The notes beneath the pieces were generated by a model, which searched no databases, was not told the origin of the DNA, and was given only the letters and a program-made list of their open reading frames with translations. 64,000 nucleotides of DNA, from contig NZ_CP016094.1 of the NCBI RefSeq assembly GCF_001746835.1, positions 3,425,501 to 3,489,500 of the forward strand. Direction: 5' to 3'. Below are positions 1-64,000 of this stretch, one piece after another. Position 1 is the first letter of the stretch. Each line of letters begins with the position of its first letter. A program made the translations under genes and the position numbers. The stretch is from Lacunisphaera limnophila (GTDB lineage: Bacteria; Verrucomicrobiota; Verrucomicrobiia; Opitutales; Opitutaceae).

Positions 1-131
1 CCTGCAGTGTTCGAGGTGCCTTAATATACGCTCTTTGCCTTTGTAATCATTTGGGAGCTGCCAACAGCCGTGTGGATGCCAGGCCGTAAACCGGAAGGCT
101 GAAGTGCGGCGGGCGGCGCCCACCTTTAACT
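1..131 (+). ncRNA. ssrS: Probable 6S RNA, 5' end outside the window
   Basis: No open frame fits here, but the stretch can fold like 6S RNA, the RNA that mimics an open promoter and binds the housekeeping RNA polymerase. It opens with CCTGC followed by the TGTTCG bulge typical of 6S RNA, and CCTGC can pair with GCGGG near 108-112. The following GGCGCCCAC would pair with sequence left of the window. A middle hairpin pairs GCTCT (31-35) with GGAGC (54-58), and CAG(G)CC pairs with GGCTG (about 81-103). About 50-60 nt would be missing at the 5' side. It is a structural guess with no covariance support. Confidence 0.45.
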
Positions 132-199
132 TAAAAAGGACATGAGCCCAAAGGCGCACGGCACAGGCGGGGTGTCACTCTTTACCAAACCTACCCATC

Positions 200-556
200 A
201 TGGAACGTCTTCCCTACTACCAGCTGCTGCACATCCTCTCCCTGATCGTCCTCACGGCGCACACCTTCATGGCGTTCGCCAACCCGGCGCCGGAGAACCG
301 CAAGCGCACCATGATGATCACCGGCATCGCCTCGCTGCTGATGTTCATCAGCGGTTTCGGCATGCTGACCATTAACAAGATCCCCTTCGCGAGCACGCCG
401 TGGATCTGGGTCAAGGTCGCGTGCTGGCTCGGCGTCACCGCCATGGCCGGCTTCGCCTACCGCAAGGCGCACCTGCGGGGCGTGCTCAGCCTGGTCACCC
501 TGGTGTTGATCGCGCTGGCCATCACGATGGTGTATTTCCGGCCCTTCGCCGGCTGA
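200..556 (+). CDS. Small four-helix integral membrane protein
   Basis: This 118-residue protein is almost entirely hydrophobic and seems to form four membrane helices (about residues 7-27, 38-58, 70-88 and 94-113) with short loops and no catalytic motif that I recognise. The general look is that of SirB/DUF-type small inner-membrane proteins, but I cannot assign a family. It starts at ATG 200 and ends 9 bases before the DNA polymerase gene, so the two may be co-transcribed. It follows the probable 6S RNA gene. Function unknown. Confidence 0.75.
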   Translation: MERLPYYQLLHILSLIVLTAHTFMAFANPAPENRKRTMMITGIASLLMFISGFGMLTINKIPFASTPWIWVKVACWLGVTAMAGFAYRKAHLRGVLSLVTLVLIALAITMVYFRPFAG

Positions 557-565
557 TTTCGGGTG

Positions 566-2740
566 ATGTCCGACCCGCTGTGCGGCCTGTGGATTGACGA
601 CGACGGCCGCGCCTGGGTGTGCACGGCGTCGCCTGACGGGAGCCGGCACGAGCGGACGGAGCCTTTCCGGCCCTTTGCGTGGGTCTCCGCGGCCACGCCG
701 GCCGAGGGGATCACGGTGGAGGCCTTGGCGGGCGAGGGCCAGTTCCGGCACCTGATCTATGCCGACAGCCTGGAACGCTTTGAGGCGTACCTGAAGGCCG
801 CCCCCGACGGTACGCAGCGCGATGTGCTGAAACCTTACGAGAGTCAGTGGCTCCTCCAGCAGCGGGGCCGGCTCTACGCGGACCTGCCGTTTGCGCAGCT
901 GCGACGCTGCCAGCTGGACATCGAGACCGGGGCGGCGGAGGCGGGCTCGTTCAGCGACGCACGCAACGCCGGGGACCGGGTGCTCGCGATCGGGTTGTTG
1001 TGTGGCGGGCGCCGCGAGTTGCTTACGCTGGGTGAGGAGACCGACGCCGGGGAGAAGGCTCTCCTGCTGGCGTTCAACGCGATGCTGCGGGAGATGGATC
1101 CGGACGTGATCGAGGGTCACAACATCTTCAAATTTGACCTCGATTACCTGCGCCAGCGGGCCAAGCGCCACAAGGTGCCCTGCGCCTGGGGCCGGTTTGG
1201 GCAGAACGCCACCTTCCGCAACAGCCGCCTGAAGGTGGCCGAGCGGTGGATTGATTTTCCACGGTGCGACCTGCCGGGGCGCACGGTCATTGATACGTAT
1301 CTACTCGTGCAGCTGCACGACATCACGGCCCGCGAGATGACCGCCTACGGGTTGAAGGACGCGGCGGTGTATTTCGGAGTGACCCCGGAGTCGGGCGAAG
1401 GGCGCACCTACATCGACGGCGCGCAGATCCAGCACGCCTTCCGCGAGCGGCGGGAGCAGTTCCTCGCGTACCTGGCGGACGACCTGCGGGAGACCAAGGG
1501 CGTGGCCGAGGTGCTGCTGCCGACCTACTACGAGCAGGCGCGGGTGTTTCCGATCCTGCTGCAGGAAGCGGCGCTGCGCGGTACGGCCGGCAAGGTGGAT
1601 CTGCTCTTTCTCGAGGAGTATTACCACGCCCGGGCGGCGTGTCCGGCCCCGCTCGGGGAGATCGCAACCTTCGAGGGTGGCTTCACCCGCAGTTTCCAGG
1701 AAGGGGTGTTCACCCACGTGCTGCACTTCGACGTGGCCTCGCTGTATCCGAGCCTGCTCCTGGCCATCGGCCGTAATCCCGCCGGGGACAGTCTCGGGGT
1801 GTTCATCCCGATGCTGCGCCGGCTGCGCGACTATCGCCTGAAGTACAAGCAGCTCGCCAAGACGGCCCCGGAGGCGGCCGAACGTGACGAGGCCCAGGCC
1901 CGGCAGACGGCGTTTAAGATCCTGATCAATTCCTTCTATGGCTACCTGGGATTCTCCGCGGCGCGCTTCGGGGATGGCGCCCTGGCGGCGGAGGTGACAC
2001 GGCGCGGCCGGGAACTGCTGCACGCCCTGATGGCGGAATTCCAGCGCCTGGGCTGCACGATTCTCGAGGCGGATACCGACGGCATCTACCTGGCCTCGAC
2101 GGAGTATCACGCCCAGCCCGAAGTCCTGCTGGCCCGGGTGGCCACGATCATGCCGCCGGGCATCGAGCTCGAGTATGACGGCCGGTACGACGCGATGTTT
2201 TGCTACAAGGCGAAGAACTACGCGCTGGCGGCGGGCGGCGAGATCACCCTGCGCGGCTCGGCGTTGCGATCCCGGGGCATCGAACCCTTCCTGAAACGGC
2301 TGGGTGACCGCCTGATCGCCCACGTGCTGGGCGTGGCGGCCGAGTCGCCGGCGGGGGAAGTGGAGCGCCTGCGTCGAAGCATCGCCGAGGGGGCGCACCC
2401 GGTGGCCGACCTGGCGAAAGCGGAGACCCTGGGTCAGAATCCCGCGGCCTACGAACAGTTCATCGCCGGTGGCGGCAAGCCCCGGCGGGCCGCGGCCGAG
2501 GTGGCCCTGCAGATGAATCCGCGTCCGCGCATGGGCGAACGGGTCAGTTACTACATCGGGGCCAAGGCCAAGGGGCAGACCGCCGACTGGCAGAGGGCCC
2601 GTCCGGTGGCGGCGTATGACGCGGCGACGGCGCCCTACGACCCTGTTTACTATCTGGAAAAAATCGACGACTGGCTGGAACGTTATGGACGTTTCTGCGG
2701 GATTAAGGCACACACCGATCAGCAGGAAATGAATCTCTGA
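566..2740 (+). CDS. polB: Family B DNA polymerase with 3'-5' exonuclease
   Basis: A 724-residue DNA polymerase of family B (Pol II type), which copies DNA with proofreading and in bacteria usually serves repair or restart. The exonuclease motifs are present: Exo I DIE at 118-120, Exo II NIFKFD at 186-191 and Exo III YLADD near 302-306. Polymerase motif A is DVASLYPS (Asp389), motif B is KILINSFYG (Lys451) and motif C is DTDG (Asp503 and Asp505), followed by a KxKNY element. DTDG rather than DTDS is the form seen in Thermococcales enzymes. It is a little shorter than E. coli Pol II (783). ATG 566 is preferred over the in-frame GTG one codon upstream. The next gene begins two bases after its stop. 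Confidence 0.93.
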   Translation: MSDPLCGLWIDDDGRAWVCTASPDGSRHERTEPFRPFAWVSAATPAEGITVEALAGEGQFRHLIYADSLERFEAYLKAAPDGTQRDVLKPYESQWLLQQRGRLYADLPFAQLRRCQLDIETGAAEAGSFSDARNAGDRVLAIGLLCGGRRELLTLGEETDAGEKALLLAFNAMLREMDPDVIEGHNIFKFDLDYLRQRAKRHKVPCAWGRFGQNATFRNSRLKVAERWIDFPRCDLPGRTVIDTYLLVQLHDITAREMTAYGLKDAAVYFGVTPESGEGRTYIDGAQIQHAFRERREQFLAYLADDLRETKGVAEVLLPTYYEQARVFPILLQEAALRGTAGKVDLLFLEEYYHARAACPAPLGEIATFEGGFTRSFQEGVFTHVLHFDVASLYPSLLLAIGRNPAGDSLGVFIPMLRRLRDYRLKYKQLAKTAPEAAERDEAQARQTAFKILINSFYGYLGFSAARFGDGALAAEVTRRGRELLHALMAEFQRLGCTILEADTDGIYLASTEYHAQPEVLLARVATIMPPGIELEYDGRYDAMFCYKAKNYALAAGGEITLRGSALRSRGIEPFLKRLGDRLIAHVLGVAAESPAGEVERLRRSIAEGAHPVADLAKAETLGQNPAAYEQFIAGGGKPRRAAAEVALQMNPRPRMGERVSYYIGAKAKGQTADWQRARPVAAYDAATAPYDPVYYLEKIDDWLERYGRFCGIKAHTDQQEMNL

Positions 2741-2742
2741 CG

Positions 2743-4224
2743 ATGCGTACCCGGATCTGTCTCTACATATTGTTGCTCACCCCTTTACTCGTCTACTGGC
2801 AGACGGTTTTCCACGACTATGGGATGCGCTCGGATTACAGCCACCTGCGGGCTGCCACGGCGGAGCCCGGGCGTCTGGTCAAGTTCTACGCCAGTGAGGG
2901 GCGGCCCCTGTATGGCGCGATGCTGGAGACCTCGTATGCCGTCACCAGTGAGGTGTCTCGGCTCAAGTGGCTGCGGTTGTGCAGCCTGCTGCTGCTGACC
3001 CTCCTGGGCTTGGTGTTGTGGCGCCAGCTTTACCAATCGGGCTGGAACGAGGTGCAGTCCGCCGGCATCGGGCTGGGGGTACTCCTGTTACCTTCGGCGC
3101 AGGTGTTGGCCAGCTGGGCCTCGGGTTGGGCGCAGGCGCTGACGCTGTTGTTGGCCATGGCGGGATTTTCGGCGGTGGAGACGGAAATCGAGCGCGGCGG
3201 GCTCAAGCGGTTCGTGGCGCTGGCGGGTGGCGCGATGATCTATGCCGCCGCCAGCCTGATCGCCCCGGCGAACGTCCTTTTTGCCCTGGTGCCGCTGGCC
3301 GGCGTGCTCGTGGTGCGCACGGGGCGCGAAATGATGACCGACCGGTCCTGGGTCCTGCTGCACCTCGGGGTCTTGGTGGCTGGTCTGCTGGGCGGATGGA
3401 TCTTTAGCCAGGGCCTGCTCTCCAGTGGTGATTTCCTGGAAGCCGGACGGTTGCTGCGGCTGGAAACCAATCCCTTCACGAAGCTCGGCTGGTTCCTGGC
3501 CAACCCGCTGCCCAATGCGCTGGCGCTGTTCGCCCTCAACGACGATTTCCATGCCCGGGCCATCATCTACTGGGGTTCGGTGGCGCTGGTGCTGGCCATC
3601 TTGTACTTCGCCTACCGCAAGGTCACGGCGAAGGGTGATGAAGGCGTGAAGCGCCGCTGGCGTTACTGTCTGATCGCCCTGCCGCTCCTGGTCATTGGCA
3701 TCACGGTGGTGGCCGCCGACCGGGCCAGCACCTACCGCGTGCTTTTTGCGGTCTGCGGGCTGGTGTTGGTCCTGGTGGCTTTTGCTTTCCGCATCCTGGT
3801 GCTCGGGGAAAAGCCGCGGCCCTGGCTGCATTATCCGTTGCTGGCTCTGATTTGGGGCGCCCTCGCTTACGCCGCGCACTTCAATTCCTTCCGCCTGCTG
3901 GCCGAGCCCCAAGGTCGCGAATGGGACATCGTGCGCAACGAAGTGCTGCGGGCCAATTTCAACCAGAAGCTCCGGGTGCACCTGATTACCCCGGGGGTGG
4001 AGGACCGCTCCACCAAGCGCATCTACGGTGACGAATTCGGCTCCCTGTCCAGTTCCGACCCGCAGGTGGCGACGGAGATGTTCAAGGCGGCGGTGCGCGA
4101 GCGCTTTGGCAGCCGCCCACCTCGGGAAAGCACCTATCCGATCACCGCCGGCCCGACCGCCCCCGCGAGTGGCGAAAGCGACCTGGTGATCGACCTGCGC
4201 CGGCTCAAGAGCTACCGGGAGTAG
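2743..4224 (+). CDS. Polytopic membrane protein, possibly GtrII/GT-C-like
   Basis: A 493-residue membrane protein with about ten predicted helices and a soluble C-terminal tail of roughly 120 residues. An N-terminal helix is followed by a short loop with the acidic pair in HDYGMRSDY (about residues 25-33). An acidic loop after the first helix is what lipid-linked sugar transferases of the GT-C/GtrII type have, so a glycosyltransferase-like role is possible but unproven. It begins two bases after the polymerase stop, so it is probably translated from the same message, although a shared function is not obvious. The gene ends before a strong hairpin. Confidence 0.75.
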   Translation: MRTRICLYILLLTPLLVYWQTVFHDYGMRSDYSHLRAATAEPGRLVKFYASEGRPLYGAMLETSYAVTSEVSRLKWLRLCSLLLLTLLGLVLWRQLYQSGWNEVQSAGIGLGVLLLPSAQVLASWASGWAQALTLLLAMAGFSAVETEIERGGLKRFVALAGGAMIYAAASLIAPANVLFALVPLAGVLVVRTGREMMTDRSWVLLHLGVLVAGLLGGWIFSQGLLSSGDFLEAGRLLRLETNPFTKLGWFLANPLPNALALFALNDDFHARAIIYWGSVALVLAILYFAYRKVTAKGDEGVKRRWRYCLIALPLLVIGITVVAADRASTYRVLFAVCGLVLVLVAFAFRILVLGEKPRPWLHYPLLALIWGALAYAAHFNSFRLLAEPQGREWDIVRNEVLRANFNQKLRVHLITPGVEDRSTKRIYGDEFGSLSSSDPQVATEMFKAAVRERFGSRPPRESTYPITAGPTAPASGESDLVIDLRRLKSYRE

Positions 4225-4238
4225 GGCAAGAATAGGAG

Positions 4239-4280
4239 GTGAGGGTGTAAGCTGAGGATTTCAAATCCTCGCACCCTCAC
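4239..4280. terminator. Long hairpin between convergent genes
   Basis: GTGAGGGTG (4239-4247) pairs with CACCCTCAC (4272-4280), and GAGGATTT (4254-4261) pairs with AAATCCTC (4263-4270). Only short bulges separate the two stems. It lies between converging genes and could stop transcription from both sides, although no clear T-run follows on either strand. Confidence 0.5.
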
Positions 4281-4300
4281 ACCCGCCAACCCTCGGCTTT

Positions 4301-6532
4301 TCAGGCCCCACTCAAATCCGTCTTGTTGAGCGGCCAGACGCGAATCCGTTTGCCGGTGGCGGCAAAGAGGGCGTTGGCGACGGCGGGCATCACCACCGGG
4401 TAGGGCGGCTCGCCGAGGCCGGTGGGGGGATTCGCGCTTTGGATGAAATGGACCCCGACCTTCGGCGCCGCGTTGATGCGCAGCAGGGGGAAATCGTGGA
4501 AGTTGCTCTGCACGGCGCGACCTTCGTCGAAGGTCATCTCCTGCAGCCAGAACGCACCAAGGCCGTCCATGACGGAGCCCTCGACCTGGTTTTCCGCGCC
4601 GCTGAGGTTGATGATCGGGCCGACGTCGCTGGCGCAGGTGACCTCCTTGACCGTGAGCGTGCCCTCGGGCGTGACCGCGACGTGAGCCACCATCGCGACA
4701 TAGCCGGAGTGACTGAAGTGGAACGCGACCCCGCGGCCCTCGCCCTTGGGCAGGGGCGTACCCCAGCCGGATTTCTCCGCGGCGAGACGGATGACACCCT
4801 TCATGCGGCCCGTGTTGTACGGCGCGCCGCGCTGGCCCTCACTGGGCGGGACGACCCGGTCCTCGCCGAGCAGATCGAGACGGAACTGGACCGGATCGCG
4901 TCCCGCCGCGTGGGAGAGTTCGTCGATGAAACCCTGGATCGCAAAGCAGAAGCCGTTGCTGCGGGGGGCGCGCATCGGTCCCGTGGGGATCATGGTGAGC
5001 ATGATCGTCTGCTCGAGGCGGTAGTTCGGGACAAAGCGCGCGGGCAGTTCGTCGAAGCCGAGGTCGGCGCCGGAGGCGGTCCGCTCGGTGTTTTTGAAAC
5101 CAAAGGTCACGAAATGATTGTGCCAGGCGACGAGCTTGCCCGAGGCATCCACGGCGCCCTTGAAGAAATGCCAGCCGCCGGGGCGGTGGTAACAGTCCTG
5201 GCGCATATCATCCTCGCGGGTCCAGGTGAGCTTAACCGGGGCGCCGTTGGTGCGCAGCGCGATGGCCGCGACCTCGGCCATGTAGTCGTTGGCCAGCCGG
5301 CGGCCGAAGCCGCCGCCGCCACGTACGAAGTTGAGTTTCAGTTTCTCCTTCGGGATCTTGACGGTGTTGGCCACGAGTTCCTGGCCGCCACCGGGGGTCT
5401 GGGAGGTGGTCCAAAACTCGATGCCGTCGTCCTTGGCCCAGGCGGTGCAGCCCTGCGGCTCAAGCGTGGCGTGGTTCAGGAAGGGGTAGTAGTACGCGCC
5501 CGCGGCTTGGTAAGGGGCGGCGGCGATCGTGGCGGCGGCATCGCCGTCGTTGCGCACGGGCTTGCCCTCGGTTGCGCCGAACTCGGCCGCTTTCGCTGCA
5601 TAGGCTTCGCTGCCATGGCCGACGCCGGCGCTTTCGTCCCACTCGACATTGAGCAGCTTCTTGGCCGAAAACGCGGCCCAGGTGGAGGTGGCAATGATGG
5701 CCACGCCGGGCTTCAGGCCATTGATGTTGTCGGTGCCCTCGAGGACAAAGCAGTCGAGGACGCCCGGCAGCTTCTTGATGCGCTCGGTGTTGGCGCTGAT
5801 GACCTTGCCGCCGTAGACCGGGCACTTCTCGTAGGCCGCGTACACCATGCCGGGGAGTTGCTGGTCGATGCCGAAGAGGGGCTTGCCGGTGACGATGGCG
5901 GGATTGTCCACGCCACCGACGCGGGAACCCATGATGCGGAACTCGCCCTCTTTCTTGAGGCGGACGGTCTTCTCATCAGGAATGGGCAGGGTGGCGGCCT
6001 TGGTGGCGAGCTCGCCGTAGGTGGCGCTACGGCCGGAGGCGGAGTGGATGACCCGGCCCTTCTCGGTCGTGAGCTGGTCGGCCGGCACGCCCCAGGTCTG
6101 GGCCGCGGCCTCGATGAGCATCACGCGGGCGGTGGCTCCGGCCACGCGCAGGCGCTGGTAGTTGTCGGGCGTGGAGCGACTGCCGCCCGCAAACTGGGCG
6201 CCGACGTCGCCGCGCAGCCCGGCCTGCTCGACCACGATGGTGTTGAAGTCCACGTCGAGCTCATCCGCCACGATCATGGGCAGGTGGGTCTTCACGCCCT
6301 GGCCGGTCTCGGGATTCTTCGCCAGGATGGTGATGATGTTTTCCGGCGTGATCCGGATAAAGGGATTGGGCGTGAACTGCGTGGCGGTGCCGTCGAGCAT
6401 GTTCGTGGCCTGGGCCAGGACGGTGCCCGGCAGCACGAAGCCGATGGCGAAGCCGCCGCCGGCGAGGGCGGTGACGCGAAGGAAGTCCCGGCGGCCATAG
6501 ACCGCCACACCTGGATTGGTTTGCGGCTTCAT
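4301..6532 (-). CDS. Molybdopterin-binding subunit of a Tat-exported xanthine-dehydrogenase-family oxidoreductase
   Basis: A 743-residue large subunit of the xanthine/aldehyde dehydrogenase family, closest in layout to IorB of isoquinoline 1-oxidoreductase. It would hydroxylate or oxidise a small organic substrate at a molybdenum-cytosine-dinucleotide site. The N-terminus carries a twin-arginine signal (GRRDFLRV, residues 13-20) followed by a hydrophobic stretch, so the folded enzyme should be exported. The glycine-rich segment RGGGGFGRR near residue 405 and the C-terminal GLGEPP motif with a glutamate fit the molybdenum site. The start overlaps the stop of the iron-sulfur subunit gene by ATGA, with GGGAG spaced well upstream. 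No FAD subunit is present. The substrate cannot be read from sequence. Confidence 0.9.
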
Positions 6533-7005
6533 GATTGAGCTCCCTTGGCCGCCATGAGGGCGGCATCCTTGATGGCAGCGCGAATGCGGACGTACGTGCC
6601 GCAGCGGCAGAGATTGCCCGCCATCGCGGCGTCAATGTCGGCGTCGGTGGGCGAGGGCGTTTGCTTGAGGAGGGCGGCGGCGCTCATGATCTGGCCGGAC
6701 TGGCAGTAGCCGCACTGGGGGACGTCGTGGTCGCACCAAGCTTTTTGCAACGGGTGGGCGCCGGCGGGGTCGAGGCCCTCGATGGTGGTGATGGGCGTGT
6801 TGCCGATGGCGGAGACGGGCAGCTGGCAGGAGCGGACCGGTACGCCGTTGAGGTGAACGGTGCACGCGCCGCACAGGCCCATGCCGCAGCCGTACTTGGT
6901 CCCGAGGAGGTTGAGGCTGTCACGCAGTGCCCAAAGCAACGGCGTATCCGCCGCAACCGTGATGGTGTGGGCCTGCCCGTTTACTTTCAGAGTGTAGGTG
7001 GGCAT
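6529..7005 (-). CDS. 2Fe-2S subunit partner of the molybdenum hydroxylase (IorA-like)
   Basis: A 158-residue iron-sulfur protein of the IorA/CoxS type carrying two 2Fe-2S clusters that pass electrons from the molybdenum subunit. The plant-type ferredoxin cluster motif is [11 protein letters not shown] near residues 38-48 with a further Cys in VRSCQL. The second cluster uses CGYC and CRC in the C-terminal half. There is no Tat signal of its own, so it probably rides out with the large subunit. ATG 7005 gives the usual [10 protein letters not shown] start, although a GTG at 7026 is also in frame. The stop overlaps the large-subunit start. Without a flavin subunit, an outside acceptor such as a cytochrome is expected. 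Confidence 0.9.
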
Positions 7006-7320
7006 GGGGGGAAAAGCTGAGTTCACGGTGCCCAGACAGGTAGCGGCGTCAAATGCGCAGATGTTCCGGCGCTCCAGGCCAACGGATATCGAACGCCCGG
7101 AAGGTTCGTCCCCACGCAGGACGGTGTGCCTGTTTCGAGAGGAAGGAGAGGGGAAGCGTACTCCACAGATCGGGCCGCCACTCGTAGCGCAGCGGCTGGC
7201 TGTGAAAAATATTCATTGGCCTGACGGACGGGCTTCGCGCCGTACCACTCGCCAACCCGCCCGTCTCCGGGGGCAAGGCTCCTGGAACTCCGGCCAATCC
7301 ACCGCCAACCCATCACCCGG
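7006..7320. other. Intergenic stretch without a supported gene
   Basis: About 315 bases between two minus-strand genes. Open frames cross it on both strands, but none shows a family motif or a ribosome site. The minus strand would carry the promoter of the molybdenum hydroxylase pair, but I see no convincing -35/-10 pair. No structured RNA was recognised. Confidence 0.5.
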
Positions 7321-7848
7321 TTATTTTCGGGCGATCCGCTGCTCCACCCAGTCGATCGTGGCATTGTCGTCACCGAGGTTGCGCCAGACCAGGGAGAGGA
7401 ACTCGGCCGGATGGATGTCGTGGGTGCGGAAGAAGGCGCGGTCGCCCCCGCAAGAGTACATCAGGTTTGAGGGCAGTTCGCCGCGGAGCTTGGCCTTGGT
7501 CTTGGGGATGAGGCGGGGCAGCCACTCAATGCCGCGGACGGCGGCGGATTTGGCCGGTAGGGCGCCAGCGTCGACGATAGTGGTCGAAGGCTTGGCGCCT
7601 TGGACGCTCAAAAAGTAGTCACGGCGGACGAGTTCGATGGCGAGGGCGCGGTCATAGCCAGGCTCACCATAACCGTGGTGGTCCTCGGCGTAGTCGAAGA
7701 GGTTCTGGACGGTGATCCCGTTGGCCGCGAGGAAGGCGCGTTCCGCGGCATTGAAATACTTCGTCTGGTCCGTGACCCCGGAGCCGTAGAGTTGCACGGC
7801 CTGATCGTAGAGTGCGCGGAATTTGTCGGCAAAGTCGTAGTGTTTCAT
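7321..7848 (-). CDS. DUF5069-like protein
   Basis: A 175-residue soluble protein. The C-terminal half contains the run RGIEWLPRLIPKTKAKLRG followed by a tyrosine/cysteine segment, which resembles DUF5069, a family common in Verrucomicrobiota whose members carry a similar LPRxxxK pattern. The N-terminal half (FADKFRALYDQAVQLY) looks helical. There is no signal peptide or membrane segment. Biochemical function is unknown. It stands alone on the minus strand, with a heptamer-repeat region directly upstream of its start. Confidence 0.7.
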   Translation of the reverse strand: MKHYDFADKFRALYDQAVQLYGSGVTDQTKYFNAAERAFLAANGITVQNLFDYAEDHHGYGEPGYDRALAIELVRRDYFLSVQGAKPSTTIVDAGALPAKSAAVRGIEWLPRLIPKTKAKLRGELPSNLMYSCGGDRAFFRTHDIHPAEFLSLVWRNLGDDNATIDWVEQRIARK

Positions 7849-7871
7849 GAGGAGATAGAGGAGAAGGACCT

Positions 7872-7934
7872 AGTAACAGGTATCAAGTAACAAGAGGAGA
7901 AAAGGCGAAAAGCCAAACGGCTAGACGGTGAGGG
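7872..7934. repeat. Degenerate heptanucleotide tandem repeat
   Basis: Reading in sevens from 7872 gives AGTAACA, GGTATCA and AGTAACA, then AGAGGAG, AAAAGGC, GAAAAGC and CAAACGG in the same phase. It lies in the gap between the DUF5069-like gene and menC and is poorer in GC than the surroundings. Copies with other unit sequences occur elsewhere in the window. Confidence 0.55.
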
Positions 7935-8055
7935 CGAGGAGGCCACGCTTTGAAACTTATTCCCTCACCCGGCCTATCCTTGCATGCCGCAGACACGGGC
8001 GACCATTTGAGGTTTGGCCTTTTTCCTTTCCCCGGCGTAAGTGGGATCTCGGCCG

Positions 8056-9063
8056 ATGTCATTTTCCTTTCATGCCAAACCCTACCGCCTGCCCCTGAAG
8101 GCGCCCCTGCGGACCGCCCATGGGTTGTGGCAGGAGCGCGAGGGGCTTCTGGTGCGGCTCGAGGCGGCGGACGGACGGGTGGGATTCGGGGAGATTGCCC
8201 CGATTCCGTGGTTCGGGACTGAGACGCTGCCCGAGGCTCTAGAAATCTGCGGGAAGCTCGGGGACAAAGTGCCTGCCGACGTGCTGGCGGTGGTGCCGGA
8301 GCGGATGGGCTGCGTGCGGTTCGCTTTGGCGGAGGCCCTACGACAAAGCTCAGGGCAGGCGTTGGAAGAAGGGAGGCGCGTCCCGCTCACGGCCTTGCTG
8401 CCGGCCGGTCGGGGGGCAACTGAAGTATTGCTGGCGCGGCTCGAAGCCGGGTGGCTGTCCTTCAAGTGGAAGGTCGGAGTGGGGGACATCGACGAGGAAC
8501 TCGGTCTGCTCGATGAGCTCATCGAGCGGCTGCCGGCCTACACGAAGCTGCGGCTTGATGCCAACGGGGCGTGGACCCGGCGGCAGGCGGCGCGCTGGCT
8601 GGAGCGCTGTGCGGAACGGCCCGTGGAATTTGTGGAGCAGCCTGTCGCGCCCGCGGATGAGGACAGCCTGATGGGGCTGGCGCAGGATTTTCCCGTTACC
8701 CTTGCCTTGGATGAATCCGTGGTGCGGCTGGCGCAGGCGAGGGTCTGGCAGGCTCGGGGTTGGCCGGGCGTGTTTGTCATCAAGCCGGCTTTGGCCGGAC
8801 CGTTGGATGACACGATTTCCTGGGCGATCGAAACCAAGGCCGACGTCGTGTGGTCAAGCGCCATCGAGACTGCGCTGGGACGGGCGGCGATCCTGCGGGG
8901 AATTTTCGGCGCCGATCCGGCAGTCCTGCAGCGTTCCCCCGGGTTTGGTGTCGGGGAGCTTTTCGGCGACAGGCGCTGGGATGGCCCGTTCACCGGCCCG
9001 TTGCTGGATGGCGAGTGGATGACCGGGGTGAATCCGGCGGAGATGTGGGGGAACCTGCCATGA
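8056..9063 (+). CDS. menC: o-Succinylbenzoate synthase (enolase superfamily)
   Basis: A 335-residue enolase-superfamily enzyme that dehydrates SHCHC to o-succinylbenzoate in menaquinone synthesis. Visible landmarks are the KWK motif near residue 140 (catalytic lysine), metal ligands in RLDANGAW, FVEQPV and ALDESV, and the second lysine in VIKPAL. The next gene encodes a MenE-like ligase with an ATGA overlap, which favours MenC over a dipeptide epimerase. ATG 8056 is chosen over a GTG 15 bases upstream. Residues about 94-106 (RQSSGQALEEG) come from a small palindromic repeat inserted in frame. Confidence 0.85.
   Translation: MSFSFHAKPYRLPLKAPLRTAHGLWQEREGLLVRLEAADGRVGFGEIAPIPWFGTETLPEALEICGKLGDKVPADVLAVVPERMGCVRFALAEALRQSSGQALEEGRRVPLTALLPAGRGATEVLLARLEAGWLSFKWKVGVGDIDEELGLLDELIERLPAYTKLRLDANGAWTRRQAARWLERCAERPVEFVEQPVAPADEDSLMGLAQDFPVTLALDESVVRLAQARVWQARGWPGVFVIKPALAGPLDDTISWAIETKADVVWSSAIETALGRAAILRGIFGADPAVLQRSPGFGVGELFGDRRWDGPFTGPLLDGEWMTGVNPAEMWGNLP
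8335..8356. repeat. Small palindromic repeat inside menC
   Basis: GCCCT (8335-8339) and AGGGC (8352-8356) flank ACGACAAAGCTC. The sequence resembles the CTTCGACAAGCTCAGGGC type of interspersed repeat seen in many bacterial genomes. Here it is read through as part of MenC. Confidence 0.55.
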
Positions 9064-10334
9064 CCCGCGCTGAATTGGCCCGGTTGCTGGGTGGCGTCGC
9101 CGCGCCGGGCGGGCAACGCCGGGTGATTGCGGAAGCGGATCCGCGCACATTCATGGCCGCCTTTGCGTCGGCCGTGCACGGAAACGGGGAAGTCTTTCTG
9201 GGCAACCCCGACTGGGGTGCCGTTGAACTGCGCCAGTTCGATGAGCTCTTGCGGCAGAAACCTGAGACCGGAACAGAGCCGACCGAGCCCACGTCCGCGG
9301 ATGGCGGGCTTGCCGCGCCGAAGCCCCACCGGGGCGAAGGCGGGTGGCTGATGATACCGACCGGTGGTACCAGCGGGCAGGTGCGGTTTGCCCGGCACGA
9401 TGCCGCGTCGATCAGCGCGGCAGTCCGGGGATTCATGGCCCATTTTGAATTGTCGCAGGTCAATGCGGTCGGGGTGCTGCCACTGTACCATGTGAGCGGC
9501 CTGATGGCTTGGATGCGCTGCGCGCTGACCGGCGGGCAGTACCTGCCGCTGGATTGGAAGGCGCTGCAGGCTGGTCTTTGGACCGCGTTGCCCCACCAGA
9601 CCGAAGGCTGGACGATCTCGCTCGTGCCGACCCAGCTCGAGCGGTTGCTGCGGCAGGCGGGGGCGGTCGACTGGCTGCGGCAGTTTCGGATCATTTTTCT
9701 AGGTGGCGCCCCGGCGTGGCCGACTCTCCTCGACCAAGCGGCCTCGCTCCGGCTTCCGCTCTCACCGGGGTATGGCATGACGGAAACCGCCGCGATGATC
9801 GCGGCGTTGCGGCCGGCAGAATTCCTGGCCGGCACGCGGAGCAACGGCTCGCTGCTGCCGCATGCGCGCCTTGCTTTCGACGCAGAGGGCACGATTGCCA
9901 TCGGCGGGGAGTCGGTATTTCGCGGCTACTGGCCCGCATGGCGGGAACCGGGTGATTTTGTCACGCAGGACGCCGGCTCGATGGACGGGCAGGGCCATCT
10001 GCACGTGAGCGGGCGGCGCGACGCCGTCATCATCACCGGCGGCGAGAAGGTGAACCCAGCCGAGGTGGAGGCGGTCCTGCGGGACACCGGGGCTTTTGCC
10101 GATGTCGTGGTGTTTGGGGTGCCCGACGCGGAATGGGGTGAAAGCGTCGTGGCGGCCTACCCGGGGCCGGCCATCGACGTGGCGCGGGTGGAGCGGGCGC
10201 TGGCCGGGCTGCTTTCGCCGGCGAAGCGGCCCAAGCGTTTCGTCGCCCTGGCCGACTGGCCGGTCAACGCGCAAGGGAAGCTTAATCGGGGTGAAGTGGC
10301 GAGGAGGGCGGGAATGCAGAAACCCGAGGCCTGA
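9060..10334 (+). CDS. menE: o-Succinylbenzoate-CoA ligase-like AMP-binding enzyme
   Basis: A 424-residue acyl-adenylate-forming enzyme that would attach CoA to o-succinylbenzoate, the step after MenC. The AMP-binding P-loop reads PTGGTSGQVRF (about 100-110), lacking the usual terminal lysine of TSGTTGxPK. Further on are the GYGMTE adenylation motif, the GRRDAVIITGGEKVNP hinge and the C-terminal NAQGKLNR lysine needed for adenylation. Residues about 69-94 are a Pro/Glu/Thr-rich linker encoded by repeat-like DNA. Its ATG overlaps the menC stop (ATGA), so the two are translationally coupled. The other menaquinone genes are not in the window. Confidence 0.85.
   Translation: MTRAELARLLGGVAAPGGQRRVIAEADPRTFMAAFASAVHGNGEVFLGNPDWGAVELRQFDELLRQKPETGTEPTEPTSADGGLAAPKPHRGEGGWLMIPTGGTSGQVRFARHDAASISAAVRGFMAHFELSQVNAVGVLPLYHVSGLMAWMRCALTGGQYLPLDWKALQAGLWTALPHQTEGWTISLVPTQLERLLRQAGAVDWLRQFRIIFLGGAPAWPTLLDQAASLRLPLSPGYGMTETAAMIAALRPAEFLAGTRSNGSLLPHARLAFDAEGTIAIGGESVFRGYWPAWREPGDFVTQDAGSMDGQGHLHVSGRRDAVIITGGEKVNPAEVEAVLRDTGAFADVVVFGVPDAEWGESVVAAYPGPAIDVARVERALAGLLSPAKRPKRFVALADWPVNAQGKLNRGEVARRAGMQKPEA
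9316..9342. repeat. REP-like palindrome inside menE
   Basis: CGCC-GAA-GCCCC (9316-9327), loop ACC, then GGGGC-GAA-GGCG (9331-9342) form a stem with a symmetrical GAA/GAA internal loop. It encodes the variable linker of the MenE protein before the P-loop. Confidence 0.55.
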
Positions 10335-10382
10335 GGGTAAAAGCCAGGGAGGATGGAGCAGATGACTCAGCCTCAAAAATTC

Positions 10383-10410
10383 AGGTTTCAGGTTTCAAGT
10401 TTCGGGTTTC
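10383..10410. repeat. Heptanucleotide tandem repeat upstream of polX
   Basis: Four units in register: AGGTTTC, AGGTTTC, AAGTTTC and GGGTTTC. The array ends about 20 bases before the polX start codon, so it occupies the 5' leader or promoter region of that gene. Confidence 0.7.
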
Positions 10411-10431
10411 GGCCTTATGGGTGTCGGACTG

Positions 10432-12204
10432 ATGACCAAGACCGACATTGCTGCCGTCCTGACCGAGATCGGCGTCCTGATGGAACTGAAGGGGGAAAAC
10501 CCGTTCAAGATCCGCGCCTACCAGTCGGGTTCGCGCCTGCTCGAGGCGATGAGCGAGGGTGAGCTCGCCCAGCGGGTGGAGGCGGGCACGCTGGAAGAGG
10601 TCAAGGGGATCGGCGAGGCGCTGGCCCAAAAGATTTCCGAACTGCACCGCACGGGCCGGCTGGAGTTTCATGAAAAGCTGAAGGCTTCACTGCCCCCGGG
10701 CCTGCTGGAGATCATGGCGATTCCTGGGGTCGGACCGAAGAAGGTGAAGGCCCTTTACGACAAACTCGGCATCGACTCGATTGCGGCGCTGCAGGCGGCG
10801 TGCGTGGCCGGCAAGGTGGCGACGCTTGAGGGCTTCGGCGAAAAGACGCAGGAGAAGATCCTGCAAGGCATCGCCAACCGGGAAGCCTATGGCCGCCGGC
10901 ATCTGTGGATTGAGGCCCAGGAGGCGGGCGCGCCGATCCTGGCGGGGTTGCGCGCCCTGCCGCAGGTCCAGCAGGTGGAGTCCTGTGGCAGCTTGCGCCG
11001 GCGGATGGAGACGGTGGGGGACCTGGATTTTTTGGTGGCGACGACTGAGCCGGGACCGGTGGTGGCTTGGTTTGTGGGCCAGGCCGAGGTGAAGGAGATC
11101 ACGGCGCAGGGCGATCTGAAGGCCAGCGTGCGGCTGAAATCAGGCCTGCAGGCCGATCTGCGGCTGGTGCCGCCGGAACAGTTCGTCTTCACCTTGCATC
11201 ACCTGACCGGTTCCAAGGACCACAATGTATTGATGCGCCAGCGCGCCCTGGAGCGCGGGCTGAGCCTGTCCGAGTGGGGGCTTTTCCCGGCCGAGGAAAA
11301 ACACGGGGCCACGGTCGAGGCGCGGAAGGAGGGCGCAGCCGGGCCCAAGAGCCTGCCGGCGAAAACGGAGGCGGACCTCTTCGCTGCCCTCGGGCTGGCC
11401 TTCATCCCGCCTGAACTGCGCGAGGGGCTGGGGGAGATCGAGGCGGCGGAGCAGGGCGGCTTGCCGGAACTCGTCACCGTGGCCGACATCCGCGGTGTAT
11501 TCCACAACCACACCACGGCAAGCGACGGCCACAACACCCTCGAGGAGATGACCGCCGCGGCTGAGGCGCTGGGTCTCGAGTATCTTGGCATCGCGGATCA
11601 TTCGAAATCGAGTTTTCAGGCCCGCGGGCTCGACGAGGCGAGGCTGCTTGAGCAGGTCGCGGCGATCCGAAAGTTGAACGAGTCCAAGCAATTCAAAACC
11701 TGGGTGTTCGCCGGCACAGAGTGCGACATCCTGCCGGACGGACGCCTGGATTTTTCCCCGGAAGTGCTGGCGCAGCTCGACTACGTGGTGGTGTCGGTGC
11801 ACTCATCGTTCAAGCAGGAGCGCGACGTCATGACGGCGCGCATCATCAAGGCGCTCGAATCGCCACACGTGACGATGCTGGGGCACCTGACCGGCCGGCT
11901 GTTGCTGGAACGTGAGCCGTATGCTGTGGACATCGACCGGGTGATCGACGCGGCCATCGCGAACGGCGTGGCGATTGAGCTTAACGCCTCGCCCATGCGG
12001 CTTGACCTGGACTGGCGGCATTGGCGCAAGGCCGCGGCGAAGGGACTGCTCACCTCGATCAACCCGGATGCCCACCGCACGGCCCAGCTGGAATATTTCC
12101 GGGTGGGAGTGGGTACGGCGCGGAAGGGATGGCTGACGAAGAAAAGTGTCCTGACCACGAAGCCACTCGAGGAAATGAAGGCGTGGCTGGCGGCGCGCCG
12201 GTAG
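10432..12204 (+). CDS. polX: Family X DNA polymerase with PHP exonuclease domain
   Basis: A 590-residue PolX, a repair polymerase joined to a PHP-type 3'-5' exonuclease or phosphoesterase. The N-terminal part has helix-hairpin-helix segments (EVKGIGEALAQKI near 57-68 and IPGVGPKKV near 97-105). The nucleotidyl-transferase motif is CGSLRRRMETVGDLDF with Asp197 and Asp199. The PHP domain starts near residue 355 with FHNHTTASDGHN, followed by GIADHSKSS. The length matches bacterial PolX. An ATG at 10417 would add five residues; 10432 is preferred because the upstream bases run close to the repeat array. It converges on the GAF-protein gene. Confidence 0.93.
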   Translation: MTKTDIAAVLTEIGVLMELKGENPFKIRAYQSGSRLLEAMSEGELAQRVEAGTLEEVKGIGEALAQKISELHRTGRLEFHEKLKASLPPGLLEIMAIPGVGPKKVKALYDKLGIDSIAALQAACVAGKVATLEGFGEKTQEKILQGIANREAYGRRHLWIEAQEAGAPILAGLRALPQVQQVESCGSLRRRMETVGDLDFLVATTEPGPVVAWFVGQAEVKEITAQGDLKASVRLKSGLQADLRLVPPEQFVFTLHHLTGSKDHNVLMRQRALERGLSLSEWGLFPAEEKHGATVEARKEGAAGPKSLPAKTEADLFAALGLAFIPPELREGLGEIEAAEQGGLPELVTVADIRGVFHNHTTASDGHNTLEEMTAAAEALGLEYLGIADHSKSSFQARGLDEARLLEQVAAIRKLNESKQFKTWVFAGTECDILPDGRLDFSPEVLAQLDYVVVSVHSSFKQERDVMTARIIKALESPHVTMLGHLTGRLLLEREPYAVDIDRVIDAAIANGVAIELNASPMRLDLDWRHWRKAAAKGLLTSINPDAHRTAQLEYFRVGVGTARKGWLTKKSVLTTKPLEEMKAWLAARR

Positions 12205-12217
12205 GGGACCGGCAGCA

Positions 12218-12233
12218 TGCCTGCCTCCAGGCA
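12218..12233. terminator. Short GC hairpin between convergent genes
   Basis: TGCCTG (12218-12223) pairs with CAGGCA (12228-12233) over a CCTC loop. It fills the 34-base gap between polX and the GAF-protein gene. There is no T-run, so the terminator role is inferred from position. Confidence 0.4.
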
Positions 12234-12238
12234 CCACC

Positions 12239-12748
12239 CTAGACCCGAGCGGCGGGCAGGAAGAGAAACGAGGTCAAGGTGGCGATCGACCGAAGGTAGT
12301 TGCGGTCTGCGTCCGACCATTGGCGGATCCCGCGACGATTCTCGCAGCAGATGATCCCAAACGGGACCGCATCCTCGTGCATGATGAAATCCAGCAGGGA
12401 GACGATGCCGTTTGGCTTGAAATAGCTCTCCAAGAATTCCCGGGTCGCGAGGTGGTCGGCTACGTCCGGGGCGCACACATAGTTTTCCTCCACGATCGCC
12501 CGGAAATAGCGCGGGCAATCCTGCTGACGCAGCACCTGGTGGCGGGAAAATTTCTCCGTCAGGGCATCGTAACCGCACTGACACTCGACCTTCTGCAAGT
12601 TGGCGTCGAAGGTCCACACACTGGTCTGATCGACATCAAGATCGCCGGACGTATCCAGGCACAGCGCCTGGAAGTAGTCCTGCGTCGATACCTGACGAAC
12701 CTTGGCCAGCAAGGCACGCGTCCGCTCCATCTGCTTTTTGGCAGCCAT
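12239..12748 (-). CDS. GAF-domain protein
   Basis: A 169-residue soluble protein that is essentially one GAF domain, a fold that binds small ligands or senses redox state. The pattern of a phosphodiesterase/adenylyl-cyclase-type GAF is visible in SVWTFDANLQKVECQCGYD (about 43-61) and near the end in VPFGIICCENRR and WSDADRNYLRSIATL. Several cysteines (CQC, CPRYF, ICC) could respond to redox or NO, but that is a guess. There is no output domain, so it must act through a partner. Comparable proteins in other bacteria are GAF halves of histidine kinases. Confidence 0.8.
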   Translation of the reverse strand: MAAKKQMERTRALLAKVRQVSTQDYFQALCLDTSGDLDVDQTSVWTFDANLQKVECQCGYDALTEKFSRHQVLRQQDCPRYFRAIVEENYVCAPDVADHLATREFLESYFKPNGIVSLLDFIMHEDAVPFGIICCENRRGIRQWSDADRNYLRSIATLTSFLFLPAARV

Positions 12749-12887
12749 TTATCCTACATCGGAGTCCGACCCGGAATCTTTAGCCCGTATCCCGGGGTAG
12801 CGGTTCCGGCGGCAAAGCGAGGAACCACCTCCGGATACGCGATCACCCCCGGGAAAGTGAGCACGTCCGGCCGCGAGGTCGGGTCGC

Positions 12888-15134
12888 TTATTTCAGGGGC
12901 AGGCGGCTGGCGGTCGCGTTGCCAGTCTGATCGTAGAGCGTCACCTCGAGCGAGGTGGCATTGGCGGTCGCCGTCGCCGGGAATTCAACCCGGAAGGATT
13001 CCTCGCGGCTGTCGAGCAGGCCATCAAGCGGGTGCAGCACGATGGCGCGCTCACCGTTGTTCAGCACAAATTCGGCGCCCTCGAGCAGGGCCAGGGCGTC
13101 GCGGCCGGAGACGGTCACCTGCAGTGCGGCGCCGTTGCGCTCGACCTGCGTGCCGGTGATCACCGGCGGGGTCCGGTCGATGAGGAGGTTGTCGGTTTCG
13201 AATTCGTAGCTCAGGCGCTGCGCTGCGGGCCGCGGGGCTTGTTCGGCGACCGTCAGGCGGGTGAGGTAGAGTCCCTCGGGCAGGGCCCCGGTCTCAAATT
13301 GCAGGAAGGTGTTCTCGGTCTGCACGGCGAGGTCGGTCCAGTCGCCGGGGCCGTCGGGCCGGATGGAGAAGGTGTAGGCGAGGGTGTCGCCGTCCGGGTC
13401 GGTCACGTTCCAGTAGATCAGTTGCACACCGGTCTGCGGGATCACCTGGCTGTTGAGGAAGCTCCCGCGGCGCGGGCCGGGGGCATCGTCCTTCCCGTCC
13501 CTTTGATTCGGGAAAAGCAGCTGCGCCAGGGTGGACACGACGTTCACGGGCGGCTCGGCAGCGGGCACAATCGCCTGGTTGGGCGGGAAGACCCGAAAGT
13601 CGGTGAGAGAAGGGCGCCGGTTCTGCGGGCGGTGATATTGCACGGCCTTGTCGATCTGGAAGTCGGCGGGCAGGTTCCCCGGCAGGGTCAGCCGGTAGCG
13701 GACGTAGCGACCACGGAGGCCCTCGGCGGTGAAGCCCTCGTCGCGGCGGGATAAGGTTGTCCAGGGCGACCAGCCCTCCAACTCGTCGTTGCCGTAGTTG
13801 GTGCTGATCTCGAGCTTGATGGCTTCCGGAGCCACGCCGCGCAGGCGCGGGAAGCGGACGGCGCCGAGGTCACCGGGTTGGCCGAGATCGAGGCGCTTGG
13901 TCTCGAGGCTGCGGTCCGATGTGCCGTTGAAAGCCAGAAGGGCCAGGCCGGGGGCGTTGTTGCGCAGGAGCAGGAAACGGCCGTCGCCGAGGGGCGCCAG
14001 ATCGTTCAACTGGGCGGAGGAACTGCCGGCGAACGTGAGGGAACGGCGGGCCGCGGGGTCGTAGCCGAAGGCATCGCCTTGCTCGCCCGCGATGAGCAGG
14101 AGGCGGTCACCCTGCCGGGCGAGGCGGTAGAAGGAAATGGCGGCCTTGCCCATGATGGTCTCGGGAAATCCGTTGGCGGGGAAGCGCACCACCGTGCTGC
14201 GGCCGGCAAACGCGGGCTTGGGGTCGCGGTCGGGGCGGAGTTCATCCTTGGACTCGGGCGGCTTGGCGGCGAGGCGCAGCGCATCCCCGGGGGTGAACAC
14301 CAGGGCGGCGTGGAAGCTGCCGTCGTCGCCGGGCAGGAGGTCCACGACCTCGGCATCGCGATTTTCCTGCAGGAACAGCGGCGCCCCGCCGGTGGCGGGG
14401 AAGCGGTAGATATTTCCCTTGGGGGAGGAACCGGCGACGATGGCGCCATCGCTCAGACGGGCGAGGCGGCGCACGTTGCGGTCGCGGATTTCACCGAAGA
14501 CGGTGACGCCGCGGTCGGCGAGCAGGGCGTCGTTCTCGATCTTGCCCTCGAGCAGGCCGGCGGCGGCGAGCTTGGCGAGGTCGATCTTGTAGATCTTGCC
14601 AGGATTGCCAGTGGCGGCCAGCACGCTGCCATCGGGCAGGGCGAGGAGGTCAAACACCGAGTCGGCGGGGAGGGGGACGCGGGCGATGGCCTTGCCCTCC
14701 TTTACGAGGTAAAGGGCCGCGACCGGGGAGGTGCCGACCAGCAGGACCTCGTCCGGCAGGACGAGGAGCGAGATTGCGTGGGTTTCCTCCACGTCGGCCA
14801 CCTCACGGACCGTGTAGGTGTCATCCTTGGGATTAAAGGTGATTTCCTGGACCTTGCCCTCGGGGCTCGTGCCGACCACGAAACGGTTGGGGCCGGCCGG
14901 CTTGAGGTTCCAGAGGATGTCGCCGATCTTGGGACCGGTGAGATCGGTGAAGACCGGGCCGGACAACAGGCGGCCGTCGGAGCGGGCGGCCAGGCCGCGG
15001 AGATGGCGGCTCGCGACGTCGCGGCCGAAATCAAGGTCCTGTTCTTTGGTGAGGGGGTCGGCCGGGAGCGTCACGCCCAGCAGCGCGAAAAGGGCCAAAG
15101 CGGGGGCGGTGGGGGAGCGAAAGGGGAATTTCAT
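12888..15134 (-). CDS. Exported propeller-like protein with C-terminal Ig-like region
   Basis: A 748-residue protein with an N-terminal signal peptide (hydrophobic residues about 11-25). The first 450 residues contain repeated units such as LALPDGSVLAATGNPGKIYKI, LSDGAIVAGSSPKGNIYRF and LPGDDGSFHAAL, each ending in a short Gly/Tyr motif, which suggests a beta-propeller. Residues about 450-530 resemble a discoidin or carbohydrate-binding sandwich (VRFPRLRGVAPEAIKLEISTNYG), and the end looks Ig/cadherin-like. No catalytic residues can be named. It lies 44 bases downstream of the S55 protease gene on the same strand, suggesting joint expression and an envelope function. Confidence 0.75.
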   Translation of the reverse strand: MKFPFRSPTAPALALFALLGVTLPADPLTKEQDLDFGRDVASRHLRGLAARSDGRLLSGPVFTDLTGPKIGDILWNLKPAGPNRFVVGTSPEGKVQEITFNPKDDTYTVREVADVEETHAISLLVLPDEVLLVGTSPVAALYLVKEGKAIARVPLPADSVFDLLALPDGSVLAATGNPGKIYKIDLAKLAAAGLLEGKIENDALLADRGVTVFGEIRDRNVRRLARLSDGAIVAGSSPKGNIYRFPATGGAPLFLQENRDAEVVDLLPGDDGSFHAALVFTPGDALRLAAKPPESKDELRPDRDPKPAFAGRSTVVRFPANGFPETIMGKAAISFYRLARQGDRLLLIAGEQGDAFGYDPAARRSLTFAGSSSAQLNDLAPLGDGRFLLLRNNAPGLALLAFNGTSDRSLETKRLDLGQPGDLGAVRFPRLRGVAPEAIKLEISTNYGNDELEGWSPWTTLSRRDEGFTAEGLRGRYVRYRLTLPGNLPADFQIDKAVQYHRPQNRRPSLTDFRVFPPNQAIVPAAEPPVNVVSTLAQLLFPNQRDGKDDAPGPRRGSFLNSQVIPQTGVQLIYWNVTDPDGDTLAYTFSIRPDGPGDWTDLAVQTENTFLQFETGALPEGLYLTRLTVAEQAPRPAAQRLSYEFETDNLLIDRTPPVITGTQVERNGAALQVTVSGRDALALLEGAEFVLNNGERAIVLHPLDGLLDSREESFRVEFPATATANATSLEVTLYDQTGNATASRLPLK

Positions 15135-15178
15135 TCAGGGTCTGACTGACGGGGCGTACTTGGCGTCCGGACGGGAGA

Positions 15179-16975
15179 TCAATCCGTGACGTTGAGCGGT
15201 TTGCGAAGCAGAATATTGAACAGGGTGCCGGGCAGGATGTGTTGCTCCCACAGAGGGGCGAGGGCCTCGCGGCGCTGAAAGCGGGCCTCGTCGGCGCCGC
15301 GGGCGATGCGCTCGAGTGAACCGGGCATGTCGGGCGTGGTGCCGCGCTGGTCGGTGAGGAGGCGGGTTTTCTCCACCACGGCGATGTAGAGACCGTCGGA
15401 TTGGCGGAACTCGCGCAGGGCGGAGATGTATTCCTCGAAGCCGCGGAGTTGGGCCACCGCCACGGTGCGGGAACGGCCGGTGAGTTCGTCCATGACGGGA
15501 CCGGTGGTGACCAGGATTTCAAGATCCTTGCCGGCCCAGGCCCGCGGGATGTCCAGGGTCAGGTTCTCCATCACAGGCGGGCGCTGGAAGCCGCGCCAGC
15601 CGAGGCCGAGATCCACGCGCTCGCCCGGGGCGGCGTTGGTGCGGGAGACCTGAAGTTGCTCGACGATGCCCTGCGGCGTGTCGGGTGTGTCCTCGACGGC
15701 AAAACGGATCCGATCCGGGAAGATGCGCTCGTAGGGATTGAAGAGCCAGAGCGAGAGATTGCCGACGAGATCGGTGAGGCCCTGGTTGAATCCCTGCGGC
15801 CCGGGGTAGATCTGGCTCAGTTCGACGGGGGCGGAGCCGGGGAACTCGACCGTGGTGGTGACACGGAAACCGCGGGTGAAGCCGGATTCGTTCGAGCCGT
15901 TCACGGCTTGGGCGAGGCCGGTGGCCGCGATCATGGGGAGCACCTGCTCGTGGCGGACGGCGCGGAAGTTGAGCGTTTTGCGGTTTTGCCGGGTGGGGAA
16001 GCTGATCTCGACCGGCACCATGGCTGGCTCGCGGCCGATTTCGCCGTAGATGCCGGACAGGCGGTCCTGGCTGAAGGCGCCGATGATCGCGCCGGTGTTG
16101 GAGACCTTGATGGAATTGAACTGGCTGGGGAGGATCGTGACGACCTCGGCGGAGGCCATGGGCAGTTCGGTGGCGCCGAGCGACATCATGGGGTGACCGA
16201 AGGCGAGGACGTGGTTGCCGTCGACGTGCGACACGGTGCCGGTGCCGGCGATGGTGATGTCACCGACGGCCAGGGCCACGGCGACGACGCCGCCGGGTTG
16301 GAGGGTCGGGGAGGATTTGCGATTTGAAATATCAGACTTCAGGTCGCCCGACTCTAGGCTGCCGCCGAGGGCATTGAAGGAGAGGCCGAGGGCCTCGAAC
16401 TGGGGCGTGAGCAGTCCGGCGACGAGCGGGGAGAGTCCGCCGGCGCTGAAGGCGGGAGTCAGGGGCTTGATGTCGCCCTCGAGGGAGGAGCGGGATTGGC
16501 TGGCGCCTTTGACGGGAATTGGGGCTGGCCCGAGCAAGTCGCGGCTGGCGGGCAGGGCGGTGACTTCCAGCATGTCCTTGATCGGGGTGAAACCCGCGTG
16601 GCGCACAGTCTCGAAACGCTGGATCTGGTAGGCGAGGACCCCGGCCAGTTTGCCGTCGATGTAGAGCGGGCTGCCGCTCATGCCGGCCACGGCGCCCATG
16701 GACTGGACGCGAGGGTCAGTGAGCTCGCACAGGATCATGCTTTTGCCCGGGCCGAGGGCGTTGCGGAGGATGCCGGTCACCTGCACGCTGAAGGCCTCGG
16801 GCTGGCTGCCCTTGAAGACAGTCCAGACCTCGCCTTTCATGCCGGGCTGAAGGTCATCGAGGTCGATCAACGGCGCGCCTTGGGGCTGGGCCCATCCCAG
16901 GCAGGTCGCGAGGAGCGCCAGGGCCAATTCCGCCAGTCGGGTGCGCAGGCGGGTGGGTGGCAGCGTGGAAGGCAT
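15179..16975 (-). CDS. SpoIVB-type S55 peptidase-domain protein, exported
   Basis: A 598-residue protein with a signal-like N-terminus and a SpoIVB/S55 serine-protease domain. The nucleophile motif GMSGSPLY lies at residues 98-105, followed by IDGKLAGVLAYQ. A GNHVLAFGHPM segment near 245-255 supplies the histidine region. In Bacillus SpoIVB cleaves SpoIVFA to activate sigma-K; here there are no sporulation genes, so it probably processes another envelope protein. ATG 16975 is chosen because a longer version would run into hemL. Residues 211-222 come from a heptamer-repeat insertion. The propeller gene follows and may encode a partner or substrate. Confidence 0.8.
   Translation of the reverse strand: MPSTLPPTRLRTRLAELALALLATCLGWAQPQGAPLIDLDDLQPGMKGEVWTVFKGSQPEAFSVQVTGILRNALGPGKSMILCELTDPRVQSMGAVAGMSGSPLYIDGKLAGVLAYQIQRFETVRHAGFTPIKDMLEVTALPASRDLLGPAPIPVKGASQSRSSLEGDIKPLTPAFSAGGLSPLVAGLLTPQFEALGLSFNALGGSLESGDLKSDISNRKSSPTLQPGGVVAVALAVGDITIAGTGTVSHVDGNHVLAFGHPMMSLGATELPMASAEVVTILPSQFNSIKVSNTGAIIGAFSQDRLSGIYGEIGREPAMVPVEISFPTRQNRKTLNFRAVRHEQVLPMIAATGLAQAVNGSNESGFTRGFRVTTTVEFPGSAPVELSQIYPGPQGFNQGLTDLVGNLSLWLFNPYERIFPDRIRFAVEDTPDTPQGIVEQLQVSRTNAAPGERVDLGLGWRGFQRPPVMENLTLDIPRAWAGKDLEILVTTGPVMDELTGRSRTVAVAQLRGFEEYISALREFRQSDGLYIAVVEKTRLLTDQRGTTPDMPGSLERIARGADEARFQRREALAPLWEQHILPGTLFNILLRKPLNVTD
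16314..16341. repeat. Heptanucleotide repeat within the S55 protease gene
   Basis: On the plus strand four seven-base units can be read in phase: GATTTGC, GATTTGA, AATATCA and GACTTCA. This patch is strikingly AT-rich against its GC-rich host gene. It is translated as the polar segment around SDISNRKSS. Confidence 0.55.
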
Positions 16976-17009
16976 AAGGTTAAGGACTACGGCGCGGGCG
17001 CGCTTTTCC

Positions 17010-18290
17010 TTAGAGCGACTTAATGGCGGATGTGATGACTTCGCAAGCGCGGTCAATGGCCGGGCCCTCGTGGGCGGTGCTCAGGAACCAGGCCTCATAG
17101 GCGCTGGGCGGCAGATAAACGCCACCGTCAAGACAGGCGCGGAAGAACCGGCCGAAGAGCTTGGCATCGGAGGTAAGGGCGCTGTCCATGTCGCGGACCG
17201 GCGTCGGCGTGAAGAAGAGACTGAGCATCGAACCAACCTGCGGGGCCTGCATGGGTAAACCCTTGGCCTGGGCGGCCGCGAGGGCGGCGGCGCAGATCTG
17301 CCGGCCCAGGGCATCGAGGCGCGGGTAGGGTTTGACCTCGTCGAGGAGGCGCAACTGGGCGATGCCGGCTGCCATGGCGAGGGGGTTGCCGCTGAGGGTG
17401 CCGGCCTGGTACACGGGCCCGAGGGGCGCGAGGTAGTCCATGATCTCGGCGCGACCGCCGAAGGCACCGACGGGCAGGCCGCCGCCGATGATCTTTCCGA
17501 GACAGGTCAGATCGGGGATGATCTGCTCGCGCTCCTGCACGCCGCCGCGGGCGATGCGGAAGCCGGTCATGACCTCGTCGAAGATGAGCACGGTGCCGTG
17601 GGCGGCGGTGACCTGGCGGACATGCTTCAGGTAACCGGGCAGGGCCGGGATGAAGCCGGTGTTGCCGATGTAAGGTTCGAGGATGACGGCAGCGATCTGG
17701 CCGGGGTTGGCGGCGAAGGCGGCGGTGAGAGCCGCGGGGTCGTTGAAGGGCACCACGATGGTCTCACGGGCGAACGAGGCGGGGATGCCCGCACTGTCGG
17801 GGTGACCGTGCGTGAGCGCGCCGGAGCCGGCTTTAATCAGGAGCGAGTCACTGTGGCCGTGATAGCAGCCGGCAAATTTGATGATCTTGTCGCGCTTGGT
17901 GAAGCCGCGGGCGAGACGGATGGCCGACATCGTGGCTTCAGTCCCGCTGCTGCACATGCGCACCTTCTGGATGGAGGGGAAGAACGAGACGATGAGTTCC
18001 GCCATCTCGACCTCGTAGGGGTTGGGCGTGCCGAACGACGTGCCCTTGTCCAAGGCGGCGGCAATGGCCGCCTTGATGCGCGGGTGATTGTGGCCGTGGA
18101 TGGCCGGACCCCAGGTGCAGACGAAGTCGATCAGTTCGCGCCCGTCGGCCGTGGTGAGCGTGGCGCCTTGGGCGGATTTCGTGAAGAACGGCGTGCCGCC
18201 GACCGAGCGGAAGGCGCGGACGGGGGAATTGACGCCGCCGGGGATGAGTTGGAGGGCGCGGGCGAAGAGTTGGTCAGAGGAGGGAGACAT
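17010..18290 (-). CDS. hemL: Glutamate-1-semialdehyde 2,1-aminomutase
   Basis: A 426-residue PLP enzyme that isomerises glutamate-1-semialdehyde to 5-aminolevulinate in the C5 haem pathway. The PLP lysine is Lys266 in [17 protein letters not shown], preceded by the cofactor aspartate in [10 protein letters not shown] (about 237-245). [15 protein letters not shown] (about 114-128) binds the phosphate. The length matches HemL exactly. A nonamer repeat touches its start codon and occupies the 5' leader, and nadE lies 66 bases upstream on the same strand. No ribosome site is evident within the repeat. Confidence 0.95.
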
Positions 18291-18291
18291 G

Positions 18292-18351
18292 GGGCTTATA
18301 GGGCGTATAGGGCCTATGGGAAAACGGCAGCGAGAGTGGGACGTGTGGGTC
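18292..18351. repeat. Nonanucleotide repeats directly upstream of hemL
   Basis: Three units GGGCTTATA, GGGCGTATA and GGGCCTATG run from 18292 to 18318, one base from the hemL start. A second pair, GAGTGGGAC and GTGTGGGTC, lies at 18334-18351. Together they fill nearly the whole nadE-hemL gap. Confidence 0.65.
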
Positions 18352-18356
18352 GGAGT

Positions 18357-20000
18357 TCAGCTCACGTATTTCTGGACGATCGGGATGCGGCGGCCGACGC
18401 CGAAGGCGAGGGGGGTGATTTTCAGGCCGGGGGCGGCCTGCTTTCGTTTGTATTCGTTGAGGTCCACCTTGCGGACGACGTCGTTGACCACGGCTTCGGC
18501 GAAGCCTTGCGAGATTAGGTCAGCGCGAGACAGGCCTTCCTCAACGTAGCCCTTGAGCAGGGCGTCGAGTTGGTCGTACGGCGGGAGGCTGTCCTGATCC
18601 GTCTGGTTGGGCCGCAGTTCGGCGCTCGGCGGCTTGTCGATGGAATTGACCGGGATGATCTCACGGTGGCGGTTGATCCAGCGGGAAAGGGCATAGACCT
18701 GGGTCTTGAACACGTCGCTGATGACGGCCAGGCCGCCGCACATGTCGCCGTAAAGTGTGCAATAGCCCACGGCCAGCTCGCTCTTATTACCCGTGGTGAG
18801 GAGCAGGGCCCCGAACTTGTTCGAAATCGCCATGAGCAGGAGGCCGCGGGCGCGGGCCTGGATGTTTTCCTCGGCGATGTCGCGGGGCCGTCCGGCGAAG
18901 AGCGGGGCGAGGGTGTGCTCGGCGGAGGCCACGACGTCGGCGATGGAAAGCGTGTGGTACCGGATGCCGAGATTCTTCGCGATGAGCGTCGCGTCGTCGC
19001 GCGAGTGCTGGCTCGAGATAACCGAGGGCAGACTGACGCCGATCACGTTCTGCGGACCGAGCGCCTCGGCGGCGATTACGGCGGTGAGGGCGGAGTCGAT
19101 GCCGCCGGAGAGGCCGAGCAAGGCCTGCTTAAAACCGGTCTTGTTCGCATAGTCGCGCACGCCGAGGACGAGGCCGTCGTAGATGTCGGCCAGGTCTTCC
19201 TGATCGAAGGTGGGGTGAAGCCCGTCGGCGGACGGGGCCACCAGATCCACGACCCGCTGTTCGACGCAGAAGGCGGCGAGGCCGGCCACCACCCGGCCGG
19301 TGGCGTCGGCCACGAGGCTGCGGCCGTCAAAGAGGAGTTCGTCGTTGCCACCGATGGCGTTGACGTAGGCCACCGGACAGCCGAGCTGGCGGGCGGTGTC
19401 GGCGACCAGGGTGTGGCGCACGCCGCCCTTGCCGTGGTTCCAGGGACTGGCGGACAGGTTGACCATCAGGTCGCAGCGACCGGCGAGCTGGGCGACGGGC
19501 AGGGCCCCCGCGTAGAGCCGGCGGGTGGAAATCATGGCGTGGGTCCAGATATCCTCGCAGATGGTGATGCCGATGCGCTGGCCGCCGAATTCCACCACGG
19601 TCGGAGCGGCGGCCGGCTCGAAGTAGCGGTCCTCGTCGAAGACGTCGTACGTGGGCAGCAGGCACTTGCGGGCCGTGGCGACGATGCGGCCCTCGTGACA
19701 GAAGGCGGCGGAATTGAAATACGGCCGGCCCTGCCCGGTGGTGTTGGTCTCGGCGAAGCCGATCACGGCGGGTACCCGGCCGATGGAGCGGGCGAGTTCG
19801 CGGGTGGCCTGCTCGACGTCGGGGACGAAGCGTTTCTTAAAGAGCAGATCCCGGGGTGGGTAGCCACAGACCACGAGTTCCGGGAACACAACCAGCTCGG
19901 CCCCCTCGGCGACCAGTTTTTGGTAGGCGGAAGCGATGAGGCGGCTATTGCCGGCGAGGTCGCCGACGATGGTGTTGATCTGGGCCAGGCCGATACGCAT
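18357..20000 (-). CDS. nadE: Glutamine-dependent NAD+ synthetase
   Basis: A 547-residue two-domain NAD synthetase that amidates nicotinate adenine dinucleotide using ammonia released from glutamine. The N-terminal nitrilase-type glutaminase has Glu in [13 protein letters not shown] (about 37-49), Lys in [15 protein letters not shown] and the nucleophile Cys in GITICEDIW. The C-terminal synthetase has the PP-loop [13 protein letters not shown] near 290-302. The length is usual for the long glutamine-dependent form. It diverges from maf across a gap holding a cloverleaf inverted repeat. Confidence 0.95.
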
Positions 20001-20054
20001 GGGAAAATTGGGTTAGACAACTTGCCGCCAAGGAGGCCGACTGCAACCCCATAG

Positions 20055-20117
20055 ACCAGCACAGGAACATTCCTATTTCTCCGGCCGGAGCCTGTTTACA
20101 GGCGATCCAGTGCTGGT
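20055..20117. repeat. Cloverleaf-like inverted repeat
   Basis: A perfect outer stem pairs ACCAGCAC (20055-20062) with GTGCTGGT (20110-20117). Inside are three small palindromes in a row: AGGAACATTCCT (20063-20074), CTCCGGCCGGAG (20079-20090) and CCTGTTTACAGG (20091-20102). The whole could fold as a four-way junction in single-stranded DNA or RNA. It sits between the divergent nadE and maf genes. It lacks tRNA features. Confidence 0.7.
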
Positions 20118-20168
20118 TTAGCTAGGATGCGTCCGGCCGCCGGTACACTGGCTCCTGCCCTTCAGACC

Positions 20169-20753
20169 ATGCCCTCCACCAATCCTCCGATCATTCTGGC
20201 CTCGGCCTCGCCGCGGCGGCGCGAATTGCTGGCCTCGCTGGGCGTGGATTTCACCGTCATCCCGGCCGAGGTGACCGAGCATGAGGCACCCGATGCCGAT
20301 CCCCGCGAGATGGTGCGCCACAATGCCGCCCTCAAGGCCGACTGGGTCTCCGCCCGCCATCCGGCGGCGACGGTGATCGGCGCGGATACGACCGTTTTTG
20401 TCGGCCGGACGGTCCTGAACAAGCCCCGCGACGGTACCGAGGCCCGGGCCATGCTGCGGATGCTGAGCGGCACCGTGCACACTGTGTTCACCGGCCTGGC
20501 CATCCGCCGGGCAGTTGATGGGCTCAAACTGGACCAAGGCGTGGCGAGCGAAGTGACCTTCAAGACGCTGGACGAGGCGACCATCGAGTTGTACCTGAGC
20601 CGGGTCCATACCCTCGACAAGGCCGGCGGCTACGCCATCCAGGAGGAGGCCGACCTCATTGTCGCCGGATTTACGGGATCATTGACCAATATTGTGGGTC
20701 TGCCCGTGGACGAAATGAAACAACTTTTGACTCAGGCTGGTCCGGGGCGTTGA
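20169..20753 (+). CDS. maf: Maf-like nucleoside triphosphate pyrophosphatase
   Basis: A 194-residue Maf protein that hydrolyses non-canonical or pyrimidine nucleoside triphosphates. The N-terminus ILASASPRRRELLASLG (about 9-25) is the family signature, followed by IGADTTVF with the catalytic aspartate (about 72-79), GTVHTVFTGLA and GGYAIQEEADLIVAGFTGS. ATG 20169 is preferred over 20127, which would put 14 unrelated residues before the signature. The stop overlaps the TTG start of the next gene, so maf, the TonB-like gene and the pseudouridine synthase form one operon. Confidence 0.92.
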   Translation: MPSTNPPIILASASPRRRELLASLGVDFTVIPAEVTEHEAPDADPREMVRHNAALKADWVSARHPAATVIGADTTVFVGRTVLNKPRDGTEARAMLRMLSGTVHTVFTGLAIRRAVDGLKLDQGVASEVTFKTLDEATIELYLSRVHTLDKAGGYAIQEEADLIVAGFTGSLTNIVGLPVDEMKQLLTQAGPGR

Positions 20754-21886
20754 CTCTCAAAAACGTGAGCACCTCCCGCTTTGCCGCCGCCGGCCACCGT
20801 CCGCTGGCCCCCGAAACCGAATCCTACGGTCGCTCGATCCTCATCGGCGTCGTAGGGACGGTGCTGTTCCATGTGCTGCTGATCGTGCTCTCGCCCCGGT
20901 TCGCCCTGGATGACTTTTCCGGCGTCCACACCGGCATCGAGGTGGGCAGCGCCCCCCGCGGGCAGACCTTCGATTTCGAACTGGCCCAGCCGGAGGTCAC
21001 CGAGGTGCAACAGCGCAAGCCATTCAACTTCGTCGAGACCAACTCCGCGGCCCCTGAAAACCTGCCGGACGAGACCGAGAATTTCAGCAACCGCAACCAG
21101 CAGGCGGCGCAGGAAGTGGCCGCCTTGGAGCTCGATCCCCAGAAGCGGCCCAGCACGAAGGGCGAGGACAAGTTCAAGGACACCACCGCGATTGTATCCG
21201 GCGACATGGCCCCGCCGCAACTCGCTCCGCCGCCCACGCCGGAGGAGGCGACCGAGGACCAACAGCAGCGCACCGAGCAGCTGGCGCGGATGGAGCAGGT
21301 GCCGCTGGCCGGCTTTGACAAGACCGAAGGCACGGACGCGGACGGCATCGCCACGAACGTCGCCGACAGCAAGAAGGCCTCCACCCACGCCGCCGAGGCG
21401 GTGGACGGATCCAAGGATTCCACCGCGGCCCAGGGCGGGTTGGTGGCCGTCACGGCACAGAACGCGAAGACCCAGCCCAAGGAGCGCAAGCGCCTGGCCT
21501 CAGCCTCGCTCAACCGGCAGTCGCCGCTGGCGAACCGGGTGACCGGCGTGTCCAACATGGGCGTTACGGCCTCCGACGCTTTCCAAAGCGAGTACGGGGA
21601 ATACCTCAACGAGCTGATCGAGATCGTGCAGATCCAGTGGTACCGCATCCTCGCGGAGAGCCGCGTGTCCCCGCCGCGGGGCTCGCATGTGGCGATCACC
21701 TTCACGATCAACTCGAAGGGCGAGACCGACATCGTGAAGGTGGAGGACGAAGGCTCGGGCCGCCAAGGGGTGTTCTCCTGCCAGAACGCGATCCAGGCCC
21801 GGCAACCCTACCGGAAGTGGTCGGATGAGATGATTGCGCTCCTGGGTGAACAGCAGAGCCTCACGTTCCGCTTCTACCACCAGTGA
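20750..21886 (+). CDS. TonB/TolA-like envelope protein
   Basis: A protein of about 378 residues with one N-terminal membrane helix (GRSILIGVVGTVLFHVLLIVL, about 28-47), a long polar periplasmic linker rich in Gln, Pro, Ala and Glu, and a C-terminal domain of about 90 residues like TonB/TolA (YLNELIEIVQIQWYRI, then ITFTINSKGETDIVKV). It would span the periplasm to contact an outer-membrane protein. Unlike the second such gene near 31 kb it has no ExbB/ExbD neighbours. The start is uncertain: TTG 20750 overlaps the maf stop, while GTG 20765 is the next choice. Its stop overlaps the next gene by GTGA. Confidence 0.78.
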   Translation: MTLKNVSTSRFAAAGHRPLAPETESYGRSILIGVVGTVLFHVLLIVLSPRFALDDFSGVHTGIEVGSAPRGQTFDFELAQPEVTEVQQRKPFNFVETNSAAPENLPDETENFSNRNQQAAQEVAALELDPQKRPSTKGEDKFKDTTAIVSGDMAPPQLAPPPTPEEATEDQQQRTEQLARMEQVPLAGFDKTEGTDADGIATNVADSKKASTHAAEAVDGSKDSTAAQGGLVAVTAQNAKTQPKERKRLASASLNRQSPLANRVTGVSNMGVTASDAFQSEYGEYLNELIEIVQIQWYRILAESRVSPPRGSHVAITFTINSKGETDIVKVEDEGSGRQGVFSCQNAIQARQPYRKWSDEMIALLGEQQSLTFRFYHQ

Positions 21887-22647
21887 CGTCGATTCCCTTC
21901 CCCGAAGATTTCTGGGCGACGTTGCCGCTGGGCGGTAATGTGCGCCTGTTGGTGCGGGATGCGAACGGCCTCGCCGCCTTCGACAAATCCGCGGGGGTGC
22001 TCTCGCACCCGAATGATTCGCAGGACGAGGCCCGTTCGCTGCTAACCTGCCGCTACGACAAGGAAGCCCAGCGCTTTACCTGGCGCAACCCGGAGGGTGC
22101 CGAACGCCACCTCTGGCTGCTGAACCGACTCGATTCCGCCACCTCGGGCGTGATCCTGACCGCGGCCAGCGAAAAACTCGCGCTCGTGATCCGGGAGCAC
22201 TTCGCCCAGAAGCAGGTGCGGAAGGTCTACAATGCGCTCGTCTTCGGGCACGCGCACACGAAGACGGAGGTCTGGCGTGATTTCCTCGCCGTAACCAAGA
22301 AAGGCGGCCGGGTTCGCACGGCCACGATCGGCAACATCCCCTCCGAGACCCATTTCCAGTCGATCAAGCACACGCAGCGGAATTTCTCCACGTCGCTCAT
22401 CCGGCTCGAGCCCCGCACCGGCCGCAGCCACCAGCTGCGCGTGCAATGCGCCAAGCGCCACCTGCCGATCATCGGCGACCAGACCTATGGGGATTTCGGC
22501 CTCAACCGGGAGTTCGCCAAGGCGAACAAGACCAAGCGTCTGTTCCTGCATTCGCTCGAGACCGCGTTCACGTACGAGTTCGGCGGGAAGAAATTCGCCT
22601 TCAAGGCGAACGCGCCGCTGCCCGAGGAATTTCTGGCCGGGTATTGA
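21883..22647 (+). CDS. RluA-family RNA pseudouridine synthase
   Basis: A 254-residue pseudouridine synthase that isomerises uridines in rRNA or tRNA. The catalytic segment LNRLDSATSGVIL (about 83-95) contains the essential aspartate, matching the HRLDxxTSG motif with N for H. YNALVFGHAHT and LEPRTGRSHQLRVQCA (about 171-186) are the other family blocks. No S4 RNA-binding domain is present, so it belongs with the shorter RluA/RluC-like forms. The target site is unknown. It begins with GTG overlapping the preceding stop and ends just before a hairpin shared with mutS. Confidence 0.9.
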   Translation: MTSIPFPEDFWATLPLGGNVRLLVRDANGLAAFDKSAGVLSHPNDSQDEARSLLTCRYDKEAQRFTWRNPEGAERHLWLLNRLDSATSGVILTAASEKLALVIREHFAQKQVRKVYNALVFGHAHTKTEVWRDFLAVTKKGGRVRTATIGNIPSETHFQSIKHTQRNFSTSLIRLEPRTGRSHQLRVQCAKRHLPIIGDQTYGDFGLNREFAKANKTKRLFLHSLETAFTYEFGGKKFAFKANAPLPEEFLAGY

Positions 22648-22658
22648 CCGGCATCGAA

Positions 22659-22681
22659 GTAAGGCTGCTGGCCGGCCTTAC
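22659..22681. terminator. Hairpin between convergent pseudouridine synthase gene and mutS
   Basis: GTAAGGC (22659-22665) pairs with GCCTTAC (22675-22681). The mutS stop codon lies in the right arm. The position suggests transcription end for both genes, but there is no T-run. Confidence 0.45.
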
Positions 22682-25254
22682 AGCAAATCCATCTGCGCGT
22701 CGTCCGTCGGGGTGACCGTGATCTTCTTCTTGGGCTTGGCCAGCGGGACGGCGGGGAGGGTGACGGTGACATCGTCCGACTCCAGTTGGGCGAGGATCGT
22801 CTTGGCCCGGTCAATGACGGCGAGCGGCAGGCCGGCGAGGCGGGCAACCTGGATACCATAGCTACGGTCGGCGGCGCCGGGGACAACCCGGCGCACGAAG
22901 ACAATGTCATCATTCCATTCCTTCACGGCGACCGACCAGTTTTTCAGGCGCGGCAGGTGCTTCTCGAGCTGGGTGAGTTCCTGGTAGTGCGTCGCGAACA
23001 GCGTGCGAGGACCGCGGTCGGCGTCGCGGTGCAGGTGCTCGACCACCGCCCAGGCGATGCTCAGGCCGTCGTAGGTCGAGGTGCCGCGGCCGATCTCATC
23101 GAGGATGATGAGGGAGCGATCGGTCGTGTTATTGAGGATGTTGGCGGTTTCGTTCATCTCGACCATGAAGGTCGAGTTGCCGCGGGCGAGGTCATCGCTC
23201 GCGCCGACGCGGGAGAAGATGCGGTCGACCAAGCCGACGCGGCAGGCCTTGGCTGGCACCCAGCAGCCTACCTGGGCCATGAGGGTGATGAGCGCGACCT
23301 GCCGGATGTAGGTGGACTTGCCCGCCATGTTGGGGCCGGTGAGGAGTTGGATCTGCGACTCGGTGGACGCGAGCCCGGTGTCGTTGGGCACGAAGGTGTG
23401 GCTGCCGGCGAGACCAAGGCGCTCGGTCTTCATCATCTGCTCGACGACGGGGTGACGGCCGTCGGTGATCGTGAGGGTGTCGCCTTCATCAAGCGTCGGG
23501 CGGCAATAATCCCACTCGCGGGCCAACACGGCCCAGCCGGCGAGCACATCGAGCTCAGCCAGGGCGTCGGCCGTAGTCGACAGGGCTACGGACTCGTCCA
23601 GGACGGCCGCAACCAGGGCGGTGAAAAGCTCCAGCTCGCGGGCGAGGGACTTTTCCTCGGCGGAGAAGATTTCCTTTTCCTTGAGCTTCAGCTCCTCGGT
23701 GACGAAACGCTCGCCGCTGGCGGTGGTTTGCTTGCGCACGTAGTCGGCCGGCACGCTGGCGAGGTTGGCTTTGGTGATCTCGATATAATAACCGAAAACT
23801 GAAGTGTACCGAACCTTGAGGCTGCGGATGCCGGAGCGCTCCTGCTCCTTGCGCTCGAGCTCGGCGAGCCAGGACTTGTTGTCCGTGGTCAGGCCGCGCA
23901 GGCGGTCGAGTTCGGCATCATAGCCGGGACGGATGTAGTTTCCCTCCTGGAGGTCGTTGGGCAGGTTGTCGTCCAGGCCGCGGCCGAGCAGGTCGCGCAG
24001 GGCCGGCAGATCAGTCAGGCGCGAGCGGATATACGAAACAGCCCCGCCGTGATGGCCGACAAGGTGCGCGTCGAGCAAGTCGAGCGCAGCGGCGATCGGC
24101 GGGATCTGGGCGAGGGTGTCGCGAACGCCGCCCAGTTCGCGGGGGTTGCGCAGGCGGTTCTGGAGGCGGCTCAGGATACGCGGGATGTCGCGAACCTTGC
24201 CGAGCAGTTCCCGGACCTGGGCGAGGTCGCCGGGTTGGGCCACAAATTCGCCGACGGCGGTCTGGCGCCGCTGGATTTCCAGCAGGTCGAGCGCGGGGGC
24301 GGCGAGCCAGCGCTCCAGCAGCCGGGAACCGGCGGCAGTCGTGGTGCGGTCAATCGCCCCGAGGAGTGAGGCCTCGCGGGTGCCGCGGGTGGAGGCGAAG
24401 ATCTCGAGGTTGCGCAGCGTGGCCGGGTCGAGGAGGAGCGTGCGCGTGCTGCGGTATTCCTGGAGGGAGCGCAGGTTCTCGGGCTTGGCGCAGAGGTTTT
24501 CGGTGGCGTAGTGGACCGCCGCCCCGGCCGCGCCCAAGGCCGGGTGGGTGTGGGCCAGTCCAAAGCCTTGCAGATTCAGGACACCCAAAGCCGCCATGAC
24601 GGTGCGGGCGCCGTCAGCGACCTCGAAATGATAGCCAGGCAGAACGGAACACAGGCGCCCCTCGCAAAAATGATGGAGGGCATGCACGGCATGCTGCTCG
24701 TGCGGGGCAGCCTGCCATTTCTCCAGCTGGCCCTCGATTAGGACGAGTTCAGCGGGATCCAGGGCGGTAAGGACGGGCAGGAGGTTCTCGGGACGCGGAT
24801 CCGTGGCGAGACGGAATTCCCCGGTGGAGAGATCCAGCCAGGCCGCATGCAGGCCGGCGGCGTCGAGCGTGAGGGCGCAGAGGTAGTGGTTTTTCGCGGC
24901 ATCGAGCTGGCTGGCGGCGAGGGTGGTCCCGGGCGAGAGGATGCGGGTGACCTGACGCCGCACGAGTTTGCCGGCCTTGGCGGGCTCCGCCTGGTCGCAG
25001 AGGGCGACCTTCTTGCCGGCGGCGAGGAGCTTGCCCACGTAGTTCTCGGCGGCGTGGTGCGGGATGCCGCACATGGGGGTGTCCTGCCGGCGGGTCAGGG
25101 TGATGCCGAGCAGGCGCGACCCGATCTCGGCATCCTCGAAGAACATCTCGTAGAAATCCCCGAGGCGGAAGAGCAGCAGCGTGTTCGCCGGGAGGCCGCG
25201 TTTGACCTCGAAATACTGCTGCATCATCGGGGTGAGCTTCTCGGCGGCGGACAT
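22678..25254 (-). CDS. mutS: DNA mismatch repair ATPase
   Basis: An 858-residue MutS, the mismatch-recognition ATPase. The mismatch-wedge motif sits in RLGDFYEMFF near residues 30-39. The ATPase has Walker A TGPNMAGKSTYIRQ near 620, Walker B LIILDEIGRGTSTYDG near 700, and the conserved FATHYQEL. Domain order and length match canonical MutS1. MutL is not in the window. The gene starts at ATG 25254, upstream of which lies an octamer/nonamer repeat region. Confidence 0.97.
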   Translation of the reverse strand: MSAAEKLTPMMQQYFEVKRGLPANTLLLFRLGDFYEMFFEDAEIGSRLLGITLTRRQDTPMCGIPHHAAENYVGKLLAAGKKVALCDQAEPAKAGKLVRRQVTRILSPGTTLAASQLDAAKNHYLCALTLDAAGLHAAWLDLSTGEFRLATDPRPENLLPVLTALDPAELVLIEGQLEKWQAAPHEQHAVHALHHFCEGRLCSVLPGYHFEVADGARTVMAALGVLNLQGFGLAHTHPALGAAGAAVHYATENLCAKPENLRSLQEYRSTRTLLLDPATLRNLEIFASTRGTREASLLGAIDRTTTAAGSRLLERWLAAPALDLLEIQRRQTAVGEFVAQPGDLAQVRELLGKVRDIPRILSRLQNRLRNPRELGGVRDTLAQIPPIAAALDLLDAHLVGHHGGAVSYIRSRLTDLPALRDLLGRGLDDNLPNDLQEGNYIRPGYDAELDRLRGLTTDNKSWLAELERKEQERSGIRSLKVRYTSVFGYYIEITKANLASVPADYVRKQTTASGERFVTEELKLKEKEIFSAEEKSLARELELFTALVAAVLDESVALSTTADALAELDVLAGWAVLAREWDYCRPTLDEGDTLTITDGRHPVVEQMMKTERLGLAGSHTFVPNDTGLASTESQIQLLTGPNMAGKSTYIRQVALITLMAQVGCWVPAKACRVGLVDRIFSRVGASDDLARGNSTFMVEMNETANILNNTTDRSLIILDEIGRGTSTYDGLSIAWAVVEHLHRDADRGPRTLFATHYQELTQLEKHLPRLKNWSVAVKEWNDDIVFVRRVVPGAADRSYGIQVARLAGLPLAVIDRAKTILAQLESDDVTVTLPAVPLAKPKKKITVTPTDDAQMDLL

Positions 25255-25263
25255 AATTTATCG

Positions 25264-25379
25264 CCACAGGGTCACAGAGGGCACGGAGGTTTGGGAAGCC
25301 AAAAGGTGCGGGCGTGGACGGTGTTCCGGCCATATTTGATTTGTCTCGGGCATTTTCTCCGTGTCTCCGTGTCTGGGTG
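25264..25379. repeat. Paired short tandem repeats in inverted orientation
   Basis: The left block (25264-25290) has units CCACAGGGT, CACAGAGGG and CACGGAGGT. The right block (25356-25379) has TCTCCGTG, TCTCCGTG and TCTGGGTG, which on the other strand read CACCCAGA, CACGGAGA and CACGGAGA. The same kind of unit therefore flanks a 65-base spacer in opposite directions. It fills the gap between the divergent mutS and hydrolase genes. Confidence 0.6.
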
Positions 25380-25385
25380 GTTCCA

Positions 25386-26150
25386 TTGCATCACATCGAC
25401 CTGGGCGGGGCGGGGAAGCCGCCGATGCTGGTGTTGCACGGCCTGCTCGGCTCGTCCCGCAACTGGCTGAGCACGGGGCGGGATCTGGCGAAGCACTACC
25501 ACGTCTTTGCCCTGGATGCGCGCAACCACGGGAAGTCGCCGCATGTCCCGGAGATGGACTATGACGTGATGGTGGCGGATATCATCGCCTGGATGGACGG
25601 CCAAGGCCTGGCCCGGGCGGCGATTTGCGGGCACAGCATGGGGGGCAAGACGGCCATGCTCCTGGCCTGCCGGCACCCGGAGCGGGTGGAGCGCCTGGTC
25701 GTGGTGGACATCGCCCCCAAGGACTACTTCTGGGTGGCGCACCGCGGGGAGTTTCTGGCCATGACCGAGCTGGATCTCGGGAGCCTGACCTCACGCAGCG
25801 AGGCGGAGCTGCGGTTCGAGGCGCGGGTCACGAACCTGGGCATGCGCAAATTTCTTTCCACCAACCTCACCCAGGATGACGCCGGGACCTGGCGCTGGCT
25901 GATCAATCTGCCGGCGTTGACCGCGGCGCTGCCCGTGATGGAGAAAAACTGCCTGACGGCGGCGGACCGCTACGCCGGACCGACGCTATTCGTCCTGGGC
26001 GGGAGGTCACGTTATGCCGAGCCGGGCGACCATGCGATCATCCGGCACCATTTCCCGGCGGCGCAGATCGAGGTGATCGCGGACTCCGGCCACAACCCGC
26101 ACATGGATGCGCGTGAGGAGTTCGTACGGTTGGTGAGCGGGACAATCTAA
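25386..26150 (+). CDS. Alpha/beta hydrolase
   Basis: A 254-residue alpha/beta-hydrolase-fold enzyme resembling YbfF/Abhd11-type esterases. The oxyanion segment is VLHGLLGSSRNW near residues 18-29, the nucleophile serine is in GHSMGGK (about 84-90), an acid is likely in FVLGGRSRYAEP, and the histidine is in SGHNPHMDA near the C-terminus. The substrate is unknown. The start is uncertain: TTG 25386 has GGGTGG a few bases upstream, while GTG 25377 and GTG 25314 lie in or before the repeat block and are less likely. A pair of CGCGGA nonamers follows the stop (26155-26172). Confidence 0.85.
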   Translation: MHHIDLGGAGKPPMLVLHGLLGSSRNWLSTGRDLAKHYHVFALDARNHGKSPHVPEMDYDVMVADIIAWMDGQGLARAAICGHSMGGKTAMLLACRHPERVERLVVVDIAPKDYFWVAHRGEFLAMTELDLGSLTSRSEAELRFEARVTNLGMRKFLSTNLTQDDAGTWRWLINLPALTAALPVMEKNCLTAADRYAGPTLFVLGGRSRYAEPGDHAIIRHHFPAAQIEVIADSGHNPHMDAREEFVRLVSGTI

Positions 26151-26180
26151 ACGCCGCGGAATACGCGGAGCTTGCATCCC

Positions 26181-27569
26181 TCAGGTCTCGCTTACGAGCG
26201 GCACGTGGTTGCGCATGACCTCGGCGCGGCTGCGCTCGGCGAAGGGCAGCCATTTCCGCCCCACCCAGCGCCGGTACATGATGATGCCGCGCAGCCATTC
26301 GTCGCAGGTCATGGCGATCCAGATGCCTACCAAGCCCCAGCCGAGATGCACACCGAGGAGCCAGGAATTGGGCACCCACAGGAGCCACATGCAGACTGCG
26401 CCGATCTGGACGGGGAAGCGGGCGTCACCGGTGGCGCGGAGCGAGTTGATCACGACGATGTTGAAGACCCGCCCGATCTCGAGGATGAAGGCGATGCGCA
26501 GCAGGAGAGCTCCGCCGGCGATGACCTCCGGGTCGTGGGTGAACAGCCCGATGAGGTGCGGAGCGATGAGGGCGATGATCACCATGCCCCCCGCGGTGAG
26601 CATGAGGCAGAGTTTCAGGCTGCTCAGCAATTGCCGGTAGGCGCCTTCGAAATCACCCGCCCCAATCAGCCGGCCGACAACAATCTCGGTGCCCAAGCCG
26701 AGGGAAAGGCTGAAGAGGATCACGAGCGCTTGCACGGTCTGCGCATAAGCCATGATGGACAGGCTCGTCGCGCCCATGGTCCCGATGAAGCTCGTGATCA
26801 AGAGGAAGGCCAGCCAGTAGGACATGTGCTCGCCCGCCGCCGGTAGCCCGATGTGCAGGATGCGCTTGATGCGGTCCACGGAGAGATCAAAGGGTGTGCG
26901 CCAGTGCAGCCGGATGCCCAGGCGGCGATAGAGCAGAATCAGCAGCGCGGTGGTGGCGAGGAGACGGCTGACCACGCTCGCACACGCCACGCCCTCGACG
27001 CCCAGCTTCGGCAGGCCGAACCAGCCGAAGAGGACGAGCGACACGCCCACCACGTTGATGATGTTCTGGCCCACCGTGACAAACATCACGTCCCGGGTGT
27101 TGCCATGGGCCCGCAGGATGGAGCCGACCGCGGTGTTGATGGCTTCTAGGAAGAGGGTGCCACCCATCAGGGCCATGAAGGGCACCGCGTAGACCATCAG
27201 GCTGTCGGGCAACTGCATGAGCCGCAGCAGGGTCTCGTTGAAAAAGAGCATGAGGGCACTCGCGATGAGGCCCATCCAGAGGTTCACGCCGAGGGCGGTG
27301 GAGCAGATGCTTTCCGCCCCCTTGCGGTCCCCGGCCCCGAGGTGGTGGGTGATGACCACGCTGGTGCCGATGCCGATGAAATTGAAGCAGATCAGCGCCA
27401 GCATGATCAGGCGGTGCGAGACGCCCAGCGCCGCCACGGCCCCGTCGGAGACGTGCGCCACCATGAAGGTGTCCACCGTGCCGATCAGGATGCGCAGACT
27501 CTGCTCGACGAAGATCGGCCAGGCGATCGCCAGCAGGGTGGGTGGCTTGGTGGTGGTGGGCTTGCTCAT
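26181..27569 (-). CDS. MATE-family multidrug/sodium antiporter
   Basis: A 462-residue transporter with twelve predicted membrane helices in two halves, typical of the MATE family, which expels drugs or metabolites using a Na+ or H+ gradient. The N-terminal PIFVEQSLRILIGTVDTFMV and internal VVITHHLGAGDRKGAE, repeated in the second half as EIVVGRLIGAGDFEGA, are the expected pseudo-symmetrical signatures. ATG 27569 (MSKPTTT) is chosen over a GTG five codons upstream. The substrate is not predictable. It is followed by the alpha/beta hydrolase gene on the opposite strand. Confidence 0.92.
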   Translation of the reverse strand: MSKPTTTKPPTLLAIAWPIFVEQSLRILIGTVDTFMVAHVSDGAVAALGVSHRLIMLALICFNFIGIGTSVVITHHLGAGDRKGAESICSTALGVNLWMGLIASALMLFFNETLLRLMQLPDSLMVYAVPFMALMGGTLFLEAINTAVGSILRAHGNTRDVMFVTVGQNIINVVGVSLVLFGWFGLPKLGVEGVACASVVSRLLATTALLILLYRRLGIRLHWRTPFDLSVDRIKRILHIGLPAAGEHMSYWLAFLLITSFIGTMGATSLSIMAYAQTVQALVILFSLSLGLGTEIVVGRLIGAGDFEGAYRQLLSSLKLCLMLTAGGMVIIALIAPHLIGLFTHDPEVIAGGALLLRIAFILEIGRVFNIVVINSLRATGDARFPVQIGAVCMWLLWVPNSWLLGVHLGWGLVGIWIAMTCDEWLRGIIMYRRWVGRKWLPFAERSRAEVMRNHVPLVSET

Positions 27570-27652
27570 CTGGCGTCGGAGCACTCACAGCCAACGGGCC
27601 GGGGAGTAAAGCTGAATTACCGGCGCTAGGGCTGCGGCTCCACCGGGCAGGC

Positions 27653-27699
27653 CGTCTTACCCTCGCCTGCGGGGGGAGGGGCCGGTCGGAGACCGGCCC
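27653..27699. repeat. Tandem palindromic (REP-like) element
   Basis: GGGCCGGTC (27679-27687) and GACCGGCCC (27691-27699) form a perfect 9-bp stem with a GGA loop. Just left of it, CCCTC and GAGGG arms around 27660-27680 form a weaker stem. The right arm ends on the holB stop codon, so it could also end transcription of the tmk-holB message. Confidence 0.55.
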
Positions 27700-28691
27700 T
27701 ACTTGGCCCGGGCCCAGATGCGCAGCGAAGACAGAAGGAAATTCTCCAGGGCGGCCGACTCGTTGAGATTGAGACGGAGCAGGCCGCTGTCGTGCTCGAG
27801 CTGCCCAATGGCCGCGACGAGAATACGGCGGGCGGACTCGTCGCCCTCCAGCAGGCGCTGCTGGGCGTGATTCCGAGTGGCATGCTCGATCTCGGCGAAA
27901 AGCTTGCTCCGAATGCCGTTGGCAATGCCGGTCTCGATGGCGGCCTGCTCGTCGTCGTCGAGCTCGTCGGGCAGCTTGGCCTTCTGCTGCTTCCAAATCT
28001 GATCGGTGGCGGCGGACAGCACGGCATTGAACCGGGTGATCAGGCCGTAGACCGCCAGAACCTGGTCGGCGACCATCCTCTTGTCGGTCTGCCCGGCGGC
28101 GAGCTGGCCCAGCCAGGTGGCGTAGTCGGCCAGGGTGCTTTTCCAGAGTTCGCGGATGGATTCCTCGGCATCAGCCAAGGCCTCATGGCCGGCGTCGGTA
28201 AAGCGGAAGTGCAGGCAGCGACTGCGGATCGTTGGCAGAAGCGAGTAGGGGCGGGTGGTCAGCAACAGGATGGTCGTGCTGGCCGTGGGCTCCTCGAGGG
28301 TCTTGAGGAAGATGTTGGCGGCGGACAGGTTCATCCGGTCCGCCTCATAGATCACGAGCACCTTGCGCCGGGAGATCTGCGGGGAGATCTGGATGCGTCC
28401 AATCGACTCGCGGGTGACCTCGGCGCCGATCTGGCGGGATTTGCCGGCGGGGCGCAGGGCGAGGAAGTCGGGGTGCTGTTTCGGGCTGAAATACTGGGTC
28501 CCGTCCCGGGGGTCGTTGAGCAGCCGGTCGGCGATCGCATGGGCGACGGTCGCGAGGGTACTGAGGTTCTCCCCATGCAGCAGCAGGCTGTGGGCGAGGC
28601 GCTGGCGCTGGATGGCCCGTTCGATGACGGCGACCGTGGGCGTCCCGAGGAGGGCAGGGGGCCAGGGCAGCGATTCGGCGGAGGGGGGCAT
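27699..28691 (-). CDS. holB: DNA polymerase III delta-prime subunit
   Basis: A 330-residue clamp-loader protein of the HolB/DnaX type. Its N-terminal half matches the AAA+ fold (LAHSLLLHGENLSTLATVAHAIA), but the P-loop lysine is missing, as is normal for delta-prime, which does not hydrolyse ATP. VLVIYEADRMNLSAANIFLKTLEEP (about 113-137) and the SRC motif in PTIRSRCLHFRF are clear. The zinc cysteines of E. coli delta-prime are not seen. It lies 21 bases downstream of tmk, a pairing found in many bacteria. Confidence 0.9.
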   Translation of the reverse strand: MPPSAESLPWPPALLGTPTVAVIERAIQRQRLAHSLLLHGENLSTLATVAHAIADRLLNDPRDGTQYFSPKQHPDFLALRPAGKSRQIGAEVTRESIGRIQISPQISRRKVLVIYEADRMNLSAANIFLKTLEEPTASTTILLLTTRPYSLLPTIRSRCLHFRFTDAGHEALADAEESIRELWKSTLADYATWLGQLAAGQTDKRMVADQVLAVYGLITRFNAVLSAATDQIWKQQKAKLPDELDDDEQAAIETGIANGIRSKLFAEIEHATRNHAQQRLLEGDESARRILVAAIGQLEHDSGLLRLNLNESAALENFLLSSLRIWARAK

Positions 28692-28712
28692 CAGGAAAAA
28701 CCGGAAGGGGCG

Positions 28713-29363
28713 TTAACCCAGACGCTTTTGGACGATGGCCCACACCTGACGGTCGATTTCGTCGGGCGTCTGGGTGCCGTCGAGGACGACGACGCGATCC
28801 GGCCACTGCTGGGCCAGGAGCAGGTAGCCTTCACGGACCTTCTTGTAGAACGTGATGTTCTCCCGCTCCATGCGATCGGGCAGGTCGGAGGCGCGCTGGC
28901 GCACCCGCTGCAGGCTGACCTCGGTGGGGACGTCGATGACGATAGTCAGGTCAGGCATGACCGGGCCCACGGCGAAGCGGTTGATCTCGCTCACCGGACC
29001 GGCGGCCAGGTTGCGGGCGATCCCCTGGTAGACGGTGGAGGAATCGAGGAAGCGGTCGCTCAGCACGACGGCGCCGCGGGTGAGAGCGGGGACGATGACC
29101 TCGCGGACCACCTGGGCCCGGGCGGCGGTGAAAAGGAGTAGCTCGGTCTCGGGGCACATCTCGTCGCCCTTGGAATTATGGACGATGATATTGCGGATCT
29201 GCTCGCCGATCTCGGTGCCACCGGGTTCGCGGGTGGCGACGACCTCGCGACCGGCCTGCTGCAGGTGGGCGGCGAGGCGGGCAATCTGGGTCGATTTGCC
29301 GCTGCCCTCGGAGCCCTCGAAGGAGATGAGCTTGCCGGCCGGTTGCTTGGATTTGGAAGGCAT
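28713..29363 (-). CDS. tmk: Thymidylate kinase
   Basis: A 216-residue kinase making dTDP from dTMP. The P-loop is FEGSEGSGKSTQ (about 14-25), the DR motif LSDRFLDSSTVYQG binds dTMP, and the lid segment runs around RASDLPDRMERE. The length fits the family. ATG 29363 is chosen because a longer frame adds 33 basic residues without homology. It diverges from tolQ across 116 bases that should hold both promoters, and it is followed by holB. Confidence 0.95.
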   Translation of the reverse strand: MPSKSKQPAGKLISFEGSEGSGKSTQIARLAAHLQQAGREVVATREPGGTEIGEQIRNIIVHNSKGDEMCPETELLLFTAARAQVVREVIVPALTRGAVVLSDRFLDSSTVYQGIARNLAAGPVSEINRFAVGPVMPDLTIVIDVPTEVSLQRVRQRASDLPDRMERENITFYKKVREGYLLLAQQWPDRVVVLDGTQTPDEIDRQVWAIVQKRLG

Positions 29364-29479
29364 GGGGGAGAGACGGATAGGCAACCTCGCCGGGTGATTT
29401 CGCGCAACCAGATTTAACCGGCGCGGTCTTCCGAATTGACGTTGATTGCGCCCCGCAAACACGCCAACACTGCCCCACC

Positions 29480-30187
29480 ATGCTGAGCCTGCTTCCGGAC
29501 TCTCCCCTTTTTGCCACCGTCAACATCGTCCAGGTGTTCATGCAGTGTGACCTGGTCGGCCAGGTGATCACGACCCTGCTGATGATCTCCAGCATCTTCG
29601 CCTGGTCGGTGATGCTCGGCAAACGCAACGAACTGAAGCAGCTTCGCCGCCTCAACCACGCCTTCGACCAGCGCCTGCGCGAGGAGCGCAAGCTGCTCGA
29701 TCTGCCCGAATCCTTCCGGAACAAGCGCTCCATCCCGTACGCCGACCTGCTGGCGGAGGCGATCGAGTCCTACTGGCGCGCCGCCGCCATCGGCAAGGAG
29801 AAGGGCGACGACAGCCTGCACGCCCGTCTCGAGCACGCCGAAAACGCCATCCAGCGCGCGCTGGCCCGCCAGGCCCTGCGTTACGAGGAGAGCATGGTCT
29901 GGCTCGCCACCATGGTTACCGTCGCGCCCTTCATGGGCCTGCTCGGTACCGTCTGGGGCGTGATGGAGGCCTTCAGCGCCGTCTCGGTGATGCAGACCGC
30001 CAGCATCCAGACCCTCGCGCCCGGTGTTTCCGCCGCGCTCCTCACCACCATCGCCGGCCTGGTCGTCGCGATCCCGTCGGTCATCGGCTACAACGTGCTC
30101 TTCAACACCACGAAGACGATGATGACGGAGATCGAGAACTACGCCAGCAGCCTGGCCGACCGCATCGAGCTGGAGATGCAGAAATAA
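29480..30187 (+). CDS. tolQ: TolQ/ExbB-type proton channel
   Basis: A 235-residue inner-membrane protein with three helices (about 22-46, 138-160 and 178-203) and the MotA/TolQ/ExbB domain. The GLLGTVWGVMEAFSAV segment and the threonine-containing third helix (ALLTTIAGLVVAIPS) form the proton path. With TolR it would energise the TonB/TolA-like protein encoded downstream. It is the first gene of tolQ-tolR-tonB-like, with a 7-base gap to the next. ExbB cannot be excluded, but the 235-residue length fits TolQ. Confidence 0.9.
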   Translation: MLSLLPDSPLFATVNIVQVFMQCDLVGQVITTLLMISSIFAWSVMLGKRNELKQLRRLNHAFDQRLREERKLLDLPESFRNKRSIPYADLLAEAIESYWRAAAIGKEKGDDSLHARLEHAENAIQRALARQALRYEESMVWLATMVTVAPFMGLLGTVWGVMEAFSAVSVMQTASIQTLAPGVSAALLTTIAGLVVAIPSVIGYNVLFNTTKTMMTEIENYASSLADRIELEMQK

Positions 30188-30194
30188 CCCGGCC

Positions 30195-30620
30195 ATGGCC
30201 CGCACCTTCAAACGCCAGCGGCAGACGCATCCGATCTCGGAGCTCAACGTCACGAACCTGATCGACGTGGCGTTCACGCTGCTGATCATCTTCATGATCG
30301 CGACCCCGCTGATCCAGCAGGAGCAGACGATCCCGGTCAACCTGCCGGGCGAGTCGAAGCGCGAGCAGCAAAAGCCGCCGTCGGACACCACCTTCGTCGC
30401 CATCTCCATCGACCGCTCGGGTAACTATTATTACGGCAGCGAGCGCATGTCCCTGCCCGAGATTTCCCGCCAACTCATGGCGGAGGCGGCCAAGTCCAAG
30501 CAGCCGGTGATCCGCATCCGCGCCGACCTCACGCTCCAGTGGCAGCAGGTCGTCCGCGTCATGGACGAGGTCAAGCGGCACAACCTCACCAAAATCACGT
30601 TCGACACCGAGGCCAACTGA
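30195..30620 (+). CDS. tolR: TolR/ExbD-type stator protein
   Basis: A 141-residue biopolymer-transport protein with one N-terminal helix (residues about 18-38, VTNLIDVAFTLLIIFMIATP). The aspartate in NLIDVAFTLL is the proton-carrying residue of the family. A periplasmic domain follows, with GNYYYGSERMS and a C-terminal KFTFD-like KITFDTEAN strand. It works in a pentamer-dimer complex with TolQ. It is spaced 7 bases after tolQ and 5 before the TonB-like gene. Confidence 0.92.
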   Translation: MARTFKRQRQTHPISELNVTNLIDVAFTLLIIFMIATPLIQQEQTIPVNLPGESKREQQKPPSDTTFVAISIDRSGNYYYGSERMSLPEISRQLMAEAAKSKQPVIRIRADLTLQWQQVVRVMDEVKRHNLTKITFDTEAN

Positions 30621-30625
30621 GCCCG

Positions 30626-31471
30626 ATGCGCGCGAATTCCCCCAGTTCGCTCCTGCTGTCCTTCACGCTGCACGCGCTGTTCGTGGCGGCGATCCTCGGG
30701 ACGACCTACGTCTTCACCCAGCGGCTCAAGGAACAGCCGGTGATCTTCGAGCTAGTGGCGGGGGATGCCACCGCGCCCGACGAACTGGTGGCGCCTGCGC
30801 TCGGCAACACCACCAAGAAGATCACGCTGGAGGTACCCAAGGTCGAGTTGGTGCCCACCATGCCCGATCCGGAGCCCGAGCCGGTGGTGCAAACCAAACC
30901 GGAGCCCGCCGAGGTGACCCCGCCGCCCCCGGAAAAAGTGAAACCGAAGGCCCCGGACAAGCCCAAGCCGGATACCTCGCTGACCAAGGAAGTGAAAAAG
31001 GCGCAGAAGCTCTCCTATCAGGACTACCTCAAGAAACATCCCACGCCCAAGCAGTCGGCTCCCGCCAAGACGACCCTCCGGTCAGCCAAGGTCCCGAAGG
31101 TGGATGCGACCGGGATCGCCGCCGGCGTGAAAGGCGGCTCTACGGCCAACACGAGGGGCGGGGGCGGGGGCAAGGCCATGACCCGCGAGCAGCAAAACCA
31201 GATGGATACCTACATTTCCCTCCTGATTCAGGAACTGAAGAAGGCACACGAGCCGCCGCCGGGGGTTAGCGACCGGCTGGAGACCAAGGTGACCTTCGAC
31301 ATTACGGCCAGCGGCGCCATCCTGAATCCCCGGATTACGAAATCCTCGGGGGACAAGGCTTTCGACCAGTCCGTGCTGGAAGCTTTCCTTCGCATGCGCT
31401 CAATTGGCCCGACCCCGAACCGCCGGCCGGACAGCTGGACGGTGACCTTCAAGATGCGCGATGAGGCCTGA
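30626..31471 (+). CDS. TonB/TolA-family energy transducer
   Basis: A 281-residue protein with one N-terminal helix (LLLSFTLHALFVAAILGTTYVF, about 8-29) carrying the histidine that TonB proteins use. A Pro/Lys/Glu-rich linker (about 80-150) should span the periplasm, a glycine run is near 178, and the C-terminal TonB domain ends with VTFDITASGAILNPRI and SWTVTFKM. Directly downstream of tolQ and tolR, it probably acts as TolA or TonB of this complex. ATG 30626 lies 5 bases after tolR. No TolB gene is nearby, and a Pal-like gene is 23 kb away. Confidence 0.85.
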   Translation: MRANSPSSLLLSFTLHALFVAAILGTTYVFTQRLKEQPVIFELVAGDATAPDELVAPALGNTTKKITLEVPKVELVPTMPDPEPEPVVQTKPEPAEVTPPPPEKVKPKAPDKPKPDTSLTKEVKKAQKLSYQDYLKKHPTPKQSAPAKTTLRSAKVPKVDATGIAAGVKGGSTANTRGGGGGKAMTREQQNQMDTYISLLIQELKKAHEPPPGVSDRLETKVTFDITASGAILNPRITKSSGDKAFDQSVLEAFLRMRSIGPTPNRRPDSWTVTFKMRDEA

Positions 31472-31505
31472 TTTGGCACCGGTGCATCTCGTTGCGAAAA
31501 ATTCC

Positions 31506-31535
31506 TTGCGTTTGATCCGCAAAAACCCCTTTTAG
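31506..31535 (+). promoter_or_regulatory. Candidate sigma-70 promoter for tRNA-Ala
   Basis: TTGCGT (31506-31511) and TTTTAG (31530-31535) are separated by 18 bases. A GC-rich discriminator (GCCC) and the tRNA start follow 11 bases later. A GC-rich discriminator is typical of stable-RNA promoters. Confidence 0.4.
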
Positions 31536-31546
31536 GCCCTTCGCAC

Positions 31547-31622
31547 GGGCTCTTAGCTCAGTTGGTAGAGCGCCTCAATGGCATTGAGGAGGTCAGCGGT
31601 TCGAACCCGCTAGGGTCCACCA
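31547..31622 (+). tRNA. tRNA-Ala (GGC)
   Basis: A complete cloverleaf can be drawn. The acceptor stem pairs GGGCTCT with AGGGTCC, the D arm pairs GCTC with GAGC, and the anticodon stem CCTCA/TGAGG closes the loop ATGGCAT with anticodon GGC. The T arm reads AGCGG-TTCGAAC-CCGCT. The discriminator is A and CCA is encoded (31620-31622). A terminator follows at once. Confidence 0.97.
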
Positions 31623-31626
31623 CTTT

Positions 31627-31661
31627 AAGAAAGCCACCCTCCGGGGTGGCTTTCTTGTTTT
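31627..31661 (+). terminator. Rho-independent terminator after tRNA-Ala
   Basis: AAGAAAGCCACC (31627-31638) pairs with GGTGGCTTTCTT (31645-31656) around a short loop, and GTTTT follows. It can also serve the convergent M50 protease gene on the minus strand, whose stop begins at 31663 and whose transcript would read the same stem. Confidence 0.85.
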
Positions 31662-32449
31662 CAATCCGGGCGTTGCGGCAGCAGCGGGGGCAGGGGATCG
31701 GCCTCAAGCGGCGTCACCGGGGTCGCCCGTCGCGCCACCTCCGCCCAATAGGCATCTTCCTGCTCACGCCGCAGCAAATTGCGGTATTCCGTCCCCGCCG
31801 CCATGAAGATGAACACGAACAGCACCCCGGCGAGCGGGCTGTCGTAGACGAATACGGCCACTCCCGCGAAGACCAGGGCCAAGACCCGGCCCACCTGGAC
31901 TGCCCACCAACTGGCTCGCATGTAGGGCAGGCGCATGGCGAGGAGCGCCCGGAAGATGCGTCCACCGTCCATGGGGAAAACCGGCAGCAGGTTGAAGGTG
32001 CCCATCACCAGGTTGCCCCACCACAGTTGGACGAGCATGTCCGTGGCGGAGAATTCCATGACCGGAACCTGGCCGAGTAGGGGTTGCCAAACCAAGGGTA
32101 ACAGCAGCAGGACGAGGGCAAAATTAACTGCCGGACCGGCGACGGTGATCAGCAGTTCGGCCGCCGGCCGGCGCGGGATCTGTTCCATCTCCGCCATGCC
32201 TCCGATCGGCAGCAGCAGGATGCGCGGCACGCGCACGCCGTAGCGCCGCGCCGTCAGCGAGTGCCCCAGTTCGTGCAGCACGACGCACCCGAAAAAGAGC
32301 ACGATCAAGGCGACACTCCACAGCATGCCGATCAGGCCGCCATACTGCCAGCCCTGCCAGCCGTAGTAGGCCAGCAACAGTCCAAAACTCGCATGAACCG
32401 CGAGTTGGATGCCGAAGACGCGAAACAAGTTAATTGACCAGCCTAGCAT
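31661..32449 (-). CDS. Site-2-protease-like M50 metalloprotease
   Basis: A 262-residue intramembrane zinc protease of the M50 family. HELGH (about 62-66) and the second zinc motif in NLLPVFPMDGGR (about 152-163) are complete, set within about six hydrophobic segments. There is no PDZ or CBS domain, so it is the compact type. Substrates are usually membrane-anchored regulators such as anti-sigma factors, but none is identified. ATG 32449 is chosen from the MLGWSINLF start typical of this group. It diverges from the sigma-54-type regulator gene across 55 bases. Confidence 0.9.
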   Translation of the reverse strand: MLGWSINLFRVFGIQLAVHASFGLLLAYYGWQGWQYGGLIGMLWSVALIVLFFGCVVLHELGHSLTARRYGVRVPRILLLPIGGMAEMEQIPRRPAAELLITVAGPAVNFALVLLLLPLVWQPLLGQVPVMEFSATDMLVQLWWGNLVMGTFNLLPVFPMDGGRIFRALLAMRLPYMRASWWAVQVGRVLALVFAGVAVFVYDSPLAGVLFVFIFMAAGTEYRNLLRREQEDAYWAEVARRATPVTPLEADPLPPLLPQRPD

Positions 32450-32504
32450 GGGCGGTAAGTAGAACCGTCTTTCCCGTAAGCGCACATACTATTCACGACC
32501 ACTG

Positions 32505-33875
32505 ATGCCCGAAGCCGTTCCAGTCCCCCGCATCCTCGTCATCGATGACGACAACGAGGTGCGCTACTCGTTGAATCGCGTGCTTTCCTCGCAACACTAT
32601 GAAGTGGAGGAGGCCCCGAGTGGTGAGGCGGGGGTCGCGGCGGTGAAAAAGCAGGCGCCCGACGTGGTGCTGCTCGACAACCGCATGACCGGCATGTCCG
32701 GCCTGGAGACCCTGCAGCATATCCGCGCCGCCAATCCGAAGCAGCTCATCATCTTTATGACAGCCTTCGGCACGGCGCAGACCGCGATCGAGGCCATGAA
32801 GTTCGGCGCCTTCGATTACGTGGTGAAGCCCTTCGATCCGCCCAAGCTGCTGGCCCTGGTCGAGAGCGCCCTGCGCACCCAGGCCGACAGCAAGTCCGCC
32901 GCCGGCTACAAGCCCGTCATCAACACCGACGAGCACAAGGAGGGCATCGTCGGCGCCTCGGGCGCCATGCAGCAGGTCTTCAAGATCATCGGCCAGTTCG
33001 CCGCCAGCGACGCCTCGGTGATGATCACCGGCGAGAGCGGCACCGGCAAGGAACTGGTCGCTCGCAGCCTCCACCGCCACAGCCACCGCGCCGGCAAGCC
33101 CTACGTGGCGGTCAACTGCGCGGCCATCCCCGAGAACCTGATCGAGAGCGAACTCTTCGGCCACGAGCGCGGCTCGTTCACCGGCGCCACCGCCCAGCGC
33201 CTCGGCAAGTTCGAGCAGTGCGACGGCGGCACCATCTTCCTCGACGAAATCGGCGACATGACGCCGACCACGCAGACCAAGATCCTGCGCGTCCTGCAGG
33301 AGGGTGACATCCAGCGCGTCGGCGGCGTGGACACCATCAAGGTGAACGTCCGCGTGGTCGCCGCCACCAACAAGGACCTCGAGGCCCTCGTCCGCGAAAA
33401 GAAGTTCCGCGAGGATCTCTATTACCGGCTGAACGTCGTGCGCGTGAAATTGCCCCCGCTGCGCGAGCGCACGGAGGACGTGCCCCAGATCGTGGATTTC
33501 TTTGTGCAGAACCTGGCCAAGGCGAAAAAGGTCAAGGCTCGCAAGGTCGCCCCCGAGGCACTCGCCCTGCTCAACGCCTATCCCTGGCCCGGCAACGTCC
33601 GCGAACTTGAGAATGTCGTCTACCGCAGCGCCGTCGCCGCGACCGGCGACACCATCCTGCCGAAGGACCTGCCCGACGAGGTGCGTGAGCCGAATGCCAG
33701 CACGCCCGTCATCGGTGAATCCCTCACGCCCCTCTACGACCGGTTGGCCAAGGCGCTGCGCGCCCAGCATCCGGGCGAAGAATTGGCCACGCTGGTCGAG
33801 GCCATGGAATCACGCCTGCCCGAGGGCGCGGCCGCCAAGGCCGCCCCGAAAAAGCGGGCCAAGAAAACCGAGTAA
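32505..33875 (+). CDS. NtrC-family response regulator lacking the DNA-binding domain
   Basis: A 456-residue two-component regulator with an N-terminal receiver (phosphorylatable Asp58 in VVLLDNRM; acidic cluster IDDD at 13-16) and a sigma-54-type AAA+ domain (Walker [15 protein letters not shown] loop, Walker [24 protein letters not shown]). The loop that contacts sigma-54 reads GSFTGA rather than GAFTGA. After the AAA+ domain the family normally ends in a Fis-type helix-turn-helix; here the protein instead ends [20 protein letters not shown], a short Ala/Lys tail. It may activate from solution or no longer bind DNA. No sensor kinase is adjacent. Confidence 0.92.
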
Positions 33876-33955
33876 GTCGGCCAGGTGGAACCCGACCTCC
33901 GGGCGGGTTGGTATGCGGGAACTCACTTCCACGCCAACGGTGGACGCAGGCTGCT

Positions 33956-34948
33956 TTACCGGTCCCCGTAACCCTTCGGCTTGGCCTGGTGCCAGCGCCA
34001 CGCGGTCTCGACAATCGGCTGGATGGTCTGAAAGCGCGGCGTCCAGCCCAACTCGGTCCGAGCCTTCGTGGCATCGGCATACAGGGCGGGCGGATCACCG
34101 GCGCGGCGCGGGGCAAATTTGGCGGGGACCTTGAGGCCGGACACCTTCTCGACGGCCTGGATGACCTCCAGCACGGAGGTCGGCGTGCCCGTGCCCAGAT
34201 TGTAGAAGTGCTGAGCCCCGGCGGTCTCGAGCAGCGGGAAGGCGGCGATATGGGCGCGGCTCAGGTCATCCACGTGGACATAATCGCGCAGGCAGGTGCC
34301 GTCCGGGGTGGGGTAGTCGTTGCCGAAGATCTGGAGCTCCGGCCGTAGCCCCTGCGCGGCGCCGATTGCCAACGGGATCAGATGGGACTCCGGGGTGTGG
34401 TCCTCGCCGATGGACCCGTCCTCGGCGGCGCCAGCCGCGTTGAAGTAGCGGAAGGCCGCGAAGCTCAGCCCAGTGGCGGGGGCGAGGGATTTCAGCATGT
34501 TCTCCACGTCCAGCTTGGTCTGGCCGTAGGGATTGATCGGGCGCTGCAGCAACGCCTCGGTGATCGGCATCCGGTCGGGAATGCCGTAGGTGGCGCAGGT
34601 CGAGGAAAACACGAATTTGCGCACGCCATGCCGGAGCATGCTATCCAGTAGGTTGAGCGTGGCCGCCACGTTGTTGTGGTAATACTTGAGAGGGTCCGTC
34701 ACCGACTCACCGACGTACGCAAAGGCGGCAAAATGCATGACAACGTCAGGCCGCTCGGCGGCCAGCACGCGGTCGATCGCGGCCTTGTCGCCGAGGTTCA
34801 CCTCATGGAAGCGGATGGCCGGGGCGACGGCGGCGCGGTGGCCGTAGACGAGGTTGTCGAGCACCACGGGCTCGTGGCCCGCAGCCAGGAGCTGTTTCAC
34901 GCAGTGACTGCCGATATAACCTGCTCCGCCAGCGACGAGGACTTTCAT
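33956..34948 (-). CDS. galE: UDP-glucose 4-epimerase
   Basis: A 330-residue extended short-chain dehydrogenase that interconverts UDP-glucose and UDP-galactose for surface polysaccharides. The NAD motif GGAGYIGSHCVKQLL (about 7-21) is at the N-terminus, the catalytic Ser/Thr is in FSSTCATYG, and the YxxxK motif is YGQTKLDVE (about 145-153). FRYFNAAGA and the C-terminal ELGWTPRF segment are typical of GalE. It diverges from the fatty-acid-like cluster over 71 bases. Confidence 0.93.
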   Translation of the reverse strand: MKVLVAGGAGYIGSHCVKQLLAAGHEPVVLDNLVYGHRAAVAPAIRFHEVNLGDKAAIDRVLAAERPDVVMHFAAFAYVGESVTDPLKYYHNNVAATLNLLDSMLRHGVRKFVFSSTCATYGIPDRMPITEALLQRPINPYGQTKLDVENMLKSLAPATGLSFAAFRYFNAAGAAEDGSIGEDHTPESHLIPLAIGAAQGLRPELQIFGNDYPTPDGTCLRDYVHVDDLSRAHIAAFPLLETAGAQHFYNLGTGTPTSVLEVIQAVEKVSGLKVPAKFAPRRAGDPPALYADATKARTELGWTPRFQTIQPIVETAWRWHQAKPKGYGDR

Positions 34949-35019
34949 GGAGGGAGAGAGTTATTGATTTTAACTTTCCAAAGGCTAGGCAATTCTGTTT
35001 TGACCGTTCCCACCGCGCC

Positions 35020-36258
<1,239 letters not shown>

Positions 36259-36274
36259 CCCCCACCCAAGCACC

Positions 36275-36529
36275 ATGACGAAAGACGAATGCCGCAAGCT
36301 GGTTATCGACATCATTTCCGACATCGCTCCTGACGAGGACGTCACGGCTGTGAAGCCCGATGTGCGTCTGCGTGACCAGCTGCAGCTCGATTCGATGGAC
36401 TTTCTCGATATCGTCATGGAATTGCGCAAGCGCCATGGCATCGAGGTCCCCGAGGCCGACTACATGCAGCTCGCCTCGCTCGACAGCTGCGCCGAGTACC
36501 TGACCCCGAAGTTCCAGGCCAAGGCCTGA
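36275..36529 (+). CDS. Acyl carrier protein
   Basis: An 84-residue acyl carrier protein. The phosphopantetheine serine is Ser40 in LDSMDFLD, within the usual helix-II context. The N-terminal half is acidic, as expected. The sequence differs from housekeeping AcpP (DSLD replaced by DSMDF), fitting a pathway-specific carrier. It is cotranscribed with the preceding KAS gene and followed by a strong terminator, so it may be made in excess over the downstream enzymes. Confidence 0.93.
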   Translation: MTKDECRKLVIDIISDIAPDEDVTAVKPDVRLRDQLQLDSMDFLDIVMELRKRHGIEVPEADYMQLASLDSCAEYLTPKFQAKA

Positions 36530-36552
36530 GGATTCGGTTTTTGCCTTTGTCC

Positions 36553-36579
36553 GGCGGGGTCATCGCACCCCGCCTTTTT
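36553..36579 (+). terminator. Rho-independent terminator inside the lipid cluster
   Basis: GGCGGGGT (36553-36560), loop CATCGC, ACCCCGCC (36567-36574), then TTTTT. It separates the KAS-ACP pair from the flavoenzyme genes and could be an end point or a partial attenuator. Confidence 0.85.
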
Positions 36580-36634
36580 CATGGACATTGGGCTGGCGGA
36601 GTGAGGAAACCCCGCCCAAGAACTGCCGCGCCGC

Positions 36635-38050
36635 ATGAAAGACTCCCATTACGATGCCGTCATCATCGGCGCCGGTATGTCCGGACTCGCCGCGGGCATC
36701 CGCCTGGCGCACTTCGGCAAGAAGGTCTGCATCTTCGAGCGCCACAACGCGCCCGGCGGCCTTAACGGCTTCTACAGCATCGCGGGGCGCAAGTATGATG
36801 TCGGCCTGCACGCGCTGACCAACTACGTGCCTCCGGGCGTGAAGGGCACGCCCTTGGGCAAGCTGCTGCGCCAGCTGCGCATCGACCGCGAGGAGTTCGC
36901 CCTGTCCCCGCAGAAGCGCTCGCGGGTCGCCTTCCGCGACTGCGACCTGAAATTCACCAATGACTTCGCCGTACTCGACGCCGAGGTGGTGGCCAAGTTC
37001 CCCGGCCAGGCCGACGGCTGGCGCTCCCTCGTGCAGCTCGTGCGCACCTACGACGATGTGGCCCTCGACGCCCAGCCGGTGTCGGCCCGTGCCGTCGTGG
37101 CCCGCCACCTGACCGATCCGCTGCTGACCGACCTGATTTTCTGCCCGGTGATGTACTACGGCAGCGCCCAGGAGCGCGACATGGAGTTCGGCCAGTTCGT
37201 GATCATGTTCAAGGCGCTCTTTCTCGAGGGTTTCGCCCGCCCGCTCGACGGCGTGCGGGTGATCCTGCGGGTGCTGTTGGACAAATACCGCCAGGCCGGC
37301 GGCGAGCGCCGGATGAAGTGCGGCGTGACGCGGATCATCGAGCGCGAGGGCAGGGCGGCCGCGATCGTCCTCGATGACGGTTCCGAGATTACGGCCGACC
37401 ACGTGATCTCCTCCATGGGTTACCCCGAGACCATGCAGGCCTGCGAGCCGGCCCATCCGGTCGAGGCGGCCGGCAACACCGGGGCCCTCTCGTTCGTAGA
37501 GACGATCGCTATTTTCAAGCAGGCCCCGGCCGCGTGGGGCTGGGGCGACGACACGATCGTCTTCTTCAACGACTCCGACCGCTTCGACTACGCCGCGGCC
37601 ACCGACTTGGTCGATCCGCGCAGCGGGGTCATTTGTTTTCCCAATAACTTCGACTACGCGGACGGCCAATTGCCGGAAGGGATCTTCCGCGTCACCTGCC
37701 TGGCCAACTACGCCCAGTGGGCCGCCCTGGCTGAACCCGACTACCGGGCGGCCAAGGCGCACTGGCTCGAGGGTATGCAACACAGCGCCCGCCGCTTCCT
37801 GCCGCCCGTCGCCGATGCCGTGCTCGCGGAGAATCTCGTCACGACCGACATGTTCACGCCGCGCACGGTGCGGAAGTACACCGGCCACCTCAACGGCGCC
37901 ATCTACGGAGCGCCGCGCAAGGTGAAGGACGGCCGGACACACCTGAGCAACCTCTACCTCTGCGGCACGGATCAGGGATTCCTCGGCATCATCGGGGCGA
38001 TGCTCAGCGGCATCTCGATGGCGAATTATCACATCTTGCAAAAGGGCTGA
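36635..38050 (+). CDS. Phytoene-desaturase-like flavoenzyme, first copy
   Basis: A 471-residue FAD-dependent oxidoreductase of the CrtI/carotenoid isomerase type. The dinucleotide-binding motif is VIIGAGMSGLAAG (about 10-22), the FAD segment ERHNAPGGLNG follows, and the C-terminal fingerprint NLYLCGTDQGFLGIIGAMLSG matches the family. CrtI-type enzymes desaturate, isomerise or saturate long conjugated chains, so in this cluster it may act on an ACP-bound polyene. A terminator lies 55 bases upstream. No phytoene synthase gene is present in the window, so carotenoid synthesis is not the obvious role. Confidence 0.85.
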   Translation: MKDSHYDAVIIGAGMSGLAAGIRLAHFGKKVCIFERHNAPGGLNGFYSIAGRKYDVGLHALTNYVPPGVKGTPLGKLLRQLRIDREEFALSPQKRSRVAFRDCDLKFTNDFAVLDAEVVAKFPGQADGWRSLVQLVRTYDDVALDAQPVSARAVVARHLTDPLLTDLIFCPVMYYGSAQERDMEFGQFVIMFKALFLEGFARPLDGVRVILRVLLDKYRQAGGERRMKCGVTRIIEREGRAAAIVLDDGSEITADHVISSMGYPETMQACEPAHPVEAAGNTGALSFVETIAIFKQAPAAWGWGDDTIVFFNDSDRFDYAAATDLVDPRSGVICFPNNFDYADGQLPEGIFRVTCLANYAQWAALAEPDYRAAKAHWLEGMQHSARRFLPPVADAVLAENLVTTDMFTPRTVRKYTGHLNGAIYGAPRKVKDGRTHLSNLYLCGTDQGFLGIIGAMLSGISMANYHILQKG

Positions 38051-38075
38051 GGCTGGGGATCACTTGGGGACCCCT

Positions 38076-38939
38076 ATGAAAACCCCTCGTTGGATCGTTC
38101 TCCTTGCTTCGCTTGTGACTCTGGCCGCCGCGGCCGGTGCCAGCGAAGCCTACAAGCAACACCTCGGGCTCCAGCTCTGGAGCCTGCGCGACCAGATGAA
38201 GGCCGATATCCCCGCCGCCCTCGACTGGGTGAAGGCGCAGGGCCTCACCGAGGTCGAGACCGCCGGCCTCGGCAGCTACACCGCCGAGCAGTTCCTCCAG
38301 CTGCTCAACGACCGCGGTCTCAAGGCCGTTTCGGCCCACATCGGCTATGATGACCTGAACAAGGACCTGGCTGGCGCCATCAATACGGCCAAGATCCTCG
38401 GCGCCAAATACGTCATGACCGCCTGGATCCCGCACGGGAAGGAGGGCCTGACCGCCGAGCTCACGCACCAGGCCATCGCCAATTTCAACAAATGGGGCGC
38501 GGCCTTCCGTGCCGAGGGTATCACCTACGGCTACCACCCGCACGGCTACGAGTTCGTCCCCTTCTCCAGCGAGGGCGGCAAGACGGCCTTCGACCTCATG
38601 GTCGAAAAGACCAATCCCGACCACGTCAGCTTCGAGATGGACGTCTTCTGGGTCTTCCACGCCGGGGTCGATCCCGCCGCCCTGCTCAAGAAGCACCCGA
38701 CCCGTTGGACGCTTCTCCATGTGAAGGATATCCGCAAGGGCGCCGTGACCGGCCTGTCCACCGGCGGGGCCCCGCCGATTGACAATGTCGCCGTCGGCAC
38801 CGGCCAGATCGACTGGCCCGCCGTCCTCGGCGCCGCCCAGGACATCGGCGTAAAGCACTACCTGATCGAGGACGAGACTCCCACGCCGCTCGTTTGTATC
38901 CCGGACAGCCTTAAGTACCTGCGCGCCCTCAAACTCTGA
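38076..38939 (+). CDS. Exported xylose-isomerase-like TIM-barrel protein
   Basis: A 287-residue protein with a signal peptide (residues 1-25, ending ASEA) and a sugar phosphate isomerase/epimerase fold. Signatures include [12 protein letters not shown] (about 30-41), [11 protein letters not shown] with candidate metal-binding His, [12 protein letters not shown] and [10 protein letters not shown]. The catalytic metal-ligand set of Glu/Asp/His seems present. Related exported proteins are frequent in Planctomycetes and Verrucomicrobia. Its job among lipid genes is unexplained; it may be an independent insertion. ATG 38076 follows the GGGGA-containing leader. Confidence 0.8.
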
Positions 38940-38980
38940 GTTGCGCTTTGGCCGGGGGCTCATTCACATGTGTCCCCTTC

Positions 38981-40432
38981 ATGGCTTACGACTGGCTAAA
39001 AGACATCGATGACCACTACGACGTGGTGGTCATCGGCAGCGGACTCGGCGGGCTGACCGCCGCCAATGTGCTCGCGAAATGCGGGCACAAGGTGCTGCTG
39101 CTGGAGCACCATTACCAGCTCGGCGGCCTCGCCACCTGGTTCACTCGGAAGGGCGGGCACATCTTCGACATCTCCCTGCACGGCTTCCCGATCGGCATGA
39201 TCAAGTCCGTGCGCAAGTACTGGAGTCAGGACATCGCCGACTCGATCGTACAACTCAAGGGCGTGCGGTTCATCAACCCGCAGTTCTCGATCGACACGAC
39301 CTTCGACCGCGACGACTTCACCCGGCAGCTGGTCGAGACCTTCAAGGTGCCGGCCGAGACGGTCGAGCGCTTCTTCACCGACCTGCGGGCGATGAACTTC
39401 TACGACAACAACCCCGAGACCACGGGGCAGATGTTCGAGCGCTACTTCCCGGGTCGGGACGACGTGAAGCGCCTGCTGATGGAGCCCATCGCCTATGCCA
39501 ACGGGTCCACGATGGACGACCCGGCGATCACGTTCGGCATCGTGTTCTCCAACTTCATGAGCAAGGGCGTCTACACGTTCCAGGGCGGCACCGACGTCCT
39601 CGTGAAGAAGATGGCCGCCCAGATGAAGCAGAACGGCGTCGAGCTCCGCAAACACGTGCTGGTTGAGAAGATCCTCACCGAGGAACGCGACGGCCGGAAG
39701 GTCGTCACCGGCGTAGTCGCCAATGGCCGCACCATCCGCTGCGACGCCGTGCTTTCCAATTCCAACATCAAGAACACGGTCCTGCGTCTCGGCGGCGAGG
39801 AAAACTTCACGCCCGACTTCATCGCCCAGACCAAGGCCGTTCGCGTGAACAGCAGCTCCTGCCAGGTGTACCTCGGCATCAAGAAGGGCGAGACGCTGCC
39901 GCACATCGGCGACTTGGTCTTCACCTCCGACGAGCCGAAGTTCTCGAGTGAGAAGCTGGTGGCCCTCGACACGACGAGCCGCACCTTCTCGATGTATTAC
40001 CCGGACACCCGGCCCGGCAGCGACCGCTACACGGTGGTCGTGTCCATCAACGCCCGCTACGAAGACTGGAAGGCGCTCAGCGACGAGCAGTACGCGATCG
40101 AGAAGCAGCGCCTGATCGACGAGTCCATCGCCTCGCTGGAGCGATTCATCCCCGATGTGCGCGGCAAGATCGACTGGATGGAAGCCGCCACGCCGCGCAC
40201 GATCGAGTATTACACCAAGCACTGGAACGGCACGTCGTTCGGCACCAAGTTCGAGGGCCTGAAGATCTCGATGGACCTGCCCAACCAGCTCCCCGGGCTC
40301 TACCACGCTGGCTCCGTCGGCATCATCATGTCGGGCTGGCTTGGCACCATCAATTATGGCGTGATTGTCGCCAACCAGGTCGACAAGTTCGTCACGGCCC
40401 GCAAGCGTGGCGCCGTTCCCGCCACCTCCTGA
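38981..40432 (+). CDS. Phytoene-desaturase-like flavoenzyme, second copy
   Basis: A 483-residue FAD-dependent oxidoreductase of the CrtI family, only distantly like the first copy. The nucleotide-binding motif is [18 protein letters not shown] (about 16-33), then [30 protein letters not shown] and the C-terminal [22 protein letters not shown] complete the family fingerprint. The hydrophobic substrate funnel of CrtI enzymes suggests action on a long lipid. ATG 38981 is chosen because the upstream codons are unlike the family. The next gene starts 14 bases after its stop. Confidence 0.85.
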
Positions 40433-40445
40433 TCCTCCTTTTCCC

Positions 40446-40898
40446 GTGACCGAAGTCGAAAAACTCATCCCGCACCGTCCGCCCTTCCTGTTTGTGGACG
40501 AGATCGTCTCCCACGAGGGTGAGACCCTCGTCGCCCGCCGCACCTGGCGCGCCGAGGAGGACTTCTACAAGGGCCATTATCCCAACGCCCCGATCACGCC
40601 GGGCGTGCTCTTGAGCGAAGCCGTCTTCCAGACCGGCGCCTGCCTGATGGCAAAACTCATGGCGGGTGCGGCCGGGCAGGGCGGGGGAGTGCCGCTCCTC
40701 AGCAAGGTTTCCGACATCCGCTTCCGCCTGCCCGTGTACCCGGGCGACACCGTCATCATCGAGGTGAAGCGCAAGGAGACGATCGGCGAGTTTCACTTCC
40801 TCACCGGCCTGATGAAGAACCCCGAGGGCAAGAAGATCATGAACGTCGAGTTCGCGGTCGCCTGGAAGAAACCCGAGGGTCAGGTCACCACGGCATGA
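40446..40898 (+). CDS. FabZ/FabA-like 3-hydroxyacyl-ACP dehydratase
   Basis: A 150-residue hotdog-fold dehydratase making trans-2-enoyl-ACP. PHRPPFLFVDEI (9-20) and the active-site helix GHYPNAPITPGVLLSE with His44 and Glu58 are present. It starts at GTG 40446, the position where FabZ homology begins; an earlier start would add a proline/serine run. Its last bases overlap the next gene by ATGA. With the KAS, ACP and reductase it gives three of the four steps of a fatty-acid cycle. The ketoreductase is missing here. Confidence 0.88.
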   Translation: MTEVEKLIPHRPPFLFVDEIVSHEGETLVARRTWRAEEDFYKGHYPNAPITPGVLLSEAVFQTGACLMAKLMAGAAGQGGGVPLLSKVSDIRFRLPVYPGDTVIIEVKRKETIGEFHFLTGLMKNPEGKKIMNVEFAVAWKKPEGQVTTA

Positions 40899-41713
40899 GC
40901 GATTTCCTGAATCTTTCCGGCAAGACCTTCCTCGTCCAGGGCGTGGCGAACAAGAAGAGCGTGGCCTGGTTCATCGCCCAAGCGCTGGAGGAGCAGGGCG
41001 CCCGCGTGGTTTACGCCGTCCGCTCCGAGGCCCGGAAGAAGTCCCTCGAGACGCAGCTCGCCGGCCGGCCGGTGTTCATTTGTGACTCCGAGCAGGAGGG
41101 CGCCTGCGCCCAGCTGGCCGCGGAAGTCGCGGGTGCCGGCTTTGCCCCGCTGCACGGCTTGGTGCACTCGATCGCCTTCGCCAACTACAGCGAGGGCTTC
41201 AAGACCTTCGCCGAGACCAAGCGGAAGGATTTCCTGCAGGCTACGGCCATCTCGGCTTTCTCCCTCGTGGAGCTCGCCGAGGCCTTCAAGCCTCACCTGG
41301 CCAAAGGAGCCTCCGTGGTGACCATCGGCATCTCGTCGCTGCTGGTGACGCCCGACAACTACGGCTACATGGGCCCGATCAAGGCCGCCTTGGAATCGTG
41401 TTCGCGCTTCCTCGCGAAGTCCTTCGGCGCCTCCGGCACCGAGGTCCGCTTCAACGTGGTCGGGGCGGGCCCGCTGAAGACGAGCGCCTCCGCCGGCATT
41501 CCGGGCTATCTGGAGAGCTATCTGTTTGCCGAAAAACTCACGTTCCGGAAACGCGCCCTTGAGACCCGCGAAGTGGCCAACGTCGCGGTCTTCCTCCTCA
41601 GCGAGCGCAGCAGCGGCTTGAACGGCACCACACTCGTCGTGGACGCCGGGCTCGGGAGCAACTACTTCGACAAGGAAGTCATCCGGCTGGCCATGCGGCC
41701 GGAAGCCAAATGA
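40895..41713 (+). CDS. FabI-like enoyl-ACP reductase (SDR)
   Basis: A 272-residue short-chain dehydrogenase resembling FabI. The coenzyme motif is VQGVANKKSVAWFIAQALEE (about 14-33), the active-site Tyr and Lys are in YGYMGPIKAALE, and GVHVxDGG-like VVDAGLGSNYF lies near the end. Where FabI has a second tyrosine (Tyr146 of E. coli) this protein has isoleucine, so its reaction may differ. It could reduce enoyl chains, or it could be a ketoreductase in this pathway. ATGA overlaps on both sides tie it to the dehydratase and OleA-like genes. Confidence 0.85.
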   Translation: MSDFLNLSGKTFLVQGVANKKSVAWFIAQALEEQGARVVYAVRSEARKKSLETQLAGRPVFICDSEQEGACAQLAAEVAGAGFAPLHGLVHSIAFANYSEGFKTFAETKRKDFLQATAISAFSLVELAEAFKPHLAKGASVVTIGISSLLVTPDNYGYMGPIKAALESCSRFLAKSFGASGTEVRFNVVGAGPLKTSASAGIPGYLESYLFAEKLTFRKRALETREVANVAVFLLSERSSGLNGTTLVVDAGLGSNYFDKEVIRLAMRPEAK

Positions 41714-42747
41714 AGTTTTCTCACGCCTGCATTGAATCCCTCGCCGTGGCCCTGCCGGACGAGGCCTGGACCTCGGCCGCCATCGAGGAACGGCTGAAGC
41801 CGCTCTACGACCGCCTGAAGCTGCCGGCCGGGCGCCTGGAGCTCATGACCGGCATCAAGGAACGCCGCATGTGGCCGGCCGGCACGCGGCCCTCCGACGC
41901 CAGCGCCGCCGCCGGGAAGAACGTGCTCAAGCAATCTCGTTTCCAGCCGGAGCAAATGGAGGTACTGATCCACTCGGCTGTGTGCCGCGACATGTTGGAG
42001 CCGGCGACCGCGTCGTTCGCGCACCACAAGATCGGGCTGGGAGACCGCTGCCAGGTCTTTGATCTTTCGAACGCTTGCCTCGGGTTCCTGAACGGCCTCG
42101 TGACGCTCGCGGCGATGGTTGATTCCGGCCAGATCAAGTGCGGCATGGTGGTCTCGGGGGAAAACGGTCGTCCGCTGGTGGACCGCACGATCAAGCACCT
42201 CCTCGAAACGCCGATGGACCGGAACGCCATCAAGCCCTTCTTCGCCAACCTCACCATCGGCTCGGCCGCCGTGGCGGCCATCGTGTGCCATGAGGACCTG
42301 CTCCCGGCCGGTGCGCCGAAACACCGCCTGCTGGCGGGCAGCGTGATCGCCGCGACCAAGCACAGCGAGCTGTGCCAGGGCGACAGCGAGGGGGACACTC
42401 TCGTGATGGAAACCGATTCCGAGCAGCTGCTGCTGGCGGGCGTGGAGGTGGCACAGCGCACCTGGCAGGCCTTTGCGCAGGAGACTGGCTGGAATCCGTC
42501 GACGCCCGACCGGATCATCACGCACCAGGTCGGCACCATGCACCGCCGGAAACTCTACGAGACCGTCGGCCTCGACCTGGTGAAGGATTTCTCGAGTTTC
42601 GAAACCCTCGGCAACACCGGCTCCGCCGCCTTGCCGTCAACCCTGGCCTTGGCCGTGGAGCAGGGCGCCCTGCGGTCCGGCCAGAAAGCCGCGCTGCTGG
42701 GCATCGGCAGCGGGTTGAACAGCCTCATGCTGGCCGTCGAATGGTAA
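41710..42747 (+). CDS. OleA/FabH-like thiolase-fold synthase
   Basis: A 345-residue ketoacyl synthase III-type enzyme. Catalytic Cys123 lies in NACLGFLNG, a context closer to OleA (ACLGFxNG) than FabH. His272 (THQVGTMH) and Asn302 (GNTGSAALP) complete the triad. A glutamate in RDMLEPATA sits where OleA has the glutamate that takes up the proton during head-to-head condensation. OleA joins two fatty acyl groups to a beta-keto acid. The OleB-like gene overlaps its stop by seven bases. FabH activity remains possible. Confidence 0.82.
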   Translation: MKFSHACIESLAVALPDEAWTSAAIEERLKPLYDRLKLPAGRLELMTGIKERRMWPAGTRPSDASAAAGKNVLKQSRFQPEQMEVLIHSAVCRDMLEPATASFAHHKIGLGDRCQVFDLSNACLGFLNGLVTLAAMVDSGQIKCGMVVSGENGRPLVDRTIKHLLETPMDRNAIKPFFANLTIGSAAVAAIVCHEDLLPAGAPKHRLLAGSVIAATKHSELCQGDSEGDTLVMETDSEQLLLAGVEVAQRTWQAFAQETGWNPSTPDRIITHQVGTMHRRKLYETVGLDLVKDFSSFETLGNTGSAALPSTLALAVEQGALRSGQKAALLGIGSGLNSLMLAVEW

Positions 42748-43622
42748 CCGGCGCACAGATTCCTGCCTGGCTCAAGGAGCTGTATCCGTTCGAACCGAAG
42801 CGGTTTGATACCGGTTTTGGCCAACTGAGCTATCTGGACGAAGGGCAGGGCGACGAGGCCGTCCTGATGGTCCACGGCAATCCGACCTGGTCATTTTTCT
42901 ACCGCAATGTGGTGCTGAGTCTGCGCGGCCGTATCCGCTGCATCGTGCCGGATCATCTTGGTTGCGGGTTGTCCGACAAGCCGCAGGATTACGACTACAC
43001 ACTACCTAACCATGTCGCCAATCTCGGCCGGTTGATCGACTCGCTGAACCTGCGGAAGGTTCACCTGATCGTCCACGACTGGGGCGGGCCGATCGGCTTG
43101 GGTACGATGCTCCCGCGTTCGGAGAAACTGGGAAAGGTGGTCATCCTGAACACGGCGGCTTTTGCCGACACCGTTGTCCCGGCCCGGATCCGGTTCTGCC
43201 GGATACCGCTGATCGGGGAGCTCGCCGTGCGTGGTTTCAACGGGTTTGCCTGGCCGGCCACCTGGATGGCCGTGACCAAGCCGCTGCCGGCGGCCGTGAA
43301 GGCGGGATTCCTGTTTCCCTACGACAATTGGGCCAACCGGATCGCCACGCACCGGTTTGTCCGCGACATCCCACAGGGGATCGGCGCCCCCAACGACATC
43401 GCCTTGTCGAAGATCGAGGCCGCGCTGCCGGTGCTCGCCGAAAAATCCGTCCGCATCATTTGGGGTGGGCAGGATTTCTGTTTCAACCGCCACTATTTCG
43501 ACCGCTGGCAGGCAACGCTGCCCAACGCCAAAGCCGACTATCTCACTGAAGCAGGGCACTATCTGATGGAAGATGCCCGCGACAACGTCATCCCGCAGAT
43601 CGAGCGCCACATCCTAAGCTAA
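42741..43622 (+). CDS. OleB-like alpha/beta hydrolase
   Basis: A 293-residue alpha/beta hydrolase of the haloalkane-dehalogenase type. VHGNPTWSFFYR (about 44-55), nucleophile Asp113 in VHDWGGPIG and the C-terminal EAGHYLMED histidine are the typical residues. In Ole clusters OleB opens the beta-lactone made by OleC to give a long-chain olefin. Here it directly follows the OleA-like gene. The partners OleC (ligase) and OleD (reductase) are not found in the window, so the role is inferred by context. The start at 42741 overlaps the previous gene by ATGGTAA. Confidence 0.82.
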   Translation: MVTGAQIPAWLKELYPFEPKRFDTGFGQLSYLDEGQGDEAVLMVHGNPTWSFFYRNVVLSLRGRIRCIVPDHLGCGLSDKPQDYDYTLPNHVANLGRLIDSLNLRKVHLIVHDWGGPIGLGTMLPRSEKLGKVVILNTAAFADTVVPARIRFCRIPLIGELAVRGFNGFAWPATWMAVTKPLPAAVKAGFLFPYDNWANRIATHRFVRDIPQGIGAPNDIALSKIEAALPVLAEKSVRIIWGGQDFCFNRHYFDRWQATLPNAKADYLTEAGHYLMEDARDNVIPQIERHILS

Positions 43623-43728
43623 AGGGCTGTATTTCAGGATAATGTATTATAGACATAATCTATATTGTGCACGTATTGACCCATTCTGAGGGATCAGGTG
43701 CCGAACCCACGGTTAGCTGGACTCTGCC
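43623..43728. other. AT-rich intergenic patch between convergent genes
   Basis: Bases about 43640-43675 are markedly AT-rich compared with the rest of the window, with ATTAT...ATAAT and TAGA...TCTA small inverted repeats. Neither gene flanking it ends in a T-rich terminator here. No open frame or recognised RNA was found. Confidence 0.55.
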
Positions 43729-45105
43729 TTACTTAGCCGGGCCCCAACGCGTGGTCAGCGGATAATAGATGAACAGCGGACGTCCCACGACGTCCTTTTC
43801 CGGGACGTAACCCCAGTAACGACTATCTTTGCTGCGGGGTGAATTGTCACCCAAGGCGAAATAGAAATTCTCCGGCACGGTCAGAACGCCCTGTTTCGGT
43901 GATCCATCCGTACCAGGCGCGGCGCTGGCCCCTTCCAAGGCTCCCAGCGACCACTGGGCACCGCCGGCGTTGGTGTAACCGGGATATTTGTCCTCGCGGC
44001 GGGCATTCTTGCCAAAAGCCACCGAACCCTCGATCGGCTGGCCGTTGCGGTAAAGCACCGGCGGGCGGATCTCCAGGGTGTCACCCGGGACGCCCACAAG
44101 CCGCTTCACGTAATACTGGCTGATCTGCCGGCCCGAGGCGTCCTGCATCTCAACGCTGTTGATGTGGTCGGTCTTGAATACGAAGCCTGAGCCCACCTTC
44201 GGCTCCACGAAATTGTAGCTGACGCGCTCCACGAACAGCAGATCGCCGGTGAGAATGTCGAAAGACAGGATATCCTCGCCTTTCTTGACCTGCTTGCCGG
44301 TCGGCACCCAGAACACGCGGGCTTCCACGCGCTGGCCGCCGCTGTTGACCACCATCATCGAGGATTCGAGTGCCGCGGTGCCGTTGGCGGCCTGGGCGGC
44401 GCGATAAAGCCCGCTGGGACGGCCGCCGAAGAGTTTCTTCTCCACCACGACATCGTAACCGAATTCGGACTGGGCCCAGTCGGCTGGCACGGTGAGCTTC
44501 ACCGGTTGGCCCGAAACCATTACTGTGTATTCCCGCATCTGCGTCGGGAAAACAAACATGCTCCGGCCGGGTTTCTCGGTATACGCCGGTGATCCGTTGC
44601 GGAAAATGGGCACCAGCACCTCGCCATCAGCCGGCGCCTTGAGCGTGTAGTTGACCGCCCCCAGGCCCACCAGTCGCGCCGCCTTGCGCAGCATCCCCGG
44701 TTCCTCGCCTTGCTCGAAGATCTCCGAGGTCATCCCGTAGTAGCTCGGCCACATCGAATTCGTCGGGATCTTGAACGGCTGCACGAAATACGCCCGCAGG
44801 CCCAAAATCACGATCGCCGCGACGAGGAAAAACTCGACGTTCTCCACCATCGAGCCGGTCGGATAAACGCGACCGCCACAGGCGCGCATCGTGCCTTCCA
44901 GCTTCGCGATCGCGGGTTTGAGGTCCTTGGCGCCCGCCTTCTGCTTCACCAGCGCCTTCACGGCCGCCGCGTCGGCAAGAAGCCCCTGCCCCTGCCCTGC
45001 CGGCAGCTCGTCGCGCCGGTAATCGTGGATCCGCTGGGCCATCTCCAGCCATTGGGCGGCGCTGCGGCGGAGCTTGCTGTCCTCGGAGCGCAGGAAATCG
45101 AACAC
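43729..45105 (-). CDS. lepB: Signal peptidase I, enlarged form
   Basis: A 458-residue leader peptidase that removes signal peptides on the outer face of the membrane. A single strong membrane helix is at about 87-107 (VENVEFFLVAAIVILGLRAY). Catalytic Ser117 lies in IPTNSMWPS, and the lysine is in YYVKRLVGVPGDTLEIR, followed by the GDNSPRSKDSRYWG box and VVGRP. The protein is far longer than usual because of an 85-residue alanine-rich N-terminal cytoplasmic region and an insert of about 150 residues between the catalytic motifs. lepA follows 13 bases upstream on the same strand. Confidence 0.93.
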   Translation of the reverse strand: MFDFLRSEDSKLRRSAAQWLEMAQRIHDYRRDELPAGQGQGLLADAAAVKALVKQKAGAKDLKPAIAKLEGTMRACGGRVYPTGSMVENVEFFLVAAIVILGLRAYFVQPFKIPTNSMWPSYYGMTSEIFEQGEEPGMLRKAARLVGLGAVNYTLKAPADGEVLVPIFRNGSPAYTEKPGRSMFVFPTQMREYTVMVSGQPVKLTVPADWAQSEFGYDVVVEKKLFGGRPSGLYRAAQAANGTAALESSMMVVNSGGQRVEARVFWVPTGKQVKKGEDILSFDILTGDLLFVERVSYNFVEPKVGSGFVFKTDHINSVEMQDASGRQISQYYVKRLVGVPGDTLEIRPPVLYRNGQPIEGSVAFGKNARREDKYPGYTNAGGAQWSLGALEGASAAPGTDGSPKQGVLTVPENFYFALGDNSPRSKDSRYWGYVPEKDVVGRPLFIYYPLTTRWGPAK

Positions 45106-45118
45106 GGGGAGTCGGGGG

Positions 45119-46921
45119 TTAGCTGTTGGTCTTGAGGACCTGGATGAAGGCGTCAGGAGGAATCGAAACCTTGCCGATCAGTTTCATCTTCTTTTTGCCC
45201 TCCTTCTGCTTGTCGAGCAACTTCCGTTTGCGGGAGATATCGCCGCCATAGCACTTCGAGGTAACGTCCTTGCGCATCTCGCGCACGTTGTCGCGGGCGA
45301 TGATCTTGCCGCCGATGGCGGCCTGCACGGCGATCTTGAACATCTGCGGCGGGATAATGTCGGCCAGCTTCTCGCACAGCGCCCGGCCCTGGCCCTCGGC
45401 CTTGCTCCGGTGCACGATGCTCGCGAAGGCGTCCACCGGGTCCTGGTTGACCAGGATGTCCATGCGCACGAGGTCCGAGACGCGGTATTCACCGAGTTCG
45501 TAATCCATCGAGCCATACCCCCGGGTGATGCTCTTCAGCCGGTCGTTGAAATCGACGAGGATCTCGTTGAGCGGGAGCGTGCAGCTCAGCATGACGCGGG
45601 CGCCGTCCAGGGTCGTCGTCTGGTCGCAGCTGCCGCGCTTCTCCATGATCAGGCCCATGATGTCGCCCAGGAACTCGTTGGGCAGATGGATGGACGCGTT
45701 GATGGTCGGCTCGCTGATGTCAAAAATGGAGCCCGGGTCCGGCAGGTTGATCGGGTTGTCGACCTCGATCACGTCCCCGCTGTGCTTCTTCACCTTGTAG
45801 ACCACGCTCGGGTACGTGGAGATGATCTCGACGTCGTATTCGCGGCGGATGCGTTCCTGGACGACCTCCATGTGGAGGAGACCGAGGAAACCGCAGCGGA
45901 AGCCGAAGCCCAGCGCAATTGAGCTCTCGGAGGAATAGATCAGCGCCGAGTCGTTCAGGCGCAGCTTGCCGAGCGCCACCTTGAGCTTCTCGTAATCATC
46001 CGACTCCAGCGGATAGAGGCCGCAATAGACCATCGGGCGCACTTCCTTGTAGCCGGGCAGCATGTCAGTCGCCGCCTTGTTGGCGTGCGTGACCGTGTCG
46101 CCGATCTTGATCTCGTCCGTGCTCTTGATGTTGCTGACGATGTAACCGACGTCGCCGGGGCCCAGGTGGCCGATCTTCTCCATGCCGGGCCGGAAGACGC
46201 CGACCTCTTTGACCTCGGCCTTCTGGCCGGTGCTCATCAGCATCATCATTTCGCCGGCCTTCAAGGTGCCGGAGAAAACGCGGATGTAAGAGATGACGCC
46301 GCGGTAGGAATCGTACTTCGAGTCGAACACGAGCGCCCGGAGCGTCGCGTAATCGGTCCAGCGCGGCGGCGGGATGCGCTCCACCACGGCTTCGAGGATG
46401 TCCTGGATGCCGATGCCCGACTTGCCGCTGGCGAGGATCGCCTCCTCGGCCGGGATCGTGAGGATGTCCTCCAGCTGCTTCATGCACAGCTCGAGGTTCG
46501 CGCTGGGCAGGTCGATCTTGTTGATGACCGGGATGATTTTCAGGCCCTGGGCGTAGGCCAGGTGCGCGTTGGCTACGGTCTGCGCCTCGACGCCCTGTGC
46601 CGCGTCGATCAGGAGCAAGGCGCCCTCGACGGCCGCCAGCGAGCGCGACACCTCGTAGGCGAAGTCCACGTGGCCGGGCGTGTCGGTCAGGTGCAGCTTG
46701 TAGATCTTACCATCCTTGGCCGGGTAGTTCATCACTACCGGATGCATCTTGATCGTGATGCCGCGCTCCTTCTCGAGATCCATCGAGTCAAGGTGCTGGT
46801 CGGTCATCACCCGCTTGGTAATCGTGCTGGTGTACTCCAGCAACCGGTCGGACAGGGTCGTCTTGCCGTGGTCGACGTGGGCAATGATGCAGAAATTACG
46901 GGTAAGGGGCGCGGATGACAT
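45119..46921 (-). CDS. lepA: Elongation factor 4 (ribosome back-translocase)
   Basis: A 600-residue translational GTPase. G-domain motifs are AHVDHGKTTLSDRLL (about 13-27), switch-II DTPGH and NKIDLPSA. The C-terminal LepA domain segment KKKMKLIGKVSIPPDAF is characteristic. The length is exactly that of LepA. It promotes correct ribosome movement under stress. In this window it sits immediately upstream of lepB, as in many bacteria, and 3 bases downstream of fabD. Confidence 0.97.
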   Translation of the reverse strand: MSSAPLTRNFCIIAHVDHGKTTLSDRLLEYTSTITKRVMTDQHLDSMDLEKERGITIKMHPVVMNYPAKDGKIYKLHLTDTPGHVDFAYEVSRSLAAVEGALLLIDAAQGVEAQTVANAHLAYAQGLKIIPVINKIDLPSANLELCMKQLEDILTIPAEEAILASGKSGIGIQDILEAVVERIPPPRWTDYATLRALVFDSKYDSYRGVISYIRVFSGTLKAGEMMMLMSTGQKAEVKEVGVFRPGMEKIGHLGPGDVGYIVSNIKSTDEIKIGDTVTHANKAATDMLPGYKEVRPMVYCGLYPLESDDYEKLKVALGKLRLNDSALIYSSESSIALGFGFRCGFLGLLHMEVVQERIRREYDVEIISTYPSVVYKVKKHSGDVIEVDNPINLPDPGSIFDISEPTINASIHLPNEFLGDIMGLIMEKRGSCDQTTTLDGARVMLSCTLPLNEILVDFNDRLKSITRGYGSMDYELGEYRVSDLVRMDILVNQDPVDAFASIVHRSKAEGQGRALCEKLADIIPPQMFKIAVQAAIGGKIIARDNVREMRKDVTSKCYGGDISRKRKLLDKQKEGKKKMKLIGKVSIPPDAFIQVLKTNS

Positions 46922-46924
46922 GCT

Positions 46925-47833
46925 TCAGGTGGCGGGTAGGTCCGCGAACTCCGCGAATGATTTGACGATCCAAGATTTGTCGGTGCGCTTCGCCAGGCCG
47001 GCCAGGACGGCGCCCGGGCCGCACTCCCAGAACTCGGTGGCGCCGGCCGCGACCGCGCTGCGCATGCAGTCTTCCCACAGCACGGAGGACACGACCTGCT
47101 TCACGAGCGCCTCGCGGATCTGCGCGGGTTCGCTCACGGCCAGGCCGGTGGTGTTGGTGAAAACGGTGAACTGCGGGGCCAGGAAGGTCACGCCCTGCAG
47201 GTAGCGGGCAAACTCCTCGCGGGCCGGCTCCATCAGTCGGCTGTGGTAGGCGCCGGCGACGTTGAGCGAGATGACGCGCTTCAGGCCCTTGTCCTTGGCC
47301 GCAGCGACCAGCGCCTCGACCTTGGCCTTCTCGCCGGAAACGATGATCTGGCCCGGGGCGTTGAAGTTCGCCGCCTGGATGTCGAACTCCGCGCACAGTT
47401 CCTGAATGCGGGCCCGCTCCTCGCCAATGATGGCGGCCATGCCGCCGGTGGACTTCTCACAGGCCACCTGCATCAGGCGGCCGCGCTCCGCGACCACCTT
47501 CAAACCCGTCGAAAAATCAAAGACCCCGGCCGCCGTCAGCGCCGTGACCTCGCCCAGGCTCAGGCCGCAGGCCATGCTCACCGCCGGTACGACACCCTTC
47601 TCCTTGAGCGCGGCCAACATGGCCAGGCCGTGCACGTAAAGCGCTGGCTGGCAGACCTTCGTCTGGGTCAGCTCGGCATCCGGGCCTTCAAAGCAGATCT
47701 TGGTCAGGCTCCAGCCCAGGACGCGGTCGGCCTCGTCGTAAAGCGCCCGCGCCGCGGCGGAGCCTTCGTAAAGCGACTTGCCCATCCCAACTTTTTGGGC
47801 GCCTTGACCTGCGAAAAGGAGTGCCAGTGACAT
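46925..47833 (-). CDS. fabD: Malonyl-CoA:ACP transacylase
   Basis: A 302-residue acyltransferase that loads malonate onto ACP for fatty-acid elongation, and so would feed the KAS enzymes in this window. FAGQGAQKVGMG opens the protein. The nucleophile is in CGLSLGEVTALT near residue 90, where the common GHSLGE reads GLSLGE, a variant also seen in plant plastid enzymes. The catalytic His is in AGAYHSRLM (about 198-206), and the arginine lies in the nearby ASGVF-like region. A hairpin covers the bases just before its start codon. Confidence 0.93.
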   Translation of the reverse strand: MSLALLFAGQGAQKVGMGKSLYEGSAAARALYDEADRVLGWSLTKICFEGPDAELTQTKVCQPALYVHGLAMLAALKEKGVVPAVSMACGLSLGEVTALTAAGVFDFSTGLKVVAERGRLMQVACEKSTGGMAAIIGEERARIQELCAEFDIQAANFNAPGQIIVSGEKAKVEALVAAAKDKGLKRVISLNVAGAYHSRLMEPAREEFARYLQGVTFLAPQFTVFTNTTGLAVSEPAQIREALVKQVVSSVLWEDCMRSAVAAGATEFWECGPGAVLAGLAKRTDKSWIVKSFAEFADLPAT

Positions 47834-47841
47834 AGATGAAA

Positions 47842-47860
47842 GGGTCGGTTAAACCGGCCC
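47842..47860 (-). promoter_or_regulatory. Hairpin directly before the fabD start
   Basis: On the minus strand GGGCCGGTT and AACCGACCC form a 9-bp stem (with one G-U) around a single T. It ends eight bases before the fabD ATG, where a ribosome site would be expected but is not visible. It may be a translational control or a weak terminator for the upstream gene. Confidence 0.4.
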
Positions 47861-47879
47861 CGCTGGCAAAATCCAAGTA

Positions 47880-48791
47880 CTAAAATTTGTTCAGCTGCGG
47901 GAAGTATTTCTTGTCGTCCGCCAGAGGGGGCGGCGGGGCCTTCCGGTCGGCCGGCGCGGCGGTCGGAACCGGTTGAAGCAAAGGGGCCGGGGCCGGGTTG
48001 GTGACCAGGTCCTGCAGCCCGACCGCAGGCCCAACCGGGGCGGTGAGCAGGGGTAAAGACCCCGCGGTGGGCCCCACGGGCGAGGCCGAGTCGGCCAGAT
48101 AGGGATTGGGAGCGGCCGCCGGGCCGTTGGCGCGGCCGAGATCCGGCATCATCACCGCCCCCCTGACGCCGATCGGCGCCCCGGCGACAGCTGAGGGCGC
48201 CGGCAGGTTCGTGCCGGTGGCCTTACGGCTCATTTCGCCCAAGAGCTGATCCTTGACCGGCGAGGCGGCCATCCAGTCCTGCAGAAAGGGCGCAAAGGCA
48301 TCGGGCCGGGGGGCGCGCTGCGCCTTGGTTTCGGCCGACTTCGCGTCGTCGGTCTTCTTCTGCTTGTCGTAAAGCTTCAGGAGGTAGGCCGGATCGGCGG
48401 GATCAATCTTCTCCTCACCGTCGCCCGGCTCCGTCTCCTTGATCTCCTCCCCGGGTAAAAGCGGCTTTTTGCCCTGATCGGCTTCGAGTTTCTGCACGCC
48501 ATCGACCAGCCAGTTCTTCTGCGCGTTTTTCCGCTGCTCCTTCTCGCGCTCGAGCTTTTGCGGGGTGGGCCGGGTATAAGTCGGGACGGTTGTCGAGGGT
48601 GGCGCCTCCATCGTCGGCACGCCGGACTTGAGGCCGTCCTTGACGGACGGGGTTCCGGTGGTGCCGCGGCCCGGCTGCAGGTCGCGCAATTCCTTCTTCG
48701 CTCCGGAGAGCGGCGCGTCGGCCTCCGCCGCGACCGCGTGGGCGGCAGTCAGCAGCGCCAGCAGGGCAGCGACGGAGACGGCAGACTTCAT
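47880..48791 (-). CDS. Proline-rich exported protein
   Basis: A 303-residue protein with an N-terminal signal peptide (MKSAVSVAALLALLTAAHAVAA). The rest is low complexity, rich in Pro, Ala, Lys and Glu, with repeated PTxPxP-type segments and no domain or cysteine. Residues about 150-180 (FAPFLQDWMAASPVKDQL) look amphipathic. It overlaps the PilT/PilU-like gene upstream by one base, so it may serve type IV pili or the cell envelope. No family recognised. Confidence 0.7.
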   Translation of the reverse strand: MKSAVSVAALLALLTAAHAVAAEADAPLSGAKKELRDLQPGRGTTGTPSVKDGLKSGVPTMEAPPSTTVPTYTRPTPQKLEREKEQRKNAQKNWLVDGVQKLEADQGKKPLLPGEEIKETEPGDGEEKIDPADPAYLLKLYDKQKKTDDAKSAETKAQRAPRPDAFAPFLQDWMAASPVKDQLLGEMSRKATGTNLPAPSAVAGAPIGVRGAVMMPDLGRANGPAAAPNPYLADSASPVGPTAGSLPLLTAPVGPAVGLQDLVTNPAPAPLLQPVPTAAPADRKAPPPPLADDKKYFPQLNKF

Positions 48792-49885
48792 CAGGTTTTG
48801 AAGAAGATGCCCTTGAGGTTCATCTCGAGGGCCGCCGGGTTCGGCGAGAAACGCAGGCCGTCGGCCTTGCTGATCTTGCCCTCCTTGATGAGGCGGTAGA
48901 GGTCCTTGTTGAAGGACTTCGAGCCCGAGTCGCTGCTGGATTCCAGCAGCTGCTGGATCTTGTCGTTGTGGCCGTCGAGGATGAGGTTTCGCACCGTGGC
49001 GTCCGCGATCAGGATCTCGTGGGCGGCGAAGCGGCCGCCACCCTCGATGGCTGGAATGAGCTTCTGGCAGATGAAGCCGCGCAGCGAGCCGGCGATCTGG
49101 CGGCGGGCCTGCGCGATCTGCTCGGGCGGGAAGAATTCAAAGAGTCGTGTGAGCGACTGCGCGACCGTGGCCGCGTGCATGGTCGAGAAGACCAAGTGAC
49201 CCGTCTCGGCGGCCGAGATGGCCGTCTCGAAGGTCTCCTTGTCGCGCATTTCACCGATCAGGATGATGTCGGGATTCTGGCGCAGCACCGACTTGATCGC
49301 CAGTTCGAAGCTCGGCACGTCGAGGCCGATCTCGCGCTGCTGGAAGAGGGATTTCTCGTCGCTGAAGGTGTACTCGATCGGATCCTCGATGCTCACAATA
49401 TGCTTGTCCATGTTGTGGTTGATCCAGTTCAGCATGGCGGCCATCGTGGAGCTCTTACCCGAGCCGGTGGCGCCGCAGACCAGCAGGATGCCGTCCTTGG
49501 CCTGGGCCATCTTGATCAGGGTCTCGGACTCGATCTTGAGTTCCTCAAAGGTCGGCGGACGGCTCTTGATATGACGGAAAACGATGCTCACGAGCCCGCG
49601 CTGGTGGAAGGCGTTCACGCGGAAGCGCCCGATATCGTCGGCCGCGTAGGCAAAGTCGACCTGGCCGTCATCTTCCCACTTCTGCCGGAAGACCCGGGGC
49701 ACCTTCTCGTCCACGAAGGCCTGGGCGTGCTCGCAGCTGATCGGGTCCATCTCGACCGAGCGCAACCGGCCGCCCATGCGCAGGTAGCCCGGTTTCTCGG
49801 ACTTGATGACGATGTCGCTGGCCCCGCTTTCGACGGCGAGTTTCAGCAGATCGTTAACAATTTCAGTGTGAAGTGTCGTGCTCAT
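48791..49885 (-). CDS. PilT/PilU-family pilus retraction ATPase
   Basis: A 364-residue hexameric ATPase of type IV pili. Walker A CGATGSGKSSTMA (near 137-149), the Asp box VSIEDPIEYTF, Walker B ILIGEMRDKETFETAISAAETGH and the His box FSTMHA are in order. The FSTMHA form is nearer to PilU than PilT, and the residues after it differ from classic PilT, so PilU-like is my preferred reading. No other pilus genes are nearby. The start at ATG 49885 lies 22 bases from an inverted repeat that precedes dapA. Confidence 0.9.
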   Translation of the reverse strand: MSTTLHTEIVNDLLKLAVESGASDIVIKSEKPGYLRMGGRLRSVEMDPISCEHAQAFVDEKVPRVFRQKWEDDGQVDFAYAADDIGRFRVNAFHQRGLVSIVFRHIKSRPPTFEELKIESETLIKMAQAKDGILLVCGATGSGKSSTMAAMLNWINHNMDKHIVSIEDPIEYTFSDEKSLFQQREIGLDVPSFELAIKSVLRQNPDIILIGEMRDKETFETAISAAETGHLVFSTMHAATVAQSLTRLFEFFPPEQIAQARRQIAGSLRGFICQKLIPAIEGGGRFAAHEILIADATVRNLILDGHNDKIQQLLESSSDSGSKSFNKDLYRLIKEGKISKADGLRFSPNPAALEMNLKGIFFKT

Positions 49886-49906
49886 GGAATTTTATGCGTG
49901 AACCGC

Positions 49907-49953
49907 CCTTGAAGCTGTGCTTTGCCTACAGGCGATCCTTGCCTCGTTCAAGG
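49907..49953. repeat. Inverted repeat upstream of dapA
   Basis: CCTTGAA (49907-49913) pairs perfectly with TTCAAGG (49947-49953), and inside it GCC/GGC pair around 49924-49933. It contains TACAGGCGATCC, which also occurs in the cloverleaf element at 20055-20117. It lies between the divergent PilT-like and dapA genes. Confidence 0.5.
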
Positions 49954-49963
49954 TAACTTTCCC

Positions 49964-50854
49964 ATGAATCGCACCCGCACCTTCACCGGTTCCTACACCG
50001 CCATTGTCACGCCCTTCCAGGGCGGCGCCGTCGCCTACGATGAGCTGAAGAAACTCGTGAATTTCCAGATCAAGGGCGGCATCAGCGGCCTGGTGCCCGT
50101 CGGCACCACCGGCGAGTCCCCGACCGTTTCGCACGAGGAACACCTGGATATCATCCGCTGCACGATCGAGACGGCCCGCGGGCGCGTCCCGGTTATCGCC
50201 GGCACGGGCTCCAACTCGACCCGCGAGGCGATCGACATGACCAAGGCGGCCGACGCGGCCGGGGCCGACGGCATGCTGCTCGTGGCCCCCTACTACAACC
50301 GGCCGACCCAGGAAGGTCTCTTCGCCCACTTTGCCGCCATCGCCGAGGTCACGGACAAGCCCATCATCCTCTACTCCATCCCGGGCCGCTGCGGCGTGGA
50401 GATCGGCCTCAAGGTGATCGAGCGCCTGCGCGCCAAGTACCCGCACGTCGCCCACATCAAGGAGGCCGGCGGCAGTGTCGACCGCGTCGACCAGATCATC
50501 TCCGCCCTCGGGTCCGACATGACCGTCCTGAGCGGCGACGACAGCCTCACCCTGCCCTTCATGGCCGTCGGCGCCAAGGGTGTCATCAGTGTCGCGAGCA
50601 ACCTGTACCCCCGCGAGGTCAGCAAGCTGGTCGCCCTCGCCCTGGCCAATGACTACCCGAAGGCCCGCGCCCTGCACCGCCGGCTCTATCCGGTCTTCAA
50701 GGCCATCTTCGTCGAGTCCAACCCGGCGCCCATCAAGTTGGCCATGGCCCGCGCCGGCATCATCGGCTCCGAGGAAGTACGTCTGCCGCTTACGCCGCTG
50801 ACCGCAGCCAGCCGCGAGGTTCTGCTCTCCGCCCTCCAGGGCTTCGCCCGCTGA
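49964..50854 (+). CDS. dapA: 4-Hydroxy-tetrahydrodipicolinate synthase
   Basis: A 296-residue class I aldolase joining pyruvate and aspartate semialdehyde, the first step of the diaminopimelate/lysine branch that feeds peptidoglycan. Schiff-base lysine is in HIKEAGG (about 164-170), the tyrosine relay in YYNRPTQEG and the threonine pair in GTTGESPT (about 43-50). Arg of SIPGRCGV is conserved. ATG 49964 is preferred because the family begins with this FTGSYTAIVTPF. dapB follows 4 bases later. Confidence 0.96.
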   Translation: MNRTRTFTGSYTAIVTPFQGGAVAYDELKKLVNFQIKGGISGLVPVGTTGESPTVSHEEHLDIIRCTIETARGRVPVIAGTGSNSTREAIDMTKAADAAGADGMLLVAPYYNRPTQEGLFAHFAAIAEVTDKPIILYSIPGRCGVEIGLKVIERLRAKYPHVAHIKEAGGSVDRVDQIISALGSDMTVLSGDDSLTLPFMAVGAKGVISVASNLYPREVSKLVALALANDYPKARALHRRLYPVFKAIFVESNPAPIKLAMARAGIIGSEEVRLPLTPLTAASREVLLSALQGFAR

Positions 50855-50858
50855 TCCC

Positions 50859-51590
50859 ATGAGCCTCAAGATCCTCCTCAACGGGGCCAAGGGCCGCATG
50901 GGCCAGACCATCGCCTCGGTCGCGGGCTCCATGGACGCCACGATCACGGCCGCCATCGACGCCGGCGACAACGCCGCGGCGCACCTGGCCGGTTGCGACG
51001 TCATTATCGACTTCAGCGGCCACCAGGCGACGGGCCCCCTGCTGGAACTCGCCGTCGCCCACCACAAGCCGATCGTCATCGGCACCACCGGCCACGGCGC
51101 CGAGGAAAAGAAGCGGCTGCTGGCCCTCGCCGCCCAGGTGCCCTGCGTGTGGGCCGGTAATTTTTCCGTCGGGGTCAACCTCCTCTTCGCCCTGACCCGG
51201 CGCGCCACCGCCATCCTCGGCGCCGACTATGACACCGAGGTGATCGAGATGCACCACCGCTTCAAGAAGGACGCCCCCAGCGGCACCGCGGCCCGCCTGC
51301 TCGAGATCATCCTGGAGGAACGCAAGCTGACCGCGGCGGCCCTCAAGCACGGTCGTTCCGGCATCACGGGCGAGCGCTCGCCCAACGAGGTCGGCGTCCA
51401 CGCCCTACGCGGCGGCGATGTCGTCGGCGATCACACCGTTTTGTTCGCCGCCCTCGGCGAGCGCGTCGAACTCACCCACAAGGCCTCCGACCGGGGCATC
51501 TTCGCCCGCGGGGCCGTCCGCGCCGCCCACTGGGTCGTCGGCCGTCCGGCTGGCGTGTACGACATGCAGGACGTGCTGGGTCTCTCATGA
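50859..51590 (+). CDS. dapB: 4-Hydroxy-tetrahydrodipicolinate reductase
   Basis: A 243-residue NAD(P)H reductase for the step after DapA. NGAKGRMGQTIA (6-17) is the nucleotide-binding loop, GTTGHG lies in the middle and the active-site block EMHHRFKKDAPSGTA (about 128-142) contains the catalytic lysine. It is slightly shorter than E. coli DapB (273). Its TGA overlaps the ruvA ATG (ATGA). Confidence 0.96.
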   Translation: MSLKILLNGAKGRMGQTIASVAGSMDATITAAIDAGDNAAAHLAGCDVIIDFSGHQATGPLLELAVAHHKPIVIGTTGHGAEEKKRLLALAAQVPCVWAGNFSVGVNLLFALTRRATAILGADYDTEVIEMHHRFKKDAPSGTAARLLEIILEERKLTAAALKHGRSGITGERSPNEVGVHALRGGDVVGDHTVLFAALGERVELTHKASDRGIFARGAVRAAHWVVGRPAGVYDMQDVLGLS

Positions 51591-52195
51591 TCACCAGCGT
51601 CTCCGGCATCCTCGTTTCCGCCACGCCGCTGAGTGCGGTCATTGAGACCGGAGGCTTGGGCTACGAGGTCCATATCCCGGTCACCACCGCCGAACGACTC
51701 CCCCAGCCCGGTCAGGCCGTGAAGGTTCACACCCTCGCCGTCTACCGCGAGGATTCGGCCACCCTCTACGGCTTCGCCACGATGGAGGAACGTGATTTTT
51801 TCCGGCTGCTGGTCGAGAAGGTCACCGGCGTGGGGCCCAAGATGGCGCTCAGCGTCATGAGCAAGCTCTCGCTCTCCACCCTGAAGTCCGCGATCGCCGC
51901 CGGCGACGTGGGGCTGCTCGCGAAGTGTCCGGGCATCGGCAAGAAGACGGCCGAGCGGCTGGTGATCGAGTTGCGGGACAAGCTCAACCCGGCAGACCTG
52001 GCCCAGATCGCGGGCCGTCCCGGCACCGGGGAATCTTCAGCGCCGGCCGGTGACAACCGCGTGAACGACGCCGTCCTCGCGCTGACCGCCCTCGGCTACA
52101 AGGCCGCCGACGCCGACAAGGCCGTTCGGCAGGCTTGGATCGCGCTGGGGGCTTCGGCCACGACCGAAGCCTTGATCAAGAAAGCCCTGGGCTGA
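51587..52195 (+). CDS. ruvA: Holliday junction DNA helicase subunit RuvA
   Basis: A 202-residue protein that binds four-way junctions and loads RuvB. Helix-hairpin-helix motifs are VTGVGPKMALSVMS (about 77-90) and CPGIGKKTAERLVIEL (about 112-127). The N-terminal OB fold begins MITSVSGILVS. The C-terminal domain III (NDAVLALTALGYKAADADKAV) contacts RuvB. It is unusually placed after dapB rather than with ruvB or ruvC, and it converges on the anti-sigma gene. Confidence 0.96.
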   Translation: MITSVSGILVSATPLSAVIETGGLGYEVHIPVTTAERLPQPGQAVKVHTLAVYREDSATLYGFATMEERDFFRLLVEKVTGVGPKMALSVMSKLSLSTLKSAIAAGDVGLLAKCPGIGKKTAERLVIELRDKLNPADLAQIAGRPGTGESSAPAGDNRVNDAVLALTALGYKAADADKAVRQAWIALGASATTEALIKKALG

Positions 52196-52247
52196 CCCCG
52201 CGCTTGATCGCCCGCAGGTCAGAATCTGAATCCCACGGGCGCCAAAG

Positions 52248-52949
52248 TTAGCGCTGGAACTGGAAGGCCGAGAATTCGGCCTGCTGCTGTTGCTGGGCCG
52301 ACGAGGTCGGCGCCGGCTCGCTGCGGTAGACCCGCTGATCCTGGGCCGTGAACACGCGCTTGGTCTCGAAAAGGTCGTCGTTGAACAGCGGGCGGACCTG
52401 ACCGGACTTGATGCTCTCGTTGGTGAAGGCGCGTTCCTCGTCCTGCTCGCGCAGGGCGGCCAGCATGGCGGTGTAGTCCGGGGTCACGGCCACGCTGTTG
52501 CGCAGGCTGACCAGGCCGGGCTCCGGGAGCGCGGCGACGGGCACAACCACGGGCTTAGCGGCGAGGACCACCGGAGCCGCCGGCTGCGTGACGGCCGCCA
52601 AGGCGGGTGCATCCGAGGCCGAGGGCGTCTGGCGGATAAAGACCAGGGTGAGGCAGGCCGCGGCGGCCAGGCCGCCGGCATAGTAGGCCCAGTTGGTCCG
52701 GCGGCGGCGGTTTTCGAAGAGTTCGACGACGCCCTTGGGGCCGGTCGTGGGCGCGGGCTGCTCGGCGGCCACGGTGCGGAAGCTTTCATAGACCGACTTG
52801 GTCGCCGAATGGATCTGGCAGTACTGGCGGTAAACGGCCTGGCGCTTGGGGTGCTGTTGGATCTCAGCCTCCAGCTGGGCGGTTTCTTCCGCCGTGATCT
52901 GGCGGTCGATGTAAAGATTCAGGAGTTCAATGAAGCGGCTGTCTTTCAT
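52248..52949 (-). CDS. Probable anti-sigma factor
   Basis: A 233-residue single-pass membrane protein encoded with an ECF sigma factor. The N-terminal 60 residues (FIELLNLYIDRQITAEETAQLEAEI) are the helical anti-sigma domain type, with Cys44 and His47 but no full zinc HxxxCxxC motif. A membrane helix is at about 88-105. The periplasmic part is about 125 residues and rich in alanine and valine, ending in a Gln-rich stretch. The start overlaps the sigma gene stop (ATGA), a standard arrangement. Its signal is unknown. Confidence 0.82.
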   Translation of the reverse strand: MKDSRFIELLNLYIDRQITAEETAQLEAEIQQHPKRQAVYRQYCQIHSATKSVYESFRTVAAEQPAPTTGPKGVVELFENRRRRTNWAYYAGGLAAAACLTLVFIRQTPSASDAPALAAVTQPAAPVVLAAKPVVVPVAALPEPGLVSLRNSVAVTPDYTAMLAALREQDEERAFTNESIKSGQVRPLFNDDLFETKRVFTAQDQRVYRSEPAPTSSAQQQQQAEFSAFQFQR

Positions 52950-53551
52950 GGCTGAAATTCCTCCCCGAGTTTTTCACGCAGGCTCTCGCGGGCCCGGGCG
53001 ATGCGGCTTTTGACCGTGCCTACGCTGATACCGAGAATCTCGGCGATCTCCTCGTAGGCGAGATTCTGGACATTCCGCAGAATGAGAATCTCCCGGTGTT
53101 TTTCATTCAATTCTTCCATGCACTCGGCCACGCGGCCGACGAATTCCTGGGTGACGGTGGCGTCCTCCGGGGTTTCCTGTTCGGCGGGGATCAGGTCGGC
53201 GAGCGTCGAGTTGTTCTCATCCCCGAGCGGAGCGTCGAAGGAAACGGACTTGTCGCGCTTGCGGCGCCACCAGTACCAATACCGGTTGCGGGCCAGATTC
53301 GTGGCGATTTGATAGAGCCAAGTCGAGAACGCGGAGTCGCCACGAAAATTGACGAGCCCGCGGTGGGCGCGGATGAAGGCATCCTGGGTGACTTCCTCGG
53401 CATCCTGCTGGTTGCGCAGGAGCTGGTTGGTCATCGCGTAGATGCGGTCCCAGTAACGGGTTACCAATTGATCGAACGCGGAGTTGTCGCCGCTCTTAAA
53501 ACGGTCCACCAACAGGCGGTCGAGGGCTACTTCTTGGGCCTTTGCAGTCAT
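52946..53551 (-). CDS. ECF RNA polymerase sigma factor (RpoE-like)
   Basis: A 201-residue group IV sigma factor. Region 2 runs about 25-95 with DAEEVTQDAFIRAHRG and FSTWLYQIATNLARNRYWYWWRR, and region 4 about 140-190 with LAYEEIAEILGISVGTVKSRIARAR. ATG 53551 is chosen because further upstream codons are not homologous. An RpoE-like promoter lies right before it, so it probably autoregulates. The following gene encodes its probable membrane anti-sigma factor. Confidence 0.93.
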   Translation of the reverse strand: MTAKAQEVALDRLLVDRFKSGDNSAFDQLVTRYWDRIYAMTNQLLRNQQDAEEVTQDAFIRAHRGLVNFRGDSAFSTWLYQIATNLARNRYWYWWRRKRDKSVSFDAPLGDENNSTLADLIPAEQETPEDATVTQEFVGRVAECMEELNEKHREILILRNVQNLAYEEIAEILGISVGTVKSRIARARESLREKLGEEFQP

Positions 53552-53565
53552 ATGCTCAGGCTCGT

Positions 53566-53593
53566 TCTGATCCGGAAATTTAAGAATGGTTCC
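53566..53593 (-). promoter_or_regulatory. Candidate ECF (RpoE-type) promoter of the sigma gene
   Basis: On the minus strand GGAACC (53593 to 53588) is separated by 17 bases from TCAGA (53570 to 53566), matching GGAAC-N16-17-TC of RpoE-type promoters. It lies 15 to 42 bases before the sigma gene ATG. Confidence 0.45.
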
Positions 53594-53684
53594 CACGAAA
53601 GTCGTTTGAGGAGGAGAAGGTTGCACCCGGAATGACGTGCCGGTCAAGCGGGGGTTGCAGTTACGCGCAGCATGCAATTAATTC

Positions 53685-53715
53685 TTGCCATGCGGCGGCA
53701 GGGAAAAACTATCTG
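53685..53715 (+). promoter_or_regulatory. Candidate promoter for tRNA-Lys
   Basis: TTGCCA (53685-53690) and TATCTG (53710-53715) are separated by 19 bases, slightly long for a sigma-70 promoter. The tRNA begins 18 bases after the -10. Weak support. Confidence 0.3.
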
Positions 53716-53733
53716 CCAGCTTGGGTGGAGCCT

Positions 53734-53808
53734 GGGGTGATAGCTCAATGGTAGAGCAGTTGCCTTTTAAGCAATTGGTTCTGGGTTCGAATCCCAGTCG
53801 CCCCACCA
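53734..53808 (+). tRNA. tRNA-Lys (TTT)
   Basis: The acceptor stem pairs GGGGTGA with TCGCCCC. The D arm has AGCTC...GAGC with AATGGTA in the loop, the anticodon stem GTTGC/GCAAT encloses CTTTTAA with anticodon TTT, and the T arm is CTGGG-TTCGAAT-CCCAG. The discriminator is A and CCA is encoded. Confidence 0.97.
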
Positions 53809-53916
53809 CCCCATCTGCCGCCGGTTGCTTCCCCACTCTTGGGTTGTAATCAGCCTCAGATCATGGAGAGTACCCTTTCTACTTTGCCTTAGGGCAAAAC
53901 ACCCACTTTGCCGCCT

Positions 53917-54582
53917 GTGACCCCCACTTCCACACCCAAGCGTATCATCATCGTCGAGGATCATACCGCCATCCGTGAGATGCTGGCGGAGATCCTCAAG
54001 GTGGATCCGGCCTACAAGATCGTGGGCGAAAGCGGCGAAGGTCTGCAGGCCTGCCAACTCTGTCTCGATCTGAAGCCCGACCTGATCGTCCTCGATGCCC
54101 GCCTGCCCGGCTTGAGCGGCGTGGACATCCTGCGCCGCATCAGCAAGCAGCTCAAGGCCACGCGGGTCATGGTTTTCTCCGCCTACGAGAGCCCGGCTCT
54201 GGTGCGCGAGATGCTCGAGGCCGGCGCCCACGGTTTCGTCGAGAAGACGGCCGGCCTCGGGGAATTCAAGAAAGGCCTGGAGACGATCGCCCATGGCGGC
54301 ACCTATTTCGGCCCCGGCGTCGCGGCCCTGCTCCGGACGGTCGTAGCCAACAAGAATCCCGGTTCCGGCATCGAGACCTTGACCGACCGCGAGCGCGAGA
54401 TCCTCAAGCTGGTCGCCGAGAGCTACAGCACCAAGGAAATCGCCCAAAAGCTCGGGATCAGCGTCAAGACCGTCGACAACCACCGCACCAACCTGATGCG
54501 CAAACTGGACTTGCACGACGTGGCCAGCTTGACCCGATATTCCCTCGAAATTGGCCTGATTGACCACCGGGCCCAAAGCTGA
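53917..54582 (+). CDS. NarL/LuxR-type response regulator
   Basis: A 221-residue regulator with a receiver domain (acidic pair in IIIVEDHT, phospho-Asp in LIVLDARLPG) and a C-terminal LuxR-type helix-turn-helix (LTDREREILKLVAE, then EIAQKLGISVKTVDNHRTNLMRKL). It would bind DNA as a dimer after phosphorylation. The cognate kinase is not adjacent. GTG 53917 is a likely start; a TTG at 53908 is the alternative. The regulon cannot be told from the sequence. A Pal-like gene follows 89 bases later. Confidence 0.9.
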   Translation: MTPTSTPKRIIIVEDHTAIREMLAEILKVDPAYKIVGESGEGLQACQLCLDLKPDLIVLDARLPGLSGVDILRRISKQLKATRVMVFSAYESPALVREMLEAGAHGFVEKTAGLGEFKKGLETIAHGGTYFGPGVAALLRTVVANKNPGSGIETLTDREREILKLVAESYSTKEIAQKLGISVKTVDNHRTNLMRKLDLHDVASLTRYSLEIGLIDHRAQS

Positions 54583-54670
54583 GGTCCGGGCCCGTTGCGC
54601 CGCAATTGTTTAGTTCTTGCGCGCCCCCAGTGATTCTCCAATAACCGCGTCTCACCTTTTAGCGTATCCA

Positions 54671-55222
54671 ATGAAGCACTTTTCCAAAGCCCTCAGCCTC
54701 TCGCTGGCCGCCGTTGCGCTCCTTCTCAGCGCCTGCGCCAAGAAACCCGCCCGTCCGAACCCGTCGACCACCGCCATGGGTCCGGGCCTGAATGACGGCA
54801 TCAATCCCGAGGCCATCGCGCTGCCCGGCGAGAACATCAACCTCGAGGGTCGCGACGGTAACTCCACCCTCGATGGCGCCAACCTCAGCGTGGTTGAGCC
54901 GATCTACTTCGCCCTCGACCGTTTCGCCGTCGCTCCCGCCGAGCGTCCGAAGCTGCAGAACGCCCTCAAGTGGCTCACCGAAAATCCCGGCAAGAATCTT
55001 GTCCTCATGGGCTATTGCGACTGGCGCGGCACTTCCGAGTACAATCTCGGTCTCGGCGAAAATCGCGCCAACTCCGTGAAGCGCTACCTGATCTCCCTCG
55101 GCGCCGATGCCACCCGCCTCGAGACCCTCTCCAAGGGTTCCACCGAAGCCAAGCAGGGCGGCAGCGAATCCGAATGGGCCAAGGACCGCCGCGTCGACTT
55201 CGTCGAGCTCAAGAAGAACTAA
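54671..55222 (+). CDS. pal: Pal-like OmpA-domain lipoprotein
   Basis: A 183-residue outer-membrane lipoprotein. The lipobox LLSAC puts the acylated cysteine at residue 21. The OmpA/Pal peptidoglycan-binding domain runs about 75-180: IYFALDRFAVAP, GYCDWRGTSEYNLGLGENRANSVKRYL and STEAKQGGSESEWAKDRRVDF, with the Asp and Arg that bind diaminopimelate. It fits Pal of the Tol system whose TolQ/R/TonB-like genes lie 23 kb upstream. The gene ends at a clear terminator. Confidence 0.9.
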   Translation: MKHFSKALSLSLAAVALLLSACAKKPARPNPSTTAMGPGLNDGINPEAIALPGENINLEGRDGNSTLDGANLSVVEPIYFALDRFAVAPAERPKLQNALKWLTENPGKNLVLMGYCDWRGTSEYNLGLGENRANSVKRYLISLGADATRLETLSKGSTEAKQGGSESEWAKDRRVDFVELKKN

Positions 55223-55243
55223 GCGTTCTCTCCCTTTAAATCG

Positions 55244-55273
55244 AAAGGCCGCGGAGCAATCCGCGGCCTTTTT
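55244..55273 (+). terminator. Rho-independent terminator after the pal-like gene
   Basis: AAAGGCCGCGGA (55244-55255) pairs with TCCGCGGCCTTT (55260-55271) across a GCAA loop and is followed by further T residues. The A-rich left side can also serve a minus-strand transcript. Confidence 0.92.
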
Positions 55274-55305
55274 GTTGGGCGAAATTGAAACAGGTGCGAT
55301 GAGGT

Positions 55306-56802
55306 CTACTCCGCCTGCTCCTTGGTCACCGTGCCACCGGGTAGCTTGATCGTGTACGCGTGCTGACAGGGTGCCGCGTCCGGCCCCAAGTCGGGCAGCG
55401 TGACTTCCACGTCCCCACCCTGCACCGCGTACGCGAGTGCGCCGGGCAACCCGAGCATCGTCAGCTGGGCCCCCGCCGGCACGCTGACGCCGCGCAGCAC
55501 CAGCTTCTTGCCCGGCCAGCCGACGCTGATCGCGTAGAGGGCGTCGGGCTTCTTCGTGAAAAAGACCTGCTTCACCGCCACGCCGTTGCGCGCCGCCTGC
55601 CCGACCTGATCGAGCAGGTGGTATTTGACCATGTACTCGCCGTACTCCTGCTTGGGCCGCGTGCCGGCGGTCCACTGCGCGGAGCGACCGGCAAAACGGG
55701 TGCCGTAGATCGCCTCGCCGTTCACCTTCAGCCAATCGCCCATCTCCAGCAGGCGCTGCTCCATGAGAGGCGGGATCGTGCCATCCGCCGCGGGCCCGAT
55801 ATCGAGCAGCAGGTTGCCACCCCGGCTGACGAGGTCGATGAGGACCAGGATCAATTCACGGGCGGACTTGTAGTCGTCGAAACGCTCGGCGCGGTTGAGT
55901 CCGTAGGAGTACGCCATGCCGCGACTCTCCTCCCAGGGATGCGAACCGTCCTGGAGGCCGGCGGCATACTCCGTGGTCCAATAGCCCCCGTGCTTGTGCC
56001 GCGTTTCCTTGCCCCACCGGTCGTTGACCACGACGTCGGCGCGGGAGGGGGACTCGTTGTAGAGCCACGCAAGCAACTGCTCGCTCTTCCAGGCCGACGA
56101 GGGCAGGTCCCACTCGCCGTCGCTGAAGATGATCGCGGGTTGGTAGCGCGTGACGACGTCCTTGAACTGCGGGATCATGTGTTCGTCGACGTAGCGGGCC
56201 CGGTCCTGCAGCCAGAGCGGGTTGAACCACTCGTAGAGCGAATAATAGAATCCGAACTTCATCCCGCGGGCGCGGGTCGCTGCCGCCAGTTCACCCATCA
56301 GGTCTCGCTTCGGGCCGATCTCGACAGCGTTCCACGGCCGGCCCCAGGTACGGCTGGCCTCGGCACTCGGCCACAAGGCGAACCCCTCATGGTGCTTCGA
56401 GGTGGGCACGACGTAGCGGATGCCGGCCCGGGCGAACACATCGGTCCACTGGCTGGCATTGAACAGCTCGGCCGTGAAGCGGGGGGCAAAATCCTTGTAG
56501 TCGAAATCCGCCCCGTAGTTTTTGGCGTGGAATTCGGCCCAGGGCGCATCCTTCGGATCCTTGCTCTTGATGCGCTGCCAGTACCACTCGGCGTATTCGC
56601 CCGGCTTGCCCCACGCGGGCACCGAGTAGACGCCCCAGTGGATGAACACGCCGAACTTGGCGTCGAGATACCACTCGGGCGTGGGCCGCTGGTCCAGCGA
56701 GGACCAGGTCGGCTCATAGCGGACCGGCTCGGCCGGGTACAAGGGGGGCACCACCAGCAGGACGAGGCCCAGCATCAGGCCGGCGCGGGGAGTTGAAGAC
56801 AT
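55306..56802 (-). CDS. GH29-family alpha-L-fucosidase
   Basis: A 498-residue glycoside hydrolase with an N-terminal signal peptide (hydrophobic 8-22). The GH29 signatures FGVFIHWGVYSVPAW (about 51-65), YVVPTSKHHEGFALWPS and the nucleophile aspartate in IIFSDGEWD are present. LLLDIGPAADG and the C-terminal beta-sandwich follow. It would release L-fucose from glycans, a common Verrucomicrobia trait. The acid/base residue was not identified. It has its own leader and is flanked by unrelated genes. Confidence 0.92.
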   Translation of the reverse strand: MSSTPRAGLMLGLVLLVVPPLYPAEPVRYEPTWSSLDQRPTPEWYLDAKFGVFIHWGVYSVPAWGKPGEYAEWYWQRIKSKDPKDAPWAEFHAKNYGADFDYKDFAPRFTAELFNASQWTDVFARAGIRYVVPTSKHHEGFALWPSAEASRTWGRPWNAVEIGPKRDLMGELAAATRARGMKFGFYYSLYEWFNPLWLQDRARYVDEHMIPQFKDVVTRYQPAIIFSDGEWDLPSSAWKSEQLLAWLYNESPSRADVVVNDRWGKETRHKHGGYWTTEYAAGLQDGSHPWEESRGMAYSYGLNRAERFDDYKSARELILVLIDLVSRGGNLLLDIGPAADGTIPPLMEQRLLEMGDWLKVNGEAIYGTRFAGRSAQWTAGTRPKQEYGEYMVKYHLLDQVGQAARNGVAVKQVFFTKKPDALYAISVGWPGKKLVLRGVSVPAGAQLTMLGLPGALAYAVQGGDVEVTLPDLGPDAAPCQHAYTIKLPGGTVTKEQAE

Positions 56803-56840
56803 GGGGTATGGAGGTTGGGGTAACGTAACGCGATCCGGAC

Positions 56841-56882
56841 AAAAAAACGAAACGCGGGCGCACCGGGGTGGATGCGCCCGCG
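56841..56882 (-). terminator. Rho-independent terminator after the M20 peptidase gene
   Basis: On the minus strand CGCGGGCGCA and TGCGCCCGCG (56853-56862, 56873-56882) form a perfect 10-bp stem with a 10-base loop. TTTCGTTTTTTT follows (56852 down to 56841). Confidence 0.88.
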
Positions 56883-56889
56883 GGAAAAA

Positions 56890-58257
56890 TCACTTCGCCA
56901 GTTCGGTGAGCATGCGCTCCGACATCTCGATGCCCTTCTTCATGACCCCGAGGTGAAAACTCTCGTTGGGCGCGTGCAGGTTGTCCTCCGGCAGGAACAG
57001 GCCCGGCATGACGGCGTCGATGCCGAGCACTTCCTTCAGGTCGGCAATCAGGCCCACGCTGCCGCCTTCGCGCAGATACAAGGGCGGACGGCCCCAGACG
57101 GCCGTCACGGCCTTGTCGAGGGCCCGGAAGCCGCGGGCGAGCACCGGGGACTGGTCCTTCGGGGTGTTGGAGCGGTCGGGCGGAATCGCGACATACGGGG
57201 TCGCATGATGCTGCTCGGTGATGACCATCTTGAGCCCCTTCGGGCAACGGGCGCGCACCGCGTCGAAGATTTTGTTCTTCATCCCGTCGGGCGTCTGGTT
57301 GGGCACGAGCCGGCAGGTGATCTTCACCCGGGCCTTGCTCGGGATCACGGTCTTGGTCCCCTCCCCCTGGTAACCGCCGCTGAAGCCGTTGAACTCCAGG
57401 GTCGGCAGGAAGCGGATGGCCTCGAAGGGCGTGTAACCCGGCGGGGTGTGGAATTCCTTGATGCCGAGAAAGGCCGCATACTCGGACTCCTTCAGCCCCA
57501 GCGTGGCCAGCTGCTCGCGCTCCCAGGGCTGCGGCTCGATCACGTCATCGTAGAATCCGGGGATGTTCACGCGGCCGTCGGGGGTGTGCAGCGAGGCGCA
57601 GAATTCTGCGAGGCCCTGCAGGGGGTTCATCAGCACGCCGCCGTGCATGCCCGAGTGCAGGTCGGACTGCGGACCGGTGAGCTCCACCTCGAAGGCGAGC
57701 AGGCCGCGCAAGCCGACCGTCACGACCATCTGATCGGCGTTCGGGATGCCGGTGTCGGAGAGAAACACGAAATCGCCGCGCAGCTTCTCCTTGTTCGCCA
57801 GCAGGAAGGTCTTGAAGTTCTTGCTGCCGATCTCCTCCTCCCCCTCGACGACGAAGGTGATGCGCAGCGGGAGCGACGGGTTTTTCTCCAGGAGGCGCCC
57901 CACGGCGGCAATATGGACCATCAGGGGACCCTTGTTGTCGGCCGTGCCCCGCCCGTACATGCGCTCGCCCTTGATCGTGGGTTCGAACGGCGGGGTGTGC
58001 CACTTCTCCAAAGGATCGGGCGGCTGCACATCGTAATGACCGTAGATGATGACGTGCGGCCAGGCGGGATTGTCGCCGTGCTTGGCGACGATCACCGGAT
58101 GCAGCGCCGTGGGCACCACCTCGACGGCGAAGCCGATTTCCTTGAGCAGGCCGGAGACCAGCTTCTGGGCACCGACCATGCCCTCCTTGAATTGCGGGTC
58201 GGCCGACACGCTCGCGTGCCGCACGTATTCCTTCAGTTTTTCAACGGGGTCAAACAT
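56890..58257 (-). CDS. M20-family dipeptidase
   Basis: A 455-residue zinc peptidase of the M20 family (carnosinase/PepV-like). The metal ligands appear in the expected order: His in YGHYDVQPP (about 78-86), the bridging Asp in GRGTADNKGP (about 112-121), the catalytic Glu-Glu in VEGEEEIGS, Asp in LSDTG and His near the end in SFHLG. There is no signal peptide, so it is cytoplasmic and probably releases amino acids from short peptides. A terminator follows and a long hairpin precedes the next gene. Confidence 0.92.
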   Translation of the reverse strand: MFDPVEKLKEYVRHASVSADPQFKEGMVGAQKLVSGLLKEIGFAVEVVPTALHPVIVAKHGDNPAWPHVIIYGHYDVQPPDPLEKWHTPPFEPTIKGERMYGRGTADNKGPLMVHIAAVGRLLEKNPSLPLRITFVVEGEEEIGSKNFKTFLLANKEKLRGDFVFLSDTGIPNADQMVVTVGLRGLLAFEVELTGPQSDLHSGMHGGVLMNPLQGLAEFCASLHTPDGRVNIPGFYDDVIEPQPWEREQLATLGLKESEYAAFLGIKEFHTPPGYTPFEAIRFLPTLEFNGFSGGYQGEGTKTVIPSKARVKITCRLVPNQTPDGMKNKIFDAVRARCPKGLKMVITEQHHATPYVAIPPDRSNTPKDQSPVLARGFRALDKAVTAVWGRPPLYLREGGSVGLIADLKEVLGIDAVMPGLFLPEDNLHAPNESFHLGVMKKGIEMSERMLTELAK

Positions 58258-58265
58258 GCCGCAAT

Positions 58266-58312
58266 CTGACGCAACTTCCGCCGCGGCGCTAGCCGGAAGT
58301 GCACGGCGTCAG
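58266..58312. terminator. Two-level hairpin between the M20 and M48 genes
   Basis: CTGACGC (58266-58272) pairs with GCGTCAG (58306-58312), and inside it ACTTCCG (58274-58280) pairs with CGGAAGT (58294-58300). The right arm includes the M48 stop codon. Its place suggests transcription end of the M48 gene, but no T-run follows. Confidence 0.5.
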
Positions 58313-59091
58313 TACCGCGCCCGGGCTTTCTCGTAGAGGGGCAGCACCTCGGGCATCCATTTCTGCAGGGCGGCGATACGCTCGCCGTCCGGGGGATGCG
58401 TGGAAATCCACTTCCACGGCTGCTTGCCGTCCTTCGCCTTGGCCATCTTCTGCCAGAAGGTGATCGCGGCCCGCGGATCATAGCCCGCCTTGGCTGCATA
58501 ACGCAGGCCGATGTAGTCGGCCTCGCTCTCGTTACCCCGGGAGAAGGCGAGCGTCGCGCCGGTGGCGGTCGCGCCGTACAGCACGCGGGCCAGATCCCGG
58601 TATTCGCTGTCCTTCGTGCCCAGTTCCACGCCGGCGCCTACCACCCCGGCCACCAGGCCTTGGGACATGCGCTCGGCCCCATGCCGGGCCGTCACATGGG
58701 CAATCTCGTGCCCGATCACCGTGGCCACCTCGTCGTCCGAGGAGGCCAGGGCGAGCAGACCGGTGTAGACGCCCACTTTGCCGCCGGGCAGGGCGAAGGC
58801 ATTGACCGTCTTCGCCTCGTCAAAAACCACGAATTCCCACTGCGCCCCGGGCAGGGAGTTACCCACCGCCTCCGCGATCCGCGTGCCGATCCGGCGGACG
58901 CGGGCGTTCGCCTCGACGTCGGTGGACACCTTTTCCTTGGTGCGGATGTCGGCGAAGGCGGCGACGCCCATCTTCATTTCCTCGCCGGGCGACACGATCA
59001 TGAGGGATTTCCGGCCGGTCTCCGGCACGGTGTAGCACCCGACCAGAACCAGCAAAACGGCCGCCAGCAGGGCGGGATAAAGGGACTTCAT
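58309..59091 (-). CDS. M48-family metalloprotease lipoprotein
   Basis: A 260-residue zinc protease. The lipobox LVLVGC near residue 20 predicts a lipid anchor. The zinc motif HEIAHVTARH and a downstream glutamate in ESEADYIGLRYAAKAGYDP are complete. It resembles BepA/LoiP-type periplasmic proteases that assist outer-membrane quality control. ATG 59091 is the natural lipoprotein start; an in-frame upstream extension would be unlike the family. It is followed 64 bases later by the amidohydrolase gene upstream on the strand. Confidence 0.9.
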   Translation of the reverse strand: MKSLYPALLAAVLLVLVGCYTVPETGRKSLMIVSPGEEMKMGVAAFADIRTKEKVSTDVEANARVRRIGTRIAEAVGNSLPGAQWEFVVFDEAKTVNAFALPGGKVGVYTGLLALASSDDEVATVIGHEIAHVTARHGAERMSQGLVAGVVGAGVELGTKDSEYRDLARVLYGATATGATLAFSRGNESEADYIGLRYAAKAGYDPRAAITFWQKMAKAKDGKQPWKWISTHPPDGERIAALQKWMPEVLPLYEKARARY

Positions 59092-59155
59092 GGGTGAAAC
59101 CATAGCCGCTTCGACCTCCCGGCCAAGGCAAAGTTCGCTTGGGCGGGTGAACGCC

Positions 59156-60016
59156 CTACGGCAGCGCGAGCACCCAGGCCGCGTTGGCGTGGAAGATGTC
59201 CGTCGCCGCCCCCGCCGCCTGCGCCTCTCCCAGGATTCCGGCCATTTCCGCCGCGGCCCCGGCCACCTTGGGGTAAAGCACCAACGGGTAATCCGAGCCG
59301 AAGAGTACCCGGCTGCTCGGTTCCCGGCGCCAGACATCCGTTCCGTAGAGCAAGGGCGAGGCCGCCGTGTCGAACCACAGGTTGGTGAGCGCCGCCGCTT
59401 CCTCCGACCACGCCAGGCCCCCACCCCAGTGCGCGAGAATGAAGGTCGTCTCGGGGAACTCTCGCGCCAGCGCCAGGAAATCAGTCAGCGGCGTCTCCAC
59501 CCGCCCGGGATACGCCCGCGAGGCCGGATCGGTGACATGCAGGTTCACGGGGAGTTGCAACTCGCCCGCGAGCGTCAGGATCTTCCGCCAAATCGGATCG
59601 TGCAGCGGGACATGCTGCGAGTGCGGGGACAACTCCCCCAGCCCCACAAAGCCCGCCGCCTTGGCCCACCTGACCTCATCCAGCGCCGCCTCACCCGCGC
59701 CGGGATGCACGGAGGCAAAGGCGGAGAATCGCTTCGGGTACGCATCCAGGCACGCGGCATAGAACCGGTTGTGTTCGCGACAAGTCGCGTGGTTTTCCCA
59801 ATACCACCCTTGCAGCACCGCCCGGGTGACGCCGGCCTCGTCCATGCGATCGAGCAACCGCTCCACCGAGGGAAACTCCTGCACGGGCCGGCCATCCTTG
59901 CGACGCCGAAGGCAGAGTTCCGCCCAGTGCGGCTCCTGCCGCGCTGCCGCCCAAGCAGCCGGATCACGGTTCAACTCCGGCGGGTACAGGTGCACATGGG
60001 CGTCAATGATGGCCAC
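59156..60016 (-). CDS. Amidohydrolase-family TIM-barrel hydrolase
   Basis: A 286-residue metal-dependent hydrolase of the amidohydrolase-2 group. The ligands are IDAHVHLY (HxH, residues 4-11), NLHVTDP, ILAHWGGG and the aspartate in GSDYPL. The group includes decarboxylases of aromatic acids and hydrolases of small ring compounds, so the substrate cannot be named. No signal peptide. It lies between the M48 gene and the metal transporter without operon overlap. Confidence 0.88.
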   Translation of the reverse strand: MAIIDAHVHLYPPELNRDPAAWAAARQEPHWAELCLRRRKDGRPVQEFPSVERLLDRMDEAGVTRAVLQGWYWENHATCREHNRFYAACLDAYPKRFSAFASVHPGAGEAALDEVRWAKAAGFVGLGELSPHSQHVPLHDPIWRKILTLAGELQLPVNLHVTDPASRAYPGRVETPLTDFLALAREFPETTFILAHWGGGLAWSEEAAALTNLWFDTAASPLLYGTDVWRREPSSRVLFGSDYPLVLYPKVAGAAAEMAGILGEAQAAGAATDIFHANAAWVLALP

Positions 60017-60097
60017 AAGCGATGCTTTCCCGTCGCGCCGCGCCGGGCAAGCCGGGAACGAAAACGCCGGACGCCATAGAGGTGGCGGACTAGCGCT

Positions 60098-60940
60098 TCA
60101 GCTCGCGGTCATCCGGCGGCGCAGTTGCAGGATGCCGTGCTTCGGGGCAAACACCAAGACGAGGACGAAGATCAGGGCCTGGATCAGCACGATGCAGGCG
60201 CCCGTCGAGGCGTTGAGGAAAAAGCTCACATACACGCCGCTGAGGCTGGAACCGACTGCCGCCGCCGTCGCGATCACCAGCATCCGATCGAAGCGATCGG
60301 TCAGCAGGTAGGCGATGCAGCCCGGGGTCACCAGCATGGCGATCACGAGGATGATACCGACCGCCTTCAACGACCCCACGATGGTCATCGCGAGCAGGGA
60401 CAGCAGCAGATAGTACAGGAGCTTCGTCGGCAGGCCGATCGCCCGGGCCTGGGCCGGATCAAAGCAGAACAGCAACAAGTCGCGGCGCAGAGCTAGGACG
60501 ATCGCAAGCGTGACTCCGGCTGCGATCAGCGTGTTGCGCAGGTCACCCGACTCGAGGCCGAGGATGTTGCCGAAGAGAATGTGATCCAGGTGCAGGTCGC
60601 TCTTGATCTTGGTGAAGAGCACCAGCCCAAGGGCGAAGAGCCCCGTGAAAACCACGCCCATCACCGTGTCCTCCTTCACCCGCGTGTTGGCCTTGATGTA
60701 CCCGGTCGCCACCGCGCAAAAAAGCCCGGAAAGAAACGCTCCCACCGCCAACGGCAGTCCGATTGCGTAGGCGATGACAATCCCCGGCAGAACTGCATGG
60801 GAAATCGCGTCACCCATCAGCGACCAGCCCTTGAGCACGAGGTAACAGGACAACACCGCGCAGACTGCCCCGATGGCCGTCCCCACGATCATGGCATCCA
60901 CCATGAAGCGATACTGGAAGGGCTCGAGCAACGTGTTCAT
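60098..60940 (-). CDS. Metal ABC transporter permease (SitD-like)
   Basis: A 280-residue permease with about eight membrane helices, of the zinc/manganese ABC-3 family. It carries the N-terminal PFQYRFMVDAMIVGTAIGAV and the repeated [18 protein letters not shown] loop that meets the ATPase. It is closely related to the preceding permease, suggesting they make a heterodimeric channel. It is the last gene of the transporter operon and overlaps the upstream permease by four bases. Confidence 0.9.
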   Translation of the reverse strand: MNTLLEPFQYRFMVDAMIVGTAIGAVCAVLSCYLVLKGWSLMGDAISHAVLPGIVIAYAIGLPLAVGAFLSGLFCAVATGYIKANTRVKEDTVMGVVFTGLFALGLVLFTKIKSDLHLDHILFGNILGLESGDLRNTLIAAGVTLAIVLALRRDLLLFCFDPAQARAIGLPTKLLYYLLLSLLAMTIVGSLKAVGIILVIAMLVTPGCIAYLLTDRFDRMLVIATAAAVGSSLSGVYVSFFLNASTGACIVLIQALIFVLVLVFAPKHGILQLRRRMTAS

Positions 60941-61794
60941 GCTTTCGCTCCCCCACCCGTCACCCGCCGCCGCGATGCCCGCAGGCCGTGCTTGGGCGCA
61001 AAGATCAGCGCGATGACAAAGAGCAGGCTCTGCAGCGTGACGATGCAGCCACCCGTCGAGCCGTCGAAATAGTAACTCACATACGCCCCGAGCAGCGAGG
61101 TCCCCACCCCCATCCCGGTCGCCAGGCCGATCATCCGGCCGAACCGGTCGGTCAGCAGGTAGGCGGTCGCCCCCGGGGTCACCAACATCGCCACCACCAG
61201 ACAGGCCCCCACCGTCTGCAGGGCCGCCACCGCCGTGGCCGAGAGCAGCGTAAGCAGCGTGTAGTGCAGCACCGTGACGTTCAGCCCCAGCGCCCGGGCC
61301 TGGTTGGGATCAAAGCAGAACAGCAACAGGTCACGCCACTTGAGGCCGAGCACGGCGAGCGTGACCGCGGAGATGATCACCACCTGCAGGATGTCCGGAT
61401 CGGATATGCCCAGGATGTTGCCGAAGATGATCGTGCGCAGGTCCACGCTGCTCGGATTGAGCGAGATCAGAAAAAGGCCGAAGGCGAAGAATGCCGTGAA
61501 CACTACGCCGATCACCGCATCCTCCCGCAGCCGCGTCTTGGTCTTCACGAACCCCATGCCCACTGCCGCCAACAGGCCGGTGCCGAAGGCGCCCGCCGCG
61601 AACGGCAGGCCGAGGGCATACGCGATTGCGACACCCGGTACGACCGAGTGCGAGAGGGCGTCCCCCATCAGCGACCAGCCCTTCAGGGTGATGAAACAAG
61701 ACAGAAACGCGCACACCCCGCCGATCAGGCCGCTCACGAGGATGGCTTTCACCATGTACTCGTACTGCAGGGGCGTGAGGAGGTAATCGATCAC
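60937..61794 (-). CDS. Metal ABC transporter permease (SitC-like)
   Basis: A 286-residue ABC-3 permease with about eight helices. [18 protein letters not shown] is the cytoplasmic loop that fits the ATPase, and [22 protein letters not shown] is a family block. It starts at GTG 61794, overlapping the ATPase stop by GTGA; a longer version upstream would overlap the ATPase gene deeply. Together with the next permease it forms the membrane channel. Confidence 0.9.
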
Positions 61795-62702
61795 TTGTCG
61801 TCCTCCTCCTCGGCCCGCTGCTCGATCACCTTCTCGTGGTCGGCCCGGCGGCTGTACTCCAAGTGACCGCCCTTGCCGAAGACCAGCGGACGCTCGTCGT
61901 CTGTGAGCAGCGTGACCGCTCGGCCGTCGTGCTTTTGAACTGTGGACTCGTCGAAGCGGAAGTGGCGCAGCACACCGCCGAAGGCAGCGGACAGGTTCGC
62001 CTCCGTAAAGACCTCCTCGGTGCGCCCCGCCGCCAGCACGGTGCGGTTGATGAGCACCACCTGGTCGCAAAATTCCGGCACGGTGCCGAGGTTGTGGGTC
62101 GAGACCAGCATGAGGTGTCCCTCACCCCGCAGCGTGCGGAGCAGCTCGATGATCGTGCTCTCGGTCTTCACATCCACGCCGGTGAAGGGTTCGTCCAGCA
62201 GGATCACGCGGCTGCGCTGGGCCAGGGCCCGCGCCAGGAACACGCGCTTCTTCTGTCCGCCGGAGAGTTCGCCAATCTGACGCTCCCGGAAATCCGCCAT
62301 GCCCACCCGGACCAGCGCCTCCTCGGCCACGCGGCGGTCCTCGGCGCCGGGGCGCCGTAGGAAATTCATGTAGCCGTATCGCCCCATCATGACCACGTCC
62401 CACACGCTGACCGGAAAGGTCCAGTCGACCTCCTCGGATTGCGGCACATAGGCCACGAGGTTGGCCTTGAGGGCCGCCCGTACGCTCTGCCCGCCGATCA
62501 GAACCTCGCCTTGGACGGGGCGCACGAAGTCCATGATGGCCTTGAACAGGGTGGACTTGCCGCTGCCATTCACGCCGACCAGTCCGCAGATCGACCCGCC
62601 GACCAATCGGAAACTTGCGTCGCGCAGGGCCACCTGGCCGTTGGGATAACGGACGGTGACGGCGTTGACACTCAGTTCGATCGGACGGTCGGTGGCGGTC
62701 AT
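61791..62702 (-). CDS. Metal ABC transporter ATPase (SitB-like)
   Basis: A 303-residue ABC ATPase. Walker [10 protein letters not shown] (about 43-51), signature LSGGQKKRV, Walker [13 protein letters not shown] and the switch histidine in STHNLGT are complete. It is longer than usual (about 250): the C-terminal 50 residues ([20 protein letters not shown] and onward, ending in an acidic EEEDDK tail) are an extra extension. It overlaps the binding-protein gene by four bases. Confidence 0.93.
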
Positions 62703-63598
62703 GGTGCGGTGAAGCCCCGGACGATCGTCTGGGCGTTGTATTCCATCAGCTTCAAATAGGTCGGAGCCGGGCCCTCGGCGGTCGTGAGCGAGTCCACGTA
62801 GAGCACCCCGCCGTAGCGGATGCCCGTTTCCTTGGCGACCTGCCGGGCAGGCTTGTCACTGACCGTACTCTCGCTGAACAGGACGGGGATGCGGTGGGTC
62901 CGCACGCCATCGATGACTTTTTGCACCTGCTGCGGGGTCCCCTGCTGGTCGGCGTTCACCGCCCAAAGGAAGAGTTCCTTCATCCCGAAATTTCGGGCCA
63001 GGTAAGGAAAGGCGCCTTCGCTGGTCACGAGCCACCGCTGGGCTTCCGGGATCGGGGCGAGACTAGCACGCACGGTTTCCTCGATGGCGGAGAACTTCGC
63101 CGTGTAGGCGGCGGCATTGGCGTTGTAGGTGGCGGCATTCGCCGGATCCAGTTCCACGAGGGCGCGCCGGATGTTCTCGACGTAGATCGTGGCGTTGCGC
63201 GGCGACATCCAGGCGTGCGGGTTGGGTTTGCCGGTATACGGTCCCTCTTCGATGCCCAGCGGGGTGATACCCTCGGTCAGCACGACGCGGGGCACCCCCT
63301 TCAGATTACCGAAAAACTTCTCGAACCACCGTTCCAGGTTCAGTCCGTTCCACAGCACCAGGTCGGCCTTCTGGGCCTTCACGATGTCCCGCGGCGTCGG
63401 TTCGTAACCGTGGATCTCGGCGCCGGGCTTGGTGATGGATTCGACGATCGCGGCGTCCCCGGCGACGTTCTGCGCCATGTCCTGGATAATCGTGAACGTG
63501 GTCACGATGCGCTTCTTGTCGGCCGCCCAGGCGGAAGACACGAGGGCCGCGATAGCGAGGACGGCAGTCAACCGCCGGAGGAGCGTGCGTGGAGGCAT
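62699..63598 (-). CDS. Periplasmic metal-binding protein of manganese/iron type (SitA-like)
   Basis: A 299-residue cluster-IX solute-binding protein with a signal peptide ([16 protein letters not shown], residues 10-25). Metal ligands fit His63 (HGYEP), His128 (NPHAWMSP), Glu194 (TSEGAF) and Asp269 (YVDSL). Having Glu at the third place and lacking the His-rich loop of ZnuA points to Mn/Fe transport rather than zinc. It heads the four-gene operon in the window, with an outer-membrane protein gene only five bases upstream. Confidence 0.9.
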
Positions 63599-63602
63599 GG
63601 TT

Positions 63603-64000
63603 TTAGAATCCGAAATTGAAGCGCAGCACGTGATTCCAGTCCGGGGCGCCGTCGGAGATGCCCTTGTAGACCGCCAGATCCCACCAGGTGTTCTCGGAAA
63701 TCGCCAGGGTCACGCCGCCGCCCATGATCCCGGAGACCTTCGAGCCATCCGAGGCCTTGGCGAGGGCCGCCTCGCCGTAGATACCGATGGCGCTGGTCAA
63801 CTCGCGGCTCAGTGAGCCTGAAAAGTAGAAGTTGAGGTCGTACCCGTCATCCGTGTTGTTCCGTAGAAAATCGACTTCGGCCATCACGTCGCAATGGAAG
63901 CCGGCTGCGAGGTTCGTGGTCCACGGCAGGATGATCCCGCCTTCCACCGCATCGTTGCCCACATTGCCGCTGTTCGTGGGCATCTTCACAAAGGGGATGA
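63603..64000 (-). CDS. C-terminal part of an outer-membrane beta-barrel protein, cut by window edge
   Basis: About 132 residues are visible and the frame stays open to the right edge (first readable residues IPFVKMPTN), so the start lies outside. Alternating hydrophobic strands (GGIILPWTTNL, LNFYFSGSLSREL, GIMGGGVTLAI) and a final aromatic residue in RFNFGF indicate an outer-membrane beta barrel. The KMPTN...VEGGIILPW pattern resembles PF13557 (MetA-pathway/transporter-like). Placed right before sitA, it may help metal entry across the outer membrane. Confidence 0.75.
   Translation of the reverse strand, partial: IPFVKMPTNSGNVGNDAVEGGIILPWTTNLAAGFHCDVMAEVDFLRNNTDDGYDLNFYFSGSLSRELTSAIGIYGEAALAKASDGSKVSGIMGGGVTLAISENTWWDLAVYKGISDGAPDWNHVLRFNFGF

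Follow-up and report, generated by a model that had tools for sequence, protein, structure and literature searches.

REPINs are inverted REP doublets with a short variable spacer, present in many copies and able to form a long hairpin, while solo or decayed members are doublet remnants (Bertels and Rainey 2011, PMC3116915). Two REP families, GTAG-1 and GTAG-2, carry extra GW bases and a 3-bp tail, and several GTAG families are already reported from Opitutus terrae, according to the available text of Di Nocera et al. (2013, PMC3733652). TnpA-REP enzymes depend on the tag: in one system, cleavage was lost when the third position of the tag was changed and was very poor with GCAG, while another system tolerated changes (PMC8266576). 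The sequence comparison was applied to an element located between nadE and maf of Lacunisphaera limnophila, within a 64,000-nt stretch of the genome that was analyzed as a whole (the window). The element was very probably a degraded REPIN, composed of two inverted GTAG-type REPs plus a spacer and inserted between these two divergent genes (Table 1).

Table 1. Features of the nadE–maf intergenic region, in window coordinates
Feature	Position	Strand	Description	Basis
Conserved block upstream of nadE	20018..20046	-	CAAGTT ... TTGCAG	Alignments with relatives
AGACCA, left copy of 6-bp direct repeat	20053..20058	+		Sequence versus relatives' short gaps
Cloverleaf of the preliminary description	20055..20117	.	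8-bp arms enclosing three hairpins	Direct reading, folds, shuffles
Hairpin 1, AGGAACATTCCT	20063..20074	.	5-bp arms, 2-base loop; outside REPIN; single copy	
Whole degraded REPIN (very probable)	20084..20158	.	75 bp; head-head REP doublet; long single hairpin possible	
Left REP	20084..20106	+	Tag GCCG (consensus GTAG), GA, stem GCCTG/CAGGC, loop TTTA, tail GAT	
REPIN spacer	20107..20135	.	29 bp, between both REPs; includes right outer arm GTGCTGGT	
Right REP, decayed inverted partner	20136..20158	-	13/20 core positions match; tag GCAG	
AGACCA, right copy of direct repeat	20164..20169	+		Sequence

The preliminary description presented a cloverleaf belonging to neither coding gene, in which a perfect 8-bp outer stem enclosed three 12-base palindromes. 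Direct reading bore out the stem, the arms ACCAGCAC (20055–20062) and GTGCTGGT (20110–20117) being perfectly reverse-complementary, and likewise the intergenic position, with nadE starting at 20000 on the minus strand and maf at about 20169 on the plus strand. Three hairpins were indeed present, but the limits of the third had to be corrected: hairpin 2 (CTCCGGCCGGAG, 20079–20090) was a perfect palindrome, while the true pairing of hairpin 3 (CCTGTTTACAGG, given as 20091–20102) was GCCTG/CAGGC at 20090–20094/20099–20103 with the loop TTTA, and thus hairpin 3 really spanned 20090–20103 and shared G20090 with hairpin 2.

When 20030–20140 was compared with the host's own 4.2-Mb genome, one other place was found, and it matched 20081–20107 only; the same search detected neither the outer stem nor hairpin 1 a second time, and of the genome copies that had been proposed as a check, only those of the REP part were detected. 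Together, hairpin 3 and half of hairpin 2 (20084–20106) made up one member of a dispersed REP family with the consensus GTAGGAGCCTGCTTGCAGGCGAT, and alignment of the family copies gave CTTGTAGGAGCCTGCTTGCAGGCGATTCC. The own-genome copy counts rest on pattern searches: GGAGCCTGNNNNCAGGCGAT had 12 exact copies, and 26 copies of GGAGCCTGNNNNCAGGCGA were counted when up to one mismatch was allowed, versus 0 for the reversed control pattern. The family thus behaved as a repeated 20- to 50-nt palindrome, as do GTAG-type REPs. REPs of this type are mostly extragenic, and the window copy itself lay between nadE and maf; the GTAG tag, which such REPs carry on the 5′ side of the palindrome, was found in the family consensus, while the window copy had GCCG (left) and GCAG (right) instead. 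The REP core (at most one mismatch) was present at 0 to 193 copies in genomes of the same genus, three of which had 69, 193, and 132 copies, and this REP family occurred in 21 of the 49 genera that were sampled from the taxonomic family; the named relatives were Lacunisphaera, Oleiharenicola, and Opitutus MAGs, all Opitutaceae. Exact head-head REP pairs numbered 3 in the own genome, 58 in G013, 44 in G017, and 15 in G012, with 0 in the controls. Another Opitutaceae genome, G083, harbored at L253 a tandem array of alternating REPs GTAGGAGCCTGCTTGCAGGCGA and GTAGGAGCGTGCTTGCACGCGA with a period of 114 bp.

A weight matrix (PWM) was built from 22 other family copies and applied to the window. The left REP, whose core had no mismatch to the family, gave the best score in the window (30.9 bits at 20081–20110, plus strand), and the right REP gave the second-best score among 127,940 window positions (3.7 bits at 20132–20161, minus strand), in head-head orientation at an offset of 51. 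Among the 30 listed own-genome loci, partner REPs were found only downstream, at offsets of 30–53 and with scores of at least 3.7, while copies without a partner scored -9 or lower; no upstream partner was found among these 30 listed copies, the best upstream score being -2.5. The right REP of the window copy therefore lay within the spacing and orientation of the family. Because the two REPs ranked first and second by PWM, with the partner at the family offset and orientation, the degraded REPIN at 20084–20158 was taken as the real unit; it comprised two inverted REPs plus a short spacer, the partner being decayed, and intact doublets occurred elsewhere in the genome and genus. The match of the right REP at 13 of 20 core positions was weak and counted against this reading. 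The likeness of the spacer to other REPIN spacers, matched by about 7–8% of random comparisons, was not significant and would be suggestive at best.

These data also bear on the unlikely alternative in which a solo REP of this family would stand next to an ancestral promoter of maf, the right REP being a chance likeness and 20118–20150 old promoter DNA. GCTAG...TACACT of the window resembled GCTAGCC...CTACTGTG, found in other genomes of the Lacunisphaera type, where both GCTAG and a TAC-CT motif recur, and a genus-typical gap of about 102 bp would leave 66 bp (168 - 102), about the size of the element first described. However, the GCTAG likeness covered just 5 bases, the GCTAG block was absent from the closest relatives (L124 and L125), and the second-best score in the window fell exactly at the doublet offset and orientation.

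With the degraded REPIN as the unit, the original coordinates cut the real element: the right half (20118–20158) was missed, and 20055–20083 were no part of it. The earlier proposal of a mobile palindromic repeat held for a REP/REPIN copy at 20084–20117, reaching to 20158, but not for the 63-base cloverleaf itself. The right outer arm was located inside the REPIN spacer and the left one outside the REPIN, and the outer 8-bp stem was a chance pairing of the spacer with the DNA on its left. Pairs of 8-bp arms at such spacing numbered 57 in the window versus 66.8 ± 10.5 in 60 dinucleotide shuffles; the symmetry, said to be unusually dense, was thus at chance rate for the arms alone, but arms of this kind enclosing three 5-bp hairpins were found once in the window and in 0/60 shuffles (a post hoc test). 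This single occurrence and the AGACCA direct repeat near the ends would suit a distinct cloverleaf element (either a recombination site or a miniature element with ACCAGCAC/GTGCTGGT at its ends) merely containing a REP, which was judged extremely improbable given the chance frequency of the arms, the placement of the right arm within the REPIN, and the lack of a second genome copy beyond the REP part. For the suggested recombination site, neither a recombinase gene nor an attachment-site family was indicated. The cloverleaf was a partly accidental frame around a REPIN remnant and no natural unit.

Folding gave a divided result for the cloverleaf. The RNA fold of 20050–20122 (73 nt) had -29.6 kcal/mol and z -5.5, and after G+C correction its stability ranked among the highest 0.45% of window segments, with 18% more stable in absolute terms; the ssDNA fold of the same 73 nt had -13.8 kcal/mol, and its minimum-energy form was not the three-hairpin cloverleaf. 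The 81 nt at 20081–20161 formed a single long hairpin (DNA: -20.5 kcal/mol, z -3.0; RNA: -37.9 kcal/mol, z -2.3), and this REPIN hairpin exceeded the cloverleaf segment in total stability as both DNA and RNA, the lengths differing (81 versus 73 nt). ARAGORN found no tRNA cloverleaf at the element, the only tRNAs of the window being tRNA-Ala (31547) and tRNA-Lys (53734). Elsewhere in the window, at 55210–55282, a strong GC hairpin was followed by a T run (AAAGGCCGCGGAGCAATCCGCGGCCTTTTTG) in the manner of an intrinsic terminator.

The nadE–maf region was matched in 20 of 21 genus genomes. The spacing of the two genes was 168 bp in the window, 60–66 bp in close relatives (60–64 bp in the closest, L124 and L125), and about 100 bp in most others. 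The element was absent from the gap of L124/L125, which keep the gene pair; more generally, the gap was empty or differently occupied in relatives with the same pair, and conservation of the element was not upheld. The extra DNA relative to L124/L125 was about 111 bp, which exceeded the 75-bp REPIN and left 20059–20083 unexplained; this counts against the REPIN reading. So does the AGACCA pair that brackets this additional stretch compared with the short L124/L125 intergenic regions, since a 6-bp terminal direct repeat would not be expected from single-strand REP transposition; the repeat may be due to chance.

Unrelated palindromic inserts were observed in the nadE–maf gap of different lineages, at the relatives' loci L047, L123, L129, L130, L131, L133, L149, L171, and L173: (i) a GTAGGGCGGGATC pair at L047, (ii) a GTAGGTGGCG pair at L149, and (iii) an inverted repeat with 41-bp arms at L173. 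A TCATTGCGAG...GACGAAGCAATC element was located in the gap at seven loci, and the strict TCATTGCGAG pattern was rare within the genus (2 genomes). It is improbable, if conceivable, that unrelated palindromic repeats would land in this gap again and again within the genus and that the inserts, the REPIN included, would alter maf/nadE expression.

A block conserved in relatives was located between the element and nadE, with CTGCAA at 20041–20046 (TTGCAG on the minus strand) and CAAGTT 16–17 bases further; from its sequence and conservation it was predicted to be the probable nadE promoter, and the consensus scan gave no sigma-70 match in it. Because this probable promoter sits between the element and nadE, the element would not be transcribed from the nadE side, and nadE is unlikely to have it as a structured leader, since the conserved block intervenes. 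The structured leader proposed earlier would thus be conceivable for maf only. The data pointed to no function of the REPIN, and an effect on maf expression is possible. The reading as a structured RNA or regulatory cloverleaf that acts as a leader in the 5′ untranslated region of either gene could draw on the RNA z value of -5.5, and a REPIN downstream of a maf start site would be transcribed; this reading was nevertheless considered very improbable, as the element was missing from close relatives retaining the gene pair, the conserved block separated it from nadE, Rfam covariance models matched nothing within 19500–20700 at E values up to 1, and the consensus scan gave no terminator or promoter-like consensus at the element. 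An ancestral maf promoter within the element was considered as a candidate and rejected, with a short likeness only and no consensus promoter found.

RAYT-like genes were detected across the genus by PF01797 and protein searches. In the relative G013, the gene L213:974–1489 was abutted on both sides by the window's REP family: it began directly after one REPIN, and its TAG stop was located inside the GTAG tag of the next REPIN. This gene exceeded the NCBIfam REP_Tyr_transpos cut-off (86.1 versus 80 bits), which assigned it to the REP-associated tyrosine transposases. G013 was the only genome in which a RAYT with this very REP family at its flanks was observed; the loci read in the REP-rich G012 and G017 included no directly flanked one. 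A different REP, GTGGGAGCGAGCTTGCTCGCGA, which we take to be close to Pseudomonas-type REPs, was found on both sides of the RAYT relatives L223 (G006) and L225 (G002).

The own genome carried three RAYT-like genes, L033, L034, and L244 (C1:2125223, 63590, and 3669956), the window's REP family being absent from the flanks of all three. L033 was over the NCBIfam cut-off and L034 slightly under it (77.4 versus 80 bits). L033 and L034 were flanked by other inverted palindromes (GTAGGGCGGCATCGCC... and GGCGGGGTGCCCTCACCCCGC), so that other REP families were also present in the own genome. The REPIN would have been placed by a Y1 HUH enzyme, a RAYT (REP-associated tyrosine transposase), via a single-stranded hairpin, and it would have decayed after insertion between nadE and maf. 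Judged by its sequence, the window copy is probably immobile now, since its tags are GCCG and GCAG in place of GTAG and the search of the genome yielded no RAYT flanked by this REP. In the literature library searched, no paper joined Opitutus with 'REP-associated tyrosine transposase'.

The present comparison describes the REP/REPIN family GTAGGAGCCTGCTTGCAGGCGAT in Opitutaceae, together with cross-genome counts and a candidate RAYT from a single relative. It also illustrates how an eye-catching cloverleaf can consist of a single arm of a decayed REPIN combined with accidental pairing. In the own genome, copies persist without a recognizable REP-flanked RAYT, which makes it a case for asking at what rate a REPIN population decays. 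Compared to REPtrons and their TnpA-REP (PMC8266576), none was found in the own genome, while the relative G013 had a RAYT gene flanked on both sides by the window's REP family. Compared to GTAG-tagged REPs and their head-head dimers, the window copy had the tags GCCG/GCAG, while its family shared the layout of GTAG-1/GTAG-2, namely GTAG, unpaired GA, a 5-bp stem, a 4-base loop, and the tail GAT, as compared by the layout described in the available text of PMC3733652. The window element was a mobile-element remnant, a decayed copy of an already known kind of element: like REPINs it comprised two inverted REPs plus a short spacer, with a long hairpin possible, but it was decayed, with the right REP barely recognizable and both tags mutated, and the first-base spacing of its paired units was about 51 bp versus 71 bp (GI) in P. 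fluorescens SBW25 (PMC3116915).
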